Shown piece by piece: positions 1 to 64,000 of a stretch of 64,000 nt of DNA. Origin of the DNA: Christiangramia fulva (GTDB lineage Bacteria; Bacteroidota; Bacteroidia; Flavobacteriales; Flavobacteriaceae); contig NZ_CP028136.1 in NCBI RefSeq assembly GCF_003024155.1, positions 4,154,001 through 4,218,000 of the forward strand, read 5' to 3'. A model generated the notes under the pieces. The model searched no databases and was not told the DNA's origin. It saw nothing but the letters and a program-made list of their open reading frames with translations. The position numbers and the translations under genes were made by a program. Every line of letters starts with the position of its first letter. Positions within the stretch are counted from its first letter, which is position 1.

Positions 1-3000
1 TCATCCAGTTTATTCTTTATCCCGGTTTTCAGCGCATTCACTTTTTTCTTGTTCAGGAAGTCTTCCGTAAAATCAAGGGAAGCCTTCTCTACTCCAAAGT
101 TATCTCTGAAGGAATATGATTTATTCAACTTAAAGAAGAAATCCAGGAATTCATCAAAACTTCTTATTGCATCACTTTCAAATTCTTTCACTCTCTCGTA
201 GCTTATTTTACTACCGTTATGGGATTGCAGCTCAGAATTAGTAATAAGGGTTGCTTTAATATCATCCAAATTTAACTGATGATTGTCTCCCATAGAAAGG
301 CCTCCCTTACTTGAGATCTGTTTCGGGTTAGATGGTAATTTAATATCAATCTCGGGTAGAGAATCTAATTTAAAAACATTTTTAAATGATTCTGATGCCA
401 GTCTTTTTAAACTTTCTTGACTGGAACTAGAGTCGATAATGGTTAAAAGTTTGGAAGCTGTTCCCGAAAAACTAATAACCCCGGGAACAGGAATGTCTTT
501 CTTCTTAAGAAGTTGTGCTATATGATATAACTGACTCACATAGAAGATAAGGAAAATGACCTTAAAATCTGAATCGGTTTTTAGGAATCGAAGGAAATCA
601 ACATCAACATTGCGATCATTCAACGATTTATTATCCTTAAGACTGAAGAAAGCGTTGATTACATCGTGGGATGAGTCACTGGCCTTTATCTTATTTACCG
701 CCTCTATTAGTACTCTTTGATCGTTCTCTTCAAGTTTTTGGATAACTTTAGAATAGTACTTATTAACAAAGCCGTTGATATTAATGTTTCTATTAAAATT
801 ATCTCCAAAAATTGCATCACCGGCAAACTTATATGAGCTGAATAAAATAGGTGCCTCTTCTCTATACACAGCTACATCAGAAGTTCCTCCGCCAATATCA
901 ATAGATACCAAAGGTTTTTCCATAGCTGGTATCCCCTCAAATTTATAATAGTAATAGTATGGGGTTAAGCTTTCACAAACTTTTCTAATCCTGACTTTAT
1001 CACCTAAATAAGCGTGTATGATCTTTTCCCAGTCGCTTTCCATTAAATTCAATTGATGCTTAAGCATACTTGCAGGATAAGACCATGTAATTTCCAGATT
1101 ATCAATAGATCCACCATTCAATAAAGCTTTATTTCGTATGATTTTGATGAGCTCTTCAAAAAATGCAAAAAGCATTTTCTGATTTTCATTTGTCTTGCTA
1201 TTCCACTTTAAATTGGTCTTCACCTTCGATGATAGGTCAAAAGACTCTTTCTCGTATTTGAATGGTATACTGATGTTTGCCAACGAGAAAACCGGCTGGT
1301 TGAAATTTGTCTTTTTATGAAAATTAATGGCCGTTCTCTGAGGGAATTGATAATTGCCTTCTGCGTGGATCTCTTCTGGCATCAAATCGTCTCGTAAAGC
1401 TTTTAAATATCCTTCTTTAAGATCATTAAAGGCTATTAGACTTCCTATATGATATTTTTCGGATTTATCGATCTCTAAAGGCTGAGGCTTTCCTCCATCA
1501 ACAGAGTATTCTATATGAGTATTGGTTGTCCCAAAATCAATGGAAAAAGCAAACTCTGATGTTCCTCCTATTCGATCAAAGAATTGAGGAACCAAAATTC
1601 CTTTGGCGAAATCATGTTTAAGTTGAATGTAATCAAAGTTAGATTTGACTACATCTCCAAACATATTATAAGTTTCTTCCTCTTTAAACCTTCTTTGAAC
1701 TTTATGAATCTGATTGGTGGGAATTGGTTTATTCTCCTGATCAAAATATGTAAGTTCAAATCGATTATTATCGAATATAAAGTCGGCATCATATAAGGCA
1801 ACATTATATTCCGGATTTATAGATTGAGGAAAACTATAGAATGGGGTAATCCCTACATTAATTCTATTCTCTATAATTGCTCCCTTATTCGCTTTTTCGT
1901 TATACTCCGGCTTTTGGGCTTCATTTACTGGATTATTATATGTTCTCCTAAATGTAATATGATGACCTTTCTGTACTGGAACTCTTAGAATGGCTTCAAC
2001 GTAACCGTTGGAGAGGGGATTTAATTCAAATCGCTTCTCTCCATTAATAGTTTGGGTTAGACTTGATGTTTCAAAATATTTAAAGTAAGTAGGCTTGATT
2101 GGTATTAAAAAACCTTTTCCTTCTGTATTTGCTGATTTTAACCCTCCATCTAAAAAGTAATTTTTGTCTACAGGGAACTCGGTTCTTATAATGACAGGTT
2201 CAAGAAAATCGCTGATGGTCATATATGGATATTTATTTCCATCCACCGGCAATGTCCGGTCTTCCAATGCCCTTTCATCAAAATGGGGAGCTTTCGCTTT
2301 AGATTCCCAGGGGGCACTAACGTATCTTAATGGTGAATTAAACACCTCATTTGGCAATACCAATGGAGGATATTCATCACTATGGCCTTTTTCTGATTTT
2401 ATTACAAAATCGCTATCCTTGATAGCGTCTTCTTTCCCTTTTGCTTTTTTAAGGTTAACACCAAGAACTTCTACAATTTCTCCTCCTCCTGCAATATTCA
2501 AATTTGGTAGATTTTTATAATATCCATCCAGTTGATTTATCTCCAATTTTAATCCTTGAGATAAGTTTATATAGGTCTGATTTAAGTAATCATCCAGTTC
2601 TTTCATTTTTGATGAAAATCCTGATATATTATTCCGAAGAGCAAAAAGATATTTTATGTATTCGGGATCTCTTTCATGCAGCGGCTGGTACTCATCATCT
2701 AAGAGCTTATCACTACCTTCCTGAAATCCTTTTAAATCGAATTTATTTGCTGAAGTAAAGAAAAGCGTTGATGGAGAAGTACCTCCAATAATATTTAAAG
2801 GTTCCGGACCTCTGGTATAGTTAATTAAATAGAGCTTTGCCAGAGAATCAAAATTATAAGTCTTCGCATCCTGCTCGAGATATAACCTTAAACTTTCACC
2901 AAGTAGTTTATGTTGAGGATTCGGCGAATTAATCAATTTATCAAGATCTGCCTTTCTATCCCAACTGATGATTTCTATTTGATTCTTATACTTATCTGCA

Positions 3001-3266
3001 TTGAAAAAGATTTGGCCAATATCCAGAGCATCAGATACCATTTTGTGAAATGTGGTATTTCCAACTGGACCCAAACTAGCAACTTCTTTAAATGCAGTCT
3101 TAACCAAATCAATTCTTGCGTAAGGACTAGGAATAGAAGTTATTTCTCTACTGGAGTGAGCTCCGTTTGGATCTTCAATCGCGTTTATGGCAACCGAATT
3201 CAAGGGATTAGAATCTTCCCATCCTTTTAAATTTTTTCCACTATGAAATCTAAAAACGTACGCCAT
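1..3266 (-). CDS. Large protein with C-terminal actin/Hsp70-like ATPase domain (3' end outside window)
   Basis: The frame runs open from an ATG at 3266 to the window edge, giving at least 1088 residues with no stop; the C terminus is missing. Roughly the first 560 residues match nothing I recognise. After that comes an ASKHA (actin/Hsp70/sugar kinase) nucleotide-binding fold: phosphate-1 motif FSIDFGTTNTHIEYS near residue 574, phosphate-2 motif SIDIGGGTSDVAVY near residue 787, and an adenosine-type motif VISFSGTASKLL near residue 929. All three are in the expected order and spacing. No signal peptide or membrane segment is seen, so it is probably cytoplasmic. It starts 2 bp after the stop of the tubulin-like gene, so the two are almost certainly co-translated. 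I infer an ATP-driven partner of the tubulin-like protein; the biological role is unknown. Ordinary DnaK is excluded by the large N-terminal region and lack of a DnaK substrate-binding region in what is visible. Confidence 0.85.
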   Translation of the reverse strand, partial: MAYVFRFHSGKNLKGWEDSNPLNSVAINAIEDPNGAHSSREITSIPSPYARIDLVKTAFKEVASLGPVGNTTFHKMVSDALDIGQIFFNADKYKNQIEIISWDRKADLDKLINSPNPQHKLLGESLRLYLEQDAKTYNFDSLAKLYLINYTRGPEPLNIIGGTSPSTLFFTSANKFDLKGFQEGSDKLLDDEYQPLHERDPEYIKYLFALRNNISGFSSKMKELDDYLNQTYINLSQGLKLEINQLDGYYKNLPNLNIAGGGEIVEVLGVNLKKAKGKEDAIKDSDFVIKSEKGHSDEYPPLVLPNEVFNSPLRYVSAPWESKAKAPHFDERALEDRTLPVDGNKYPYMTISDFLEPVIIRTEFPVDKNYFLDGGLKSANTEGKGFLIPIKPTYFKYFETSSLTQTINGEKRFELNPLSNGYVEAILRVPVQKGHHITFRRTYNNPVNEAQKPEYNEKANKGAIIENRINVGITPFYSFPQSINPEYNVALYDADFIFDNNRFELTYFDQENKPIPTNQIHKVQRRFKEEETYNMFGDVVKSNFDYIQLKHDFAKGILVPQFFDRIGGTSEFAFSIDFGTTNTHIEYSVDGGKPQPLEIDKSEKYHIGSLIAFNDLKEGYLKALRDDLMPEEIHAEGNYQFPQRTAINFHKKTNFNQPVFSLANISIPFKYEKESFDLSSKVKTNLKWNSKTNENQKMLFAFFEELIKIIRNKALLNGGSIDNLEITWSYPASMLKHQLNLMESDWEKIIHAYLGDKVRIRKVCESLTPYYYYYKFEGIPAMEKPLVSIDIGGGTSDVAVYREEAPILFSSYKFAGDAIFGDNFNRNININGFVNKYYSKVIQKLEENDQRVLIEAVNKIKASDSSHDVINAFFSLKDNKSLNDRNVDVDFLRFLKTDSDFKVIFLIFYVSQLYHIAQLLKKKDIPVPGVISFSGTASKLLTIIDSSSSQESLKRLASESFKNVFKLDSLPEIDIKLPSNPKQISSKGGLSMGDNHQLNLDDIKATLITNSELQSHNGSKISYERVKEFESDAIRSFDEFLDFFFKLNKSYSFRDNFGVEKASLDFTEDFLNKKKVNALKTGIKNKLD

Positions 3267-3268
3267 AA

Positions 3269-4666
3269 TTATAATTTGTATTTATCAGCCATTAACTTAT
3301 CAGTAGTCCCGTAAAAAACCTCCAAAAATCTGTTTTCAATACTGTTTGAGGTATTCATTTTCTTTGCCTCTTTATTCAAGAAAGCTGTAATTCGTTCATA
3401 GTCTTTGGTTTTTTCAAGAAATCCTTTATGAGCTTTAAATCCTTTTATTCCATCAAAAATATCCTGAGTCGAAGACATTGTATAAGGAGCGAAACCTCTT
3501 TGATTATTACTCATTTGTTGAAGCCATTGCCAGAAATAATCATTGAATTTGGATAGTTTTCGATAAAAGTCTTCATTTAGGAAAGGTTCCTTAATTTTTA
3601 GGTTTTTTGCGAAATCTGCTCCCAAATTAGATCTTAATCGATTTTTTAGGTACAGATGAAAGAAGTAATACTTGCTGAGTGGTTTAACTAAATTCAACTT
3701 AGTCTCATCACCTAAATCATTGAAGGTTATACTCGGGGTTTCGTTTTCCACTCCAAATTCTTTCACTTTATTCGAAGAAACATCTGTATCATTAGCAAAA
3801 TCTAAAATTGCAAGTGCTGAAGCCAATTCAATAAAGTGAGCATCATTTTCCTGTGAAACACTCCCTTCATTATTTTTGTAATCTTTAACTAGCTTATCCC
3901 CTAAATAATACATAGAGTTTACAGAATCATTCACTCCATATTCATAATATCTTAGCGCGGCTTTTGTTTTTGAAATGAAAGTTGATTTTTCAATCTCACT
4001 CTCATCATCCTTTTGTACACCAAAGTAAGGTAGTACCGATACCGCACCAACAGGAGCTCTTTGCAGTAATGAATGATTACTGAGACTCGGGCTGGCAGAT
4101 CTTATATTTTTAAGTAGCAAAGGAAAACCTGCTGCTCCGGTTCCTCCAAAAATTGATGAAATAATGAAAATTCTATCTCCCTGTGAAAAGCTACTTGCAA
4201 AATTTTCGAAATCCTCAGATGTATTGAACTGGTTCAAAACAACACTTCCCATATTGGGGTTTCCCTTAAATCCTACCTCGAGATCGGATTCCAGATTCTT
4301 CTTACTAAATAATAAGGAAATAAGTGCCTTATTTTTTTTGTCCAGGTCCTGGTAATCAATAAACTCTTTAAACTTTTTCTTCGAGTCCTGAATATTGATC
4401 CTGCAGTTCTTATTTAAAGGTTGAATTGGGGTCTTAAAAAACTCATTAGAGGTTTCTCCGTCAAAAGATAATTTTTCCCTGACACTCTGGTATCGTTGAA
4501 GTATATCTACTGTCTTATTAACATCTCCATTTGCCGCATCGGGATCAATTAGCATTGGGATCACAGAAGAACTCTTACATCTAACGCCGGCAGCTAATAA
4601 GAAAGAAAGAGATTTTAAGACTCTGGCACCGGTTCCACCAATACCAAAAACATATAATTTAGACAT
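3269..4666 (-). CDS. Divergent tubulin/FtsZ-superfamily GTPase
   Basis: 465 residues from ATG 4666; an in-frame upstream start at 4756 would overlap the preceding gene by 79 bp and adds no domain, so 4666 is chosen, 11 bp after the upstream stop. Near the N terminus is a Rossmann-like glycine loop, YVFGIGGTGARVLKS (residues 5-19), and near residues 170-180 the phosphate loop IFGGTGAAGFP, a variant of the tubulin/FtsZ signature GGGTGSG. This pair, with beta strands before each, is the hallmark of the superfamily. The C-terminal half is helical and unlike FtsZ. It is not FtsZ itself: length, motif and context differ. Divergent FtsZ/tubulin families encoded with vWA and membrane proteins were described by comparative genomics (Makarova and Koonin, 2010, from memory) and proposed to remodel membranes; this gene resembles that picture but membership was not tested. 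Confidence 0.8.
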   Translation of the reverse strand: MSKLYVFGIGGTGARVLKSLSFLLAAGVRCKSSSVIPMLIDPDAANGDVNKTVDILQRYQSVREKLSFDGETSNEFFKTPIQPLNKNCRINIQDSKKKFKEFIDYQDLDKKNKALISLLFSKKNLESDLEVGFKGNPNMGSVVLNQFNTSEDFENFASSFSQGDRIFIISSIFGGTGAAGFPLLLKNIRSASPSLSNHSLLQRAPVGAVSVLPYFGVQKDDESEIEKSTFISKTKAALRYYEYGVNDSVNSMYYLGDKLVKDYKNNEGSVSQENDAHFIELASALAILDFANDTDVSSNKVKEFGVENETPSITFNDLGDETKLNLVKPLSKYYFFHLYLKNRLRSNLGADFAKNLKIKEPFLNEDFYRKLSKFNDYFWQWLQQMSNNQRGFAPYTMSSTQDIFDGIKGFKAHKGFLEKTKDYERITAFLNKEAKKMNTSNSIENRFLEVFYGTTDKLMADKYKL

Positions 4667-4677
4667 AGTTGAATGTA

Positions 4678-5100
4678 TTAGAATGGAACATATGATGAGT
4701 TCGTACTTTTCCACTTGATCATTATGGAAACCAGGAACATTAAAAGCACAGTCCACATTGAATTAATAATGGAGAAAACTATCATATCTGAAGTAAATGA
4801 AGCCGGAATTGGCTCTCCAACAGAAGCAAAAATATCGGTTAGATCATTATTTGCCGAAACAAAAGCAATTATGAAATTAATGATAGCTCCCATTAAAAGG
4901 TTTAATGACCATATACTTAACTTAGCAGTTCCGGGACGATCTACAACATAATAATATGCAATTGTTAAAATCAGAGCTACAATAACAGAGTAAAGAGCTA
5001 CAGAAAAATATAAATCATTACTATACATCTGTTCTGAAAAGTCACCTAAATAAGCTCCTCCCCATAATTCATAGAAGTTTGCGATGAGATCTTTTAGCAT
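4678..5100 (-). CDS. Small three-helix inner-membrane protein of the cytoskeletal operon
   Basis: 140 residues. Three hydrophobic stretches are visible, at about residues 30-52 (VALYSVIVALILTIAYYYVV), 60-82 and 105-127, the last followed by the basic patch IKWK, which suggests a cytoplasmic C terminus. No known domain recognised. It lies 11 bp downstream of the vWA-like lipoprotein gene and 11 bp upstream of the tubulin-like gene, so it is part of the same transcript. By position it is the obvious membrane anchor or channel component linking the outer lipoprotein to the cytoplasmic tubulin-like and actin-like proteins, but that is inference. Confidence 0.8.
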   Translation of the reverse strand: MLKDLIANFYELWGGAYLGDFSEQMYSNDLYFSVALYSVIVALILTIAYYYVVDRPGTAKLSIWSLNLLMGAIINFIIAFVSANNDLTDIFASVGEPIPASFTSDMIVFSIINSMWTVLLMFLVSIMIKWKSTNSSYVPF

Positions 5101-5111
5101 TGTTTGGTTGT

Positions 5112-6440
5112 TTAATTTTGAGTTACTGGTATGGTGATATTAAAATATTTGTTACTTCCACTCTGTTGTTCGTAAGCCTCAGATATTCCCGAAACAAGAT
5201 AGCCAAAACTGAAAGTTTTGGTTTGTTCAAGTGAATCCGATTGAATCTGCCTGTCATCATTGCTGTTTACCTTATCCACCCACGTGGGAATTTTTTTTCT
5301 TAAAGAAAAATTCAAATTTTCCGACACTAATCCATCAGCCGAAAATTTAATAGCATGTGTGTATTTTTCTCCTTTTATTTTTACTAATGTTGAAGGATCC
5401 ATTTTCAAACTCCCCGAATTTGAAAAGTTAATATTCTTTCCTTTTACCACTCCAATTTCTTCTATCGTAAACTCCGGATTTGAAAGTTGATAATTGTTTT
5501 TATCCAAAATATAGCTTTGACTAACAGGTAATTTTTCCAAATCCACTAAAGCAATGAATTCCAGATTTCCGGTTCTGGGATAACTCATCACTTCAAGATC
5601 CCCTCCCCTTGTCTTTATTCGCCCGTTATGACCCGTGGAAATTATCTTTATTGGTATTGATTTAAAATTGGCGTTGGTAAATAATGCTTCATTCTCAAAC
5701 CCTGAATGATTCCTGAGTTGTGATGCTATCTCCGAATCAAAAAGTCCCATTAAATTTTTAGGTCCAATCACTATATAATAAAATGGCCTTTTTTGAATAT
5801 TTGGAATTTTCTTGTTGTTATAATCGTAATAAATACCATTAAAATCACTCGTGAAGCGATATATTCTGGTATCGAAGTCATTCTTTTTTCCAGCCTTCAA
5901 AAAAGCATCCTCAGTATATGTTTTAAGTTTCTCGAGAGCTGAAGGAACATCTGACCCTCCTTTCGGTGAATAAATAAAATCCGCCGTTATTATTGATATT
6001 GTATTACCTTCCTGCTTCTCAAGAATTTTATCTAGTATTTCTTCAAAATCACTGCTCCCTTTATTTCCTTTTCCAGCCGTATTCTGCGGTGTGAGTTTTT
6101 CTGAAATATGAGTCGTCTTAGCCCCAAAATTCGTTGGAGTCAGCTTATTATTTATTAAATAAAACTTAGTATCGAAATCAATATCATCTTCATTTTCTAG
6201 AGCCACAAGAAGATCTCTGAAAATATTTTTGAAATCTGTATTTCCATTGATATACCCATCCATGCTGAGAGTATTCTCAAAGTATATTTTAACTATAGCA
6301 TCAAGAGGCAAGTTAGTGACAGATAAAGTTTTTTTTGGTACACTGTCGCCATCAGGCGATTTTGGAGAATTACTTTCATTCCTTTTACAGGAAAAAAATA
6401 TTATACTTATAATTATAGCAATAGTAGTTAATTGCTTCAT
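5112..6440 (-). CDS. Lipoprotein with a divergent von Willebrand A-like domain
   Basis: 442 residues, first gene of the operon. The N terminus is a lipoprotein signal (IIFFSC, Cys17) followed by a Ser/Pro/Asp-rich linker. From residue 50 the sequence KIYFENTLSMDGYI has the form of the first vWA strand and MIDAS loop, with ExTxS in place of the usual DxSxS; further on are a Gly/Ser-rich loop with SSDFEEIL and a strand ISIITADFIY that fit the later MIDAS loop and strand 4. The acidic first residue is Glu rather than Asp, so metal binding is uncertain. The C-terminal half (about residues 270-442) is beta-rich. Likely periplasm-facing. It is separated by only 11 bp from the membrane-protein gene. 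vWA domains usually mediate metal-dependent protein contacts; the partner here is unknown. Confidence 0.75.
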   Translation of the reverse strand: MKQLTTIAIIISIIFFSCKRNESNSPKSPDGDSVPKKTLSVTNLPLDAIVKIYFENTLSMDGYINGNTDFKNIFRDLLVALENEDDIDFDTKFYLINNKLTPTNFGAKTTHISEKLTPQNTAGKGNKGSSDFEEILDKILEKQEGNTISIITADFIYSPKGGSDVPSALEKLKTYTEDAFLKAGKKNDFDTRIYRFTSDFNGIYYDYNNKKIPNIQKRPFYYIVIGPKNLMGLFDSEIASQLRNHSGFENEALFTNANFKSIPIKIISTGHNGRIKTRGGDLEVMSYPRTGNLEFIALVDLEKLPVSQSYILDKNNYQLSNPEFTIEEIGVVKGKNINFSNSGSLKMDPSTLVKIKGEKYTHAIKFSADGLVSENLNFSLRKKIPTWVDKVNSNDDRQIQSDSLEQTKTFSFGYLVSGISEAYEQQSGSNKYFNITIPVTQN

Positions 6441-6704
6441 GAAGATCGTAGGTTAGTTAATACTTCAGCGTAGGGATTGTATAATTACTAAAATTTTCAA
6501 TTCCCTACAAGATTTATATTAAGATTTTTTTAAGAAAAGTCTAATTGGTATTTTATTGATTTTTATAAAAAATTACAAATCAATTAATTATAACCAATCT
6601 GGTTATTATGCTTCAAAAACAATTAGTGATTTTTCAATCCCCTGCACAGGTAAAATTATAGTACAATTGGATAGGTTCATTACGGTTTTCCGTAAAATAT
6701 AAGT

Positions 6705-7364
6705 CTACTCTCCCTTTATGTCATAAAAATACTTATTCACCATATATTTTGTAATAGGTTTTAAAGTATTACCATTTATGGGGTGAATACCTGGTGCTGA
6801 AAAGAGTTCTATTTCCCCGTCCGTTTTATCATACCAGATATTTGCTTTTCCATTTTTAAAGAATGAAATACTATCAGATACTTGAATTTTTTTGAAGTTA
6901 TTATAGATATAAGGTATAAACCTTCTTTCACTTTTAAGACCCTTGCATTCAGTTTTTACATAATGGTCTTGATTCCAAACCATGCATTCTTTTTTACTAC
7001 TTATGAATCCTATATAGCCTGAAGTTACGATAAGTAAAATGAGCATCAATAAAATCACAAGGTTCCTTTTCGAATACAGGTTATATCTCATTCCGCCAGA
7101 AAAAACATTTTTTTTATTTCCGGGGTTTTGCTTTAAATAAGCTTTGTAATCTTCATAACCAAGATAAAGAGCCAAACAATCATTTATTTGCAGATTAGGA
7201 GAGGATTGCCCTTTATAGTATCGGGTTAAAGATTTTGTTGAAATTGAATATTTATAATTTTCCAAAATATATTCCGACAGAAATTCTGCCTTCCCATTTA
7301 CCGATCCTTTTCCCGAGTCATCCTCTGCTTTTTTAAACGCTTCTAATACTATTTGGTTAGTCAT
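6705..7364 (-). CDS. Single-pass membrane protein with N-terminal helical (possibly DNA-binding) domain
   Basis: About 219 residues from ATG 7364; a longer start at 7409 exists but would run into the repeat cluster at 7402-7454. The N-terminal ~75 residues are helical and contain KSLTRYYKG and ALYLGYEDYKAYL, a pattern I have seen in Bacteroidota proteins of unknown function and which could be a helix-turn-helix. A single membrane segment (LVILLMLILLIVTSGYIGFI) lies near residues 107-126, followed by a C-terminal domain with a Cys pair (ECMVWNQ, KTECKG). It is 264 bp upstream of the cytoskeletal operon on the same strand, but a clear intergenic gap makes co-transcription uncertain. No function is assigned. 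Confidence 0.65.
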   Translation of the reverse strand: MTNQIVLEAFKKAEDDSGKGSVNGKAEFLSEYILENYKYSISTKSLTRYYKGQSSPNLQINDCLALYLGYEDYKAYLKQNPGNKKNVFSGGMRYNLYSKRNLVILLMLILLIVTSGYIGFISSKKECMVWNQDHYVKTECKGLKSERRFIPYIYNNFKKIQVSDSISFFKNGKANIWYDKTDGEIELFSAPGIHPINGNTLKPITKYMVNKYFYDIKGE

Positions 7365-7401
7365 GTTGTCAAAAATTAGGACCATAAAAATATCAAATCT
7401 C

Positions 7402-7454
7402 TTGGACAATATTGTTGGACAAAACTGTCTAAATATTGTCTAAGGCTTGTCTAC
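7402..7454. promoter_or_regulatory. Cluster of five TTGTCYAA half-sites, three in 11-bp phase
   Basis: Immediately upstream of the 6705-7364 gene. On the plus strand TTGGACAA (reverse complement TTGTCCAA) occurs at 7402 and 7415; then CTGTCTAA at 7425, TTGTCTAA at 7436 and TTGTCTAC at 7447, spaced exactly 11 bp apart, so on one face of the helix. Includes the palindrome ACAATATTGT at 7406-7415. This looks like a multi-site operator. The protein that binds is unknown; the putative HTH of the adjacent gene product is one candidate. The rest of 7455-7680 holds nothing I can name. Confidence 0.5.
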
Positions 7455-7680
7455 CCCTGAGCAAACTTCCCGGCTTTACTTTGGACCGTAAATAAAAATT
7501 TAAAAAGCAATATTCAATTTAATGATTGGTACGGGCGAATGCTTGTAAAAGGGAAGTAACAACTTTCTTCTGTATCAAATCATGACTTCCCTCCTGTTCT
7601 GGCAAGGCCTAATAAACTCCGCTAATTAAAATCTGCAAAAATGCGGGCCGGCCATTTAATGTCTCATTTAAAATAAAGTC

Positions 7681-7845
7681 ATGAAAAAAATCTATCTAAT
7701 TCTTTTCGTTATCATTTCAAATTCTTTGATAACTTCCTGCACCAAACAAAATCTCGAAGATGAATTAAATACTCCCCATAAAGATTTTGCATCCAATGGA
7801 GATGACGATCCTTCCGATCCTCCTGAAGAACCAATAGGTGAATAA
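7681..7845 (+). CDS. Small acidic lipoprotein (54 residues)
   Basis: Short gene with ATG 7681 and TAA 7843-7845. The first 20 residues are a lipoprotein signal ending LITSC (Cys20), followed by a 34-residue very acidic tail ending DDDPSDPPEEPIGE. It has its own downstream terminator at 7867-7893, which strongly supports it as a real, independently transcribed gene. The mature peptide is too short for a fold and is probably exported and disordered. Function unknown. Confidence 0.65.
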   Translation: MKKIYLILFVIISNSLITSCTKQNLEDELNTPHKDFASNGDDDPSDPPEEPIGE

Positions 7846-7866
7846 ACAATCAAATAATTATTATTT

Positions 7867-7893
7867 AAGCCGTAATCATTGCGGCTTTTTTTA
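7867..7893 (+). terminator. Rho-independent terminator after the small lipoprotein gene
   Basis: Inverted repeat AAGCCG (7867-7872) / CGGCTT (7882-7887) followed by a run of seven T. It lies 21 bp after the stop of the small lipoprotein gene and 22 bp before the end of the convergent gene at 7915. Confidence 0.75.
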
Positions 7894-7914
7894 TTTCCGG
7901 TTTTTTGTGAACAA

Positions 7915-8598
7915 TTACACTTTTTTCAACTTCAAACCTATTTTTACCAACTTTCTTTTCTGAAAGCATTTTAATCCCAGTATTAACAGATTGTTTTCCA
8001 AAAAAGCATTTCTGCTAAAGGCCAGGGTTAAAGGTAGCTTACCAGAAACGACCATTTTCTCTTCCTGAAGCAGAAATTCAGCCGACTCAAAATCGCAGTG
8101 CAGCAGAGCACAACTCAGTTCAATTCGATTAGCTTCTGTGTCTAAATTTCCAGGCTCGTTAATTTTTATTTCCACCTGATCTTTATTTGTTCCCAGTCCA
8201 ACAGAAAGATCCAGCTCCGGCAGGAAACTAAAATTATTGATCAGCTGCTTTCCTTCTTTGGTTTTAAAACCTTCGCTGATACTCCTTTTTCCGATTGGAT
8301 TCACCGGGTCCAGGTTCTTCAGCTCCAGGAACAGCCGCGTCATATTGCTATGCAACTCCCTGCTCCTGATAGCACCCAGGAAAGGCTCTAAAGCAAGTCT
8401 GAAACCCTTTTTAGCTGCCGAACATCTGGCGAATTCCGTATTGAATTCTCTTACCTTTTGCATGGAAGCCTTATTCTTAATAGCTTTTTTAGTGAATCCG
8501 CCACCTGCCTTCCGCTTAAAATACTTCTCTCCCACCTGGTAGTAGTTCACTTCTCCCAGTGTACCGCTAAACATGAAAAGATCATTTTGTACCGCCAT
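7915..8598 (-). CDS. Conserved hypothetical protein, 227 residues
   Basis: Begins AVQNDLFMFSGTLGEVNYY and has the basic stretch KYFKRKAGGGFTKKAIKNKAS near residue 30. No signal peptide, membrane helix or named domain. I recall proteins of this type with a conserved G-x-V-N-Y-Y and KAGG element as conserved hypotheticals in flavobacteria, without function. The ATG at 8598 is the only good start; just upstream (8691-8734) is a four-copy 11-bp tandem repeat that might influence its expression. Convergent with the small lipoprotein gene. Confidence 0.65.
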   Translation of the reverse strand: MAVQNDLFMFSGTLGEVNYYQVGEKYFKRKAGGGFTKKAIKNKASMQKVREFNTEFARCSAAKKGFRLALEPFLGAIRSRELHSNMTRLFLELKNLDPVNPIGKRSISEGFKTKEGKQLINNFSFLPELDLSVGLGTNKDQVEIKINEPGNLDTEANRIELSCALLHCDFESAEFLLQEEKMVVSGKLPLTLAFSRNAFLENNLLILGLKCFQKRKLVKIGLKLKKV

Positions 8599-8690
8599 CA
8601 GACCCTTGTTTATTTTGGAGAAAAATTACATCATAATTCTCAATTATTTCCGGGTATTTTTCCCCTACTTTTTATATAGGTATGCCGTAT

Positions 8691-8734
8691 CTCCCCTATA
8701 CCTCCCCTATACCTTCCCTATACCTCCTCTATGC
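8691..8734. repeat. Tandem repeat, 4 x 11 bp (CTCCCCTATAC)
   Basis: Units CTCCCCTATAC, CTCCCCTATAC, CTTCCCTATAC and CTCCTCTATGC follow one another without gaps. The period equals one helical turn, and the array lies 93 bp upstream of the start of the minus-strand gene 7915-8598. It could be a protein-binding array or a simple slippage product. Confidence 0.7.
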
Positions 8735-8772
8735 TTTCGCTATTGAAGCCCGAGTCAAGAAGTGGGAAGTAG

Positions 8773-9171
8773 GAATTTTTGAATTTTTAGATCCAGGAGT
8801 CTGAGCTTAAAGCATAGAACTTAGGGGCTGAAGCAAATACCATTTTCAAATCTTCAAATTGTCAAATTTTCAAATTGGTACATTTCCACATTGATAAATT
8901 TTCACATTGATGCCAAATGCAAAGGCTCGCGATGACGGAATTGAAGTACGAGTTAATAATTGGGACGTACGAATTTTTGAATTTTTAGATCCAGGAGTCT
9001 GAGCTTAGCGCATAGAGCTTTTTACAGCCTAGAGCTTAGAGCAAAAAACCATTCCCAAATTTTCAAATTTCCAAATTCTCAAATTGATACATTAGTACAT
9101 TTCCACATTGATACATTTCCACATTGATCCATTTTCACATTGATGCCAAATGCGAAGGCTCGCGATGACGA
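8773..9171. repeat. Two copies of a ~200 bp compound repeat
   Basis: Two similar blocks (8773-8937 and 8971-9171) share the same order of modules: a piece beginning GAATTTTTGAATTTTTAG followed by GATCCAGGAGTCTGAGCTTA; a tract of AAATTTTCAAATT variants; 16-bp units of the type CATTTCCACATTGATA; and an end GATGCCAAATGC-AAGGCTCGCGATGACG (one variable base in the middle). No ORF. The whole gap between 8599 and 9244 is occupied by this and the 11-bp repeat. Confidence 0.7.
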
Positions 9172-9244
9172 TAATTGTTTATTGATTATTGTTTATTGAT
9201 CATAGAAATCCGTTTTCAAATTGATAAATCCTTACCTTCGTTAT

Positions 9245-11158
9245 ATGATTTCGAAAAGATTGATCGCCCCCCTCCTGCTTTGTCTTTTTTTACTTTCCTG
9301 TGGAAATAAAAAGGAATCGGAAATACAAATAAAACCCGATTCCGCTGAGTTCTACTATCAAAAAGGACTGATAGGGAGCAAGCCTTCAGAAATGCTTCAG
9401 GATTTCAACAAAGGTTTAGCGCTTGCCGCGCCAGGTGACAGCATCAGGCTCTTTTTATTGGACGGGAAGATCTATTCGTTTAACCGCTTAAAAGCTTATG
9501 ACAGTTCGCTGGTTTATTCCGATACCCTGATAAATTCGGCTAAAAAACAGGCCGACTCTTCTTTTATCGCGAAAGGTTATTACCGAAAAGCTACGGTAAA
9601 CCGTTATCTCAACAGGCAGGAAGAAGTCTATCGAAATGCCTTTAGTTCAAGAAATATATACCTGAAATTAGGAGATAGTTCTAAAGCTGGAAGGCGAACG
9701 CTGGAAATGGCGAATGCGCAACACCGAATGGCCGATTATACCGGGAGCCAGCAAACGGCCACCACCGCTTTGGAGTTGCTTTCTAAAGAAAAAGATTCGG
9801 CCTACGTCAGCAGCGCGTTTAATGTGATTGCCATGTCTTATCGCGACCGCGGATTCCGGCAGGATGCCTTAAAGGAATATCAGAATGCCCTTCGGTTTTC
9901 GCAGAATACCCGCGACAGCCTTCCTTATTTAAACAATATCGCCCTTGTTTACCAGGACCTCGGAGATTATGAAAAAGCAATTGCCGGCCTGGAAGCGGTT
10001 TTGGAAAAAGCTGATGTTGCCGATGCCGATTCCAAAGCGCGTTATATCGATAATTATGCCTATACCCGGTGGCTGGCAGATCCCTCGGTCAATATTCTTG
10101 ACGATCTGAAAAAGGCTATGAACATGAGGCTACAGGAAAATGATCTCGATGGTTTGTTTTCGAGCTATGAGCATCTTTCTGAATATTACGAAAGCACCAA
10201 CCCGAAACTTGCCCGGGAGTATGCCCTGAAATCAATGGAAACCGCAAAGGCAGGCGCAGGTAAAAATTCAGAATTACAGGCCTTAAAAAGACTGATCAAT
10301 CTTTTTCCTCCAGAAGAAAGTAAGGCTTTTACCAATAGGTTTATCGCGCTTAATGACAGCCTTCAGCAATCTAAACTGCAATCGGCCAATCTCTTCGCGA
10401 AAATAGATTTTGATGAAAAAAAGAAACGGGAGGAGATTCAGAATTTAGAGACACGCACGAAGGAACAGGCCATAGAAACCGCAAATCTCAAGAATCAGAT
10501 GATCATCCTTTCGCTGGGGAGTCTGCTGATTTTTAGCCTCGGAAGCTTTATATTGTACTATTTCCGGCAGAAAAACAAACGCGAGAAGATCCAGACCGTG
10601 CATCAAACAGAGACGCGCATTTCCAAAAGGATCCATGATGAACTCGCCAATGACCTGTATAATATCATGAGCCGTATGGAACCGATCGCGCCCGCTGAGA
10701 TCCTCGATAACCTGGAGAATATTTACATCCGTACCCGCAATATATCCAGGGAAAATGCCTCTATCAATACCGGTGCCGGCTACCGTGACAATCTTATTTC
10801 TACATTATCGGGAATCTGCCCTGAAAACACACGTTTGATTATTCGCGGTGAAGATACTATTGACTGGAATGCAGTAAAGGAAGAGAAAAAGCTGGTGATC
10901 TTTCGGGTTTTGCAGGAGGTAATGGTCAATATGAAAAAACACAGCCGGGCCAGCCTGGTAGCCATTATTTTCTCCAGGAAGAACAGGTTTTTAGAGATCA
11001 GTTATTCTGATAACGGAATTGGTTGTACTGAAAAATCGATTAAAAACGGCAATGGGATCCAAAATGTGGAAAACCGTATTTTTTCTCTGCATGGCTCCAT
11101 TACCTTTGAAACAGAAAAAGGAAAGGGTGTAAAGATCTCTATTAAAATCCCGGTTTAG
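9245..11158 (+). CDS. TPR-containing sensor histidine kinase (HisKA_3/NarX type)
   Basis: 637 residues from ATG 9245, whose signal sequence ends LFLLSCGNKKE (lipobox-like Cys). Residues ~30-390 are TPR-type helical repeats. A coiled stretch (IDFDEKKKREEIQNLE) leads to one membrane helix (MIILSLGSLLIFSLGSFILY, near residue 425). The dimerisation helix has the phospho-acceptor motif ISKRIHDELANDLYN, and the C-terminal HATPase domain shows VNMKKHSRA (N box), DNGIGC (G1) and NGNGIQNVENR (G2). This is the common Bacteroidota arrangement of a periplasmic TPR sensor coupled to a LytS/NarX-like kinase. The response regulator starts at the very next base. The upstream region is replaced by simple repeats, so no clear promoter is seen. 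Confidence 0.9.
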   Translation: MISKRLIAPLLLCLFLLSCGNKKESEIQIKPDSAEFYYQKGLIGSKPSEMLQDFNKGLALAAPGDSIRLFLLDGKIYSFNRLKAYDSSLVYSDTLINSAKKQADSSFIAKGYYRKATVNRYLNRQEEVYRNAFSSRNIYLKLGDSSKAGRRTLEMANAQHRMADYTGSQQTATTALELLSKEKDSAYVSSAFNVIAMSYRDRGFRQDALKEYQNALRFSQNTRDSLPYLNNIALVYQDLGDYEKAIAGLEAVLEKADVADADSKARYIDNYAYTRWLADPSVNILDDLKKAMNMRLQENDLDGLFSSYEHLSEYYESTNPKLAREYALKSMETAKAGAGKNSELQALKRLINLFPPEESKAFTNRFIALNDSLQQSKLQSANLFAKIDFDEKKKREEIQNLETRTKEQAIETANLKNQMIILSLGSLLIFSLGSFILYYFRQKNKREKIQTVHQTETRISKRIHDELANDLYNIMSRMEPIAPAEILDNLENIYIRTRNISRENASINTGAGYRDNLISTLSGICPENTRLIIRGEDTIDWNAVKEEKKLVIFRVLQEVMVNMKKHSRASLVAIIFSRKNRFLEISYSDNGIGCTEKSIKNGNGIQNVENRIFSLHGSITFETEKGKGVKISIKIPV

Positions 11159-11824
11159 ATGTTTAAAAAAGTTCTGATAGCTGAAGATATGGATAGTATC
11201 AACCTTGCTGTTGCCGCTTCTCTTAAAGAAATTGGAATTGAGAACATCGCCCACGCGCAGTATTGCGACCAGGCCTGGCTGATGACAAAGAAAGCCATTC
11301 AGGATAAAGAGCCTTTTGACCTGCTTATCTGCGACCTGTCTTTTAAAAAAGATCACCGCAATGAAAAGATCCTTTCCGGAAAAGAGCTTATAAATATTTT
11401 GAGATCGGAAGACCCTGATTTGAAGATCATCGTCAATTCTATAGAAGATCATCCACAAACACTTAGGGAATTGTGGGATACAGGAAATATCGACGCCTAT
11501 GTTTGCAAAGACCGGCAGGGCCTGAAATATCTAAAAGAAGCCGTTGAAACAGTTGCTACCGGTAAAACTTATAATTCCCCGAATATTGACAAGATTCTCC
11601 AGCGAAACAATCTTCTTGTCCTTAATGAATTTGAGGTAAATATTCTGAATCTGCTTGCTGAAGGAAAGACCCAGGATGAGATCCAGGAGGAACTCCGGAA
11701 AAAAGACATTAAGCCAAGCAGTAAAAGTGCCATCGAAAAAAAGCTGAAAGAAATGAAAGAGGTTTTTCAGGCCAAAACCACGATACACCTGATTAGTATC
11801 GCCAAGGACCTGAAACTGATCTAA
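11159..11824 (+). CDS. Response regulator, receiver plus C-terminal HTH
   Basis: 221 residues. The receiver domain shows the acidic pair in LIAEDMDS and the phospho-acceptor Asp in LLICDLSFKK (about residue 58); the conserved Lys is in YVCKDRQG. The C-terminal region (residues ~155-221: NEFEVNILNLLAEGKTQDEI) corresponds to a LuxR/NarL-type helix-turn-helix with an unusual insertion, KKDIKPSSKSAIEKK. The start codon directly abuts the TGA-free end of the kinase gene (TAG 11156-11158), so they are one transcript and a cognate pair. Targets unknown. Confidence 0.85.
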   Translation: MFKKVLIAEDMDSINLAVAASLKEIGIENIAHAQYCDQAWLMTKKAIQDKEPFDLLICDLSFKKDHRNEKILSGKELINILRSEDPDLKIIVNSIEDHPQTLRELWDTGNIDAYVCKDRQGLKYLKEAVETVATGKTYNSPNIDKILQRNNLLVLNEFEVNILNLLAEGKTQDEIQEELRKKDIKPSSKSAIEKKLKEMKEVFQAKTTIHLISIAKDLKLI

Positions 11825-11929
11825 TAAAATATGCCAGTTCCGGAAACTGATAAATTGGGTAGGGTCGATTTATTAGTAGAAGGGCTGGCATTCCAATTAA
11901 CAAGGAACCAAGTTAGAAGTACGAAGTTG

Positions 11930-12270
11930 GAAGTACAATTCTTGAATTTGAGAGCCAGGAAAAAAAACAGGAGTCGGGAGTTTAGATCTTAGAGTCTAGA
12001 GACTGGAGCTTAGAGCAATGAAGCACGATTTTTTGACTCTTGAATTTTGAATTTTGAATTGATTAAGCCAAAGCCATTTCCAAATTTTCAAATCACCAAA
12101 TTTCCAAATTGATTAATTTACACAATTATACATTTTCACATTGATTCATTTTCACATTGATTCATTTTCACATTGGTACATTTTCACATTGGTACATTTT
12201 CACATTGACACATTTTCACATTGACACATTTTCCCTTTACCTTTGAACTTTGAATCTTGAACTTTGAATT
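11930..12270. repeat. Compound simple-repeat region reaching the DUF481 start codon
   Basis: Same family as the 8773-9171 blocks: pieces resembling GAGTTTAGATCTTAGAGTC and AGACTGGAGCTTAGAGC, tracts of TTGAATTTTGAATTTTGAA and AAATTTCCAAATT, then six exact-length 16-bp units (12131-12226), and finally a 10-11 bp TTGAACTTTGAATC-type repeat that ends at the TTG start codon of the next gene. No coding sequence. Confidence 0.7.
12131..12226. repeat. Tandem repeat, 6 x 16 bp, in three identical pairs
   Basis: Six gap-free 16-bp units share CATTTTCACATTG and differ only in the last three bases, in the order ATT, ATT, GTA, GTA, ACA, ACA. The same unit with CATTTCC occurs at 9098-9145. Confidence 0.85.
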
Positions 12271-13035
12271 TTGGTAAAGAACTATTTCCTCCTTCTTTTG
12301 ATCATATTTCCTGTTTTGGCAAATGCGCAACTCGTTAATATTGAATCGAAACGCATGCAAACAGATTCGGTTCGCTTCGCGCTGAATGCCGATTTCGCCT
12401 TTGATTACACCAATAACGACGGGGATAAGGTGAACCAGATCGATGCGGCACTGACCACCCAGCTGAAATCTAAAGACCTGAAAAAGATCTATTTCTTTAT
12501 TGGCAGCTATAACCTCATCGATAGCAAAAATGAAAATCTGCAGAATACCTGGTTCCTCCACGGCAGGTTTAATTATAAGCTTACTAAAATTTTGAGGCTG
12601 GAAGCCTTTTTACAGGCACAGTATAATCAGTTGCTGGTGGTGGAACAACGAAACCTCGTGGGCCTCGGACTCCGGGTAAAATGGGTTGAAAAAGATAATT
12701 TTAAAGGTTATGTGGGAAACAGTTATATGTACGAAATGGAACACAGCGACACCGTAAACACCACTTACTATAACCACCGTAACAGCACTTATTTAACGCT
12801 TTCTTATTTCCCAAAATCGAATAAGTTTTCGGTGGCCAACACGCTGTATTATCAGCCGCTGTATAAAGATCTCAGCGATTACAGAATTCTGGAACAATTT
12901 CGCCTGGATATTCCCCTGGCAAAATGGTTCAGGGTCTTTGCGATCTACAACTATTATTATGACAGCAACACACCTCTTAAAACCGAAGAATTCACTTCAA
13001 ATCTCAATTTCGGTGCGGGAATAAGTATTCAGTGA
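12271..13035 (+). CDS. DUF481-type outer-membrane beta-barrel protein
   Basis: 254 residues, starting with TTG at 12271 (no ATG or Shine-Dalgarno-like sequence upstream, because simple repeats extend to the start). Signal peptide KNYFLLLLIIFPVLANAQ is cleaved after ANAQ. The mature part is made of alternating strands rich in Tyr, Phe and Asn (for example FIGSYNLIDSKNENLQN, LEAFLQAQYNQLLVVEQ, FAIYNYYYDS) and ends in a strand, as expected for a barrel of the DUF481 (YdiY-like) family. Function of the family is not established. It is the only gene here whose upstream control region seems entirely made of repeats. Confidence 0.75.
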   Translation: MVKNYFLLLLIIFPVLANAQLVNIESKRMQTDSVRFALNADFAFDYTNNDGDKVNQIDAALTTQLKSKDLKKIYFFIGSYNLIDSKNENLQNTWFLHGRFNYKLTKILRLEAFLQAQYNQLLVVEQRNLVGLGLRVKWVEKDNFKGYVGNSYMYEMEHSDTVNTTYYNHRNSTYLTLSYFPKSNKFSVANTLYYQPLYKDLSDYRILEQFRLDIPLAKWFRVFAIYNYYYDSNTPLKTEEFTSNLNFGAGISIQ

Positions 13036-13120
13036 TAGCTTGTTGCAGAGGAATTTACGTTTTCAGATTTTATTTCAGTCTGTCATTTTTTGAAAGTAAA
13101 CCTTCGATACGAAGCACCTT

Positions 13121-13153
13121 AAAAAGAAAAGCCCTTTCAAAAGAAAAGGCTTT
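13121..13153 (-). terminator. Terminator downstream of the GH20 gene
   Basis: Inverted repeat AAAGCC (13128-13133) / GGCTTT (13148-13153) around an A/T-rich loop; read on the minus strand the hairpin is followed by a T-rich tract. It lies 45 bp after the GH20 stop. Confidence 0.6.
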
Positions 13154-13197
13154 CCAATCGACACAAACAAACTATTAAACAAATCGAGTCGTAGTAT

Positions 13198-14952
13198 TTA
13201 CTTACTATTATCAGCTTCGGTTTCTGAAAAAACCTGCGTGGCATAATTCAGTCCCATCTGATCATATTTTTTTCGGAGTCCGGTGAGTCTTTCCTTGAAT
13301 CCGCTCCAGTCTTTATCGGCATTATCGGTCCAGGCTACTTCAGCGATCGCGGCCAGTCGTGGCAACAACATATATTCCAGTTTATCCATAGTCGGGATAT
13401 ATTCCGTCCACATATTCGCCTGCGTTCCCAGGATATGCTCATGTTGTTCCGGAGTTAATTCTTCCGGAAGGGGATTATAAGAATACACCTTCTCAACGGG
13501 AAGATAACCGCCAATCGCCAGGGGTTCGTTCTCTTTATCCTTGCTTTGGTAATAATCGAAATAACAGTAATCTGTAGGCGTCATGATCACGTCATGGCCC
13601 TGTTTGGCAGCTTCGATACCGCCTTCTTCACCTCTCCATGACATCACGGTGGCATTAGGGGCAAGTCCGCCTTCGAGGATCTCATCCCAGCCAATGATCT
13701 TTTTGCCTTTGCTGTTGATATATTTTTCCATTCGCTGAATGAAATAGCTCTGCAATTCATGCTCATCCTTAAGACCAAGCTCTGCTATTCGTTTCTGACA
13801 GCTGGGGCATCTTTCCCAATTGGCTTTTGGAGATTCATCACCGCCAATATGGATGTATTCTGAAGGAAATAAAGGAACGATCTCATCGATCACATTCTGA
13901 AGGAATACAAAAGTGGAATCTTTCCCCGCACAATACACATCATCAAAGATTCCCCAGGTTTCCTGAACGATCTTATTTTTCCCTTCTGCCTGAAGTTGTT
14001 TGCTTTTTTCAGACATCATGTCGTTATCAACTTCTGTTTTTTCATTAGGGAAACAGCTCAGGTAAGGATATGCGGCAATTGCGGCGCTGCTGTGACCGGG
14101 CATTTCGATTTCCGGAATTACAGTAATATGTCTTTTTCCGGCGTAAGCCACTATATCTTTAACCTCTTCCTGGGTATAAAATCCGCCGCTGCGCTCATTG
14201 TCATTAGAAGTACCGGGTTTATGCCCCACAATAGTTCCATTGCGGTAAGCACCAACTTCGGTAAGTTTAGGATATTTCTTTATTTCTATCCTCCACCCCT
14301 GGTCTTCGGTGAGGTGCCAGTGAAATGTATTGATCTTGTGCAGGGCGAGAATGTCTATGTATTTTTTAACCTCATCTACATCAAAGAAATGCCTTCCCAC
14401 ATCAAGATGAGTTCCGCGGTAAGCGAATTCGGGAGAATCATTTATTTCAACCGAAGGAACTATAAGGTCTCCGTTTTCGGTTAATATAAGCTGCCGAAGA
14501 GTTTCAACAGCGTAGAAAATACCTTTGGCTGAACCACCTTCAATCTTGATCTCTTCCGGAGTAACTTTTAAATGATAGGCTTCTTCACCAAGAGAAGGAT
14601 TTTTGGTAAAAATGACCGGTTTGCCATCTTCAGAAACTTCAATGGCCTTCTGAAAATCAGATTGCGCGTAGTCTTTTAAAAAATTCGCTTCATTCTCGAA
14701 TTCTCCTGCCTGTAGGTCCACATCGTCTGAAAGAAGGAAAGCACCTTCATCAGGAATTAGCTTTGAAGGCTTGGGGACTATGTAATAATCAGCTTCCTGG
14801 TTATCCCTTTCGGTATATTTAGAAGAATTACAGGAGGCTAAGCTCATTAGCATTGCAGCTAAAAAAAGTACCGAAAGGCTTTTAAGTAAAGCTTCGATGC
14901 GCCGGTCTTTGGCGGTAAGGCTGATCGTTTTGTTCAAAGTATTAGTGTTCAT
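13198..14952 (-). CDS. GH20 beta-N-acetylhexosaminidase, lipoprotein
   Basis: 584 residues. Long N-terminal region with a hydrophobic signal and lipobox LMSLASCNSS. Residues ~60-175 form the GH20b domain; the catalytic GH20 barrel follows, with FAYRGTHLDVGRHFF, HLTEDQGWRIEIKKYP, PEIEMPGHSSAAIA and the Asp-Glu catalytic pair in HIGGDESPKANW near residue 369. It removes terminal GlcNAc or GalNAc from glycans by substrate-assisted catalysis, probably on the cell surface or in the periplasm. It is monocistronic, with a terminator after it. A plausible functional link to the amino-sugar operon at 59-64 kb exists but they are 45 kb apart. Confidence 0.93.
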   Translation of the reverse strand: MNTNTLNKTISLTAKDRRIEALLKSLSVLFLAAMLMSLASCNSSKYTERDNQEADYYIVPKPSKLIPDEGAFLLSDDVDLQAGEFENEANFLKDYAQSDFQKAIEVSEDGKPVIFTKNPSLGEEAYHLKVTPEEIKIEGGSAKGIFYAVETLRQLILTENGDLIVPSVEINDSPEFAYRGTHLDVGRHFFDVDEVKKYIDILALHKINTFHWHLTEDQGWRIEIKKYPKLTEVGAYRNGTIVGHKPGTSNDNERSGGFYTQEEVKDIVAYAGKRHITVIPEIEMPGHSSAAIAAYPYLSCFPNEKTEVDNDMMSEKSKQLQAEGKNKIVQETWGIFDDVYCAGKDSTFVFLQNVIDEIVPLFPSEYIHIGGDESPKANWERCPSCQKRIAELGLKDEHELQSYFIQRMEKYINSKGKKIIGWDEILEGGLAPNATVMSWRGEEGGIEAAKQGHDVIMTPTDYCYFDYYQSKDKENEPLAIGGYLPVEKVYSYNPLPEELTPEQHEHILGTQANMWTEYIPTMDKLEYMLLPRLAAIAEVAWTDNADKDWSGFKERLTGLRKKYDQMGLNYATQVFSETEADNSK

Positions 14953-15296
14953 TGTTTATAATTCCTGAGTGATATTTGGGTCTTTATCCTTGTTTTATGT
15001 TTAAAAGATACCTTTTTAAATATTATTCTATAAAAATAGAAATAAATTAGTTAAAACCTAAACATAAGTAATAAATTTATTAAAGTGAAAAAACTTTAAA
15101 AATTATTTTAAAATTATAGTTTTCCTTTTCTAATCGGGAAACCACTTTCCTTTCCGCCAGTTTCAGCTGATGCTTCGGAAATATTTTCAGCTGAGATTAA
15201 ACCACAAAAATTACCCTGGAATGAAACAAACCTGGAACCCGGTCCAAAACAAAAAAAGATTTTTAAATAAAAAGATTTTGGGAAAACAGCGGAAGA
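14953..15296. other. Intergenic, no gene seen
   Basis: A/T-rich 344 bp between the GH20 start and a small membrane-protein gene. It must contain the GH20 promoter, but I could not place TTTG/TAnnTTTG boxes convincingly. Confidence 0.5.
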
Positions 15297-15503
15297 TTAT
15301 TTTTGGTTAAGCGATATCTTTCCCTTATTTTTTTCACTGCACATTTCTTTCGAGGCGTGTTTATCAAAGAGATGTCTTATTTCTTCACTGTCCTCGAACC
15401 TGATCTGGTTGAGGGTTTTGTTTCGGGACATCATTCTAAACCATAGCCCGACAGCTGTCAATACTACTATTCCCCCGATTATATAGTACAATAATAACAG
15501 CAT
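15297..15503 (-). CDS. Small single-pass membrane protein
   Basis: 68 residues. N-terminal membrane helix LLLLYYIIGGIVVLTAVGLW followed by a charged cytoplasmic tail with FEDSEEIRHLFDKHASKEM. No recognised domain. Isolated between the GH20 and GH3 genes on the same strand. Confidence 0.5.
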   Translation of the reverse strand: MLLLLYYIIGGIVVLTAVGLWFRMMSRNKTLNQIRFEDSEEIRHLFDKHASKEMCSEKNKGKISLNQK

Positions 15504-15765
15504 AATAAGCCAGTTTAAATATTAAAAATCACCGAGGGCGCATCCTCTCTTCAAATGCATAATTAAAATAAGAATTTAAAAGCTGTAATTCTAAAAAATA
15601 TTTCGGTCTTTTCCCGAATATAAGAAAGAATCATAATTCGGTTCAAATTGGCTGATTTTGGTTTAATTATACCCATTAATCAAACCCATTTCCGAATTTG
15701 AGACAAAACGTTTTATTGAATAACACTTTCAGAAATTACTAACCGGATAGATGCAAGATCAGGCA

Positions 15766-18081
15766 CTATTTGTCAGGCACATATTTTTCTGTTCGCTGGT
15801 CTTTTATTACTCCGTTCCAGTTTAATCCATAGCCAAAGTCATATACGTGACCTTCTGAATCTTTATATGGAATCATATCAAAAGGTACATCTTCATTTTG
15901 CTGTTCTACAGTTTTCATATTCACGGGCATCTGCAAAGGAAGCAAACCCGAAGGTTCGGTTTTTCCAGAAATAATATCAAGCACGGCCTGAGTGGAAATT
16001 CCAAAATTTAATACTATTCCATCTGCCATATTTTCAAATTCGGAAAAAATCATGGGTTTGTTCGCAGTAACCGAAACGATTACCGGTTTATCTTCCATTA
16101 GCATTCGGGTGTCTTCAATGGTTCGCAGATCCATAATATTAGTGGCGGTGCTGGTCTTGTTTTTATAAGAACGATTTGTGATATCTGGATCAACCACGGG
16201 ATCACCGGCAGCAATACTCTGTTCCCGTGCATTTGTGGCTGTATAGGTTCCATATTGAAGCGAAATGGGAACATAGCCGTTGCCTCCCTGTTTCCTGTCA
16301 AATTCGCTGTAACCGCCTTCCTTGCTCTGAGGACTCTCAACAAACACTATAGCAAAATCGGCTTTTTTGGGATCTTCGGTGAGATTATAATATTTCTTTA
16401 CCACACTGGTATCTACCGGAAATTTCAGACTTGCAGGTGTCGCATTTCCCCACCAGTCGGCTTTCACAGGACTATATATTTTGGGAATATAAACGGTAGA
16501 CCTTTTTTTTCGCGGAAGCACCTGCGCCCTGTTTTTTAATAGAATAATAGATTTTAGCTGTGCCTCATAACCGGCCTTCATAAAAACAGGATTTCCTACA
16601 ATAGCTTTTGTTTCTTTCAAATTTACATATGGATTTTCGAATAATCCCACCCTGAAAATATTCATAAGCAATCTTACTGCTGAACGTTCAAATCTTTTCC
16701 GCATAAAATCTTCCCCAAATTCATTTATTCCCATTTGGTAAGCGGCTAGAACAGGTTCCTTATCATTATTCCCTCCAAACTGATCAACACCGGCCTTTAT
16801 AGCCTTATAATGCCTTTCATCTACCGATAGTTTTTCTGTGCCCCAGGGTTTTCCAGCGAAAGTTCCCGGAGTAGTTCCTTCATTAGCAGTAATGAGCCAA
16901 TCTGTACACACTACCCCGTCGTAACCGTATTTATCACGCAGTAATTCGGTGATCATATATTTGCTGAAACCGTTTCCCACATTTTCATTATAGACCTCAT
17001 CACGGTTAAAGCTGATTGTGTAATAAGGCATAACTGCCGACGCTTCCTCTGTTCCTCCATCGAGTTTAAAGGCTCCTTCTACAAAAGGTTTCAGGTGGGT
17101 TTGGAAATTATCCCCGGGATAAACAGCGAATTTTCCCATGGCCCAATGCGCGTCACGACCTCCTTCTTCAGGACCCCCTCCCGGCCAGTGTTTTACCATC
17201 GCGTTGACACTTTCATAACCCCAGCCATTTTTAATTGCAGCATCCCCCTGTGAAGATTGAAATCCTTCTATATAAGCTTTTCCCATATCCTTAACCAGCT
17301 CTGGCGACTCACTAAAAACATTTGCTATGCGATACCAACGTGGCTCTGTTCCCAAGTCAACCTGAGGCGACAAAGCTGTAGTTATTCCCAGCGCCCGGTA
17401 TTCTTTTGATGCCATGGTGGCGAACTGCTTTACCAGTTCAGGATCGAAAGTAGCTCCCATCGCCAGTCCGTCAGGCCATAAGGAGATTTGCCCTCCTGCA
17501 CCCGCATTGAATTCTGAAGTAACTTTTGCAGTATTTCGGGGATCAGAACTGTTATTAGCCGGAATGCCTAATCCCAAACCTTCCGCAAAAGCCTGTACAT
17601 TATTATTCCATTCTGCAGCCACTTCAGGCGATCTTACTGAAGTGACCAGGATATGCCTTAAATTATCTTCTTTCAGGAATTTTTTTTGTTGATCTGAAAT
17701 GGCCGAAGCGGGCATTCCACTTTCTTTTAAAGCTTTGCCATTATAGGTGCCTGCTCCAAAACCAAAAGGATTGGCAGGAATGCTCTGATGGGCACTGTAT
17801 AACATTAAACCCGCAATTTGCTCAATGGTCATTCTGGAAGCCAGGTCTTTCGCTCTCTCTTCAGCAGATAAACGCCAATCTTCATAGGGATCAACTTTGC
17901 CATTTTTGTTGAGATCTTTAAATTTTTCCCCATCTGCACTGAGGATCTTTACTCCGGAACTTTTACTATATCCCAATTCTTTACCACTCCTGCTTTTTAC
18001 TATCTCTACATCTGATCCCTGAGAAAAAGAAGTCTGAGCTATGAGAATCAAACAGAGCATTACAATAAATCTTTGACGCAT
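15766..18081 (-). CDS. GH3 family beta-glycosidase, exported
   Basis: 771 residues with a cleavable signal peptide (VMLCLILIAQTSFSQG). The GH3 N-terminal barrel shows DPYEDWRLSAEERAKDL, the substrate motif VKHWPGGGPEEGGRD and the nucleophile Asp in YDGVVCTDWLITANEG (about residue 391). The C-terminal alpha/beta sandwich carries SIILLKNRAQVLPRKK and ends with the short fibronectin-like part containing YDFGYGLNWNG. Most likely an exo-acting beta-glucosidase or related enzyme in the periplasm; substrate cannot be read from sequence. No adjacent SusCD pair, so it is not part of an obvious PUL here. Confidence 0.92.
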   Translation of the reverse strand: MRQRFIVMLCLILIAQTSFSQGSDVEIVKSRSGKELGYSKSSGVKILSADGEKFKDLNKNGKVDPYEDWRLSAEERAKDLASRMTIEQIAGLMLYSAHQSIPANPFGFGAGTYNGKALKESGMPASAISDQQKKFLKEDNLRHILVTSVRSPEVAAEWNNNVQAFAEGLGLGIPANNSSDPRNTAKVTSEFNAGAGGQISLWPDGLAMGATFDPELVKQFATMASKEYRALGITTALSPQVDLGTEPRWYRIANVFSESPELVKDMGKAYIEGFQSSQGDAAIKNGWGYESVNAMVKHWPGGGPEEGGRDAHWAMGKFAVYPGDNFQTHLKPFVEGAFKLDGGTEEASAVMPYYTISFNRDEVYNENVGNGFSKYMITELLRDKYGYDGVVCTDWLITANEGTTPGTFAGKPWGTEKLSVDERHYKAIKAGVDQFGGNNDKEPVLAAYQMGINEFGEDFMRKRFERSAVRLLMNIFRVGLFENPYVNLKETKAIVGNPVFMKAGYEAQLKSIILLKNRAQVLPRKKRSTVYIPKIYSPVKADWWGNATPASLKFPVDTSVVKKYYNLTEDPKKADFAIVFVESPQSKEGGYSEFDRKQGGNGYVPISLQYGTYTATNAREQSIAAGDPVVDPDITNRSYKNKTSTATNIMDLRTIEDTRMLMEDKPVIVSVTANKPMIFSEFENMADGIVLNFGISTQAVLDIISGKTEPSGLLPLQMPVNMKTVEQQNEDVPFDMIPYKDSEGHVYDFGYGLNWNGVIKDQRTEKYVPDK

Positions 18082-18243
18082 TTCCTTATTTTTTCTTAGA
18101 AGAGTTTACCGTATAAAGATATTGATTTAGATTTTTAGCAACCAAACCCAAAATAATAGGTAAGATTAGTTCTAAAATGGCACTTCAGATATTTAAGTAT
18201 ATTTACTTTTTTACAAAGGGTTTTAATTTCTACGGCACATTAA

Positions 18244-19173
18244 ATGGCAATAAAAAAACGAAGATATAGTGATCTCGGGCTGGATACAAAATCTCATTCC
18301 AAAGGCTACCGGGCGTTGAATAAAGACGGAAGTTTTAACGTCGAGAAAAAGAATGTTTCCTTTTTTGAAAGGCTCAACAGTTTCCACTCTCTTGTCTCTA
18401 TGTCATGGTTTCAATTTTTTGTAGTTATCGGGATCGTATATTTCGTGATCAATTTGGTGTTCGCGACCATTTACCTGGCGGTAGGCCTTGAACATCTTAC
18501 GGGCATTGTCGGGAGGACCTTATCAGAAAAATTTATGGAAGCCTTTTTCTTCAGTGCGCAGACCATCACCACGCTCGGTTACGGAAGGGTTGCTCCCATT
18601 GGCACCCTGGCCAATATAGTCGCGGCAACCGAATCTATGCTGGGGTTACTCACTTTTGCCCTGGCCACCGGACTCATGTACGGTCGCTTTTCAAAACCCA
18701 CGGCGACTATCAAATACAGTAAGATCGCGGTAATGGGTCCCTATGAAGATATTAATGCTTTTATGCTTCGGGTGGTGAATCCGAAGAAGAATCAGCTGGT
18801 AGAAGTTGAAGTAAACCTGACGCTTTCCCTAAAAAGATCAGATTCTGAAAAAAGGGATTTTTACACTCTTGAAACCGAACGATCTAAAGTAGTCTTTTTC
18901 CCAACCATGTGGACGATCGTACATCCCGTTGATAAAAGCAGTCCGCTTCACGGAGTTTCAGAACCTGAATTACTGGCAAGGGATGCGGAATTTATTGTAA
19001 TGCTCAAAGCCTTTGATGAATCTTTTTCCCAAACGGTTTATTCCCGTTCTTCCTATAAAGCTCCAGAAATAAAATGGGGAAGAAAATTTGTATATCTCAC
19101 CCAGCAACAGGGCAGCGGACTCGTAATAGACGTTAGCAAAATTGATGAAACCCAGGAGATGGAGCTAAACTGA
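18244..19173 (+). CDS. Inward-rectifier-type potassium channel (KirBac-like)
   Basis: 309 residues. An N-terminal amphipathic region is followed by TM1 (FFVVIGIVYFVINLVFATIY), a pore helix and selectivity filter TITTLGYGRVAPIG at about residues 105-118 (the K+ signature TxGYG), and TM2 (ESMLGLLTFALATGLMYGRF). The C-terminal ~165 residues are the cytoplasmic beta-sandwich domain of Kir channels (PYEDINAFMLRVVNPKKN, FPTMWTIVHPVDKSSPLHG). Expected to form a tetrameric K+ channel in the inner membrane. Transcribed divergently from the GH3 gene. Confidence 0.92.
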   Translation: MAIKKRRYSDLGLDTKSHSKGYRALNKDGSFNVEKKNVSFFERLNSFHSLVSMSWFQFFVVIGIVYFVINLVFATIYLAVGLEHLTGIVGRTLSEKFMEAFFFSAQTITTLGYGRVAPIGTLANIVAATESMLGLLTFALATGLMYGRFSKPTATIKYSKIAVMGPYEDINAFMLRVVNPKKNQLVEVEVNLTLSLKRSDSEKRDFYTLETERSKVVFFPTMWTIVHPVDKSSPLHGVSEPELLARDAEFIVMLKAFDESFSQTVYSRSSYKAPEIKWGRKFVYLTQQQGSGLVIDVSKIDETQEMELN

Positions 19174-19391
19174 ACATAAAGATCCTAATCTAAAGATCAG
19201 TTGTTCCTTCACTACCTGATATTCTAATCCAGCTTTTAATATAGTTCCGGTAACTTCACATTATTTAAAAACTATCTTTAATCGGAACCATTTTTTGAAC
19301 ATCTGGAAACAAACATTTTTCATCTGAAAAATGATATTCATCATATTTTTAAAAGATAACAAGACTGACCTTTATGTATAAATTTACCACT

Positions 19392-19880
19392 ATGGATCTT
19401 ACTCACGTACACTTGTTAGTCACTCATCTTCCAATTTATGGTTCAATTTTAGGAGGATTTGTTTTAGCTTACGGAATTTGGGCCAAAAGCTCACCTACCG
19501 TGGTCGCTGCTTATTTTATTTTTATTATTTCTGCTCTTGGCGCAGGAATCGCCTATGCGACCGGAGAATCGGCAGAAGAAACCCTTGAAGGTCTAAAGCT
19601 GCTCAATAAGGGTAAAGTTGATCAGCATGAAGACTTTGCGCTCTCAGCCCTCTGGGGATTTATTATCCTGGGTATTGCAGGCATTATTGGCTTATTCTTC
19701 TCCCTAAAAAATTGGGCCGGTACACAATACGTCAGCTTTATTATCTTATTTATGGCTTTTATTAGTTTCGGACTTGTCGCGTATACCGGGTTCCTGGGTG
19801 GTCAGATTCGGCATACAGAATTAGAAGGGACTAATAACTCCAGGGCTACCGATTTCCGGCAGGGAGAAGAAACTGACTAA
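19392..19880 (+). CDS. Four-helix membrane protein (DUF2231-like)
   Basis: About 162 residues from ATG 19392; a start 18 bp earlier adds MYKFTT and is possible. Four membrane helices are visible, beginning LLVTHLPIYGSILGGFVLAY, with His in the first segment (THVHLLVTHLP) and a last helix leading to GFLGGQIRHTELEG. Conserved His residues at helix ends recall DUF2231 or haem-associated membrane proteins, but no haem site can be proven. Function unknown. Confidence 0.65.
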   Translation: MDLTHVHLLVTHLPIYGSILGGFVLAYGIWAKSSPTVVAAYFIFIISALGAGIAYATGESAEETLEGLKLLNKGKVDQHEDFALSALWGFIILGIAGIIGLFFSLKNWAGTQYVSFIILFMAFISFGLVAYTGFLGGQIRHTELEGTNNSRATDFRQGEETD

Positions 19881-20118
19881 AGCTGATATTTACTCATTTT
19901 AGTACTTTTAGCAAGTGCTTTCCATGGCTGAAACCTTCTGAATTTCTGCCAGGACTCATCATTTTATCCTGCAACTTCTGGATTGCTCAGGTGTCGAATT
20001 TTCCCGGAAATGGAGAGATCTTTTTAGCCTTTACCCAAAATGAACAATTCTTTTTAAATTTATTTTTCATTTAAATTCTTGAAGAAATCCTGTTTCTGTT
20101 TTTATAGACACACGTAAA

Positions 20119-21066
20119 ATGAATATTTTAATATACGGAATCGGTGGCGTGGGAGGCTATTTTGGCGCAAAACTGGCCATCACAAAACACCATATCACTT
20201 TTATAGCACGCGGCGCGCATTTAGAGGCCATTAAAAAGAATGGAATCACGGTAAAAAGCATCCTTGGTGATTTTCATTCACGTCCCGGCCTCGCCACTGA
20301 TGATTTAAAGAAAATACCGGCTCCCGATCTGGTGATTTTTGGTGTTAAAAGCTGGCAATTAGCCGAAGCCGCTAAAAATCTAAAGCCTTACGTAAAATCT
20401 GAAACTATATTCCTTCCCTTGCAGAACGGAGTGAAAAATTCAGAAATTTTGATGGAGTTTTTTCCTCAAAATCAAATTCTGGGCGGCCTCTGCAATCTTA
20501 TTAGCTTTATTGAATCTCCGGGAGTGATAAGACATTCAGCCTTTAATCCCGGTATAACCTTCGGCGAACTTAACAATATTAAGACTTCACGTATTCAAAT
20601 GATCAGTGATTTATTTGAAGAAGCCGGAATCAAACATTTGATAGCTGACGATATCCATCGGGAGATCTGGAAAAAATTCCTTTTTATATGCACGATTAGT
20701 GGTCTTGGCGGACTTACACGAGTGCCTATTGGAGCTATGCGGGAGAGTGAGTATTTATATGAAATGATGCAAAAAACAGCTCATGAAATTGTTTTACTGG
20801 CACAGGCCAAAGGAATAAATCTGGATCAAAACGATGTATCGCGGGTTTTCAGGATCATAAATGACCAGGATCCCGAAAGCACGGCTTCCACCCAACGCGA
20901 CCTGATGGAGGGAAGACCTTCAGAACTTGAAACTTTTAATGGCTATGTGGTTCAGGAAGCTCGAAAAGAAAACATTGCCGTGCCGGTAAATACGCTAATT
21001 TATGAGTGTCTTTTACCCATGGAAAAAAGAGCGCGTAAAATATCAGCCGTGAAGAATAGGAAATAA
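20119..21066 (+). CDS. panE: 2-dehydropantoate 2-reductase family protein
   Basis: 315 residues. The N-terminal Rossmann fold starts NILIYGIGGVGGYFGAKLA (NADP-binding GxGxxG), followed by DLVIFGVKSWQL and LPLQNGVKNSEIL; the C-terminal helical ApbA/PanE domain contains EIWKKFLFICTISGLGGLTR with the catalytic Lys region. The family reduces ketopantoate to pantoate for coenzyme A synthesis, though several paralogues act on other 2-keto acids, so the symbol is a family assignment. Single gene with its own upstream gap. Confidence 0.85.
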   Translation: MNILIYGIGGVGGYFGAKLAITKHHITFIARGAHLEAIKKNGITVKSILGDFHSRPGLATDDLKKIPAPDLVIFGVKSWQLAEAAKNLKPYVKSETIFLPLQNGVKNSEILMEFFPQNQILGGLCNLISFIESPGVIRHSAFNPGITFGELNNIKTSRIQMISDLFEEAGIKHLIADDIHREIWKKFLFICTISGLGGLTRVPIGAMRESEYLYEMMQKTAHEIVLLAQAKGINLDQNDVSRVFRIINDQDPESTASTQRDLMEGRPSELETFNGYVVQEARKENIAVPVNTLIYECLLPMEKRARKISAVKNRK

Positions 21067-21091
21067 CACCTCTATTTTATGTTGTTCAGCT

Positions 21092-22168
21092 TTATTTACC
21101 CAGCGATTTCAGCATTTTAACATGATCTGAAATGGCGCCGGCAAAACTGGATTTTTCATTATAGGGAATTCCGTATTCCAGAGCCGTACTTTTTACAATG
21201 GGTGAAATTTGTCGATAATGCACATGACAAATATTGGGGAATAAATGATGCTCTATCTGGTAATTTAATCCGCCTATCATCCAGGATAAAATTCTGCTTT
21301 TAGGAGCGAAATTAGTAGTGGTCAAGAATTGATGTACCAACCAGTTATTTTTGATCTCCCCATCCTTATTGATTTCAGGAAATACAATTCCCGGCATTAT
21401 ATGAGCCACCTGAAATACACAACTTATCATTAATCCGGTAACGAGATGCATACAAACAAATGCCAGTAGAACGATCCAGAAGGAAAATGGTAAAAAGATG
21501 GCCGGTAAAACAAGCGCGTAGATATAATATGACAATTTCCAGATGGAAAGTTCTATTAATTTTTCCTGAAATTCCTTTTTGGATTCGATCAGGCCAATAT
21601 TTCTATATCTGAATAATTTTACAAAATCTTTCATTGTAATCCACGCCAGGGTGGAAATACCATAAAAAAACCAGACATAGATAAACTGAAATTTATGGAT
21701 TTTATATTTCTTTTTATGAGGTGAAAACCTGAGGAAAAATGGCATATTTATATCATCATCAGATTCGGGAATATTTGTAAAAGTATGATGAAGCACATTA
21801 TGCTGAAGTCTCCAAACCGTGGAATTCGCTCCGATAAAATTCATGGTATATCCCAAAAACCTGTTCAGGCGTGAATTATTCGAGTAAGAACCATGAATGG
21901 CATCGTGCATAACTCCCATGCCAATACCAGCCATCCCGAAACCACTAATAATATAAAGAGTGAAAAGCATCCCGACAGAATGCACAATTCCGAGGGAAAG
22001 AATTAACAGAGGAATAGTAAAAAGGGAAAGCATGAGCACCGTTTTCAATTTCATGCTTAAGTTGGCATGAGTAGACAAGTTGTTATCTTTAAAGTACTTA
22101 CGGACCCTCTTTTGTAATTCGCGGACAAATTTTCTGTCAGCCGATTTGGAAAATTTTGGATGTTGCAA
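21092..22168 (-). CDS. Membrane fatty-acid desaturase (acyl-CoA/front-end type)
   Basis: 358 residues. Three histidine boxes that bind the di-iron centre are present: HDAIHGSYS, QHNVLHHTFTN and QIEHHLFPNICHVHY, the last with Gln in place of the first His as in front-end and linoleoyl-CoA desaturases. Hydrophobic pairs lie before and between the boxes (FTIPLLILSLGIVHSVGMLF, YYIYALVLPAIFLPFSFWIV). It introduces a double bond into membrane lipids, using electrons from a separate donor. Convergent with the panE-like gene (25 bp gap). Confidence 0.92.
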   Translation of the reverse strand: MQHPKFSKSADRKFVRELQKRVRKYFKDNNLSTHANLSMKLKTVLMLSLFTIPLLILSLGIVHSVGMLFTLYIISGFGMAGIGMGVMHDAIHGSYSNNSRLNRFLGYTMNFIGANSTVWRLQHNVLHHTFTNIPESDDDINMPFFLRFSPHKKKYKIHKFQFIYVWFFYGISTLAWITMKDFVKLFRYRNIGLIESKKEFQEKLIELSIWKLSYYIYALVLPAIFLPFSFWIVLLAFVCMHLVTGLMISCVFQVAHIMPGIVFPEINKDGEIKNNWLVHQFLTTTNFAPKSRILSWMIGGLNYQIEHHLFPNICHVHYRQISPIVKSTALEYGIPYNEKSSFAGAISDHVKMLKSLGK

Positions 22169-22472
22169 AGGTGAATATATTTGAATAGAAAAGAGGGAAA
22201 AAGTACTTAGACGGAAGACTATTCAGATATAAGCGTCAGAACCTGTTTTCTGGATATTGAACTTTCAAAAATAATTGAAAGCTATAAATCAGTTCGTAAT
22301 ATTAAGCACAAATATTATGCCTATGATTATTAATTATATTTTTATTGAAAATAATATGAGAGGGAATAACCGTGGAACCACTCAAAAAGGTCTGAAAACC
22401 TATCCGCCAATTTAATATTATCTTTATAGGCTTGCTATTTTGTGAATAAAAACCGAAAAAAATTATCTTTTT
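22169..22472. other. Intergenic, no gene seen
   Basis: Divergent A/T-rich gap between the desaturase and the broken SRPBCC gene. Holds both promoters presumably; no clear boxes, repeats or RNA gene recognised. Confidence 0.5.
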
Positions 22473-22970
22473 ATGAAGATAACTAAAGAGGTAACTGTTA
22501 GTATATCTAAAGATCAGGCATTCCGTAAATTCCCTGACGATTTCAACGAATGGTGGCCGAAGGAATATACCTGGTCAAAAGATAAATTGGTAGAAATAAG
22601 TATTCAGTGAAGAAAGGATGGCCTGTGCACTGAAATTGGTCCTTTCGGATTTCGTTGTGATTGGGGAAGGGTCACAGAAATTGAGGAAAATTCAAAGATC
22701 TGCCTTAAATGGCAAATTAGCCCTAAACGGGAACCGGTGCCTGATCCTGAAAAAGCAAGCGACATCTATATTCATTTTTTGGAAAAAGGAGAATCAGGCC
22801 TTCTAAAGTTTACTCATTTTAATTTTGAAAACCACGGAGAAGGTTTCGAAAACTACTGTAAAACAATGGATTCTGAAATGGGATGGGATTATATTCTGAA
22901 GCGTTTTAAAGAGTACTGCGAAGGAATAAAGAGCAATAATAACCATCAACCCTACAATAAAAGGCAATAA
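22473..22970 (+). pseudogene. SRPBCC (AHSA1-like) domain gene interrupted by an in-frame TGA
   Basis: ATG 22473 opens a frame ITKEVTVSISKDQAFRKFPD...FNEWWPKEYTW typical of the SRPBCC/AHSA1 fold. After 45 codons it meets TGA at 22608-22610 and then continues in the same frame for 119 codons (RKDGLCTEIGPFGFRCDWG..., ending at 22970) with fully SRPBCC-like sequence. Only a single codon separates two halves of one normal-length (~165 residue) protein, so this is a nonsense mutation, a sequencing error, or much less likely recoding. No SECIS or other recoding signal was recognised. The DUF4256 gene follows 12 bp later. Confidence 0.8.
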
Positions 22971-22982
22971 ATTTTAAAAATC

Positions 22983-23543
22983 ATGTCGGAAAGAATTTTA
23001 GACAAACAGGAAAAGGAGTCGATTTTCAAAATTCTGAAAGATCGTTTTGAGAAAAATCAGGAGAGATTTCAGAATATTACCTGGGAAGATATTAAGTCAA
23101 AACTGGAACAAAATCCTGAGAAATTATGGTCTATTAATGAAATGGAAAAAACAGGCGGCAAACCAGATCTATTGGAATATAATAAGGAGGAAAACCGGTT
23201 TATCTTCTGTGATTTTTCTAAAGAAAGTCCGGCGCATAGAAGAAGTCTTTGTTACGACAGGAAGGCCCTGGAATCAAGAAAAAAATTTAAACCTGCCGAC
23301 AGTGTAAAAGATGTTGCTGAAAAAATGGGTGTAGAATTAATGGATGAAGACCAGTACAAAAAATTACAGGCGCTTGGTGATTTCGACACGAAAACTTCCA
23401 GCTGGTTAGAAACTCCGGATAAAATTAGAAAATTAGGAGGCGCAATATTTGGCGATTTCAGGTATGGACAGGTATTTATTTACCACAATGGCGCCGATTC
23501 GTATTACGCAGCCAGGGGATTTAGAGGAATTTTAAAAATTTAA
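22983..23543 (+). CDS. DUF4256 family protein
   Basis: 186 residues, soluble, 12 bp after the SRPBCC pseudogene and probably co-transcribed with it. Characteristic stretches are WSINEMEKTGGKPDLLEY, FIFCDFSKESPAHRRSLCYD, GVELMDEDQYKKLQALGDFD and a C-terminal FGDFRYGQVFIYHNGADSYY. These match my recollection of the DUF4256 family, found across Gram-positive and Bacteroidota genomes with no known function. Confidence 0.75.
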   Translation: MSERILDKQEKESIFKILKDRFEKNQERFQNITWEDIKSKLEQNPEKLWSINEMEKTGGKPDLLEYNKEENRFIFCDFSKESPAHRRSLCYDRKALESRKKFKPADSVKDVAEKMGVELMDEDQYKKLQALGDFDTKTSSWLETPDKIRKLGGAIFGDFRYGQVFIYHNGADSYYAARGFRGILKI

Positions 23544-23697
23544 AAGCTGTGATTAAGACGATCAAACTTACCTTAAACTGAAAATTTCCGTACTTTATAA
23601 TGGGAAAGAGATCATCCAAAAGAATACAACACTAGATTATTTCCTTAGGCCCTAATTACCGGAATTGCCATTTTAAATTTCAAATCTGATACTTCCG

Positions 23698-25320
23698 ATG
23701 AATCAGAAATTCCAAAATTGGACGCAAATATATGTTCAACTACAAAAAGCTGAACAGAAACAGGCTTTAGAACCAAATGATTTGGAAAAATATGCTCTTG
23801 CCGCTTACCTAACCGGCAGGGATTCAGAAAGTTTTCAGATCTTAGAAAAAGCGCACCAGGCTTACCTGGATGGAAAAAATACCCACAAAGCCGTAAGCTG
23901 TGCATTTTGGCTGGGATTAATGCTTATAAATGCCGGTGAAAAAGCCAGAGGTGGCGGTTGGATGGCCAGAGGCCAAAGGCTTTTAACCGAATTAGGGAAT
24001 AAAGATTGTGCAGAGAAAGGATTCCTTCTGGTCCCGCAGGCGCTTGGCGAACTTTCTGCCGGACGAGGCGCCATAGCCCAGCAGATCTTCGAACGTGTAA
24101 TTTCAGCCGGTGAAAAATTCCGAAACAACGATCTTCTCGTACTTGGGCGATTGGGATTGGCACAGGCAATGATCCAGCAAGATGATTATTCAGAAGGTGT
24201 TAAACTTTTGGATGAAATTATGATCATGCTGGAAACAGAAGAGATCTATCCGCTGGTAAATGGGATCGTCTATTGCGCCGCTATTGAAACCTGCCGAAAC
24301 GTTTGGGATATGAAAAGAGCACAGGAGTGGACCTCAGCTCTTAGCCGTTGGTGCGACCTGCAACCCGATATTGTTCCCTTCAGGGGAGAGTGCCTGGTGC
24401 GAAGAGCAGAGATCTTTCAGTTGCATGGAGAATGGAAAGAAGCCCTGGAGCAAATAATAAAAGCCTGTGAATTCCTGGTGCAGCACTCTCGAGTTTCGGC
24501 TACGGCAGAGGCTTTTTATCGGCAGGCTGAACTTCATCGCCTGACAGGAAATATGGAAAAAGCAGAATCCTGCTATCATGAAGCTGCGAAAAGAGGGAAA
24601 AATCCGCAACCCGGTCTGGCCTTATTACGCCTATTACAGGGGCAAAAGGAAATGGCTGAAACATCAATCAATAATACTTTACAGGAAACGAAAGATCCTA
24701 AAAAACGTGCCGAGCTTTTACCTGCGGTAGTGAAAATAAAGACATACTTAAAAAACCTGACAGAAGCTGCGGCAGCGGAAAAAGAATTATCGGGAATTGC
24801 TGCAAAATTGGAGGTGCCCTATCTTCAAGCCTTGAGCAGGTATTGCAATAGTACGGTACTTTACGCCCAGGGAAATTTCCCGCCAGCATTGGAACATCTC
24901 CAAAAATCATTGAAGACCTGGAACCGCTTAAACTTTCCCTATGAAACGGCGTGTGCCAGGGAATTAAAAGGACTACTCTATTCAAAATTGAAGGATAAAG
25001 ATAGTTCGGAAGCAGAATTAATCGCCGCTAAGTGGATTTTCGAACAATTAAATGCCAAACCGGATCTGGAAAGGCTAAAAAAAACGCTTAACAAGGAGGA
25101 AAAGCTTAATACGTATGGCCTCTCACTTCGTGAATTACAGGTGTTGCGCCTGGTGGCATCGGGTAAGACCAACAAAACTTTGGCTGATGAATTGTTTATC
25201 AGTGAACGCACCGTCGACCGCCACGTGAGTAATATTTTCAATAAGCTAGGCGTCTCTTCCAGAGTGGAAGCCACCGCTTTTGCCTTCACAAATAATCTAT
25301 TAAGTAAAAACCCGGAATAA
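23698..25320 (+). CDS. TPR-rich LuxR-family transcriptional regulator
   Basis: 540 residues, cytoplasmic. Residues ~20-460 are TPR-like helical repeats (for example EKYALAAYLTGRDSESFQIL, AEAFYRQAELHRLTGNMEKA), without an N-terminal ATPase domain. The last ~65 residues form a GerE/LuxR helix-turn-helix: LSLRELQVLRLVASGKTNKT followed by LADELFISERTVDRHVSNIF. The plain TPR-LuxR design suggests regulation by ligand or protein binding to the TPR part. Three palindromes and a promoter lie in the 155 bp between this gene and the amidohydrolase gene, which is the likely target. Confidence 0.88.
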   Translation: MNQKFQNWTQIYVQLQKAEQKQALEPNDLEKYALAAYLTGRDSESFQILEKAHQAYLDGKNTHKAVSCAFWLGLMLINAGEKARGGGWMARGQRLLTELGNKDCAEKGFLLVPQALGELSAGRGAIAQQIFERVISAGEKFRNNDLLVLGRLGLAQAMIQQDDYSEGVKLLDEIMIMLETEEIYPLVNGIVYCAAIETCRNVWDMKRAQEWTSALSRWCDLQPDIVPFRGECLVRRAEIFQLHGEWKEALEQIIKACEFLVQHSRVSATAEAFYRQAELHRLTGNMEKAESCYHEAAKRGKNPQPGLALLRLLQGQKEMAETSINNTLQETKDPKKRAELLPAVVKIKTYLKNLTEAAAAEKELSGIAAKLEVPYLQALSRYCNSTVLYAQGNFPPALEHLQKSLKTWNRLNFPYETACARELKGLLYSKLKDKDSSEAELIAAKWIFEQLNAKPDLERLKKTLNKEEKLNTYGLSLRELQVLRLVASGKTNKTLADELFISERTVDRHVSNIFNKLGVSSRVEATAFAFTNNLLSKNPE

Positions 25321-25348
25321 TAGGTTTTATACCTACACTTAGAATTTG

Positions 25349-25421
25349 ACCTTTTAAGGTAATTAACTCAATTGGGTAAAATTACCCATTCTCTATCTTC
25401 CTCCAAATTGGGTAGTTACCC
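25349..25421. promoter_or_regulatory. Three palindromic operator-like boxes upstream of the amidohydrolase gene
   Basis: ACCTTTTAAGGT (25349-25360), GGGTAAAATTACCC (25374-25387) and GGGTAGTTACCC (25410-25421). The last two share AATTGGGTA-N-TACCC design and their centres are 35 bp apart; the third ends just upstream of the -33 element. Likely activator sites for the upstream TPR-LuxR protein or another regulator. Confidence 0.55.
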
Positions 25422-25427
25422 CGATGC

Positions 25428-25455
25428 TTTGCAGGCTTGTACCGTTTTATTTTTG
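25428..25455 (+). promoter_or_regulatory. Predicted Bacteroidota-type promoter
   Basis: TTTG at 25428-25431 and TATTTTTG (exact TAnnTTTG) at 25448-25455, gap 16 bp, which is one base shorter than usual. Transcription would start near 25462, about 20 bp upstream of the amidohydrolase ATG. Confidence 0.5.
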
Positions 25456-25483
25456 AAGTATAAAAGATTCAAATTTGAGAATT

Positions 25484-26422
25484 ATGAAAAATCTGGTGGT
25501 TTTATTATTTCTAATGATTTTATTTCAGAATAATTATTCGCAGGTTAAAACCAATCTGAAACCTGAGCCAATTATAGACATGCATATGCATACAGGTCTT
25601 CCCCATCCGGTTCCTCCAGGAACACTTTCCCTTTGCCGGCCAGAACCCTGTGAAGGCGATGTGGCAGCCACTATTGATCCCGCTGCTCATCTTAAAAAAA
25701 CCTTAGAGATTATGGATCGGTACAATATTGTGAAGGCTTTTGTAAGCGGTTTTGACCTTCAAAATATCCATAAATGGAAAACAGCGGCGCCAAACCGATT
25801 TATTACCTCCCACTTCATTTTAAATCCAGGAAAACCTGATGTACAGAAACTCAGGGAAGAAATTTCTGCCGGCAATCTACAGGGAATGGGAGAAATAGGC
25901 ACTCAATTAATGGGAATTCCCCCAAATGATCCAAAACTAGAACCCTATTTTGCCCTGGCCGAAGGACAAGACCTTCCCGTCCTCATCCATACCCTCGGAA
26001 TTGGTCCGTATATGGCCAATTTTCGCTCTGCGGCAGGAAATCCTTTACTGCTGGAAGACGTACTTTTGAAACATCCTAAATTGCGCCTGTACGTTGAGAA
26101 TGCCGGATATCCTTATAAAGAAGAAATGATTGCCATGATGTATCAGTATCCGCAGCTTTACGCCGATGTTTCAACCATTACCTGGGTGATCCCGCGCACC
26201 GAGTTTTACAATTATTTGGAATCCCTCATAAAGGCAGGTTTGGGCAAGAGGATCATGTTTGGTTCAGACCAGATGGTGTGGCCGGAAAAGATCGCTGAAG
26301 CCATAGAAGCGATTGAGCAGGCTCCCTTTTTAACGAAGCAGCAAAAACGCGATATCTTTTATAATAATGCGGTTAGTTTTCTTCATTTGGATGAGTCTGA
26401 TAACATAGCATCCCAAAGATAA
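25484..26422 (+). CDS. Exported amidohydrolase (amidohydrolase_2 family)
   Basis: 312 residues from ATG 25484 (an upstream ATG at 25475 is possible). Signal peptide LVVLLFLMILFQNNYSQ. Metal-binding HxH is present in IIDMHMHTGLPHP, followed by the barrel motifs GEIGTQLMG, LPVLIHTLGIG (His), LRLYVENAGYPY and the terminal metal-binding Asp in RIMFGSDQMVWPE. An insertion with two Cys (SLCRPEPCEGD) follows the first motif. The substrate is unknown; relatives hydrolyse or decarboxylate cyclic and aromatic acids. Periplasmic location is expected. Confidence 0.85.
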   Translation: MKNLVVLLFLMILFQNNYSQVKTNLKPEPIIDMHMHTGLPHPVPPGTLSLCRPEPCEGDVAATIDPAAHLKKTLEIMDRYNIVKAFVSGFDLQNIHKWKTAAPNRFITSHFILNPGKPDVQKLREEISAGNLQGMGEIGTQLMGIPPNDPKLEPYFALAEGQDLPVLIHTLGIGPYMANFRSAAGNPLLLEDVLLKHPKLRLYVENAGYPYKEEMIAMMYQYPQLYADVSTITWVIPRTEFYNYLESLIKAGLGKRIMFGSDQMVWPEKIAEAIEAIEQAPFLTKQQKRDIFYNNAVSFLHLDESDNIASQR

Positions 26423-26664
26423 AATTGGAATTTCAATATCTACTTAAAGATAAATTTGCAAAATGCTTATGATAAAAGTTTCTCTGAATTCACGGAGATC
26501 GGTTTGAATAGAATTTCTCATAAAAATTGAAACTCGCTTCTCACGAGAACAATTTTGCTGCTGAATTCAATTTGGCTTTCAATTTTTCAGCAGCATTTTC
26601 ATATGCTACAAATCGCCAAAAAATCATTTCTTTTTCTATTCCGCTTAGGATCCTATAATTTATA

Positions 26665-26859
26665 TTAATAGAACCTTCCCTTAAGCAAACTCTTTTGGAC
26701 CACCCCCGTATAAACCAGTAAAATCGTAAAAACCAGAATCAAAACGAGCAGGAAACCCCGCAATGCTCCAGTAGTCATAAGAATAGTCAGTTCAGATGCA
26801 ATTAAATAACGTACAGCAACGTCTATTTTACTAATATGATGTGCTTTAAACTTTTTCAT
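26665..26859 (-). CDS. Small membrane protein, copy 1 of a paralogous pair
   Basis: 64 residues with a basic start (KKFKAHHISKIDVAVRYLIA) and one long or two short membrane segments (GFLLVLILVFTILLVYTGV), ending VVQKSLLKGRF. It is about 80% identical to the product of 39927-40124, with conserved KAxHISKxDVAVRYLIASEL. Both genes have an FNR/CRP-like site about 70 bp upstream at the same distance from a TTTG -7 element. The conserved start HISKIDVAVRYLIA is unusual for a plain anchor. Function unknown; oxygen- or energy-dependent expression is inferred. Confidence 0.75.
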   Translation of the reverse strand: MKKFKAHHISKIDVAVRYLIASELTILMTTGALRGFLLVLILVFTILLVYTGVVQKSLLKGRFY

Positions 26860-26903
26860 GATTTCTGGGATTAAAAATTCATAAAACCTTTTAATTTATA
26901 TAA

Positions 26904-26949
26904 CAAAGTTCGGATAAAGCATTATCATTCACATTGATATAGATCACAT
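26904..26949 (-). promoter_or_regulatory. FNR/CRP-type operator (CATTGATATAGATCACAT) with -7 element, class II spacing
   Basis: Operator at 26932-26949; the core TTGAT-N4-ATCAC is close to the FNR consensus TTGAT-N4-ATCAA. On the minus strand GAACTTTG (26904-26911) fits the -7 TAnnTTTG element. The operator centre is 35 bp from the TTTG, so about -41 from the start of transcription. The copy at 40166-40211 has the same spacing. Confidence 0.6.
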
Positions 26950-27036
26950 AATAATATTTCCAGAGATTGTTTTATTTCAGCTTCTAAATGAACTGTATTA
27001 AAGAAAATATAGGCTGGATCATTTAGAATCAGGTAG

Positions 27037-27071
27037 AAAAAAAGCCCCGATCAATGTGATTGGGGCTTTTT
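27037..27071. terminator. Strong hairpin terminator
   Basis: AAAAAAGCCCC (27037-27047) pairs with GGGGCTTTTT (27062-27071). It can work in either direction. Read on the minus strand it directly follows a tRNA-3'-end-like sequence. Confidence 0.7.
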
Positions 27072-27085
27072 AGCGGAGAAAGAGG
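27072..27085 (-). other. tRNA 3'-end-like fragment (possible attachment site)
   Basis: On the minus strand CCTCTTTCTCCGCT resembles the acceptor end of a tRNA (serine-like) and is followed at once by a terminator hairpin, as at the end of a tRNA gene. The tRNA body is missing upstream of it. This is what remains at one end when an integrative element enters the 3' end of a tRNA gene. No matching full tRNA was found in this window. Confidence 0.35.
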
Positions 27086-27447
27086 AACTATCCAAAATTT
27101 TATTTCTACCTTATTTACTGGGCTTACGCCAGTTTTTAAGAAAAATAAAGCACCGAATTTATCACCGAATTTAAATTTTTCGAGAATTGATAAAGTTATT
27201 AACAATTTTTATCAATTATAAAATTGATATTCTTCCAAAATTAATAAAATTTCTTCCAGTTTTGATAAGTTTAAAATTATTGAACCCCTAAAAAAATAAA
27301 AGCAATTATGATTTTAAAATATATGTATTACCAGAACTTCAGTTTGTAAGGAATAAGCATTAACTTCAAAACAGTAAAGAAGACCCACACCTTCGTTTAT
27401 CCCGCCATCTACTCGGATAAAAATATATATTTATAGACATATAACTA

Positions 27448-27455
27448 GTTGGCAC
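27448..27455 (+). other. First core site GTTGGCAC (attI-like or remnant)
   Basis: GTTGGCACAAATATT here matches, inverted, the left end of attC-like site 1 (AATACTTGTGCCAAC), so it marks the left boundary of the first cassette. No attC-type arms precede it, which is what an attI site looks like, but no integrase gene is adjacent. The stretch 27086-27447 has no ORF. Confidence 0.55.
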
Positions 27456-27592
27456 AAATATTTAGATTGAGATTTACAAAGAACATATTATATTTTTCAG
27501 AATATCATTAACATAATATTCTTATTATTAGCAAAATAGAGTCTAATTGACGCAACTTTTGGAGCTTATTAGCATCTTTTAAAAAAGAAATT

Positions 27593-27961
27593 ATGAATTT
27601 AAAAAAACTAATCTTAATCGGACTTCTAATTATTGTTGCTTCCTGTAGCAAAAATGAAGACAATAGCAAGCCAGTGTTATTAGGAATTTATACTGAGACT
27701 TCACCCTTTTCCGAAACACATACAATAAACTTTGTTGACAATAACAGGTTAATTGTAAATGCTAGAAATTCAACACAAGAAGAATATATTTACGTCCTGA
27801 GGGATAATATTATAGAACTTACTCCAACTCGGGATTTATCCAAAAATTGGGATTTAAAAATTAATATTATAAGTAATAAGAAATTTGAGATACAAAATAT
27901 TTTTTATGCAAGCATACCTGAAGATCCTGATCCTTTACAATTTGTGACGTTCGAAAAATAA
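27593..27961 (+). CDS. Cassette 1 gene: small lipoprotein
   Basis: 122 residues. Lipoprotein signal ending LLIIVASCSKNEDN. The mature part is beta-rich (LLGIYTETSPFSETHTINFV, NNRLIVNARNSTQEEYIYVL) and resembles small lipocalin-like lipoproteins common in flavobacteria, but no family is assigned. It is the only gene in the first cassette (27448-28182), 145 bp from the core site. Confidence 0.7.
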   Translation: MNLKKLILIGLLIIVASCSKNEDNSKPVLLGIYTETSPFSETHTINFVDNNRLIVNARNSTQEEYIYVLRDNIIELTPTRDLSKNWDLKINIISNKKFEIQNIFYASIPEDPDPLQFVTFEK

Positions 27962-28052
27962 AAAATTCTTACCCGTCCTTATTATAAATTATAGCCATAC
28001 ATTTCATATAAATTCGGTTAAGTTAAAGAAAGTAATATAGTTATTAATACTT

Positions 28053-28190
28053 GTGCCAACAGCGGTTATCGCAAATGCCGGGTTTACAAAAAAGAATTAA
28101 ATTAGTTTCCATAACAAACCAAAGCGTTAAGCCGACAAATCCGTTTATATAATTCCGCGGCACTTGTCGTTAACCGCGAACCGTTAGCAC
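28053..28190 (+). repeat. attC-like site 1
   Basis: R'' GTGCCAAC, L'' arm GCGGTTATCGCAA, L' arm TTGTCGTTAACCGC, R' GTTAGCAC. The extra base in this site lies on the L' side. 138 bp in total. Confidence 0.8.
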
Positions 28191-28342
28191 GCATATTCAC
28201 AGATATAATCCTAAGCACAAAATTACTGATTTCAAAATATCAGATAAAAAAACAGACAGAAGGAATTATACCATAGCAGCCTAGATGAATAAGAAAGAAT
28301 TTAATTCACAAACTAAATCCGCAACTTGAATTTTAACTAAAA

Positions 28343-28792
28343 ATGATTGTAACCAATACCAAACCTCATTTGACAAAAAGAATAATAGCAACTCTAATAG
28401 ATTATGGTATCTATTACTTATTTGTCTTCGTTTTTATAATGTTTTTCGGAGAAGATAATGAAGAAGGTGCTAGACAAGTAACTGGAGCATTAGCATTGAT
28501 TCCTATACTAGTTTGGTTTATTTACTTTGTTTTATTTGAGTTAACCTTTAATGCGACTTTAGGACACCAATTATTTGAATTAGAAGTTAGGAATATTGAT
28601 GGAAGTAAAATTGAATTTACACAAGCTCTAAGAAGAAGATTATTGGATTTTATTGATATATGTATGTTTGGAATTCCCGCAATAATTACAATAAAAAACA
28701 CTGAACATAACCAGAGATTAGGAGATCTTTGGGCTAATACTAAAATTATAAAAGTCCAAAATAAAAAAGCTGACGTAGAAGTAAGTTCGTAG
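28343..28792 (+). CDS. Cassette 2 gene: RDD-family membrane protein
   Basis: 149 residues. First helix preceded by KRIIATLIDYGIYYLF (the Arg and Asp of the RDD signature), a second helix GALALIPILVWFIYFVLF, then NATLGHQLFELEVRN and a third segment with FTQALRRRLLDFIDICMFG, ending IKNTEHNQRLGDLWANTKII, the classical RDD C-terminal pattern. RDD proteins are inner-membrane proteins of unclear transport function. It occupies the cassette between sites 1 and 2. Confidence 0.85.
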   Translation: MIVTNTKPHLTKRIIATLIDYGIYYLFVFVFIMFFGEDNEEGARQVTGALALIPILVWFIYFVLFELTFNATLGHQLFELEVRNIDGSKIEFTQALRRRLLDFIDICMFGIPAIITIKNTEHNQRLGDLWANTKIIKVQNKKADVEVSS

Positions 28793-28802
28793 TAAAATAC
28801 GC

Positions 28803-28938
28803 GAGCTAACATCGGTTAACGGCCAATATGCGGTATTTGAAGAAAATCGATAACTTAGAACTCCAAACAACAACACCATAAGCCGACAACTCCGCGTGCT
28901 AAATTCCGCACACTGGCGTTAACCGGGACCGTTGTAAA
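28803..28938 (+). repeat. attC-like site 2
   Basis: R'' GAGCTAAC (inverse of GTTAGCAC at the end of site 1, one mismatch), L'' CGGTTAACGGCCA, L' TGGCGTTAACCG with one unpaired G in L'', R' GTTGTAAA. Confidence 0.8.
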
Positions 28939-28970
28939 AAATTTTTAACCGAAAAAATAGATTAATAAAA

Positions 28971-29702
28971 ATGTCCAAATTTCTTAACACCACAGGTGTT
29001 TCTTATCATCTTGAAGAATTAATTAAAAACACGAATGATCGATTAATTTTAATAAGTCCATATCTACAATTTCATAATAGAATAAAAGATCATATACATA
29101 ATTTGAATATCCAGAAAAAGGATATAAGAATCGTTTACAGAGAAAGTAAACTACAATTAGAAGAAAGTAATTGGCTAGAAAGTCAGATTGGAGTTAGAAC
29201 AAGTGTATGTTCTACTTTACACGCAAAATGTTATTTAAACGAGAGTGAAGCAATTGTAACATCAATGAATTTATATTCATTTTCTCAACAAAATAATGAT
29301 GAGATGGGAATATATGTTTCAAAAGAAAAAGACCCTGATTTATATAATGATATATACAATGAAGCGCAAAGACTATTAACAATTAGCGAAGAGATTCGGG
29401 TTACGGTCAAAAAAGTCGATAAGCAAGCTGAGGATAAAGTAAGAGAAAATAAAAAGCCAAATAAACCAACAAAAGATTTCTCCAACTCAAAATACTTAAC
29501 GACTAAAGAGCTTTCTAAAAAAACTGGACTAAGTAGTCGAAAAGTCAATTCAATATTGGTGAAAAAAGAATTGATGTATAAAAAAGATGATGATTGGTAT
29601 TACACCAAAAAAGGTAATGAATTTGGTGCAGAACAAAAAGAAGGTGCTTATGGTAAATTTATTGTCTGGCCAGAGGAAATAGCAGATAGTATCCTTAAAT
29701 AA
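28971..29702 (+). CDS. Cassette 3 gene: PLD-family (HKD) protein with C-terminal winged-helix-like region
   Basis: 243 residues. The N-terminal half is a phospholipase D-type domain: LILISPYLQFHNRIKDHI, RIVYRESKLQ and the single catalytic motif HAKCYLNESEAIVTSMNLY (HxK with following Ser/Asn). Only one HKD motif is present, so a dimer would be needed for activity. A lysine-rich linker (residues ~150-170) leads to a helical C-terminal part, YLTTKELSKKTGLSSRKVNS, which looks like a winged helix. PLD nucleases with DNA-binding domains occur in restriction and defence systems, so a nuclease is a reasonable guess, not proven. Confidence 0.75.
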   Translation: MSKFLNTTGVSYHLEELIKNTNDRLILISPYLQFHNRIKDHIHNLNIQKKDIRIVYRESKLQLEESNWLESQIGVRTSVCSTLHAKCYLNESEAIVTSMNLYSFSQQNNDEMGIYVSKEKDPDLYNDIYNEAQRLLTISEEIRVTVKKVDKQAEDKVRENKKPNKPTKDFSNSKYLTTKELSKKTGLSSRKVNSILVKKELMYKKDDDWYYTKKGNEFGAEQKEGAYGKFIVWPEEIADSILK

Positions 29703-29720
29703 TTTGTACAAAAAAAACTT

Positions 29721-29855
29721 TTTACAACAACGGCTCATCGCCAATAACGGGTATCATCAAAAAAGTGTATTTTTAGAAACCAGGGACTAAATCAAATAAG
29801 CCGACAACTCCGCGTCCCAACTCCCGCAACTGGCGATAGCCGAGACCGTTGTAGT
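29721..29855 (+). repeat. attC-like site 3
   Basis: R'' TTTACAAC (inverse of GTTGTAAA ending site 2), L'' CGGCTcATCGCCA with one extra C relative to L' TGGCGATAGCCG, R' GTTGTAGT. Confidence 0.85.
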
Positions 29856-30027
29856 GCATTTTATACAAAAATCCTGAGTTCAATAACTTAACGCAACAAA
29901 TCCTAAATTTAGATTTTTCTGTAGAAAGTTTAAAGAAGCGAAAAATACGAATAAAGTTAGCTACTTATTTATCAATATTTTAAAGCAACCAATTAGGGGA
30001 AATTGTATCTACTACAAAAGAAGAATT

Positions 30028-30366
30028 ATGAAAAAAATATTTATACTTATTTTCTTTACGGTAGTATTTCTTGATGTGAGTTGCTCAAAAGATGATAATT
30101 CTGCAGAATTTGCTTATGCTTTTTATAATCAAACATCTTGTGCTGATATATGGGGCTATTCCAATGATAAATACGAATTAGCAGAAAAAGTAAAAGATTT
30201 TTTTGAGACAGAAAACATTGAAATTTTAGATGTGGAATTTGACAATAAAGGAACTCCACAACTCTGTAACGCATGTATATGTTTAACTGGAAAGAGGATT
30301 TTCATTAAAGTGAAAATAGATGATTTAAACGCTATTAAAGAATATGGATTTCAAGAATCTAATTGA
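30028..30366 (+). CDS. Cassette 4 gene: small lipoprotein with Cys motif
   Basis: 112 residues. Lipoprotein signal KIFILIFFTVVFLDVSC. The mature part is alpha/beta (AEKVKDFFETENIEILDVEF) with a Cys cluster LCNACICLTGKRIFIKVKI in the second half. No family recognised. All genes of this array are preceded by 90-170 bp of non-coding sequence after the R' end, here 172 bp. Confidence 0.7.
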   Translation: MKKIFILIFFTVVFLDVSCSKDDNSAEFAYAFYNQTSCADIWGYSNDKYELAEKVKDFFETENIEILDVEFDNKGTPQLCNACICLTGKRIFIKVKIDDLNAIKEYGFQESN

Positions 30367-30444
30367 GAATATTTCAACTAAAAAAATGCAAATAACTAAT
30401 TGCCAATAAGCGCACACTTCAAAAAATATAGTCAACAATAAAAC

Positions 30445-30583
30445 GCACAACAACAACGATTAACGCAAATACCGGGTTTTTCAAGAAAGAACTAACTTTA
30501 GATTCCAACATTTAAAAATCTTCAGCCGACAAATCCGTTTTCATAATTCCGCGGCACTTGTCGTTAATCGAAACCGTTACCCA
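30445..30583 (+). repeat. attC-like site 4
   Basis: R'' GCACAACAAC (inverse of GTTGTAGTGC ending site 3 with one mismatch), L'' CGATTAACGCAA, L' TTGTCGTTAATCG with an extra A on the L' side, R' GTTACCCA. Confidence 0.8.
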
Positions 30584-30671
30584 CAAGCACCTTAATTCCG
30601 TAAAGAACCAGAAACATTATTCTATATATTTAAGTATTTGCTTAAATAAGAAATATTTGTAATTTTATGTT

Positions 30672-31046
30672 ATGGAAAAAACTTCTTGCATAAGACAACA
30701 AGCCGATATTGAACAAATAAATCGGTGTAAAGACACAGTTTCCGGATTAGACGAATCCTTCAACTATTTAGCAAACGGACTATCATTAGTAGGCAATAGT
30801 GTTCGCCTAAAAATACTTTACCTTCTGTTTGAGGAAAAAAGACTATGTGTTTGTGATCTAAGCGACATTCTCGGTATGAACATTTCTGCTATCTCTCAAC
30901 ACTTAAGGAAAATGAAAGACCGCAATCTTTTGGAAACTGATAGAGAAGCCCAAACTATTTTTTACTCACTCACGGCTGAATATGAAAAATTACTAAATCC
31001 ATTCTTTGAAATACTTGATAAAAACAAAATTTTAAAAGCGGTATGA
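30672..31046 (+). CDS. ArsR/SmtB-family metal-sensing repressor (first gene of mercury-type cassette)
   Basis: 124 residues. Winged helix with the metal-sensing alpha3N motif RLCVCDLSDILGMNISAISQ and the recognition helix SAISQHLRKMKDRNLL; an additional Cys lies at the N terminus (KTSCIRQQ) and another in NRCKD. It very probably represses its own operon and is released by Hg(II) or another soft metal. It overlaps the next gene by 4 bp (ATGA). It is the first gene of a four-gene cassette (30576-33366). Confidence 0.9.
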   Translation: MEKTSCIRQQADIEQINRCKDTVSGLDESFNYLANGLSLVGNSVRLKILYLLFEEKRLCVCDLSDILGMNISAISQHLRKMKDRNLLETDREAQTIFYSLTAEYEKLLNPFFEILDKNKILKAV

Positions 31047-31645
31047 AAAGTGAAAACAAATTACTCGGTGCAGGTGTGTTAACTGCAATCACAGCTTCAT
31101 TATGCTGTATTACACCAGTTTTGGCTTTAATCGCAGGAACAAGTGGAATTGCTTCAACATTTTCTTGGATTGAACCTTTTAGACCTTACCTGATTGGACT
31201 TACAGTTTTAGTTCTTGGGTTTGCCTGGTACCAAAAACTAAAACCCAAAAAAGAAATTGATTGTCAATGTGAGACGGACGAAAAGCCAAAGTTTATTCAA
31301 TCAAAAACATTTTTAGGAATTGTAACTGTGTTTGCAGTTGTAATGTTGGCATTCCCATATTATTCAGGGATTTTTTATACAAACACAGAAAAGCAAATAA
31401 TCGTAGTTGACAAATCGGACATTAAAACAGTTCAATTTAAAATCAACGGAATGACCTGTACAGGTTGCGAAGAACACGTAAACCACGAAGTATATAAACT
31501 TGACGGAATTATCAACTCAAAAGCTTCCTACGAAAATGGAAATGCTACCATTGAATTTGACCAAGCCAAAACCAATGAAATGGAAATTGAGAAAGCAATT
31601 AACTCAACAGGTTATAAAGTAACTGACAAAAAAGAAATCTATTAG
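31043..31645 (+). CDS. merTP: Mercuric transport fusion protein MerTP-like
   Basis: 200 residues. N-terminal MerT-like part with three helices; the first contains the Cys pair ASLCCITPVLALI used to pass Hg(II), and a further Cys pair sits in a loop (DCQCETDEK). After the third helix a linker leads to a C-terminal heavy-metal-associated domain with GMTCTGCEEHVNHEVYKLDG (CxxC), as in MerP, followed by GIINSKASYENGNATIEFD. The fusion form MerTP is known from Bacteroidota. Overlaps the ArsR gene by 4 bp; 1 bp before the next gene. Confidence 0.88.
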   Translation: MKSENKLLGAGVLTAITASLCCITPVLALIAGTSGIASTFSWIEPFRPYLIGLTVLVLGFAWYQKLKPKKEIDCQCETDEKPKFIQSKTFLGIVTVFAVVMLAFPYYSGIFYTNTEKQIIVVDKSDIKTVQFKINGMTCTGCEEHVNHEVYKLDGIINSKASYENGNATIEFDQAKTNEMEIEKAINSTGYKVTDKKEIY

Positions 31646-31646
31646 T

Positions 31647-32993
31647 ATGAAGGAATATGATGTATTTATAATTGGTTCAGGAATGTCAGGAATGACAATC
31701 GCCAACAAATGTGCCTCCAAAGGATTGACAGTCGGAATTACAGATGAATTACCTTACGGGGGTACGTGTGCATTAAGAGGATGTGACCCCAAGAAAGTCA
31801 TTTTAGGAGCTACAGAAGTCCGGGAATTTGCTAAAAGACTTAAAAGCAGTGGAATTGATACAATTCCTAAAGTCAATTGGAAAGATATAATGTCATTCAA
31901 ACAATCTTTTGTGAAGGCAATGCCCCCAAAAATTGAAAAAGGATATGAAAAAAAGGGAATAGATACTTTTCATCATACAGCTAAATTTTTAACTGAAAAC
32001 ACCTTGAGAGTTGGAAATGACGAAATAAAGGCTAATAAAATTGTAATTGCAGCCGGTGCCAAACCAAGGGTTTTAGAATTTGAAGGTGGTCATTTTGCCA
32101 AGTCCAGTACTGATTTTTTGAATTTAGAAGAATTACCGAAATCTTTATTATTTATTGGTGGTGGCTATATTGCTTTTGAGTTTGCACAAATTGCAGCAAG
32201 ATGTGGAGCAGAAGTAACTATAGTTCATCGTGGAAGAAATCCGCTTAAGAATTTTGACCAGGATATTGTTACCCATCTTGTTTCAGCCACAAAAAAATTA
32301 GGAATAAAAATTTTCCTTAAAACAGAAGTGGAAGCTATTGAAAAAATCGGTAATAAGTATAGAGTGAAAGGTAAATCTGAAGAAAAAACAGAATATTTTG
32401 AAGCTGAAACTGTTTTTAATTCTGCCGGGCGACCTCCGGCGATATTTGATTTGGACTTGGAAAAAGCCAACATTGCTTATTCTAAAAATGGTGTTTCAGT
32501 AAATGAATATCTTCAAAGTACTTCAAACCAAAATATTTATGCAGCAGGTGATGCTGCAGATTCGGAAGGCTTGCCTTTAACTCCCGTTGCAGTTTTGGAA
32601 GGTCACACAGTTGCGTCGAATATAATTAAAGGTAATTCTAAAGAAATAAGTTACCCACCAATGCCAACGGTAGTTTTTACATTGCCTACTATGGCCTCTG
32701 TTGGTTATAATGAATCAAAAGCTAAAGAGCTAAATAGGAATATTCAAGTAAATTATAAAGAGGCTTTAGATTGGTTCAATGCCAAACGTTTGAAGGTAGA
32801 AGAATATGCATTTAAAACTGTTATTGATGAAGATACCCAGACAATTTTGGGCGCACAATTAATTGGTCCGCATACTGAAGAAACTATAAATCTCTTTGCG
32901 ATGGCTATACATACTAAAATGAAGGTGAATGATCTTAAGAAAATGATTTTCTCATATCCTACGATGGCTTCAGACATTCCACATATGCTTTAA
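31647..32993 (+). CDS. FAD/NAD(P)-dependent disulfide oxidoreductase, MerA-related but lacking MerA hallmarks
   Basis: 448 residues of the glutathione-reductase/lipoamide-dehydrogenase family: FAD loop FIIGSGMSGMTIANKC, redox disulfide YGGTCALRGCDPKK (CxxxxC), NAD(P)-binding LLFIGGGYIAFEFAQIAARC and the second FAD motif NIYAAGDAADSEG. It lacks the N-terminal HMA domain and C-terminal vicinal Cys pair of mercuric reductase, and the usual His-Pro-x-x-x-Glu of the family is replaced by SYPTMASDIPHML at the C terminus. Context (ArsR and MerTP) suggests Hg(II) reduction or related metal/thiol chemistry, but canonical MerA is not supported. Confidence 0.85.
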   Translation: MKEYDVFIIGSGMSGMTIANKCASKGLTVGITDELPYGGTCALRGCDPKKVILGATEVREFAKRLKSSGIDTIPKVNWKDIMSFKQSFVKAMPPKIEKGYEKKGIDTFHHTAKFLTENTLRVGNDEIKANKIVIAAGAKPRVLEFEGGHFAKSSTDFLNLEELPKSLLFIGGGYIAFEFAQIAARCGAEVTIVHRGRNPLKNFDQDIVTHLVSATKKLGIKIFLKTEVEAIEKIGNKYRVKGKSEEKTEYFEAETVFNSAGRPPAIFDLDLEKANIAYSKNGVSVNEYLQSTSNQNIYAAGDAADSEGLPLTPVAVLEGHTVASNIIKGNSKEISYPPMPTVVFTLPTMASVGYNESKAKELNRNIQVNYKEALDWFNAKRLKVEEYAFKTVIDEDTQTILGAQLIGPHTEETINLFAMAIHTKMKVNDLKKMIFSYPTMASDIPHML

Positions 32994-33004
32994 AAAAAGA
33001 AAAA

Positions 33005-33211
33005 ATGAAAACTATATTAAAATCAGAAATAACCTGTCCAAATTGCGGACATAAAGAGGTGGAAGATATGCCGACAAACGCTTGTCAATTCTTTTACCAG
33101 TGTAAGAATTGCAAAAAAGTTCTTAAACCAAAGGAAGGAGATTGTTGTGTTTATTGCTCATACGGCACTGTACCTTGTCCACCAATTCAGGAGAATAAAA
33201 GTTGCTGTTAA
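33005..33211 (+). CDS. Small Cys-rich protein of the mercury-type cassette
   Basis: 68 residues with ten Cys: a zinc-ribbon-like CPNCGHKE...CQFFYQCKNCKKV and then GDCCVYCSYGTVPCPP and a final SCC. I recall the same GDCC-CSYG-PCPP type protein next to mer-like genes in other Bacteroidota, usually annotated hypothetical. Ten Cys in 68 residues suggests metal binding, perhaps delivery of Hg(II) to the oxidoreductase. It starts 11 bp after that gene and ends the cassette. Confidence 0.8.
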   Translation: MKTILKSEITCPNCGHKEVEDMPTNACQFFYQCKNCKKVLKPKEGDCCVYCSYGTVPCPPIQENKSCC

Positions 33212-33239
33212 AACTAAAAAACAAAAGTATCCTGGCCTG

Positions 33240-33374
33240 TGGGTAACATCGGCTCATCGCAAATAACGGGTATTGTCGAAAAAGTGTAATTTTAGAAACC
33301 AGGAAAGAAAATGATTAATCTGACAACTTCGCATCCCCACTCCCGCAACTTGCGATAGCCGTAACCGTTGGCAT
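33240..33374 (+). repeat. attC-like site 5
   Basis: R'' TGGGTAAC is the inverse of GTTACCCA that ends site 4, proving the four-gene mercury operon is one cassette. L'' CGGCTcATCGCAA with an extra C against L' TTGCGATAGCCG; R' GTTGGCAT. Confidence 0.88.
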
Positions 33375-33450
33375 TAATACTTAAACAGAGAAAAATTTAA
33401 TTTTGAAACTTGATTTAAAGTAATAACTTTGTATTTACAAAATAAAAGTT

Positions 33451-33696
33451 ATGGAAACTTCAATTATACAGATTGGAAATTCAAAAGGACTTCGTTTAAG
33501 CAAAACGATTCTTGAAAAATATCACATAAAAGATAAAGTAGAACTCATTTTAGAAAAAGGTCAAATTATACTCCGACCAATTGATTCGCCAAGAAAAAAT
33601 TGGGAAGAAAAATTTAAGAAAATGGCCAAAAATGAAGATGATCAACTTCTGATGAATGATGTGTTTGATGATGAAAACTTCGATGAATGGATTTAA
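33451..33696 (+). CDS. mazE: MazE-family antitoxin
   Basis: 81 residues. N-terminal AbrB/MazE swapped-hairpin DNA-binding domain (IQIGNSKGLRLSKTILEKY, then VELILEKGQIILRP) and an acidic, flexible C-terminal tail (DDQLLMNDVFDDENFDEWI) of the type that wraps the toxin. It overlaps the toxin gene by 10 bp and autoregulation is expected. First gene of the cassette 33367-34143. Confidence 0.9.
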   Translation: METSIIQIGNSKGLRLSKTILEKYHIKDKVELILEKGQIILRPIDSPRKNWEEKFKKMAKNEDDQLLMNDVFDDENFDEWI

Positions 33697-34010
33697 ATCA
33701 ATACGATATAGTTCTAGTTAATCTAGATCCGACTGTTGGAAGTGAAATCAAGAAAACCAGACCTTGTGTAATCATTTCTCCAAATGAGATGAATAAATAT
33801 TTAAGAACGATTGTTGTTGCTCCTATGACAACAAATACGAAAAAATATCCGACAAGAATTCCGGTAAAATCAAATGGAAAAAAAGGAATGATTGCAATTG
33901 ATCAAATTAGAACAATTGATAAACTAAGAATTGTAAAAATCTTTGAATCATTATCCAACTCGGAAATCAAAAAGTGTAAAGAGGTGCTTAAAGAAACATT
34001 TGTGGACTAA
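33687..34010 (+). CDS. mazF: MazF-family endoribonuclease toxin
   Basis: 107 residues with the MazF/PemK fold signature: YDIVLVNLDPTVGSEIKKTR (catalytic Arg region), PCVIISPNEMNKYLRTIVVA, PMTTNTKKYPTRI and the late motif GMIAIDQIRTIDKLRI. MazF toxins cut single-stranded RNA at short sequences. Ends only 6 bp before attC-like site 6. Toxin-antitoxin pairs are typical stabilising cargo of sedentary integrons. Confidence 0.92.
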   Translation: MDLNQYDIVLVNLDPTVGSEIKKTRPCVIISPNEMNKYLRTIVVAPMTTNTKKYPTRIPVKSNGKKGMIAIDQIRTIDKLRIVKIFESLSNSEIKKCKEVLKETFVD

Positions 34011-34016
34011 GTACTA

Positions 34017-34151
34017 ATGCCAACTTCGGTTCATCGCAAATAACGGGCTTAGTCGAAAAAGTGTAATTTTAAAAACCAGGAAAGAAAATAACTAATCCGA
34101 CAAGTCCGCGTTCCTACTCCCGCAACTTGCGATAACCGTAGCCGTTGTGCA
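34017..34151 (+). repeat. attC-like site 6
   Basis: R'' ATGCCAAC with flank GTACTA is the inverse of GTTGGCATTAATAC at the end of site 5. L'' CGGTTcATCGCAA with an extra C against L' TTGCGATAACCG, spacer TAGCC, R' GTTGTGCA. Confidence 0.88.
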
Positions 34152-34167
34152 CTATTTTTATTAAAAA

Positions 34168-34734
34168 TTGAGAAAAGAACTAAAATACATCGAATTAAAA
34201 AGCGGATATTCCGATAATGGTCCAGCTTGGATAGGATTTGTTTCATTTTCAAAAAGTGGAAAAACACTTTATTTTGATGGAAAAGGATTTCAAAGTCTAG
34301 ATGGAACAGGAATACAAGGAAACTATTTTGACCTTGAAACAGGTGATGAATATTGGATATCCGGAGTTAAAAAAGATATGTCTGATCGACATAGATTTGG
34401 AAGTGGGAATATTTTGGTGGAGAAAAGAAGCTTATCTGAATATTTAAAAATTATTGGACAAGATGATCTACCAAAAAGCGGATATGAACTCGTTGAAGTA
34501 GATATAGAAAAACCAACTGATAAAATAAATAATTTGGAAAATGCTTCTGTTGAAAATACAGAAATTGATGAAAAACTTTATTTCAAATCTCCAACGGAAT
34601 TAACTGTAGAACAACTCGAAATACTAATTGAAGACCTGAAAAGAGAGGAAAAAGAAGCTAAATATAACAAAGGTCGGAGATCCATAAAAAATAAGCGAAT
34701 TGATTTAGAGTTAGAACTTGATAAAAGAAACTAA
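34168..34734 (+). CDS. Cassette gene: conserved hypothetical protein
   Basis: 188 residues. The only start in the right place is TTG 34168, 17 bp after the R' end; no ATG precedes the conserved part. N-terminal ~90 residues are beta-rich (KYIELKSGYSDNGPAWIGFV, GKTLYFDGKGFQS, GDEYWISGVKKD), a sequence I remember as a recurrent hypothetical protein in many bacteria, followed by a charged helical tail ending in LELDKRN. Function unknown. Sole gene of its cassette. Confidence 0.7.
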   Translation: MRKELKYIELKSGYSDNGPAWIGFVSFSKSGKTLYFDGKGFQSLDGTGIQGNYFDLETGDEYWISGVKKDMSDRHRFGSGNILVEKRSLSEYLKIIGQDDLPKSGYELVEVDIEKPTDKINNLENASVENTEIDEKLYFKSPTELTVEQLEILIEDLKREEKEAKYNKGRRSIKNKRIDLELELDKRN

Positions 34735-34742
34735 AAAAACAG

Positions 34743-34877
34743 TGCACAACAGCGGTTCATCGCAAATAACGGGTAATTGAGTAAAAATTGTAATTTTAGA
34801 GACCAAGAAACAAACCGGTAATCCGACAAGTCCGCGTCCTTACTCCCGCAACTTGCGATAACCACAACCGTTGGCAA
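34743..34877 (+). repeat. attC-like site 7
   Basis: R'' TGCACAAC is the inverse of GTTGTGCA ending site 6. L'' CGGTTcATCGCAA (extra C) against TTGCGATAACC; R' GTTGGCAA. Confidence 0.88.
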
Positions 34878-35316
34878 CAAATGCGATGGAAAATTCTGCT
34901 AAGAAGAATGTTTTTTAAAATGGTTTTCCCAAAACTTCACAAGAAAAAATCTACTGAAAAACAAAAAGTTCTAATGAATGTTTACGCTTAAAGAACCAAA
35001 AAGTTCTACAGGAAATTTTGAAAAAAGAAGAAAAATTTAAAACTGGCGTTCTATTGAAAATCAGCAGAAAAGAACGTGAAAAAACTGACATCTCATTGGA
35101 AAATTTGAGCAAAAAACCAGAAAGTTCTACAGAAAGTTTACCGCAAAAAACCAAAAAATCCTATTGAATATTTAGTGCTGAAAAACAGAAAAGTCCTCTT
35201 GAAAAATTTGAACTAAATAACTGGAAAATATAGAAGAAAATCCAAGTAAAAAGATTTCAAAAATTGACAATTTCAAAAGATGTTTTGTGGTGAAAATCAA
35301 GAAAAAAACGCATCAG
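34878..35316 (+). other. ORF-less cassette body with degenerate internal repeats
   Basis: No plus-strand frame longer than about 30 codons is seen between sites 7 and 8. The DNA is purine-rich and repeats variants of AAAAACCAGAAAGTTCTACAG / GAAAAACAGAAAAGTCCTC several times with irregular spacing. The longest open frame (34951-35154, minus) is a Phe/Ser-rich translation of the repeats and is not believed. It may encode an RNA, or be a decayed gene. Confidence 0.6.
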
Positions 35317-35476
35317 TTGCCAACATCGGTTAAGGCAAATAGCCGGTATTTTGCGAAAAGTGTTATTTTAGAGATCAAAATAATAAATCGGTAAGCCGAC
35401 AAATTTGCGTTCCCTACTCCGGCAACTTGTCCTTAACCGTATTCCAAGATCAAATCCAAGTTATTTTTCGATAAAT

Positions 35477-36472
35477 TTAAGCAGCATATTTGCATAGATC
35501 TACGTAGGGTGTTCCTCGCTTGATCACCGCAAATGCTCTGGATATAAGCTTATTTCTAACATTGTTCAAGGCTAGCATTTTCGGTTTTCCTTCCTCCACT
35601 TTTCTTTGGTAATATGATCTCAATTCGCCGTCATGTTGAATAGCTGAGATACTTGCCATATTTAATAATGTTTTCATTTTTCTGTCGCTCATTGGATGCC
35701 CTTTTGATCTTCTATACACACTGGTTCCCGAACTATATTGAAAAGGAGCCGTACCACAATAACTCGAAAATTGTCGCCAATCGCTAAAGCGTTCAAAGTT
35801 ACAAGTGTGGTAAATCAGTTGGCAAGCCAGAATTCTACCTACGCCTTTTAAGCTAGTCAGTAATTTGTAATTCTTGCTCATACGATCCTCTCTTTTTACG
35901 AGCTCATCTATCTGTTTTTCCAGTTTCAAAATTTGTTTGCTTAAATAGGCTATGGTGTGCTTTAAACTCTTACAGCTGACATCTGTTGAAGGACTGGATA
36001 AAAGTCCGCTAAGTTCTTCTAATGTTCCCATAAGACCCGTGCGATTTCGCACTAGCTGATCTCTTAGACTTAATAACCTTCCCAGTTCTAATAAAGCTTC
36101 ATCACGAATACTACTGCATACTAACTCTTCCCTGTGCAACCAGGCATACCTGGCAATCATTTGAGCGTCCACACGATCAGTTTTAGTTCTAACAAGTCCC
36201 GAAGATCTTTTGATTACTATCGGATTTTCCTGAACATAGTTTAAACCGTTAGTCTGCATGAAGATCGCTAGCTTCAAGGAATAGTTTCCGGTATGTTCAA
36301 AACAATATAAAACTGACTTTTCGATTTTAGAAAATTTACTAACCCATTTTAAAAGTGAATCGTAACCTGATCTACAGTTATCAAATACCCTATGTTTATT
36401 GTAATTATGGATAAATACATCTAAGGTTTTTTTGGATACATCTATCCCAACGGCTAGCTCATAATTTTTCAT
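35477..36472 (-). CDS. IS110-family DEDD transposase (recombinase)
   Basis: 331 residues. N-terminal RuvC-like DEDD domain: GIDVSKKTLDVFIH (Asp), YCFEHTGNYS (Glu) and the double Asp of KTDRVDAQMIARYA. A coiled-coil region (YLSKQILKLEKQIDELVKRE) leads to the C-terminal Transposase_20 domain with LTSLKGVGRILACQLIYHT, SYCGTAPFQYSSGTSVYRR and the Ser region MSDRKMKTLLNMAS. Members act with a bridge RNA encoded in the element's end. Complete and apparently intact. Confidence 0.95.
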   Translation of the reverse strand: MKNYELAVGIDVSKKTLDVFIHNYNKHRVFDNCRSGYDSLLKWVSKFSKIEKSVLYCFEHTGNYSLKLAIFMQTNGLNYVQENPIVIKRSSGLVRTKTDRVDAQMIARYAWLHREELVCSSIRDEALLELGRLLSLRDQLVRNRTGLMGTLEELSGLLSSPSTDVSCKSLKHTIAYLSKQILKLEKQIDELVKREDRMSKNYKLLTSLKGVGRILACQLIYHTCNFERFSDWRQFSSYCGTAPFQYSSGTSVYRRSKGHPMSDRKMKTLLNMASISAIQHDGELRSYYQRKVEEGKPKMLALNNVRNKLISRAFAVIKRGTPYVDLCKYAA

Positions 36473-36496
36473 ATCTTTAAAATCGAATTAAATGAA

Positions 36497-36632
36497 GTTG
36501 CAGTAACTATTACCTTTAACGGGTCCTGCTAGACCTGGTATTCCAATTAGTTCTTTGCAACATTTATAGAAGCTAAGGGGACTCACACGGTTAATGGTTC
36601 TATTCTAGCAACCGTTCTAGTTCTCCCCTTAG
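36497..36632 (-). ncRNA. Predicted bridge RNA of the IS110-family element
   Basis: In the non-coding end upstream of the transposase, on its strand, two hairpin loops are found. Loop 1: stem CTAAGGGGA/TCCCCTTAG (36624-36632 with 36573-36581) enclosing 42 nt that contain AACGG and TTAACCGTG; the attC target read in the same direction is CAACGGC-TA-CGGTTAAGG, so one segment equals the left target and the other is complementary to the right target (8 nt). Loop 2: stem GTTGCA/TGCAAC plus AACTA/TAGTT (36548-36561 with 36497-36509) enclosing TTGGAATAC, identical to the element's right end (35439-35447), and TAAAGGTA, complementary to its left end (36662-36669). This is the published layout of target- and donor-binding loops. 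Confidence 0.78.
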
Positions 36633-36694
36633 TTTGCTATAATCAATATAACGATTCAAAGTAAAGGTAGCCGTTGTGCACAAGCCTCACAAAA

Positions 36695-37183
36695 ATGAGA
36701 ACTACGATACAAATATTTCTGATTTTGATTTCTACTTTGACATTTGGTCAAAAGAAAATTAGTGGAAAATATTCCAATAAATTCGGAGAAGAAATTGAAT
36801 TAAAAATGGATTCAACCTTTGTTTATAATTGGAAATTTGATCTAGCTTCGAGTTGGTCAAAGGGAAAATGGAGTTTAAAAAATGATACAATTTTCCTGAA
36901 AGTAATTCCAATAATGGACACTACAAAAATTGTAGAGAAGAATAAATATTCAGATAGTTTAATTTTATCATCTGATCAAAAAGCAAGTGTGATTGAAAAA
37001 GATGAACTAATCACAAATGCTTTATCGAGTAGTGGACAAAACCGACAAAATCCACCTACGAAATTAATTATTAAAAATGAAAGATTATTCCGGTTAACTG
37101 AGAATAATAAAATTGATAGTAAAAAACACAAGCATCCGAGTTCGAGCAAAAAATACCAAACATTTTTTATAAAGAGTAAGTAA
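36695..37183 (+). CDS. Cassette gene: exported hypothetical protein
   Basis: About 162 residues from ATG 36695; an ORF can be opened at 36674 but that is inside the R' site. Signal peptide TIQIFLILISTLTFGQ. The mature part begins KKISGKYSNKFGEEIELKMD, a lipocalin-like start seen in small exported proteins of Bacteroidota, and has a basic C terminus (KKHKHPSSSKKYQTFF). First gene of the cassette 36673-37629, which holds two genes. Confidence 0.65.
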   Translation: MRTTIQIFLILISTLTFGQKKISGKYSNKFGEEIELKMDSTFVYNWKFDLASSWSKGKWSLKNDTIFLKVIPIMDTTKIVEKNKYSDSLILSSDQKASVIEKDELITNALSSSGQNRQNPPTKLIIKNERLFRLTENNKIDSKKHKHPSSSKKYQTFFIKSK

Positions 37184-37193
37184 TCATTTTGAA

Positions 37194-37481
37194 ATGAGAA
37201 CGGAGAAAAAAAAGATTATTGACAATCCTTGGAACAACATCGGAGTGATTTTCGTAACCGTAATTGTTTTTACTACAATTACAATGTCAGCACCAGATTT
37301 AAATCAAGCAGAGCTTGGCGGTTTAGCTAATTTATTTTTCCCCGCAGTATTTGGACTTATAACTATTTTGATTTATCTAATTTCAAGAATATTTATCCGA
37401 AAGTGGAATTGGATAATAACAATTTGTGGAATTATATATATAGGATATTTATCAATAATGCTATTTTTTGATAAGCTTTAA
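37194..37481 (+). CDS. Cassette gene: small membrane protein
   Basis: 95 residues, 10 bp after the exported protein gene. Three hydrophobic segments: IGVIFVTVIVFTTITMSA, LFFPAVFGLITILIYLIS and WIITICGIIYIGYLSIMLFF. No known family. Ends 22 bp before attC-like site 9. Confidence 0.65.
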   Translation: MRTEKKKIIDNPWNNIGVIFVTVIVFTTITMSAPDLNQAELGGLANLFFPAVFGLITILIYLISRIFIRKWNWIITICGIIYIGYLSIMLFFDKL

Positions 37482-37503
37482 AATACATTGGACAAAAGGC
37501 CAG

Positions 37504-37637
37504 TGCACAACAACGCATAACTCAAATAGGCGGTGAAATTTTAAAGAAAATAAGTATCTTGATCAACAATCCAGGCTTAAGCCGACAAGTTCGCTTTCCC
37601 TACTCCGCCAACTTGTGTTATGCGAAGCCGTTGTGCG
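37504..37637 (+). repeat. attC-like site 9
   Basis: R'' TGCACAAC with flank GGCCAG is the inverse of GTTGTGCACAAGCC at the end of site 8, showing that the cassette boundaries pre-date or ignore the IS110 insertion. L'' CGCATAACTCAA, L' TTGTGTTATGCG, R' GTTGTGCG. Confidence 0.85.
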
Positions 37638-37647
37638 TAATTTACTT

Positions 37648-38340
37648 ATGAAGAAATTCCTTTTAATATTCTTTTTAATTCTCCAGAATGTTTATTCTCA
37701 AAAGAATTATACCGAATTACAAGAACTTGGTTTGCATGGAAATGTAGAATCAATAATTACTAAATCCTACTCAAGCAAGATTGATTCAACCGACCTCATT
37801 TCTAAACAAATTGCGATTTTTAATAAAAAAGGAAACATAATTAAAATAATAGATTCAATTTACGAATCTGGCAAACTTAAAGTCGCAGAAAAAGAATATT
37901 AAGAAAGTATTGATGGAACTAAAAGTTTATTCAAAATTAAGATAAATGGTGAGTTATCTGAATATGGTTCTTATAATTGGATAGATGATAGAAATTATAC
38001 AATTATTGCATTTGGAGATGATGCCATAAAAACTGAATACAGATATTATCTCAGTCAAAACTTAAGAGATAGTATTGGACGAACTAAATTTTATCTATAC
38101 AACCCAAAAGATTATTCTACTGTAGAATATTTAGCAAGTTCAGAATATCAAAATTTTTATGACGAGAATGGAAATTTGAGGAAGGTAATAGAGTTTGATG
38201 ATCTTGATAATGAGAAACAAGTAATAATCTATAAAACTATAGAACTCGATGAATTAGGAAATAGAACAAAAGTCAAATTATTTGATAAAGAATCAGATTC
38301 ATTGATTTTAATTAGAACTATTAAATATAATTATTACTAA
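37648..38340 (+). pseudogene. Cassette gene: exported protein broken by an in-frame TAA
   Basis: ATG 37648 begins a signal peptide KKFLLIFFLILQNVYSQ and a mature part with LHGNVESIITKSYSSK. The frame meets TAA at 37900-37902 after KVAEKEY and then continues in the same frame without a stop to TAA 38338-38340 (ESIDGTKSLFKIKINGELSE... to ...LIRTIKYNYY), 231 codons in all. The second half is normal protein-like sequence with alternating strands, so one nonsense mutation (or a base error) splits a single exported protein of unknown function. Confidence 0.75.
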
Positions 38341-38349
38341 AGTAAACAA

Positions 38350-38483
38350 CGCACAACAGCGGTTCATCTCAAATTACGGGTTTTACAAAAAAGAACTAAA
38401 TTAGATTCCTAACAAACTAAAGCGTTAGCCGACAAGTCCGCGTTCCTACTCCCGCAACTTGCGATAACCGCGGCCGTTACCTA
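38350..38483 (+). repeat. attC-like site 10
   Basis: R'' CGCACAAC with flank GTAAACAA is the inverse of GTTGTGCGTAATTTAC at the end of site 9 (14 of 16). L'' CGGTTcATCTCAA (extra C) against TTGCGATAACCG, R' GTTACCTA. The matching R'' at the far end of the next cassette is not found; it was lost at the IS3 insertion. Confidence 0.85.
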
Positions 38484-38512
38484 CAATAGCCACATTGAAA
38501 TCGTAAAGAATT

Positions 38513-38596
38513 ATGAAAAAAATAATATTATATTTTAGTTTAATTTCAGTTTTAGTTTCTTGCTCTAAAGCAGATTGTGATAATCCATTAGTGTAA
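38513..38596 (+). pseudogene. Last cassette gene: lipoprotein truncated by the IS3 element
   Basis: ATG 38513 opens a lipoprotein signal ending SVLVSCSKADC and stops after 27 codons at 38594-38596, one base before the left end of the IS3-family element. The product is a signal peptide with a 10-residue tail, so the gene has evidently lost its 3' part. Confidence 0.6.
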
Positions 38597-38658
38597 TACT
38601 CCCCGAAATTCAGACCATAGGTTGAGTTAAAAAATAGTTTATTAAATTCACCGAACCT

Positions 38659-38916
38659 ATGAAGAAATCCAGAAGAAAATTTAGTGCACAATTTAAAGCC
38701 AATGTAGCCTTAGAAGCTATCAAAGAACGTCATACTCTAGCAGAACTCTCCGAGCGTTTTGAAGTAAGCGCAGTAATGATCTCCCGATGGAAGAAGGAGT
38801 TCCAGAAAAACATGGCCCAGGCATTTGAAAAAGAGCAACCTAAGAAAACCGATCAGGTGGATCCAGAGAAGCTTTATGCTCAGATCGGTCAGCTCAAAGT
38901 AGAGAATGATTTTTAA
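38659..38916 (+). CDS. IS3-family OrfA (HTH protein)
   Basis: 85 residues. Helix-turn-helix of the IS3 OrfA type: KKSRRKFSAQFKANVALEAI and LAELSERFEVSAVMISRWKK, then a leucine-zipper-like tail (KLYAQIGQLKVENDF). It ends at TAA 38914-38916 in a T4A9 tract (38911-38923). Slipping back one base there would read LKKKLKENRSMSD and enter OrfB, giving the OrfAB transposase by -1 programmed frameshifting. Confidence 0.9.
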   Translation: MKKSRRKFSAQFKANVALEAIKERHTLAELSERFEVSAVMISRWKKEFQKNMAQAFEKEQPKKTDQVDPEKLYAQIGQLKVENDF

Positions 38917-38942
38917 AAAAAAAGCTTAAAGAAAACAGGTCT

Positions 38943-39827
38943 ATGAGCGATCGGAGGTCCCTGATCAGTAGCCGACAAAAGCGAATGAGTATCCGTAAGC
39001 AATGTCAACTACTCTCAGTCAATAGAAGCTCGTTATATTATCGTCCCAAGGAAGAAAAACCCGAAAATTTAAAGATCATGCGTATCATGGACGAACATGC
39101 TATCAAACATCCGGCTGAAGGAGTCAAGTCAATGGTCTTCATGTTAGGTCTGAGGGGCTATCATGTAAATCCTAAACGAGTGAGAAGACTGCTTCGTAAA
39201 ATGGGCCACAGAACGATATATCCAAAGAAGAACCTGAGTAAGTTGGGACAGGCAAAGTACATCCGCCCTTATCTTTTACATAAAATGCCTATAGACAGGG
39301 CTAACCAGGTCTGGAGTATTGATATCACCTATATCCCCATGAAAAAAGGATTCATGTACTGTACGGCTATCATCGATGTATACAGTCGTAAGATCATGGG
39401 CTGGGGTATCTCCAACAGCCTGGAAACAAAATGGTGTTTACAGGTACTTGAGGACGCTATCAAACGCCATGGAAAGCCAGAGATCATTAATACCGATCAA
39501 GGTTCTCAGTTTACTTCTGCAGCATGGACCTTAACCCTAGAGGAAGAGGGTATAAAAATATCTATGGATGGTAAAGGAAGAGCTATTGACAATAGATGGA
39601 TCGAGCGCTTTTGGAGAACACTTAAGTACAAATATATCTATTTAAACCCTCCTGAAAATGGTCTTGAACTCTATGAAGGAATACGAGATTATATAGAATA
39701 TTATAATCATCAAAAAATACATCACACCTTCAAGGAAATCCCAGGGCAACGTTACCAGGAATCAATAAATAAAACAAAGAATAGTAACCCTAAATCATTA
39801 ACTAAGAAAACACCTGTTTTGGTCTAG
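38943..39827 (+). CDS. IS3-family OrfB (DDE transposase)
   Basis: 294 residues. HTH_21 region (RKQCQLLSVNRSSLYYRP) and the integrase core with DDE residues in VWSIDITYIPM, IINTDQGSQFTS and NRWIERFWRTLKYKYIYL. Intact. It lies in the -1 frame relative to OrfA. Expressed mainly as an OrfAB fusion. Confidence 0.93.
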   Translation: MSDRRSLISSRQKRMSIRKQCQLLSVNRSSLYYRPKEEKPENLKIMRIMDEHAIKHPAEGVKSMVFMLGLRGYHVNPKRVRRLLRKMGHRTIYPKKNLSKLGQAKYIRPYLLHKMPIDRANQVWSIDITYIPMKKGFMYCTAIIDVYSRKIMGWGISNSLETKWCLQVLEDAIKRHGKPEIINTDQGSQFTSAAWTLTLEEEGIKISMDGKGRAIDNRWIERFWRTLKYKYIYLNPPENGLELYEGIRDYIEYYNHQKIHHTFKEIPGQRYQESINKTKNSNPKSLTKKTPVLV

Positions 39828-39926
39828 TAAATGGGGAGTATCCCATTACATAATGCAATTAATGCCAGTTTCTTTCTCTTACCCTTCTGTACGCAGGAAG
39901 ATATTCCTTAGAGTTGATCTAAAAGA

Positions 39927-40124
39927 CTATTCATAAAACCTTCCTTTAAGCAGGCTCTTCTGAACTACTCCTGTATAGACTAGCAAAAGAGTAAATGAAA
40001 GGATCAAGACCAGAAGAATTCCGCGAACTGCCCCTGTAGTCATAAAAACTGTCAATTCTGAAGCGATTAGATAGCGTACTGCTACATCCACTTTGCTGAT
40101 ATGCTGTGCTTTTAAATTTTTCAT
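39927..40124 (-). CDS. Small membrane protein, copy 2 of a paralogous pair
   Basis: 65 residues, clearly homologous to the 26665-26859 product: KNLKAQHISKVDVAVRYLIA, ILLVLILSFTLLLVYTGV and VVQKSLLKGRFYE. It lies just past the IS3 element, so the two copies bracket the cassette array in the same orientation. Upstream is an FNR/CRP-like operator with the same spacing as copy 1. Divergent from the Crp-family regulator gene at 40284. Function unknown. Confidence 0.75.
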   Translation of the reverse strand: MKNLKAQHISKVDVAVRYLIASELTVFMTTGAVRGILLVLILSFTLLLVYTGVVQKSLLKGRFYE

Positions 40125-40165
40125 GATTATGGGATTTAAAAGTGATTATAACATTTTTACACCAT

Positions 40166-40211
40166 CAAAGTTCGCACATATATACCTCTTCGCCATTGAC
40201 TTAAGTCACAT
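40166..40211 (-). promoter_or_regulatory. FNR/CRP-type operator (CATTGACTTAAGTCACAT) with -7 element, class II spacing
   Basis: Operator at 40194-40211 contains the palindrome TGACTTAAGTCA. On the minus strand GAACTTTG (40166-40173) is the -7 element; centre-to-TTTG distance is 35 bp, identical to the other copy. It also lies 73 bp upstream of the plus-strand Crp-family gene, so it may control both directions. Confidence 0.6.
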
Positions 40212-40283
40212 ATTAATTTTAATATTAAACCCTATATTGAAGTTCATTGCAGGTTTTTATAAAGTATTTTATAGCTTCGGAAT

Positions 40284-40856
40284 ATGGGAAATAATTTAAG
40301 ACACAGCATAAAAGAGAAAATTGATATCAGTGAAGAAGAATTAGCTTTTGCCGAAAGCCTATTTGTGCGCCGAAACCTAGTAAAAAAAGACTCTATTTTA
40401 AATCAGGGAGAAATCTGTTCTTCTACCATTTTTGTGGAAGAAGGATTGCTTCGCAGTTATACTATCGATTCCAAAGGCAAAGAACATATTCTCCAGTTTA
40501 CCACCGAAGGAAGATGGACAGCCGATCTTTCAAGTTTCTTTTCCGGAGAGCCTTCATTATATAATATTGAAGCCCTTGAAAATTGCGAATTATTACTTTT
40601 AACTAATCAAAAATGGGATCTTCTTTTAAAAAAACTACCCGATTTTGAAAGATATTTTCGAATGCTCATTCAAAATAACCTCATCGCAACCCAAGGACGT
40701 CTAATGGGTACTATAAGTTCTAACGCAGAAGAAAGGTACCGAAAATTAATAACCGATTTTCCAAACATTATCCAAAGAGTTCCGCAGCACATGATCGCCT
40801 CCTACCTTGGAATTACCAGGGAGACTTTAAGCCGTATTAGAAGGCAAATATTTTAG
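40284..40856 (+). CDS. Crp/Fnr-family transcriptional regulator
   Basis: 190 residues. N-terminal cyclic-nucleotide-binding-type beta roll (SILNQGEICSSTIFVEEGLL, KEHILQFTTEGRW) and a C-terminal winged helix with recognition segment IASYLGITRETLSRIRRQ. It has no FNR-type Cys cluster, so it does not sense oxygen with an Fe-S cluster; ligand unknown. It is a good candidate to bind the operator that lies between it and the small membrane-protein gene and the one at 26932. Confidence 0.9.
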   Translation: MGNNLRHSIKEKIDISEEELAFAESLFVRRNLVKKDSILNQGEICSSTIFVEEGLLRSYTIDSKGKEHILQFTTEGRWTADLSSFFSGEPSLYNIEALENCELLLLTNQKWDLLLKKLPDFERYFRMLIQNNLIATQGRLMGTISSNAEERYRKLITDFPNIIQRVPQHMIASYLGITRETLSRIRRQIF

Positions 40857-41379
40857 AATATACGGGATCTTATAATTTTTTCCACCCCAGGCCTCTTCTT
40901 CCAATTTTCGGGATTAATTTGATGTTTATTAAAGTATTCCAGTAATCGCTATTTTTGTCAAAGGGGAAAAAATTGGCTGAGAGAAATTAGCGAGCGGACT
41001 TATAATATCTACTGCTTCCAAATCGAAAACCTGAGAATCTGAAAAAATTGATAGCCCTAGATCTCTTTAAATAAAAAGGAATTTCGCTATCAGAAGAGCT
41101 ACCCATCTCTAAAAAGATTTTTTACAATCACCTCAGGTTTAAAGAAGATTTGAGCGGCAAAGCAATAGACTAACAGTTTTTCTGCGAATTGAGCTTGTAG
41201 AGGATGGATAAAATTATTGCTTCTAGTGACCTTTCTAAAAGTTATTCCACCGTAAATTAACCAGGCATTCCATTAGCCTAAGCTTGTAAAGTATTTGTAT
41301 CTAACCAAAAACAATATGATCTTTACCTTTATAGTTAAGCAAGTTAAAATTGGACCTCTAATTAATCCATGGACTAAAT
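40857..41379. other. Intergenic, no gene seen
   Basis: 522 bp without an ORF on either strand. One stretch (about 41090-41170) could be read as a short helical peptide with stops, possibly a decayed gene, but the similarity is too weak to name. No RNA structure recognised. Confidence 0.5.
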
Positions 41380-42480
41380 ATGACAAAGAGGGATATTTCT
41401 ATAGAAAAAAAATTAGAAGAGCGCATCAAAGAATTATCGTGCCTCTATGAAGTGTCCTCTGCCCTTCGGAAACATACAGATTCCATTGCCGATACACTAT
41501 GGGAAATTTGTTACAGCACCCGAAGGGCCTGGATGTTTTCAGATATCGCGATCGTTCAACTGAAATATGAGGATCATGAGCTTATAACCTCTGGTATACC
41601 AGACAAAAATATTTCTCAGGAAAGCATTATAACTGTTGCCGGCGAGGCAAAAGGCTTTTTAAAAATATATTATGATCTGGGGCTTCATCCAGCTGCCTAT
41701 TTCTTAGAAGAAGAACAAAAATTACTGGACAGAATCGCCCTGGAAATAGAACAATTTTTTGAACGTCAGGATACAAAAAAGAAAGAGGAAGTCTTAAGAA
41801 GAAGCGCCGAACGAAATGACCGACTTTCCATTTTAGGAGAAATCACTGCAGGTATAGCCCATGAATTAAATACGCCCCTGGGCAATATTCTTGGTTTTTC
41901 CGAACTTATCAAATCTCAAACAAAGGATAAGCAGGTGCAGGCGGATAGTGAGAAAATTATCAAAGCGGCCATTTATTCAAGAGAGGTTGTAAAAAAACTT
42001 ATGTTTTTTGCCTGTGAGATGCCTCAAAATAAAAATTGGATATTAGTTAAACCTGTTATTGAACAGGCATTGCGTTTATTGGGTCAGAATTTCAAAAAGG
42101 CCCAGGTTCATTATGAATTTAGAATTGACAATAACCAACTAAAGGCCCAATTAGATAGCATACAATTTACTCAGGTCTTATTTAATTTACTTATTAATGC
42201 TATTTATGTTTCCCCCCCTGGAGGTAAAATTACTATAGAAATTAAAAGCAATCCAGAAGCATTTGAAATGAGAATTATCGATCAGGGACCAGGGATTCCA
42301 GAAAAGCTTAAATCTAAAATTTTTGAACCATTCTTTACTACCAAACCGGTAGGCGAAGGTTCCGGTCTGGGTTTAAGTGTAGTGCATGGAATCATTAAAA
42401 GTCATCGTGGCGAAATAGTTACTTTTGACAATCCGCCTGCCGGCACTGTTTTTCAAATAACTTTACCTTTAAAAATGTGA
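41380..42480 (+). CDS. Soluble sensor histidine kinase (NtrB-like)
   Basis: 366 residues, no membrane segments. N-terminal ~130 residues are GAF-like (LSCLYEVSSALRKHTDSIAD, FLEEEQKLLDRIALEIEQFF); H-box GIAHELNTPLGNILGFSEL with the phospho-acceptor His near residue 162; N-box VLFNLLINAIYVSPPGGKI; G1 DQGPGIPE; F-box FEPFFTTKPVGEGSGLGLSV. It overlaps or abuts the NtrC-type regulator gene (stop 42478-42480, next ATG 42483) and is its partner. Signal unknown; cytoplasmic. Confidence 0.93.
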   Translation: MTKRDISIEKKLEERIKELSCLYEVSSALRKHTDSIADTLWEICYSTRRAWMFSDIAIVQLKYEDHELITSGIPDKNISQESIITVAGEAKGFLKIYYDLGLHPAAYFLEEEQKLLDRIALEIEQFFERQDTKKKEEVLRRSAERNDRLSILGEITAGIAHELNTPLGNILGFSELIKSQTKDKQVQADSEKIIKAAIYSREVVKKLMFFACEMPQNKNWILVKPVIEQALRLLGQNFKKAQVHYEFRIDNNQLKAQLDSIQFTQVLFNLLINAIYVSPPGGKITIEIKSNPEAFEMRIIDQGPGIPEKLKSKIFEPFFTTKPVGEGSGLGLSVVHGIIKSHRGEIVTFDNPPAGTVFQITLPLKM

Positions 42481-42482
42481 TC

Positions 42483-43799
42483 ATGGCATATAGAAAAGCG
42501 AATATTTTAATAGTCGATGACGACTATGATATGCTTGAACTGGTTGAAAGACACTTGCAGAAAAATAATTTTTACTGCTACAAAGCCACCTCGGTAAAGG
42601 AAGGGATTGGCATTTTAAAATCTAACGAAATTGATCTCCTGATCACCGATTTACAAATGCCGGAAATAAATGGGATGGAGTTAATAAAGTATGTCGATGA
42701 GCATTTCCCAGAGGTTCCCAAACTGGTCATTACCGGGTACCCATCTGTTGATGGAGCTTTGTCAGCAATGAAATCAGGGGCTCTGGATTATTTGGTTAAA
42801 CCCTTTACTGCTGAAGAATTAATAAAGTCGGTAGAAAAATCAATGCCGTTAGAAAAGCAACACTATAAATCAATTCAAGCATCTGGTGAGGGAATTTATG
42901 CAGGCATTATTGGCCGGTCAGAAAAGATCAACCAATTAATCGATATTATTGAAAGAGTAAAAAACAATCGAGCCACAGTGCTAATTGAAGGAGAGAGTGG
43001 TACCGGAAAAGAACTGGTCGCCCGTGCTATTCATTATAAAGGCTCCTTTGCTGCGAACCCTTTTATTGCGGTTAATTGTGGGGCAATTCCGAAGGATCTG
43101 TTGGAATCCGAACTTTTTGGTTATAAAAAAGGGGCCTTTACAGGAGCCGTGGAAAATAGGGATGGCTTTTTTCAGGCTGCGGCTGGAGGAACTATCTTTT
43201 TAGATGAAATCGGTACTGCCCCCTTAAATGTTCAGATACGATTATTACGTGTTCTCCAGGAAAAAGAGGTGAGAAAAGTAGGAGAACAAAGGGCTAAAAA
43301 GATCGAAATTCGAATTATAGCAGCTACAAATAGTAATCTAAAAGAAATGATCAAAAATGAAAGTTTTCGAGAAGATCTTTATTACAGATTAAATGTTGTT
43401 AATATAACCACTCCACCCCTGAGGGACAGAAAGGATGATATCCCGCAGTTGTCCCAACATTTTTTGAAAAAGTACGGCCGCGAATATGGGAAACCTCAGA
43501 TAAGAATTTCTGATAAGGCCATGGAAATCTTGATCCGTTATAATTGGCCCGGCAACGTTCGTGAATTGGAAAATGCCCTGCAGAGAGCCATAATCATGAG
43601 CGATTCCGAAATTGAAATCGCCAATCTACCCGAATATCTCAAGTATCCAGATCCACAAATAAGCAGCGAATTACAGAGCCTGGAAGCAATGGAAAAAGCA
43701 CATATAAAAAGGGTACTGGCGAGTGTCCAGAATAATAAAACAAAAGCAGCAGAAATACTTCAAATCGATCGAAAGACGCTCCGCAATAAACTAAAATAA
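42483..43799 (+). CDS. NtrC-family sigma-54-dependent response regulator
   Basis: 438 residues from ATG 42483. Receiver domain with NILIVDDDYDMLEL and phospho-acceptor LLITDLQMPEING (Asp near 55), Lys in YLVKPFTAEE; AAA+ domain with Walker A IEGESGTGKELVARA, the sigma-54 contact loop GAFTGAVENRDGF, Walker B GGTIFLDEIG, arginine finger RLLRVLQEKEVRKVG; C-terminal Fis-type HTH (NNKTKAAEILQIDRKTLRNK). It activates sigma-54 promoters when phosphorylated by the upstream kinase. I looked for GG-N10-GC elements upstream of nearby genes and found none convincing. Confidence 0.95.
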   Translation: MAYRKANILIVDDDYDMLELVERHLQKNNFYCYKATSVKEGIGILKSNEIDLLITDLQMPEINGMELIKYVDEHFPEVPKLVITGYPSVDGALSAMKSGALDYLVKPFTAEELIKSVEKSMPLEKQHYKSIQASGEGIYAGIIGRSEKINQLIDIIERVKNNRATVLIEGESGTGKELVARAIHYKGSFAANPFIAVNCGAIPKDLLESELFGYKKGAFTGAVENRDGFFQAAAGGTIFLDEIGTAPLNVQIRLLRVLQEKEVRKVGEQRAKKIEIRIIAATNSNLKEMIKNESFREDLYYRLNVVNITTPPLRDRKDDIPQLSQHFLKKYGREYGKPQIRISDKAMEILIRYNWPGNVRELENALQRAIIMSDSEIEIANLPEYLKYPDPQISSELQSLEAMEKAHIKRVLASVQNNKTKAAEILQIDRKTLRNKLK

Positions 43800-43817
43800 T
43801 ACCAGCGGTACTTTTTT

Positions 43818-43829
43818 CCCCGGCCGGGG
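43818..43829. promoter_or_regulatory. GC-only palindrome CCCCGGCCGGGG
   Basis: A perfect 12-bp palindrome of G and C only, in otherwise A/T-rich DNA, 19 bp after the NtrC-type gene and preceded by six T. It could form the stem of a terminator read on the minus strand, or be a protein site. No plus-strand T run follows. Confidence 0.35.
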
Positions 43830-43973
43830 TATTTCTCCCATGCACATTATATTTACTTATATTTTAACTAACTGTTTTTCAGTTTTTTAAATTAAAATAT
43901 ACTGTTATTTCTTTCCGGGCATACAGTTTGACTTATCCATATATGAAATTTTTTATTCATCAAATTTCGGGAT

Positions 43974-44177
43974 ATGTTCAAAAATTTTATCAAAACCTTG
44001 ATGTTAGTCCTAGTAATAGTAATCATTCGTTCTCTTTTTCTACAAAAGGATTTCTATTACATGATTTGGGAAAATAATCCGGTTACCGTAGTTTTTATAA
44101 TCAGCATTCTTATTGCTTTATTCGGAGTGGGAATCAACTTGCTTAGAAGAAAAAAGTTGAATAAAGATTTGTTATAA
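43974..44177 (+). CDS. Small two-helix membrane protein
   Basis: 67 residues: helix 1 LMLVLVIVIIRSLFL, helix 2 NPVTVVFIISILIALFGVGI, basic C terminus LLRRKKLNKD. No family recognised. It stands alone, 35 bp before the cREC gene region. Confidence 0.5.
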   Translation: MFKNFIKTLMLVLVIVIIRSLFLQKDFYYMIWENNPVTVVFIISILIALFGVGINLLRRKKLNKDLL

Positions 44178-44241
44178 TAGCTCTTATTGAAACCGCGCTC
44201 TCTTCTCTTCTTTGTTATTAAATTATCTTATTCCCAAAGCC

Positions 44242-44703
44242 ATGGTCCTATCTGCTTTAAGAAATTGGGTTTCTGTGCTGCTTTCATTACCCATAATACA
44301 GAAGCTGATCCGTACCAAAAATCTAAAACCTCCTCATAGCTCTAAAGGAGATACTAAAACATTGTTGTGGCTTGATGATCGACTAAACCCCATGGATACC
44401 AGAATGGACTGGTTATCTTTTAGTCCGGTAGGACGTGAAGTTGAAGTGATTTGGGTGAAGAATTTTCATGAATTCCAAAATTGGATTTGCAACTATGGCC
44501 TTCCTAAAGGAATTTGCTTTGACCATGACCTCGGAAAGGATAAACCCACAGGATATGATTGCGCTGCATGGCTAATAAAGTATTGTACAGAACACAATAA
44601 ACCCTTGCCTCTTTGGAGTTCACAATGTGCAGATCCTGCAGCAAAAGCGAAAATTAAAAAGCTCCTTAAAAGCTATTCCGCAAGCACAGAAATACCTGCT
44701 TAA
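44242..44703 (+). CDS. cREC (cyclic-phosphate processing receiver) domain protein
   Basis: About 153 residues from ATG 44242; a TTG at 44212 could extend it by ten residues. The core fits the cREC family: TLLWLDDRLNPMDTRM (strand 1 with the Asp pair), VEVIWVKNFHEFQNWI, ICFDHDLGKDKPTGYDCAAW (HDLG motif), and LPLWSSQCADPAAKAKI. This receiver-like family is proposed to process cyclic phosphates in RNA repair and stress contexts. The N-terminal ~30 residues are extra and hydrophobic. No operon partner is evident. Confidence 0.75.
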   Translation: MVLSALRNWVSVLLSLPIIQKLIRTKNLKPPHSSKGDTKTLLWLDDRLNPMDTRMDWLSFSPVGREVEVIWVKNFHEFQNWICNYGLPKGICFDHDLGKDKPTGYDCAAWLIKYCTEHNKPLPLWSSQCADPAAKAKIKKLLKSYSASTEIPA

Positions 44704-45034
44704 ATAAAAAAACTCAAAGAGGCTCAACCACATATTTTTTGGATTATTTGTGTGAAATTCAAAATGGAAGATATTTTTCTCTACCCTAAAATGTTCAAAA
44801 GGAGACTAATAATACAAAATCTTATCTTTTTACCTATATAACCCCATTTTCTGCAGGCCTATATACCGGTACAAAACTCCCCAGCTGAATCATTCTTCTC
44901 CACTAGCCTTGAACTTGAAAATCTTTTTTAAAAGTTTAAATATTTCTTTTACAGTTACTTACGAATAAAGTATGAAATTAATTTATTAACCGGCATGTAC
45001 TTTGACTTTGATGGTACACACAAAGTTGAAAACA
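44704..45034. other. Intergenic, no gene seen
   Basis: A/T-rich 331 bp. Probably holds the promoter of the small-zinc-protein/gdhA operon; no clear -33/-7 pair, riboswitch or repeat recognised. Confidence 0.5.
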
Positions 45035-45196
45035 ATGAATTTGACAAAAGAAAAAATAAATCAGGAGTTACCCTCGAACAAATCTTCAACTGAAATACCT
45101 CAGGAGATGCTCAAAGGTTTGTGTTTTAATTGTGACCACCGAAAATATTGCATCTGGAAAGAAGATCGAAAATTAATATGTGAACATTTCAAGTAA
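45035..45196 (+). CDS. Small cysteine-motif protein upstream of glutamate dehydrogenase
   Basis: 53 residues from ATG 45035 (an ORF opens 33 bp earlier but with weak context). C-terminal motif LCFNCDHRKYCIWKEDRKLI followed by CEHF gives four Cys and a His arranged as a small metal site, similar to the short conserved Cys-rich tails found beside universal stress and fermentation genes in Bacteroidota. It ends 6 bp before gdhA, so the two are surely co-transcribed. Function unknown. Confidence 0.65.
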   Translation: MNLTKEKINQELPSNKSSTEIPQEMLKGLCFNCDHRKYCIWKEDRKLICEHFK

Positions 45197-45202
45197 AAAA
45201 GA

Positions 45203-46483
45203 ATGATAAATACTCAGAAAATAAATCGCCAATCTATGTATGAAACTGTAATGAATCAGTTTAATTCCACTGCAGATATCATAGATTTAAATCCTAACAT
45301 CCGAAAGATTTTAGGGATCACCAACAATGAGATCATTGTACATTTTCCTGTAAAAATGGATAACGGAAAGGTGGAGGTTTTCACAGGCTACCGGGTGCAA
45401 CATAATAATGCCCTCGGGCCATACAAAGGAGGTTTACGATACCACGACACAGTAGATATTGATGCCGCCAAAGCTTTGGCCATGTGGATGACCTGGAAAA
45501 CCTCACTAGCCGGTCTCCCATATGGTGGAGCCAAGGGAGGCATTAAAATCGACCCCCGTAATTATTCCGATTCAGAATTAGAACGTATCACCCGACGGTT
45601 TACTTACGCACTAGGGGAAAATATTGGTCCCGAACATGATATTCCAGCTCCTGATGTAAACACTAATGCCCAAACTATGGCATGGATCGCAGATACCTAC
45701 ATGTCTACCATTTCTTCATCTGAACGATCTCACAATCAGCATGTAGTTACCGGAAAGCCTATAGGAGCAGGAGGATTGGAAGGTCGGGATCGCGCTACAG
45801 GTTTTGGGGTTTATCTCAGTATAAAACTCCTTTTAGAAACTAGAAATGAAGATTTTAAGAATAAAAAATTCATAGTCCAGGGATTCGGTAATGTCGGTTA
45901 TTGGGCATCCCATTTCATCTCCAAAGATGGGGGTACACTAATAGCAGTTCAGGATGCGCATGCCAGTCTATTTAATGAGAATGGTATCGACACCGAGGCC
46001 CTGGCACAACATTGTGAACCTCGGAAAGGTTCCATCAAAGGCTTCAAGGGCGCTACGGAGATTGACCCGGAAGATTTCTGGGGCCTTGATTGTGACATTG
46101 TGATTCCTGCCGCCCTTGGGAATCAAATCACCCAGGATAATGCCTTTAAAATCAAAGCAGCTATAGTGGCGGAAGGTGCCAATGGTCCTACCAATAGTGA
46201 AGGTGAGAAAATCCTGCTGGAAAAGGGAATTACCATTATTCCCGATATCTTTTGTAATTCCGGCGGAGTTATTGGCAGTTATTTTGAATGGTTACAAAAC
46301 CGAAATGGTGAATTGTGGCAACTTGAAGAGGTCATGGAAAAAATTGAAAAAAAGATCACTCAAAATTTCCACAAAATAAACTCGGAAGTTAAAAAACGGA
46401 ATGTCGACTGGAGAACGGCAGCCTACATCCTCGCCATATTGCGCATTGAAACTGCGTACAACCAACGCGGGATTTTCCCTTAA
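45203..46483 (+). CDS. gdhA: Glu/Leu/Phe/Val dehydrogenase (glutamate dehydrogenase)
   Basis: 426 residues. Dimerisation domain with HNNALGPYKGGLRYH; substrate site LPYGGAKGGIKIDP containing the catalytic Lys; PAPDVNTNAQTMAWIADTY with the catalytic Asp; NAD(P)-binding FIVQGFGNVGYWASHF and the late motif VAEGANGPTNSEG. Reversible oxidative deamination of glutamate to 2-oxoglutarate and ammonia. The length is that of the ~415-430 residue hexameric type. First large gene of an operon with the Rnk-like gene. Confidence 0.93.
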   Translation: MINTQKINRQSMYETVMNQFNSTADIIDLNPNIRKILGITNNEIIVHFPVKMDNGKVEVFTGYRVQHNNALGPYKGGLRYHDTVDIDAAKALAMWMTWKTSLAGLPYGGAKGGIKIDPRNYSDSELERITRRFTYALGENIGPEHDIPAPDVNTNAQTMAWIADTYMSTISSSERSHNQHVVTGKPIGAGGLEGRDRATGFGVYLSIKLLLETRNEDFKNKKFIVQGFGNVGYWASHFISKDGGTLIAVQDAHASLFNENGIDTEALAQHCEPRKGSIKGFKGATEIDPEDFWGLDCDIVIPAALGNQITQDNAFKIKAAIVAEGANGPTNSEGEKILLEKGITIIPDIFCNSGGVIGSYFEWLQNRNGELWQLEEVMEKIEKKITQNFHKINSEVKKRNVDWRTAAYILAILRIETAYNQRGIFP

Positions 46484-46512
46484 AATTATCAACGCTATTA
46501 AAAACTTATAAA

Positions 46513-46953
46513 ATGAAATACGGAAATCTGATTGTAGAAAAAAAAGAATATGAGTTTCTAAAACAAATTATGTCTTTAGCTAAATATTATAAAGATACCA
46601 CTTATAAAGCTTCGATATACAAATTGAGCGAAGAGCTCAAAAGTGCCAAATTAATTCCTAAGAATAAGATGCCGGAGGATGTTATCCGACTGAATTCCTT
46701 AGTTACTATAGAAACTCCATATGATGTAGTTAAAACCTACCAGATCGTCACACCTGAAAAGGGAGATATTCGAAAAAATATGGTTTCCGTGTTGGCGCCT
46801 ATGGGTTTGGCGCTTTTTGGATATGCAGAGGGAGATGAAATAACCTGGATGTTCCCAATGGGAGAAAGCCAGATAAAGATTAAAAAGGTGGCTCAGATTG
46901 ACCCAGAAATAATAAATAAAAAATATGATAAAGGATATTCAACAACACCATAG
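46513..46953 (+). CDS. GreA/GreB-Rnk family protein
   Basis: 146 residues. Helical N-terminal half (EFLKQIMSLAKYYKDTTYKA) and a C-terminal GreA/GreB-type FKBP-like domain: PEDVIRLNSLVTIETP, TYQIVTPEKGDIRKNM, ISVLAPMG-like VSVLAPMGLALFGYAEGDEI and ITWMFPMGESQIKIKKV. The N terminus is too short for the coiled coil of GreA, so this is a Rnk-type protein that binds RNA polymerase. 29 bp after gdhA; its 3' end overlaps the next gene. Confidence 0.85.
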   Translation: MKYGNLIVEKKEYEFLKQIMSLAKYYKDTTYKASIYKLSEELKSAKLIPKNKMPEDVIRLNSLVTIETPYDVVKTYQIVTPEKGDIRKNMVSVLAPMGLALFGYAEGDEITWMFPMGESQIKIKKVAQIDPEIINKKYDKGYSTTP

Positions 46954-47356
46954 GGAGGAGGAAATCCAGATCGTGAAGTTCGAAAATCAAAATCATTATT
47001 GGATTAAAGAACTTGGTTTCCTCTCGGAAGAATTAGATTTTTATAAAGAACTGCTCAGTAATCCTTTGAAAGAGAAAACAAAAATCAAACAGGCAAAAGC
47101 CGATGTTTTGCTCTATGAGTTAAAGAAGCTGAAAAAATGGAATGATCTATACCTTCAGGAGTGCTACAATTCACAGAATAAGCTGGAAAATCAAAAAGAA
47201 TGTGATCAAATTGATTGCGATTATGCATTTCTCAGGGCTCAATTAGTAATACGAAGAAAAATTGAAAAATATATTGAGGAAGTTCAGGCTTTAAAAAAAG
47301 CAATCTTTAGGTTCCTGAAAAGGAATCCAGAAATCATTACTTCATTTCAAAATTAA
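46925..47356 (+). CDS. Coiled-coil hypothetical protein
   Basis: 143 residues, starting with ATG 46925 inside the preceding gene (29 bp overlap); no later ATG is available. Almost wholly helical with heptad-like runs (LGFLSEELDFYKELLSNPL, KADVLLYELKKLKKWNDLYL, IRRKIEKYIEEVQALKKAIF). No domain recognised. Its overlap suggests translational coupling to the Rnk-like protein. Confidence 0.65.
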   Translation: MIKDIQQHHREEEIQIVKFENQNHYWIKELGFLSEELDFYKELLSNPLKEKTKIKQAKADVLLYELKKLKKWNDLYLQECYNSQNKLENQKECDQIDCDYAFLRAQLVIRRKIEKYIEEVQALKKAIFRFLKRNPEIITSFQN

Positions 47357-47441
47357 AATTTTACCGTTTGTTTTATTTTTAAGCCAGGTGGCCCTATAAA
47401 TACCATTTAATCCAGGGGTCATCTGGTTTCTTTTTTATTTC

Positions 47442-47624
47442 ATGAAACTGACTTTATTTAAGAAATTAGGATATTCATTTTGTATAATCTTCTGGTACTT
47501 ATTGATTTCAAAGACAGATTTTACTCAAGTAATATTGAATGAAAACATTTTGATTACCGTTATATTAATTCTTTTATTAATCATCGTCATTTTAGGTATT
47601 ATTTCTTTAAAAGAATTTGAATAG
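47442..47624 (+). CDS. Small two-helix membrane protein
   Basis: 60 residues. Two hydrophobic segments (LGYSFCIIFWYLLI and ILITVILILLLIIVILGII) and an acidic end LKEFE. Short and without family, so only likely. Convergent with the beta-galactosidase gene. Confidence 0.4.
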   Translation: MKLTLFKKLGYSFCIIFWYLLISKTDFTQVILNENILITVILILLLIIVILGIISLKEFE

Positions 47625-47660
47625 GTTCCAGGGAGTATATTATTTGTGGTATTTGCTCTA

Positions 47661-50957
<3,297 letters not shown>

Positions 50958-51008
50958 TTATTAACACCTAAAATTATTGTTGCGAACCATGACCACAGCA
51001 TCTTTAAT

Positions 51009-51054
51009 TAAAAAAGTACACGTCATTAGATAGACTCTATTTTGACGTGCACTT
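51009..51054 (-). terminator. Terminator after the SusC-SusD-DUF3472 operon
   Basis: TGACGTGCACTT (51043-51054) pairs with AAGTACACGTCA (51014-51025), 11 of 12; on the minus strand the stem is followed by six T. It separates the operon from the GH2 gene. Confidence 0.8.
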
Positions 51055-51161
51055 TCCGTTAAGTTGCTCATAAGCTTTAATGACAACTAACTAACTCAAA
51101 TTAACTAAAACTACTACTACAAAATTTTTGATTTCATGATTCTCTTATAGATTTCTTATTC

Positions 51162-52520
51162 CTAATTTTCAAATTTAGAAAGATCGATTCCTGGATTTTT
51201 ATTATTTAAGCCACGCGAAAAATCTTTCTCTATTTCTGTATAACCAGTAAAAAAACCGGTATTTTTTAAAAAAAATCTTTTCCCTTCAACTCCTCCTTTG
51301 AAGTCCAACCGAATGTTGCTTCTTCCCGTATCATCGGTGGTAAATTTGGCTTTGCTCAGTTCTGTCCAATTGCCATTTGTATCAAATATCCACTGATTAC
51401 CAAGTAAAACCTCTCTTGTTAAATTACCTGTATCAGGATTAAAGTTTTCAAGAAATGAATGAAGCCTGGTTAAATAACTATTTATTTGAGGTCTTCTAAA
51501 GGCAGCGATAAACTTCCAGTCTTCTTCCTGTATATTTTTAAAATATGCAGAGTATGTTGTCGAATTATCATTATTGGGTGTTCCCTTTAATAAAAACTGG
51601 TAGGTCAAATTAGGTTTCCATCCATACACCAAATAACTCTGCCCACCGGAGCCTTCATTACCAAACCTCCCTGTAATTACATTTTCGCCTTTGGATAAAA
51701 GCTGAACGCGTGCATCGTCGGGAACGTTATCTGGGTCATCCGTCTGGTAGGGACTCCAGACTGAAAAAAGAATTCGACGTTCTTGTGAACTATTAACCTG
51801 CATTCCAAAATACCCCTCTGCAAAACCATTGGCCATAAAATAAGAACCTATCTTATCTTTTCCTTCCGGTACTGTCAATTCGTTATAAAAGAATATCACA
51901 TCTTTACCCTCAGGTTGCTCATAGGTAAGATGAACGGAAGGACCTCTTCTACCGAAATAAAAATTCTCTTCTTTAGCCACAAAATGAATATCTTCATCAG
52001 AAATACTACCACCTAATAAGACTTCATTAATATCAGCGATATAAGTACCTGTTTTACTTACTCCCTGGAATTCAAAATAGTGATAGCCAGGCTTGTCCAG
52101 GTAAAATTCATCAACATACATATCCCTATAACTTTCATTATTAAACTCATAATCGTTCATGGATCCATCAAGCCCTAATCGAATAACCGAAGTACCAGAT
52201 GGGACTTTAATATTTAATCCCATCCGAACTTTGGTTGCCACTTCCGAATAAAAATAGATCCTAATAACATCCTTCGTATTCGTCCAATTATGGATACCTG
52301 AATTTGTTATTAAGAATTGATTTCTTTCCAAATCATTAACTACCCAGCTATTTCCTCCTGCAGGAATTCTAACAGATAAGCTTATCTCCGGCGATTTAGA
52401 CCGATCCCCACTGTCATATATGGTGTCGGGCTTACATGCAATTGAGCCCAATATTAAAAGACTTATAATTAATCTCCTGAATTTTAGATTCCCTATATGA
52501 CAGTTAGAGCTTTTAATCAT
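51162..52520 (-). CDS. DUF5077/DUF3472 lipoprotein of the PUL
   Basis: 452 residues. Signal ending LLILGSIACKPDT (lipobox Cys). Residues ~40-180 match a DUF5077-like carbohydrate-binding sandwich (IRIYFYSEVATKVRMGLNIK, FYLDKPGYHYFEFQGVSKTG), residues ~185-440 the DUF3472 domain (SVHLTYEQPEGKDVIFFYNE, RILFSVWSPYQTDDPDNVPD, YKPNLTYQFLLKG-like region, FFTGYTEIEKDFSR). Such proteins occur beside SusCD pairs and are thought to bind glycans on the cell surface. It overlaps susD by 8 bp and is third in the operon. Confidence 0.8.
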   Translation of the reverse strand: MIKSSNCHIGNLKFRRLIISLLILGSIACKPDTIYDSGDRSKSPEISLSVRIPAGGNSWVVNDLERNQFLITNSGIHNWTNTKDVIRIYFYSEVATKVRMGLNIKVPSGTSVIRLGLDGSMNDYEFNNESYRDMYVDEFYLDKPGYHYFEFQGVSKTGTYIADINEVLLGGSISDEDIHFVAKEENFYFGRRGPSVHLTYEQPEGKDVIFFYNELTVPEGKDKIGSYFMANGFAEGYFGMQVNSSQERRILFSVWSPYQTDDPDNVPDDARVQLLSKGENVITGRFGNEGSGGQSYLVYGWKPNLTYQFLLKGTPNNDNSTTYSAYFKNIQEEDWKFIAAFRRPQINSYLTRLHSFLENFNPDTGNLTREVLLGNQWIFDTNGNWTELSKAKFTTDDTGRSNIRLDFKGGVEGKRFFLKNTGFFTGYTEIEKDFSRGLNNKNPGIDLSKFEN

Positions 52521-54162
52521 TTTGAATTAACGAAGGTTGTGCATTGATCTGAGCCTGAGGGATATATTCAACAACACGGTCTGCTGTGGGCGGTATTTCA
52601 TAATAAGGGTTATTTCCAACTAAATGCGTACCTGGATAATCACGATTCATAGTTCTGTTGTTTCTAAAAACATCAAATTTTCGATGTCCTTCGTAGGCCA
52701 ATTCTCTTCTTCTTTCGGCTAATACTACATCAAGTATTGATTGGCCGGCTTCCAGGTCGGTTTCACCCGAGATAGCAGGAATTCCTGCCCTTTCTCTTAT
52801 CACATTTAAATTTTCTAGTGCCATGGGAATATTACCCATTTTTGCGTAAGCCTCGGCTTTATTTAGGTACATCTCGGCTAATCTGGAAACTACAGGTGAC
52901 CATAGATGTGGAACGTCTTCTTGTAAAGAAGCTTTTAAAATGTAAAATTTGGGATAGCCATTTCTTTTGGCCATATCAAAATCTTTAATTACATATTGTT
53001 TACTTCCTGAAGCATCGAAATAATATTTTGTTTCACCATCAATTTGCTCTTCCTGCAACTTGACACTGGAACCATCGAGATCAAAATAGGTTTCTCCATT
53101 TTGTTGGTAGGTTCTTTTAAATACATACTGATTATTCTCTTCATTCACCCAGTATACAGCAGGTATACGATCTCCTTCCTCATCGGTAAGATATTGAGGA
53201 TCAATGAAACCCATCCGCTTATCACCTGGGTTCTCCCTTAACAAATCCAAATAGGTGCTGGAAGCATACATTTCTCCCCAACCGGCACCCTGAATGTTCG
53301 CATATAAGGAACCAACCGTATACCAACCATGATTGTAGTCTGACTCCTCTAAAAATTTAAATGCAAAAATTGTTTCAGGATTTCCATCCGGGTTCAAAGT
53401 AAAGTACTGAGCCAGCTGATCTGTAGGCAGTAAAGAGAACCTACCTGAAGTAATCACCTTATCAGCATATTCAATAGCCAGTTCATTTTCTTCCATATAA
53501 AGGTATACCCTGGAAAGCAAAGCCTGAGCAGCTTCTTTAGTCGCAAAACTGTTGGATTTATCGATATTCATCAATTCTTCCGCTTTCTTGAGATCTGAAA
53601 TAACCTGATCATAAACTTCTCCTACCGTATTCCTATCCGGTAGATCATTTACATCCGAGGTTAGTTTCAAAGGAACCGCCAGGTTTTCCGTTCCCTGGAC
53701 ATAAGGTCGCCCAAAAACATTGGCTAATTGAAAAAAGGTCAAAGCCCTTAGATAATAGTTCTCCCCTATTAGTTGATCTAATTCTTCTGATTGACCCTCA
53801 GAGGTGAGCTCAATAATTTTATTAGTGCCTACTATCGCCCTATAACCACTGACCCAAAAATCATTTACCCGACCACTGGTCACAAGATTGTTATAATTAT
53901 AGGTATAAAATAAAGGATCTGTAGTGGTTCCGCTGAGGGAAACATTATCCCCTGGATACTCACTCAGCCTGTGTAATTGCGGAGCAAAACCTCCTCCGTT
54001 GGCATCTCCTTTTAATAAGGCATAATTTCCTAATGTCGCCGCTTCTAATGTTCCTTCCCCTTCAAAAATTTGATCTGAAGGAATGGAATCATAGGGATAA
54101 CGATCTATCTCACAAGAAATCAAACATATTGCAAGAATGAATAGATATATAATTTTTTTCAT
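52513..54162 (-). CDS. SusD/RagB-family nutrient-binding lipoprotein
   Basis: 549 residues. Lipobox LFILAICLISCEIDRYPYDS. SusD pattern: NYALLKGDANGG near the start, ENYYLRALTFFQLANVFGRP and KEAAQALLSRVYLYMEEN (TPR helices), AEMYLNKAEAYAKMGN and a C-terminal GHRKFDVFRNNRTMNRDYPG. It forms the lid on the SusC transporter and binds the glycan outside the cell. 10 bp downstream of susC and 8 bp overlapping the DUF3472 gene. Confidence 0.95.
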   Translation of the reverse strand: MKKIIYLFILAICLISCEIDRYPYDSIPSDQIFEGEGTLEAATLGNYALLKGDANGGGFAPQLHRLSEYPGDNVSLSGTTTDPLFYTYNYNNLVTSGRVNDFWVSGYRAIVGTNKIIELTSEGQSEELDQLIGENYYLRALTFFQLANVFGRPYVQGTENLAVPLKLTSDVNDLPDRNTVGEVYDQVISDLKKAEELMNIDKSNSFATKEAAQALLSRVYLYMEENELAIEYADKVITSGRFSLLPTDQLAQYFTLNPDGNPETIFAFKFLEESDYNHGWYTVGSLYANIQGAGWGEMYASSTYLDLLRENPGDKRMGFIDPQYLTDEEGDRIPAVYWVNEENNQYVFKRTYQQNGETYFDLDGSSVKLQEEQIDGETKYYFDASGSKQYVIKDFDMAKRNGYPKFYILKASLQEDVPHLWSPVVSRLAEMYLNKAEAYAKMGNIPMALENLNVIRERAGIPAISGETDLEAGQSILDVVLAERRRELAYEGHRKFDVFRNNRTMNRDYPGTHLVGNNPYYEIPPTADRVVEYIPQAQINAQPSLIQND

Positions 54163-54172
54163 AATTATTATT

Positions 54173-57097
54173 TTATAATGACAGGTTAATTCCTAATGCA
54201 ACCCGTTTGGATACGGGGTAAGTTGTTGATGCAAAACCATCAATACCAACTTCAGGATCTGTTCCGGTATAATCTGTAATAGTCATTAAGTTATCAGCCG
54301 TTATATAAATCTCGGCATTACTAAGACCGATTCGTTGAATCAAATTTTGTTCAAAAGAATACCCTAACCTGATATTTCTTAATCTTAGATAACTTCCATC
54401 TTCCAGGTAACGCGAAGAGGTTTTATTGGATAAATTATTCCCCCCGTAATAAGGCTTGGGATGGGTAGCTATATCTCCTGGGGCTTCCCACCTACTCCAG
54501 CCATCGGCTAGTACCATCTGATTATAGGTAGGGTAAGCTCCGTCTGAATCGTAAAGCTCTCTTGAAGCATTGTAAATCTTACCCCCCTTGCTAAAATTAA
54601 AATTCGCAGAAAGCGTAAAGCCTGAGTACCTAAAATCAGTAGCGAATCCTCCATAAAAATCAGGAGAAGAAGTTCCGACAATTTGCTTATCGGCTTCATT
54701 ATAATTAGTGGTTTCTGAACGCTCTCCAGTTTCTTCATCGATCGTTTCCCAAAGTGGATTTCCCGTTTCCGGATCCACTCCTAGCCACTTAGGCATATAC
54801 CAGGAATTAAAGTCCTCTCCCACCTTGGTTATTTTTGTGCCACGATCAATTGGCTCTCCTTCATATACGGATGTAATCTCATTATCATTGAATCCGATAT
54901 TTCCTCTGACACTCCAGTTAAAACCGCCATCCCTGGAAGTAAAAATGTCATAATTGAAATTTACTTCAAAGCCTGTATTCTTTATCCCTCCGATATTTTC
55001 CCAATAGCCGGTATACCCACTGGTTGCAGGTAGAGATACGAAATAAAGAAGACCTGAAGTATCTTTGATATAGTAATCTAATGATAGATTAAAACGGTCC
55101 CATCCTCTAAAATCAAGACCGAAATTCGTTTGATAGGATTTCTCCCATTTTAAATCCTCATTCCCAAGCTGGGAAGGGGCTACAGCTGGAATGCCATTAT
55201 AATTATATCCTAAACTGTGCAATTCATATTGTGGGTATAGAGATCCCGGCCTGTTTCCCAAGCCACCGTAACTGGCTCTTAATTTCAGTAAATTAATGGT
55301 TTCAATATTAAAAAAATCCTCGTTATGAATATTCCAACCTAAGCTTCCGGAGAAAAACGTACCATATTGATTTTCCAGACCGAAATTAGATGCCCCATCC
55401 CTTCTCAGCGAGAATTGTACAAGATACCTGGTATCATAACTGTATTCTGTATTAAACAGAAAGGATTGCAAAGCATAATCGTTGGCTCCTCCGCGTACAT
55501 CTGCCGGCGTAGTTGTATTATTTAATATCTCAGAACCGGGTACTATTCCATATCCGGTACCTCCGGAACTTTGATATTTATAATTATTGTATTCATAAGC
55601 AGCCAGTGCATTGATATTATGATCACCAAAAGTCTTGGAAAATCGAAGCATCTGGTTGGTAAAATTTGTATAGCGTTTTGCGTTGTCATTTGACACTGCA
55701 CCAAGATTCGCTCTTCCGCCATTGGAATTCGGATCCGTATAATACATAGAATCGGAATAGAATAGCGTGACCGAATTGGTAGATATGAAGGTTAGATAAG
55801 GCAGAATTTTATACTCAATATCAAAGTTTGTCAATAGATTTAAAGTCCTACTCTTACCATAATTATATTGCAAATCATATAAATAATTACTTTGATCCCT
55901 TCCATACCAGGTCACATTATCCACCTGGGGATTGATTAATTCCCCCTCATCATTATAAGGTTTATCCCAGGGCAGATAAGTGTATAATGAATATAAAGAA
56001 TGCTCCCTACTGTTATCTTTTTCATAGGTAATTCCAATCTTAGGTTTTAGGGTTAAATTCTTAATAACTTCATATTCATGATTAAGGCGGAAACTAACAC
56101 GATCATAAGTAACATCTTTTAGCGTACCTGTTTCTTTAAAATACCCTAAAGAGATAAAAGTTGAAGATTTTTCATTCCCACCGGTGAAAGATAAATTGTG
56201 ATCCTGTACTATACCGGTTTGTGTGCCATTCCCAAACCAATCGAAATCATTCGTCAAAACCTGCTCATCAATACCTTCCGGGATACTTTCCGGATTTCCA
56301 AAGGACTGGTAATAATCATACAACTGCTGAGAATTCATAATCTCGAAATTCCCGTTGTTGAAATACGATAAACCGGATCGTGAAGAAATGCTTAACTTCT
56401 CTACGCCATTTTTACCAGACTTAGTAACCACCTGTACAACCCCATTGGCTCCCCTTGAACCATAAAGAGCCGTAGCTGACGCATCTTTCAAAACGGAAAT
56501 TGATTCAATATCATTAGGGTTAAGATTGGGGACGCCATGTTGAATGACGCCATCTACCACCCATAAAGGACTCGCATTACCCCCCGTAGATGCAATCCCT
56601 CTTATTCTAATCGATGAAGAGGAACCAGGACGTCCAGAAGCCTGTACCACCTGCACTCCCGCTGCCTTTCCCTGTAAGAGTGTAGAAACATCTGGAGCAG
56701 TCGCATCAGATAATTTTTCACCATCTATCTCGGAAACAGATGCGGTTACATTTGATTTCTTTTGGGTGCTATACCCAACCAGTACTACTTCATCCAAAGA
56801 TGCGGTTGCCACCTGGAGTGCAACGTTAATTTCAGAGGATCCATTAACAGCTTTCGATACTGTCTCATACCCAATGAAACTAAAGACAAGAGTAGCATCA
56901 GAACTGGCCTGGATGCTATATTTTCCGTCGAAATCAGTGACAACACCATTACTTGTGCCATCGACAACTACCGTAACACCTGGTAGAGGTAAGCCTGAAT
57001 CAGCCTCAGTAACTATTCCTGTAACCTCCCTCTCCTGAGACCATATTAAAGACGAAGAGAGCAAGCTCAGAAACAGAAAAATAGTTTTTCTACTCAT
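54173..57097 (-). CDS. SusC/RagA-family TonB-dependent transporter
   Basis: 974 residues. Signal peptide KTIFLFLSLLSSSLIWSQ; N-terminal carboxypeptidase-regulatory-like domain (REVTGIVTEADSGLPLPGVT to KYSIQASSDATLVFSFIGYE); plug domain with the SusC signature GSRGANGVVQVVTKSGKNG; C-terminal 22-strand barrel, ending VSKRVALGINLSL. Imports glycans bound by SusD using TonB energy. First gene of the operon; predicted promoter at 57200-57229. Confidence 0.95.
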   Translation of the reverse strand: MSRKTIFLFLSLLSSSLIWSQEREVTGIVTEADSGLPLPGVTVVVDGTSNGVVTDFDGKYSIQASSDATLVFSFIGYETVSKAVNGSSEINVALQVATASLDEVVLVGYSTQKKSNVTASVSEIDGEKLSDATAPDVSTLLQGKAAGVQVVQASGRPGSSSSIRIRGIASTGGNASPLWVVDGVIQHGVPNLNPNDIESISVLKDASATALYGSRGANGVVQVVTKSGKNGVEKLSISSRSGLSYFNNGNFEIMNSQQLYDYYQSFGNPESIPEGIDEQVLTNDFDWFGNGTQTGIVQDHNLSFTGGNEKSSTFISLGYFKETGTLKDVTYDRVSFRLNHEYEVIKNLTLKPKIGITYEKDNSREHSLYSLYTYLPWDKPYNDEGELINPQVDNVTWYGRDQSNYLYDLQYNYGKSRTLNLLTNFDIEYKILPYLTFISTNSVTLFYSDSMYYTDPNSNGGRANLGAVSNDNAKRYTNFTNQMLRFSKTFGDHNINALAAYEYNNYKYQSSGGTGYGIVPGSEILNNTTTPADVRGGANDYALQSFLFNTEYSYDTRYLVQFSLRRDGASNFGLENQYGTFFSGSLGWNIHNEDFFNIETINLLKLRASYGGLGNRPGSLYPQYELHSLGYNYNGIPAVAPSQLGNEDLKWEKSYQTNFGLDFRGWDRFNLSLDYYIKDTSGLLYFVSLPATSGYTGYWENIGGIKNTGFEVNFNYDIFTSRDGGFNWSVRGNIGFNDNEITSVYEGEPIDRGTKITKVGEDFNSWYMPKWLGVDPETGNPLWETIDEETGERSETTNYNEADKQIVGTSSPDFYGGFATDFRYSGFTLSANFNFSKGGKIYNASRELYDSDGAYPTYNQMVLADGWSRWEAPGDIATHPKPYYGGNNLSNKTSSRYLEDGSYLRLRNIRLGYSFEQNLIQRIGLSNAEIYITADNLMTITDYTGTDPEVGIDGFASTTYPVSKRVALGINLSL

Positions 57098-57199
57098 AAT
57101 CTAAGTTTGTTTAATTAAAGTTTAGTTCGTTTAGTAATTAATATTTGTTTTAAGTTATGTTTTGGTTAATTTCCATACCTAAAACTAAAAATAACGTAA

Positions 57200-57229
57200 C
57201 GAATATATTAAATATTTCTAAAAAACAAA
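57200..57229 (-). promoter_or_regulatory. Predicted promoter of the susC operon
   Basis: On the minus strand TTTG (57226-57229) and TATATTCG (57200-57207; TAnnTTTG with one mismatch), gap 18 bp. Transcription would start about 95 bp upstream of the susC ATG. Confidence 0.45.
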
Positions 57230-57382
57230 ATTAAATTAGTTTTTTACTTTCGTTTCTTTTCTTTTTTAAAGACTTTATTATTTGTTTTCTTTTATTTCAA
57301 TCTTCGTAATAAAAAGAATAGGATTTATAAAATACCGCTTAATGCTTGATTAAGGATTAAAAAAGAATGAATACAGAAAACC

Positions 57383-59213
57383 CTAAAAGATAATTTCCTT
57401 GATGTTTTTCCATAATCGAATTAGCAAAACAGAAGCAAAAAAAGTGACAGTGGTTAAAATAGAAGCTTTGAGATAGTAGCCGTAGATCCAATAGCCCGTG
57501 GCGAACAGTCCACCGTAAATAACAAAGCAACCTGCTAGGGTAGCAGCAATTCCATAGGGGACATTCCAACTTTCAGAAGTTTGGTCATCTCTTTTATGCT
57601 GCACACTGAAAGCTCGCCAACCGGGACCCCCAGGCCGAATTTCCTTACAAAATCGTTCTAAGGTCTCCTTTTTTTCAGGTCTTGTTAAGAAGGTTACGGT
57701 CAACCACACCAAAGTGGTTATAAAGACTAAAAAAGGATACTTCATATACCCAGGCAATAATCCCGCTACCACATCTTCGTTACCATCCAGTACTGCACCC
57801 CCGAACATATATATCCCTAAGCTGGTGAAATTCAACAGTAAAGAAAATATTCCTGAGATAATCATTGCCGATATTTCACTCCAGGCATTTATTCGCCACC
57901 AAAACCATCTGAGTATAAAAATTAAGCCGGTACCCGCACCAAACATGAGAATCACATTAAAAAGCTGTAACGCATTTTGCAAAACAAGTGCGAGCAATGC
58001 AGAACAGACCATGAGCGAAACTGTTGAAATCCTTCCCGCCGCAACCATTTGCTTATGAGAAGCGCCCGGATTTAAATATCGCTTATATACATCATTCACT
58101 ATATAACTGGAACCCCAATTTAAATGTGTTGAAATAGTAGACATATAAGCCGCTATCAAACTAGTCAAAACTACACCTAACAAGCCGTTAGGTAATTTTG
58201 TAAGCATTGCCGAGTACGCCAAATCATTCCCTAACTTATCCGGAGAGATCGCAGGAAAAGCTTCCTTAATACTAGCTACATCCGGATACACCACCAAAGA
58301 AGCAAGAGCCACCAAAATCCATGGCCATGGTCTTAGGGCATAATGTAAAATATTGAAGAAAAAAGTAGCACCTATTGCATGATTTTCATTTTTTGCAGCT
58401 AACATCCTTTGCGCTATATAACCACCTCCGCCGGGTTCAGCTCCCGGATACCAGGCACTCCACCATTGTACCGCCAGAGGAATGATAAATAATGTTATTA
58501 AAACCTCCTTATTGTTGAAATCAGGAAGAATACTCATTTTTTCCGCTACACTTTCATGAGCAAGCAACGTGGATAACCCTCCCACTTCCGGCAGATTAAC
58601 GATATAAATTGCCGCGCCAATTCCTCCCGCCATGGCAACGAAAAACAACAAAAAATCAGTATAAACAACTCCTTTAAAACCTCCTGCCGTGCTAAAGATT
58701 ACAGTAACCAGGCCAGCGATTCCAACAGTTTGTAATGGACTCAAACCTAGCATTACCTGGCCAATTTTAATTGCGGCCAACGTAACTGCAGCCATAGCTA
58801 AAATATTAAAGACCACCCCAAGGTACAGGGCACGAAACCCCGTAAAAACTTTGCCGGCTTCCCCCCGTAACGCAATTCATAAAATTCAATATCGGTAGTC
58901 ACACCAGATCTTCTCCATAGTTTAGCATATACAAAAACAGTAAGAAGACCAGTAATAAGAAAACACCACCACACCCAGTTACCTGATACACCATGTGTAC
59001 GAACTATATCCGTTACAAGATTAGGGGTATCGGTCGAGAAAGTTGTGGCCACCATCGACACCCCCAGTAACCACCAGGGCATGGTTCTACCCGATAAGAA
59101 ATATTCTGAAGAACTCTCCCCCCCGCTTTTTTAGAAACTAAAAGGCCAATCCCTAAGGATATTAGAAAGAAGAATCCAATAAATGCGTAATCAAAAATAT
59201 TAAGTTCAATCAT
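57383..59213 (-). pseudogene. Sodium:solute symporter (SSS family), disrupted by two single-base frameshifts
   Basis: From ATG 59213 the protein begins IELNIFDYAFIGFFFLISLG, shifts frame in a run of seven G (plus-strand C, 59118-59124), continues SEYFLSGRTMPWWLLGVSMV and TDTPNLVTDIVRTHGVSGNW, shifts again near 58835-58841 (after KFLRGF), and goes on RALYLGVVFNILAMAAVTLA to the stop at 57383. Adding one base at each point restores a continuous ~610-residue SSS transporter with about 13-14 helices, and the sum of lengths is then a multiple of three. Either a pseudogene or two homopolymer base-calling errors. In the PUL it would import the released sugar, probably galactosamine-type. Divergent from agaS. 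Confidence 0.85.
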
Positions 59214-59339
59214 TATATAGGTTATTTTTATATCAGACCAGTTAGCCTGAGAAGAAATTAATAGTAATTAACAAGTTTATTTTTCAAACCTAAAAAAAAT
59301 GTATCGAAAGTTTTTAAGTTTTCGTTTTATTTTTTTTAT

Positions 59340-59369
59340 TTTGCTTAACACAACGAAAGAATTATTTTG
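59340..59369 (+). promoter_or_regulatory. Predicted promoter of the agaS operon
   Basis: TTTG at 59340-59343 and TATTTTG at 59363-59369; the two TTTG are 26 bp apart, as for -33/-7. Transcription would start near 59375, about 35 bp before the ATG. Confidence 0.4.
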
Positions 59370-59410
59370 TCTATTGCTTATGAGAAAATAATATTTGAAC
59401 CTATTTATCT

Positions 59411-60550
59411 ATGGAAATGCAGTTTGCGGATTATACATATCACACCCAAAAAGAAATATTCGATCAGCCATTGATATGGAAGAGAGTATATGAATCGCTC
59501 AAGTTTGAGGAAGCAAAAATTAAAGACTTCCTAAATCCTATATTGGAACTAAAAAATTTAAGAATCATATTGACAGGAGCCGGTTCTTCCGCTTTTATCG
59601 GTGAGTCGGTTCAGGGAATCATTCAGGAATCCACCCAATTATGTACTGAAGCCAAGGCTACTACAGATCTCATCACACATCCGCAGAACCATTTTCTTCG
59701 TAACATACCAACCCTGTTGGTTTCATTTGCGAGATCTGGAAATAGCCCCGAAAGTGTGGAAACCGTAAACCTGGCGGATAAATATTGTGATACGGTATTT
59801 TACCTGAATATTACTTGCAATAAAGATGGAGAACTCGCCAATTTTGCCAATGATAACCCTGAAAAATCATACAATATCATTTTACCAGAGGAAACTCATG
59901 ACAAAAGCCTGGCAATGACTTCCAGCTTTACCTCTATGCTCCTCACCTCCATACTTTTATTGAATTCAAAACAACTAGAGTCCTGGAAATCCAGCTTGGA
60001 AGATCTCTGCAAGCATACCCAGGAACTTCTCAACCAAAGCGGTAAGCTAGAGGAAATAATCGCTAAAGACTTTAAAAGAGTGGTGTTTCTTGGTTCCGGA
60101 CCAATGCTCGGTATTGCGCGTGAATGCCATTTAAAATTACAGGAGCTTACAGATGGCCAACTAATTTGTAAGCATGATTCCTTTCTTGGATTTAGGCATG
60201 GGCCAAAAGCAGTAGCCGATGAAAATACGCTGATCGTTTATCTACTCTCTAATCATAATCACGTCCTAAAATATGAAAAAGATCTTATTGAAGATGTGGA
60301 TAAGGATCCCAGAAAAATACAGGCTATCTGTTACGGAAATGGGGAAGAACCCATATCGGATAACCTCGCCCTGCATTTATCCAGTGAACAATTAAGCACC
60401 AATCCGTTTTATCTCGTAAGTGCTGCCCTTATAGGTCAGTTAATGGGCTTTTTTGCTGCTTTAAAATATAATCTGAACCCTGATAATCCCTCACGAACGG
60501 GTGCAATTAGTCGGGTAGTTCAAGGAGTTAACATTTATCGAGAATCATGA
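59411..60550 (+). CDS. agaS: SIS-domain sugar isomerase/deaminase (AgaS-like)
   Basis: 379 residues with two SIS domains. First domain: ILTGAGSSAFIGESVQGIIQ and LVSFARSGNSPESVETVNLA (sugar-phosphate binding Ser residues); second: VVFLGSGPMLGIARECHLKL and the catalytic stretch KHDSFLGFRHGPKAVADE. Matches the AgaS family, which deaminates and isomerises galactosamine-6-phosphate to tagatose-6-phosphate. First gene of an operon; its stop overlaps the next start by 4 bp (ATGA). Confidence 0.9.
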   Translation: MEMQFADYTYHTQKEIFDQPLIWKRVYESLKFEEAKIKDFLNPILELKNLRIILTGAGSSAFIGESVQGIIQESTQLCTEAKATTDLITHPQNHFLRNIPTLLVSFARSGNSPESVETVNLADKYCDTVFYLNITCNKDGELANFANDNPEKSYNIILPEETHDKSLAMTSSFTSMLLTSILLLNSKQLESWKSSLEDLCKHTQELLNQSGKLEEIIAKDFKRVVFLGSGPMLGIARECHLKLQELTDGQLICKHDSFLGFRHGPKAVADENTLIVYLLSNHNHVLKYEKDLIEDVDKDPRKIQAICYGNGEEPISDNLALHLSSEQLSTNPFYLVSAALIGQLMGFFAALKYNLNPDNPSRTGAISRVVQGVNIYRES

Positions 60551-61473
60551 TATTATGTCTTTGTCCAAATCCATCTGTTGATAGTTATGCATGGTTAAAT
60601 ACTATGGATACAGGAACAGTGAACCGAATTTCTTCCTTAAAGGCTTTTCCAGGAGGTAAAGGAACTCATGTGGCCTGTGCCTTGAATGAAATGGGAATCC
60701 CGGTAAAACTTATGGGAATCTGGGCGGGAAAATCTGGCGAATATATTCGCCAGGAGTGTCATAAACGCAATATTCCAACCTGTGGAATTGAAATCGATGG
60801 AGAAAACCGCAGGTGCTACACCTTTCGGTCCCTTAATACAGCTTTTAATTCCACCGAATTATTAGAACCTGGACCTGAGCTTTTAGAACAAAACTGGAAG
60901 GAGTTTTTAAAAGACTTTCGAAAACAAATCACAGAGGTTCAATTAATAATAATTTCAGGTTCCTTTCCTAAAAATGCTCCCCAAGATGCCTATCTTCAAC
61001 TTATTGAACTCTGTAATAGAGTTGGAAAGAAAGTAATTATCGACTGTTCTGGAATACAACTCAAAAATGCAATGCGATCATCTTTTTTCGGAATCCATAT
61101 CAATGAACAAGAAATAAGGAACCTAGCAGCACATAATTCCATTACCGATACCATCAAATCTCTTAAAGAAAAAACTACCTGGTTGGCCTTGACCTTAGGA
61201 AAGAAAGGATTACGACTCATCAAAGGCAATGAAGAGGTTCAGGCAAATGTCGTTGTTAATAATGTAAAAAGCACTGTAGGAAGTGGCGACTGCCTAACCG
61301 CAGGAATTGCTGCGGCTATTTTCAAAAAATTAGGTATGAAGGAGATCGCTCGTTACGGTGTAGCCTTTGGTGCTGCAAATTGTCTAAATGAAAACCTTGG
61401 TATGCTTCGCAAAGAAGATGTCAATGACCTAATTAGAAATGTGAATATAAAAATCAGCAGCTATGTCAGCTAA
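60547..61473 (+). CDS. PfkB-family hexose-phosphate kinase (LacC/FruK-like)
   Basis: 308 residues of the 1-phosphofructokinase/tagatose-6-phosphate kinase subfamily: ILCLCPNPSVDSYAWLNTMD at the start, FPGGKGTHVACALNEMGI (motif 1) and VKSTVGSGDCLTAGIAAAIF (motif 2 with catalytic Asp). Following AgaS and preceding a class II aldolase, it most probably phosphorylates tagatose-6-phosphate to the 1,6-bisphosphate. Overlaps agaS by 4 bp and the next gene by 11 bp. Confidence 0.88.
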   Translation: MILCLCPNPSVDSYAWLNTMDTGTVNRISSLKAFPGGKGTHVACALNEMGIPVKLMGIWAGKSGEYIRQECHKRNIPTCGIEIDGENRRCYTFRSLNTAFNSTELLEPGPELLEQNWKEFLKDFRKQITEVQLIIISGSFPKNAPQDAYLQLIELCNRVGKKVIIDCSGIQLKNAMRSSFFGIHINEQEIRNLAAHNSITDTIKSLKEKTTWLALTLGKKGLRLIKGNEEVQANVVVNNVKSTVGSGDCLTAGIAAAIFKKLGMKEIARYGVAFGAANCLNENLGMLRKEDVNDLIRNVNIKISSYVS

Positions 61474-62395
61474 AAAAATATTGGTAATAGGAGAACTTAA
61501 TGTAGATATACTTCTTAACCATATTCTAGGGTTTCCGGAAGTAGGAAAGGAAATCCTGGCTTCAAATATGAGTACAGTTCTAGGAAGTTCCTCAGCTATT
61601 TTTGCCTCCAACCTGGCTTCTCTTGGCGCCAAAGTAAGCTTTTGTGGCACCATTGGCCAAGATGCCTATGCTGATATTGTCCTGGCTAGCCTACGAAAAA
61701 GCCAGGTTGCTACCCAATTTATTCATACAGTTTCAGAAGAAAATACAGGAGCAACAATTATTTTAAATTATAACCAGGACCGGGCAAATATTACCTACTG
61801 TGGGGCCATGGACAGCCTGACTTCTGATTTAATACCATGGCAAAAGATTTCTGAGTTTGATCATATTCATATTTCAAACTTCTTTATCCAAAAAGGAATT
61901 CGAGATGATATCATTGAAATTTTTAAAAGAATAAAAGGTTATGGCGTAACCACCTCCCTGGATATGCAATGGGATGTTGAAGAAAAATGGGACTTTGATT
62001 ACAAAAGGGGACTTCAGTTTATAGATATTTTTCTTCCCAATGAAGCAGAAATTTTAAAATTAACAAAGAGTAAAACACTCCAGCAAGCCATTGGTAAAAT
62101 TCAACCTTACGATGGCTACCTTGTTATCAAGCAAGGAATAAAAGGTAGTAGAGGTATCCATAAAAATGAAGAAGTGGTATGCCCTGCTTATCATTTAAAA
62201 CCCTTTGTGGATGCCATAGGTGCGGGGGATAGTTTTAATGCAGGATTTATTTTAAAATTTTTAGAAGAAGCTTCACTAGAGGAATGCCTGGATATGGGCA
62301 ATAAGATTGGAGCCATTAGCACAACCGCCACAGGGGGTACTAAGGCGTTTGAAAATAAGAAATCCATTGAAAAAAGATTAAGCCAATTACATTAA
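61463..62395 (+). CDS. PfkB-family carbohydrate kinase (ribokinase-like)
   Basis: 310 residues: KKILVIGELNVDILLNHILG, ASNLASLGAKVSFCGTIGQD, STVNEAEILK-like FLPNEAEILKLTKSK, and the C-terminal motif VDAIGAGDSFNAGFILKFLE with catalytic Asp. It is a second, distinct PfkB kinase. In a GalNAc or galactosamine pathway without a PTS the sugar must first be phosphorylated at C6, so this is the candidate sugar kinase; that is inference from context. Overlaps the previous gene by 11 bp; 1 bp before the aldolase gene. Confidence 0.85.
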   Translation: MSAKKILVIGELNVDILLNHILGFPEVGKEILASNMSTVLGSSSAIFASNLASLGAKVSFCGTIGQDAYADIVLASLRKSQVATQFIHTVSEENTGATIILNYNQDRANITYCGAMDSLTSDLIPWQKISEFDHIHISNFFIQKGIRDDIIEIFKRIKGYGVTTSLDMQWDVEEKWDFDYKRGLQFIDIFLPNEAEILKLTKSKTLQQAIGKIQPYDGYLVIKQGIKGSRGIHKNEEVVCPAYHLKPFVDAIGAGDSFNAGFILKFLEEASLEECLDMGNKIGAISTTATGGTKAFENKKSIEKRLSQLH

Positions 62396-62396
62396 A

Positions 62397-63236
62397 ATGA
62401 AAATAAAAGACAGACTAGTAGAATTTACGAAGAAAAAAAGGGGGTTGCTGGCAACCAATTTTTACAATTTAGAGACTTTACATGGCGTTCTTCGAGCTGC
62501 GGCTGATCTAAATGAACCACTCATTTTACAGCTTACCCAGAGTTCAATAGATTATATGGGATTAGAAACTGCCGTAAATCTTGGACGTACCGGATTGAAA
62601 CAATTTGGAGTGGAAGGCTATTTACACCTGGATCATGGCGGCTCTGTAGAATTAGTACAAAAATGTCTGGATGCAGGATTTGACTCTGTAATGATCGACG
62701 GAAGTGAACTTCCATTCGATGAAAATATTAAAATTACCAAAGAGGTCGTCAAAAGGGCTAAAAAATACGGCGCCCATGTAGAGGGAGAACTGGGTTATGT
62801 AGCGAAACTGGGACAAGATCACGGCGGTGGTTTCACCCAACCCCACGAAGCAAAAACCTTCGTAGAAGCAACCGGCGTAGATGCCCTCGCAGTAGCCATA
62901 GGAACTGCTCATGGCTTTTATAAAAAAGAACCCAAATTAGATCTCCCCTTACTGCAGCAGATTGCAGCAATTACGCCATCCACCTTAGTATTACATGGTA
63001 GTTCTGGGGTGCCTTCCAAACAAGTGCAGGCCGCCATTAGCAAAGGGATATGCAAAGTGAACCTTGCCACAGAGATTAAAAATATATTCATGAGTACTCT
63101 TCAACAAGAATTACAACAAAGCCAAGAGATTGATTTACGAAAAGTCTTTCCAAAAGCAACAATGAAGATTACAGAATTGGTTAAGATGAAATTGATAATG
63201 ATAAAAAATGAGAATTATGCTACGACCATTCATTGA
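62397..63236 (+). CDS. Class II (zinc) fructose/tagatose-bisphosphate aldolase
   Basis: 279 residues. KbaY/GatY/FbaA-type barrel: GLLATNFYNLETLHGVLRAA, the zinc and catalytic residues in GYLHLDHGGSVELVQKCLD, VMIDGSELPFDENIKIT, HVEGELGYVAK, ALAVAIGTAHGFYK (His) and LVLHGSSGVPSKQVQ (His). Length agrees with the tagatose-bisphosphate aldolase subgroup (about 280) rather than the longer E. coli FbaA. It would split tagatose-1,6-bisphosphate into DHAP and glyceraldehyde-3-phosphate. The last 13 residues overlap the next gene by 29 bp. Confidence 0.9.
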   Translation: MKIKDRLVEFTKKKRGLLATNFYNLETLHGVLRAAADLNEPLILQLTQSSIDYMGLETAVNLGRTGLKQFGVEGYLHLDHGGSVELVQKCLDAGFDSVMIDGSELPFDENIKITKEVVKRAKKYGAHVEGELGYVAKLGQDHGGGFTQPHEAKTFVEATGVDALAVAIGTAHGFYKKEPKLDLPLLQQIAAITPSTLVLHGSSGVPSKQVQAAISKGICKVNLATEIKNIFMSTLQQELQQSQEIDLRKVFPKATMKITELVKMKLIMIKNENYATTIH

Positions 63237-64000
63237 TGCCCATGTGCATTTAAACACCCCTACTCTTGAAAAACTCAAGATGGCCAAAGATTTAGATGCC
63301 TATTTCGTATCTATCAATACCGAAATCCCATTCTTTATTAGCCTAAAGGAGCAAGAGAAAACGATTCATAAACTAAATGAATTTGATAAACGAATCGCTT
63401 TTATTACCAGTTTTGAAACCAAGAATATTAATGAGGATAATTGGAGCGATAGAGCCATACAGCAGATAAAAACAGGTTTGGATCATGGGGCTAGAGCCGT
63501 AAAAATATGGAAAAATATAGGAATGGATGCCAGCCTGAAAGACCGTGAAGGTAATTTTATTATGGTGGATCATCCCAAATTAATGCCTATTTACCAATAC
63601 TTAAGTGATAATGATATTTTACTTATAGGACACCAGGGTGAACCTAGAAATTGTTGGCTTCCCCTGGAAAAAATGACAGTAGACTCCGACCGTAATTACT
63701 TTTCAGAGCATCCAGAATATCACATGTATAAGAATCCCGAATACCCTTCCTATGAGGAACAAATGAAGGCCCGTGATAATGTGCTGGAAAAATTTCCGAA
63801 AATGAAATATGTGGGACTCCACTTATTTAGTATGGAATATGATATCGAGGAGGTTGCCAAAAGACTAGATAAATACCCGAACACAAAAACGGATCTTGCA
63901 GAGCGGATATGTCACATTCAACTCCAGGCAAAAAACGATCCTGAAAAAGTTCGTGACTTTTTCATTAAATATCAGGACCGAATAATCTATGGAACAGACG
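63208..64000 (+). CDS. Amidohydrolase-family protein (partial, 3' end outside window)
   Basis: 264 residues are visible. It starts with ATG 63208 (or 63217) inside the aldolase gene. HxH metal motif in MLRPFIDAHVHLNTPTLEKL, then ARAVKIWKNIGMDASLKDR, the barrel His in ILLIGHQGEPRNCWLP, VGLHLFSMEYDIEEVAKRLD and the final Asp of RIIYGTD at the very edge. This is the amidohydrolase_2 (TIM-barrel) superfamily, not the NagA deacetylase pattern. Its place at the end of the operon suggests a lactonase- or deacetylase-like step in the same pathway, but the substrate is unknown. Confidence 0.8.
   Translation, partial: MRIMLRPFIDAHVHLNTPTLEKLKMAKDLDAYFVSINTEIPFFISLKEQEKTIHKLNEFDKRIAFITSFETKNINEDNWSDRAIQQIKTGLDHGARAVKIWKNIGMDASLKDREGNFIMVDHPKLMPIYQYLSDNDILLIGHQGEPRNCWLPLEKMTVDSDRNYFSEHPEYHMYKNPEYPSYEEQMKARDNVLEKFPKMKYVGLHLFSMEYDIEEVAKRLDKYPNTKTDLAERICHIQLQAKNDPEKVRDFFIKYQDRIIYGTD

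What the first reader, a model, noticed from the sequence alone, without database searches (positions are those of the whole stretch)
27448..38596. Integron-like cassette array in a flavobacterial chromosome with no integrase nearby
Ten attC-type sites, plus-strand cargo, and cassette-specific R'/R'' complementarity (nine of nine testable cassettes). Integrons are described mostly from Proteobacteria; a well-formed array in Bacteroidota with its own attC family (…CCGTT ends, CGGTTcATCGCAA arms) would be notable. With no integrase here it must be a CALIN, depend on an integrase elsewhere, or use a different recombinase.
Basis: partly seen in the sequence, partly recalled or inferred. Interest (0 to 1): 0.92.

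Follow-up and report, generated by a model that had tools for sequence, protein, structure and literature searches.

The report
Flavobacterial integrons with an unusual integrase
The repeat array is a real gene-cassette array, a satellite of a larger integron elsewhere in the same chromosome, and that integron is headed by a recombinase that lacks the piece thought to let integron integrases grip folded DNA; related bacteria carry the same arrangement.

Summary
Window 27448-38482 holds ten attC sites (nine intact, one split by an IS110 element) and ten cassettes. All ten cassettes have start/end core boxes complementary at 9-10 of 10 bases, and the fold covaries. Two cassettes recur GTT-to-GTT in four other genomes of the genus.

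It is a CALIN only locally. Just upstream lies a decayed integrase 3' end plus attI-like site (27375-27454). In the same chromosome, 1.3 Mb away, a 386-aa tyrosine recombinase heads a co-directional 43-kb array of at least 44 attC. Its homologue is in 23 of 24 genomes of the genus, with attI at a fixed place behind it in 20 of 21 loci examined; one genome has 172 attC. Named loci of many Flavobacteriaceae agree.

The integrase fails the IntI criteria tested. It lacks about 42 residues where IntI has its extra domain (119 of 119 homologues; 29 of 29 IntI have them), lies outside the IntI clade, scores below the IntI cut-off and has an extra N-terminal domain. It is laid out like an integron, with a different recombinase. 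Ten library searches listed no paper on it. Recombination is untested.

The parts
27375..27419 (+). decayed 3' end of an integrase gene of the array-head type
   Evidence: blastn 77.5% over 27375-27454 to the 3' end + attI of the intact integrase at C1:2872058-2873215, E 3.5e-12; local score 94 vs at most 54 in 200 shuffles
27420..27457 (+). attI-like site, crossover GTT at 27448
   Evidence: motif TATA[AG]C..GTT once on the + strand of the window (and once, at about 31616, on the - strand); aligned with attI of the main integron
28054..28189 (+). attC1
   Evidence: CM R1; R''/R' match of cassette 1 10/10
28804..28937 (+). attC2
   Evidence: 9/10
29722..29854 (+). attC3
   Evidence: 10/10; bottom-strand fold z -4.8
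30448..30582 (+). attC4
   Evidence: 9/10
33241..33373 (+). attC5
   Evidence: 10/10
34018..34150 (+). attC6
   Evidence: 10/10
34744..34876 (+). attC7
   Evidence: 10/10
35318..35439 (+). attC8, 5' part (3' end at 36668-36679, behind the IS110 element)
   Evidence: (9/10)
35440..36667 (-). IS110-family element inserted in attC8 (transposase 35477-36472)
   Evidence: NF033542 178 bits, cut-off 140; same insertion point in 5 of 5 copies looked at
37505..37636 (+). attC9
   Evidence: 9/10
38351..38482 (+). attC10
   Evidence: 9/10
27449..28183 (+). cassette 1 (lipoprotein-like ORF 27593-27961)
   Evidence: boundaries from R'/R''
28184..28931 (+). cassette 2 (RDD-family membrane protein)
   Evidence: PF06271
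28932..29848 (+). cassette 3 (PLD-like protein); same cassette in genome G005 (record length of C. forsetii), 89%
   Evidence: PF13091
29849..30576 (+). cassette 4 (lipoprotein-like ORF)
30577..33367 (+). cassette 5: four-gene mercury-type cassette (ArsR-type regulator, MerTP, MerA-like reductase, small Cys-rich protein)
   Evidence: NF033788 and NF033556 over cut-off; MerA-like below cut-off
33368..34144 (+). cassette 6: MazE-like/PemK-MazF toxin-antitoxin pair; same cassette in G006, G007, G016
   Evidence: PF02452
34145..34870 (+). cassette 7 (ORF of unknown function)
34871..36673 (+). cassette 8 (no clear gene; contains the IS110 element in its attC)
36674..37630 (+). cassette 9 (two small ORFs)
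37631..38476 (+). cassette 10 (interrupted ORF)
38659..39827 (+). IS3-family transposase ORFs that end the array behind a cut-off cassette 11 (from 38477)
   Evidence: NF033516 238 bits, cut-off 160; no partner core box above 8/10 up to 44 kb

Best explanation
The window array is a satellite of a flavobacterial chromosomal integron. Shown from sequence: the platform is integrase gene, then attI whose GTT stands 30 nt after the first base of the stop codon, then co-directional cassettes, each ending in an attC that folds as R''-L''-spacer-hairpin-spacer-L'-R'. The window locus keeps only the integrase's last codons, an attI-like site and ten cassettes; a third array (C1:3737-3746 kb) also begins with an attI-like site. 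Inferred: the single intact integrase of this type (C1:2872058-2873215, minus strand) recombines the folded bottom strand of attC with double-stranded attI (G^TT crossover), inserting cassettes at attI and excising or shuffling them in all three arrays, the window one in trans. Shown: the integrase lacks about 42 residues where IntI has its additional domain and carries an extra N-terminal alpha/beta domain. Inferred, weak: this domain, whose nearest folds are the XPB DNA-damage-recognition domain and, more weakly, the SMARCAL1 HARP domain, takes over recognition of the folded attC.
For: Covariation and fold. R'/R'' match in 10 of 10 window cassettes and, at 8/10 or more, 38 of 43 main-array cassettes, 0 of 5,000 permutations as high. 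Integrase homologue (E <= 1e-60), exactly one per genome, in 23 of 24 genus genomes, own included; GTT at the fixed place in 20 of 21 loci. In 80 named loci the attI motif follows the integrase in 67; it occurs 87 times in all on both strands of these loci (0.99 Mb). The first cassette ends with the predicted R'' (>= 9/10) in 38 of 42 testable loci against 13% for R boxes of other loci. With a model built from this genome only, 174 of 175 attC hits in those loci lie downstream of, and co-directional with, the integrase; 45 of the 54 loci with at least 700 nt left have one. Cassettes duplicated unit by unit, in other arrays or other species. IntI-insertion span: 61-62 residues in 119 of 119 listed homologues, 104 in 29 of 29 IntI. 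Integrase stub at the window head.
Confidence: 0.88

Rival explanations
1. Ordinary integron: the arrays were built by a standard IntI, since lost or missed, and the tyrosine recombinase at the array head is an unrelated Xer-like neighbour.
For: Canonical IntI is common in other classes of the phylum as this database defines it (105 of 395 sampled genomes over the cut-off; of the positive genomes one is labelled same class, none same family).
Against: No gene over the IntI cut-off in this genome. The recombinase sits at the head with the attI at a fixed distance across the genus, and with the motif close behind it in most named loci of the family.
Confidence: 0.04
2. The recombinase acts on double-stranded sites, like Xer or a phage integrase, and the attC hairpin is a by-product of its inverted core boxes or serves transcription.
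For: The integrase lacks the stretch that holds I2, which in IntI accommodates the extrahelical bases (PMC4792948, passages); its best family and fold matches are XerA.
Against: The long L''/L' and inner stems covary beyond what two protein boxes need; 44 of 56 sites have an extra base (24) or a mismatch (20 more) at the same place of the L'' stem; R boxes are cassette-specific rather than fixed.
Confidence: 0.12
3. The window array is a dead relic: no longer served by the distant integrase.
For: Integrase stub decayed; attC8 broken by IS110; end cut by IS3; no window cassette was found in the main array of this genome.
Against: Nine attC intact, core boxes 9-10/10, same attC family as the main array, attI-like motif kept, two cassettes shared with other species.
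Confidence: 0.3

Closest known systems
Sedentary chromosomal integrons (Vibrio-type superintegrons; name and size recalled)
   Same: attI next to an integrase gene, long co-directional arrays (172 attC in one genome of this genus), folded attC, toxin-antitoxin cargo, G^TT crossover (inferred here from cassette borders)
   Different: integrase gene reads in the same direction as the cassettes with attI behind its stop codon; integrase lacks the IntI insertion, is outside the IntI clade, has an extra N-terminal domain; own attC and attI families
CALIN (IntegronFinder class; PMC9024848, passages)
   Same: two or more attC without an integrase next to them
   Different: head carries an integrase stub and an attI-like site; a probable cognate integrase with the same attC family exists elsewhere in the chromosome
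Canonical IntI integrons of Bacteroidetes/Chlorobi, e.g. Salinibacter ruber M1 (PMC9024848, passages)
   Same: phylum in the wide sense
   Different: IntI-type integrase there; here 0 matches over the TIGR02249 cut-off
XerA/XerC/XerD recombinases
   Same: closest family score (NF040815, 212 bits, just under its cut-off 220) and fold (4a8e, 5hxy)
   Different: sits at the head of cassette arrays with an attI; extra N-terminal domain; separate group in the tree
IS1111-attC group of IS110-family elements (recalled, not looked up)
   Same: IS110-family element inserted at one point of attC, one orientation
   Different: other host phylum; membership not tested

Membership tests
Integron with IntI integrase | integrase with the IntI-specific additional domain (I2) | tested here: not met
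   span K247-H308 is 61-62 aa in 119 of 119 listed homologues and 104 in 29 of 29 IntI (one of 30 IntI loci had no stop-free frame); first round 39 of 39 and 26 of 26, with 57-70 in six Xer and other recombinases. That I2 lies in this stretch is recalled
Integron with IntI integrase | TIGR02249 score over the curated cut-off | tested here: not met
   196 bits against 265; 0 over cut-off in the genome
Integron with IntI integrase | falls inside the IntI clade | tested here: not met
   39 chosen homologues form one group (100/99), 27 IntI another, 5 Xer a third (bootstrap not fully settled); IntI sample is 26 from this phylum plus V. cholerae IntI4, so thin outside the phylum
Integron (system) | attI next to the integrase, cassettes inserted there | tested here: met
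   insertion itself inferred
Integron (system) | attC with imperfect inverted core and L boxes, folded, with unpaired bases | tested here: met
Integron (system) | cassettes bounded by G^TT, R' and R'' of one cassette complementary | tested here: met
Integron (system) | cassettes are discrete mobile units | tested here: met
   unit copies at non-adjacent places and in other species with matching borders; movement itself inferred
Integron (system) | integrase recombines attI x attC and the single-stranded bottom strand of attC | not testable with these tools
   needs a bench assay
CALIN | at least two attC less than 4 kb apart (PMC9668308, passage) and no integrase beside them | tested here: met
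   ten sites, largest gap under 3 kb; only a stub beside them
XerA / Xer | over the family cut-off | tested here: not met
   NF040815 212.4 bits, cut-off 220; XerC and XerD far below

The most novel reading that the evidence does not exclude
Class Bacteroidia has its own, separately evolved integron class: a XerA-like tyrosine recombinase without I2 that recombines folded single-stranded attC sites with the help of an N-terminal DNA-structure-recognition domain (XPB/HARP-like). It builds arrays as large as Vibrio superintegrons, sometimes rides on plasmids, and may also have been the original home of the 'xerD'-tet(X) resistance module.
Probability: 0.4. Interest if true: 0.96.

Novelty: new variant of a known kind. 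Interest (0 to 1): 0.92.

Why it matters
Integron integrases are said to possess a 20-residue domain, I2, 'not identified elsewhere', to accommodate the extrahelical bases of attC (PMC4792948, passages). A family-wide set of well-formed integrons whose integrase lacks that stretch makes its necessity directly testable, and may show a second solution to the problem of recombining folded DNA. It also suggests that a major marine clade carries large gene-capture platforms that the IntI profile at its cut-off does not pick up. If so, surveys that start from IntI are low for Bacteroidota, and a large pool of cassettes, toxin-antitoxin and metal-resistance cargo included, becomes visible.

Tried and rejected
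Rejected: standard IntI in trans (no match over cut-off); window array born by insertion at an off-target site (integrase stub and attI-like site found); repeat family of a transposon or REP kind (cassette-specific core boxes and unit-wise cassette copies).

Led nowhere: Rfam gave no match at its gathering scores. Plasmid search with one attC: no match. Phage records with the integrase at E <= 1e-40: no match. The gene upstream of the integrase gave no match at E <= 1e-20 in the 80 loci. Profile search of the N-terminal domain: no convincing Pfam or PDB sequence relative; HARP matched 1 of 39 members at E 0.12. The purely structural chain walk in G019 stops after 15 cassettes, in G005 after 6. 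First-cassette test failed in 4 of 18 genus loci (G004, G008, G011, G015). The tree cannot say whether the group is sister to IntI or to Xer. In the first tree a very long-branched recombinase of the own genome (own_L005) broke the IntI group in two; it was left out. Of 40 homologues chosen by hand for the trees, one (L168) gave no frame. In one search the IntI rows were picked with a sequence motif that lies in the IntI insertion, which would bias the first span count; one search repeated it without the motif.

Literature: ten searches of the held open-access library (lists cut at 10-30 rows where more papers matched) listed no paper on attC arrays of this kind in Flavobacteriaceae or on an integron integrase without I2; subscription papers and preprints are not covered. 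Papers were seen as search listings, and as passages for PMC9024848, PMC9668308, PMC8618304, PMC4792948, PMC7494873 and PMC7473080; none was read whole.
Full report
What is there. The window is C1:4154001-4218000 of a 4.38-Mb single-contig genome. Its genus is Christiangramia, formerly Gramella, to judge from the names of the closest integrase homologues and of records whose contig lengths equal those of its genus mates. Between 27448 and 38482 lie ten attC-type sites on the + strand. Nine are intact and one (#8) is split by an IS110-family element. Each cassette starts with G^TT, and its first ten bases (GTT onward) are the reverse complement of the ten bases that end in AAC at the start of its own attC: 10, 9, 10, 9, 10, 10, 10, 9, 9, 9 of 10, against 5.4 for mismatched pairs, 0 of 20,000 permutations as high. 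Cargo: lipoprotein-like ORFs, an RDD protein, a PLD-like protein, a four-gene mercury-type cassette of 2.8 kb, a MazE-like/PemK toxin-antitoxin pair and unknowns.

The fold. 56 sites of this genome (47 of the 59 model hits outside the window and the nine intact window sites) were aligned by sequence (MAFFT, no structure). The structure R''(AAC)/R'(GTT), L''/L' (12 pairs) and an inner four-pair stem pairs in 89.9% of cells. 74 cells change on both sides, against 18.6 +- 3.5 after shuffling and 5-35 with slid partners; 11 of 19 pairs have a change on both sides. The structure was derived from these sites, which favours it over the slid versions, so the double changes are the stronger evidence. 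One pair (columns 17/123) is unpaired in 28 of 56 sites. In 24 of 56 sites the L'' arm has an extra base at one place (C in 19, so an extrahelical G on the bottom strand), and in 20 more there is a mismatch next to it. The minimum-energy folds of nine single bottom strands contain most of the L''/L' stem, with z from -0.9 to -4.8.

The rest of the genome. A model built from nine window sites finds 69 places at E <= 0.01. They are the window's 10, 43 on the minus strand at C1:2828-2871 kb, 6 at 3737-3745 kb, 3 + 2 at 535-550 kb, 2 at 2404/2414 kb and 3 partial weak ones. A 44th site of the main array was seen by the scanner only. At the head of the main array is a 386-aa tyrosine recombinase (C1:2872058-2873215, minus strand, same direction as the cassettes). 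Its stop codon begins 30 nt before GTTGGCAACC. That string is the exact complement of the R'' of the first attC, GGTTGCCAAC, 1.1 kb further on. This fixes the attI...TATATTTACGTGGATATAACGA^GTTGGC (here ^ marks the start of the G^TT box). In the main array 38 of 43 cassettes score 8/10 or more, 0 of 5,000 permutations as high; ORFs of 90 aa or more number 38 on the array strand and 7 on the other.

The window head. Window 27375-27454 is 77.5% identical over 80 nt to the integrase 3' end plus attI (E 3.5e-12; local score 94, at most 54 in 200 shuffles). It matches the same stretch of other species about as well (up to 80.5%), so it looks like an old or foreign copy rather than a recent piece of the local integrase. 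The third array also starts with an attI-like site whose R box fits its first attC 9/10. So the genome holds three platforms, of which one has an intact integrase. A small gene stands on both sides of the window array (26663-26892 and 39928-40157, 75% identical).

The genus. An integrase homologue at E <= 1e-60 is found in 23 of 24 genomes (own included), one each, the others at 50-75% identity; attC matches are found in 23 of 24 (86 candidates scored per genome). In 20 of 21 loci examined a GTT stands exactly 30 nt after the first base of the stop codon. In 14 of the 18 with an attC found downstream, the first R'' fits that attI at 8/10 or better. One complete genome (G019) has 173 model hits over about 187 kb behind its integrase, all on one strand, two of them halves of one site: 172 attC. 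The genome G005 has the length of the record named C. forsetii; its integrase heads a stretch of about 73 kb with attC hits on the same strand.

The family and beyond. Of 80 named loci from genome records (the best 80 of 559 relatives; Gillisia, Salegentibacter, Salinimicrobium, Mesonia, Winogradskyella, Psychroflexus, Ulvibacter, Lutibacter and others), 67 have the motif TATA[AG]C..GTT within -20 to +160 nt of the end of the integrase match, while it occurs 87 times in all on both strands of these loci. The first cassette's predicted R'' (9/10 or better) is found in 38 of 42 testable loci, against 13% for R boxes of other loci. The 56-site model gives 175 hits in these loci, 174 of them downstream of and co-directional with the integrase, in 45 loci; 26 of the 35 loci without a hit have under 700 nt left on the contig, 9 have more. 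With the nine-site model and stricter filters, 90 of 299 genomes of the family, own included, have a hit at E <= 1e-4, outside a few genera mostly one to a few weak hits. In the class, 108 of 395 genomes, own included, have a homologue at E <= 1e-60. A slightly looser motif follows it in 9 of 29 loci. In 16 fetched stretches, an attI-like GTT starts a perfect (9/9) cassette link in 6, and in 2 more a later link is perfect; the longest run is six in a row. Control walks from random GTT on the other strand of G019, with slightly different settings, found no link in 141 of 150 and at most 2. How far the class-wide members are the same system is therefore open.

Cassettes as units. A 523-bp cassette is present seven times in full (80-98% identical) and once in part at scattered places of the main array, with alignments running from border to border or from base 5-6; another cassette of the main array recurs in the third array (79%), another in C. 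gaetbulicola (91% over 1453 of 1462 nt). Window cassette 3 occurs in G005 (89%) and cassette 6 in G006, G007 and G016 (89-91%), from GTT to GTT; the homology runs on for 3-51 nt (attC ends and shared first bases) and then stops; one copy has a changed base in its left GTT. The mer genes of cassette 5 also occur at about 70% identity in other places of this and other genomes, where I did not test for arrays.

Verdict. The system has the defining parts and layout of an integron at the sequence level, but its recombinase fails three tested criteria of IntI. I file it as a new variant of integron with a non-IntI integrase, and the window array as its satellite with a decayed integrase. Action in trans and single-strand recombination are inference. 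Nothing of the kind was listed in the ten literature searches, which cover open-access papers only; IntegronFinder 2.0 (passages) names Salinibacter ruber M1 as the complete integron it found in Bacteroidetes proper.

Noticed in passing
window 35440-36667; L023; L063: An IS110-family element sits inside attC between the L' arm (..AACCG) and the R' spacer; the same point in 5 of 5 copies looked at. All 20 IS110 transposase hits on the array side of integrases (some genomes counted twice) run antiparallel to the cassettes; one further hit (L170) lies outside. It looks like an attC-targeting IS110 group in Bacteroidota.
   Followed up: partly
L222 and L223 (Acinetobacter plasmids NZ_CP104735, NZ_CP041297): The 'xerD' gene next to tet(X3) is a shortened homologue of this integrase (45.8% identity over 62% of the query, from residue 122) with tet(X3) co-directional right behind it. 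No intact attI/attC pair was shown. PMC7473080 (passages) asks whether xerD moves tet(X).
   Followed up: partly
L224 (Chryseobacterium plasmid NZ_CP041688): A plasmid-borne homologue followed by an attI-like CATATAAACAAGTT and, after a very short cassette, an attC-like inverted repeat: such integrons may be on plasmids.
   Followed up: partly
window 26663-26892 and 39928-40157: Two copies (75% identical) of a small membrane-protein gene flank the array.
   Followed up: no
named loci such as L098, L100, L101, L106, L111, L114, L126, L143, L164, L168, L176: Many contigs end soon after the integrase (23 of 80 loci have under 500 nt left), as expected if assemblies break at the repeated attC; such arrays are probably under-represented in drafts.
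   Followed up: no
C1:535-550 kb, 2404-2414 kb and 3760641-3761235 of the own genome: Small groups of diverged attC matches; a stretch at 537 kb shares 80% with window cassette 1, and one at 3.76 Mb 85% with window cassette 6.
   Followed up: no
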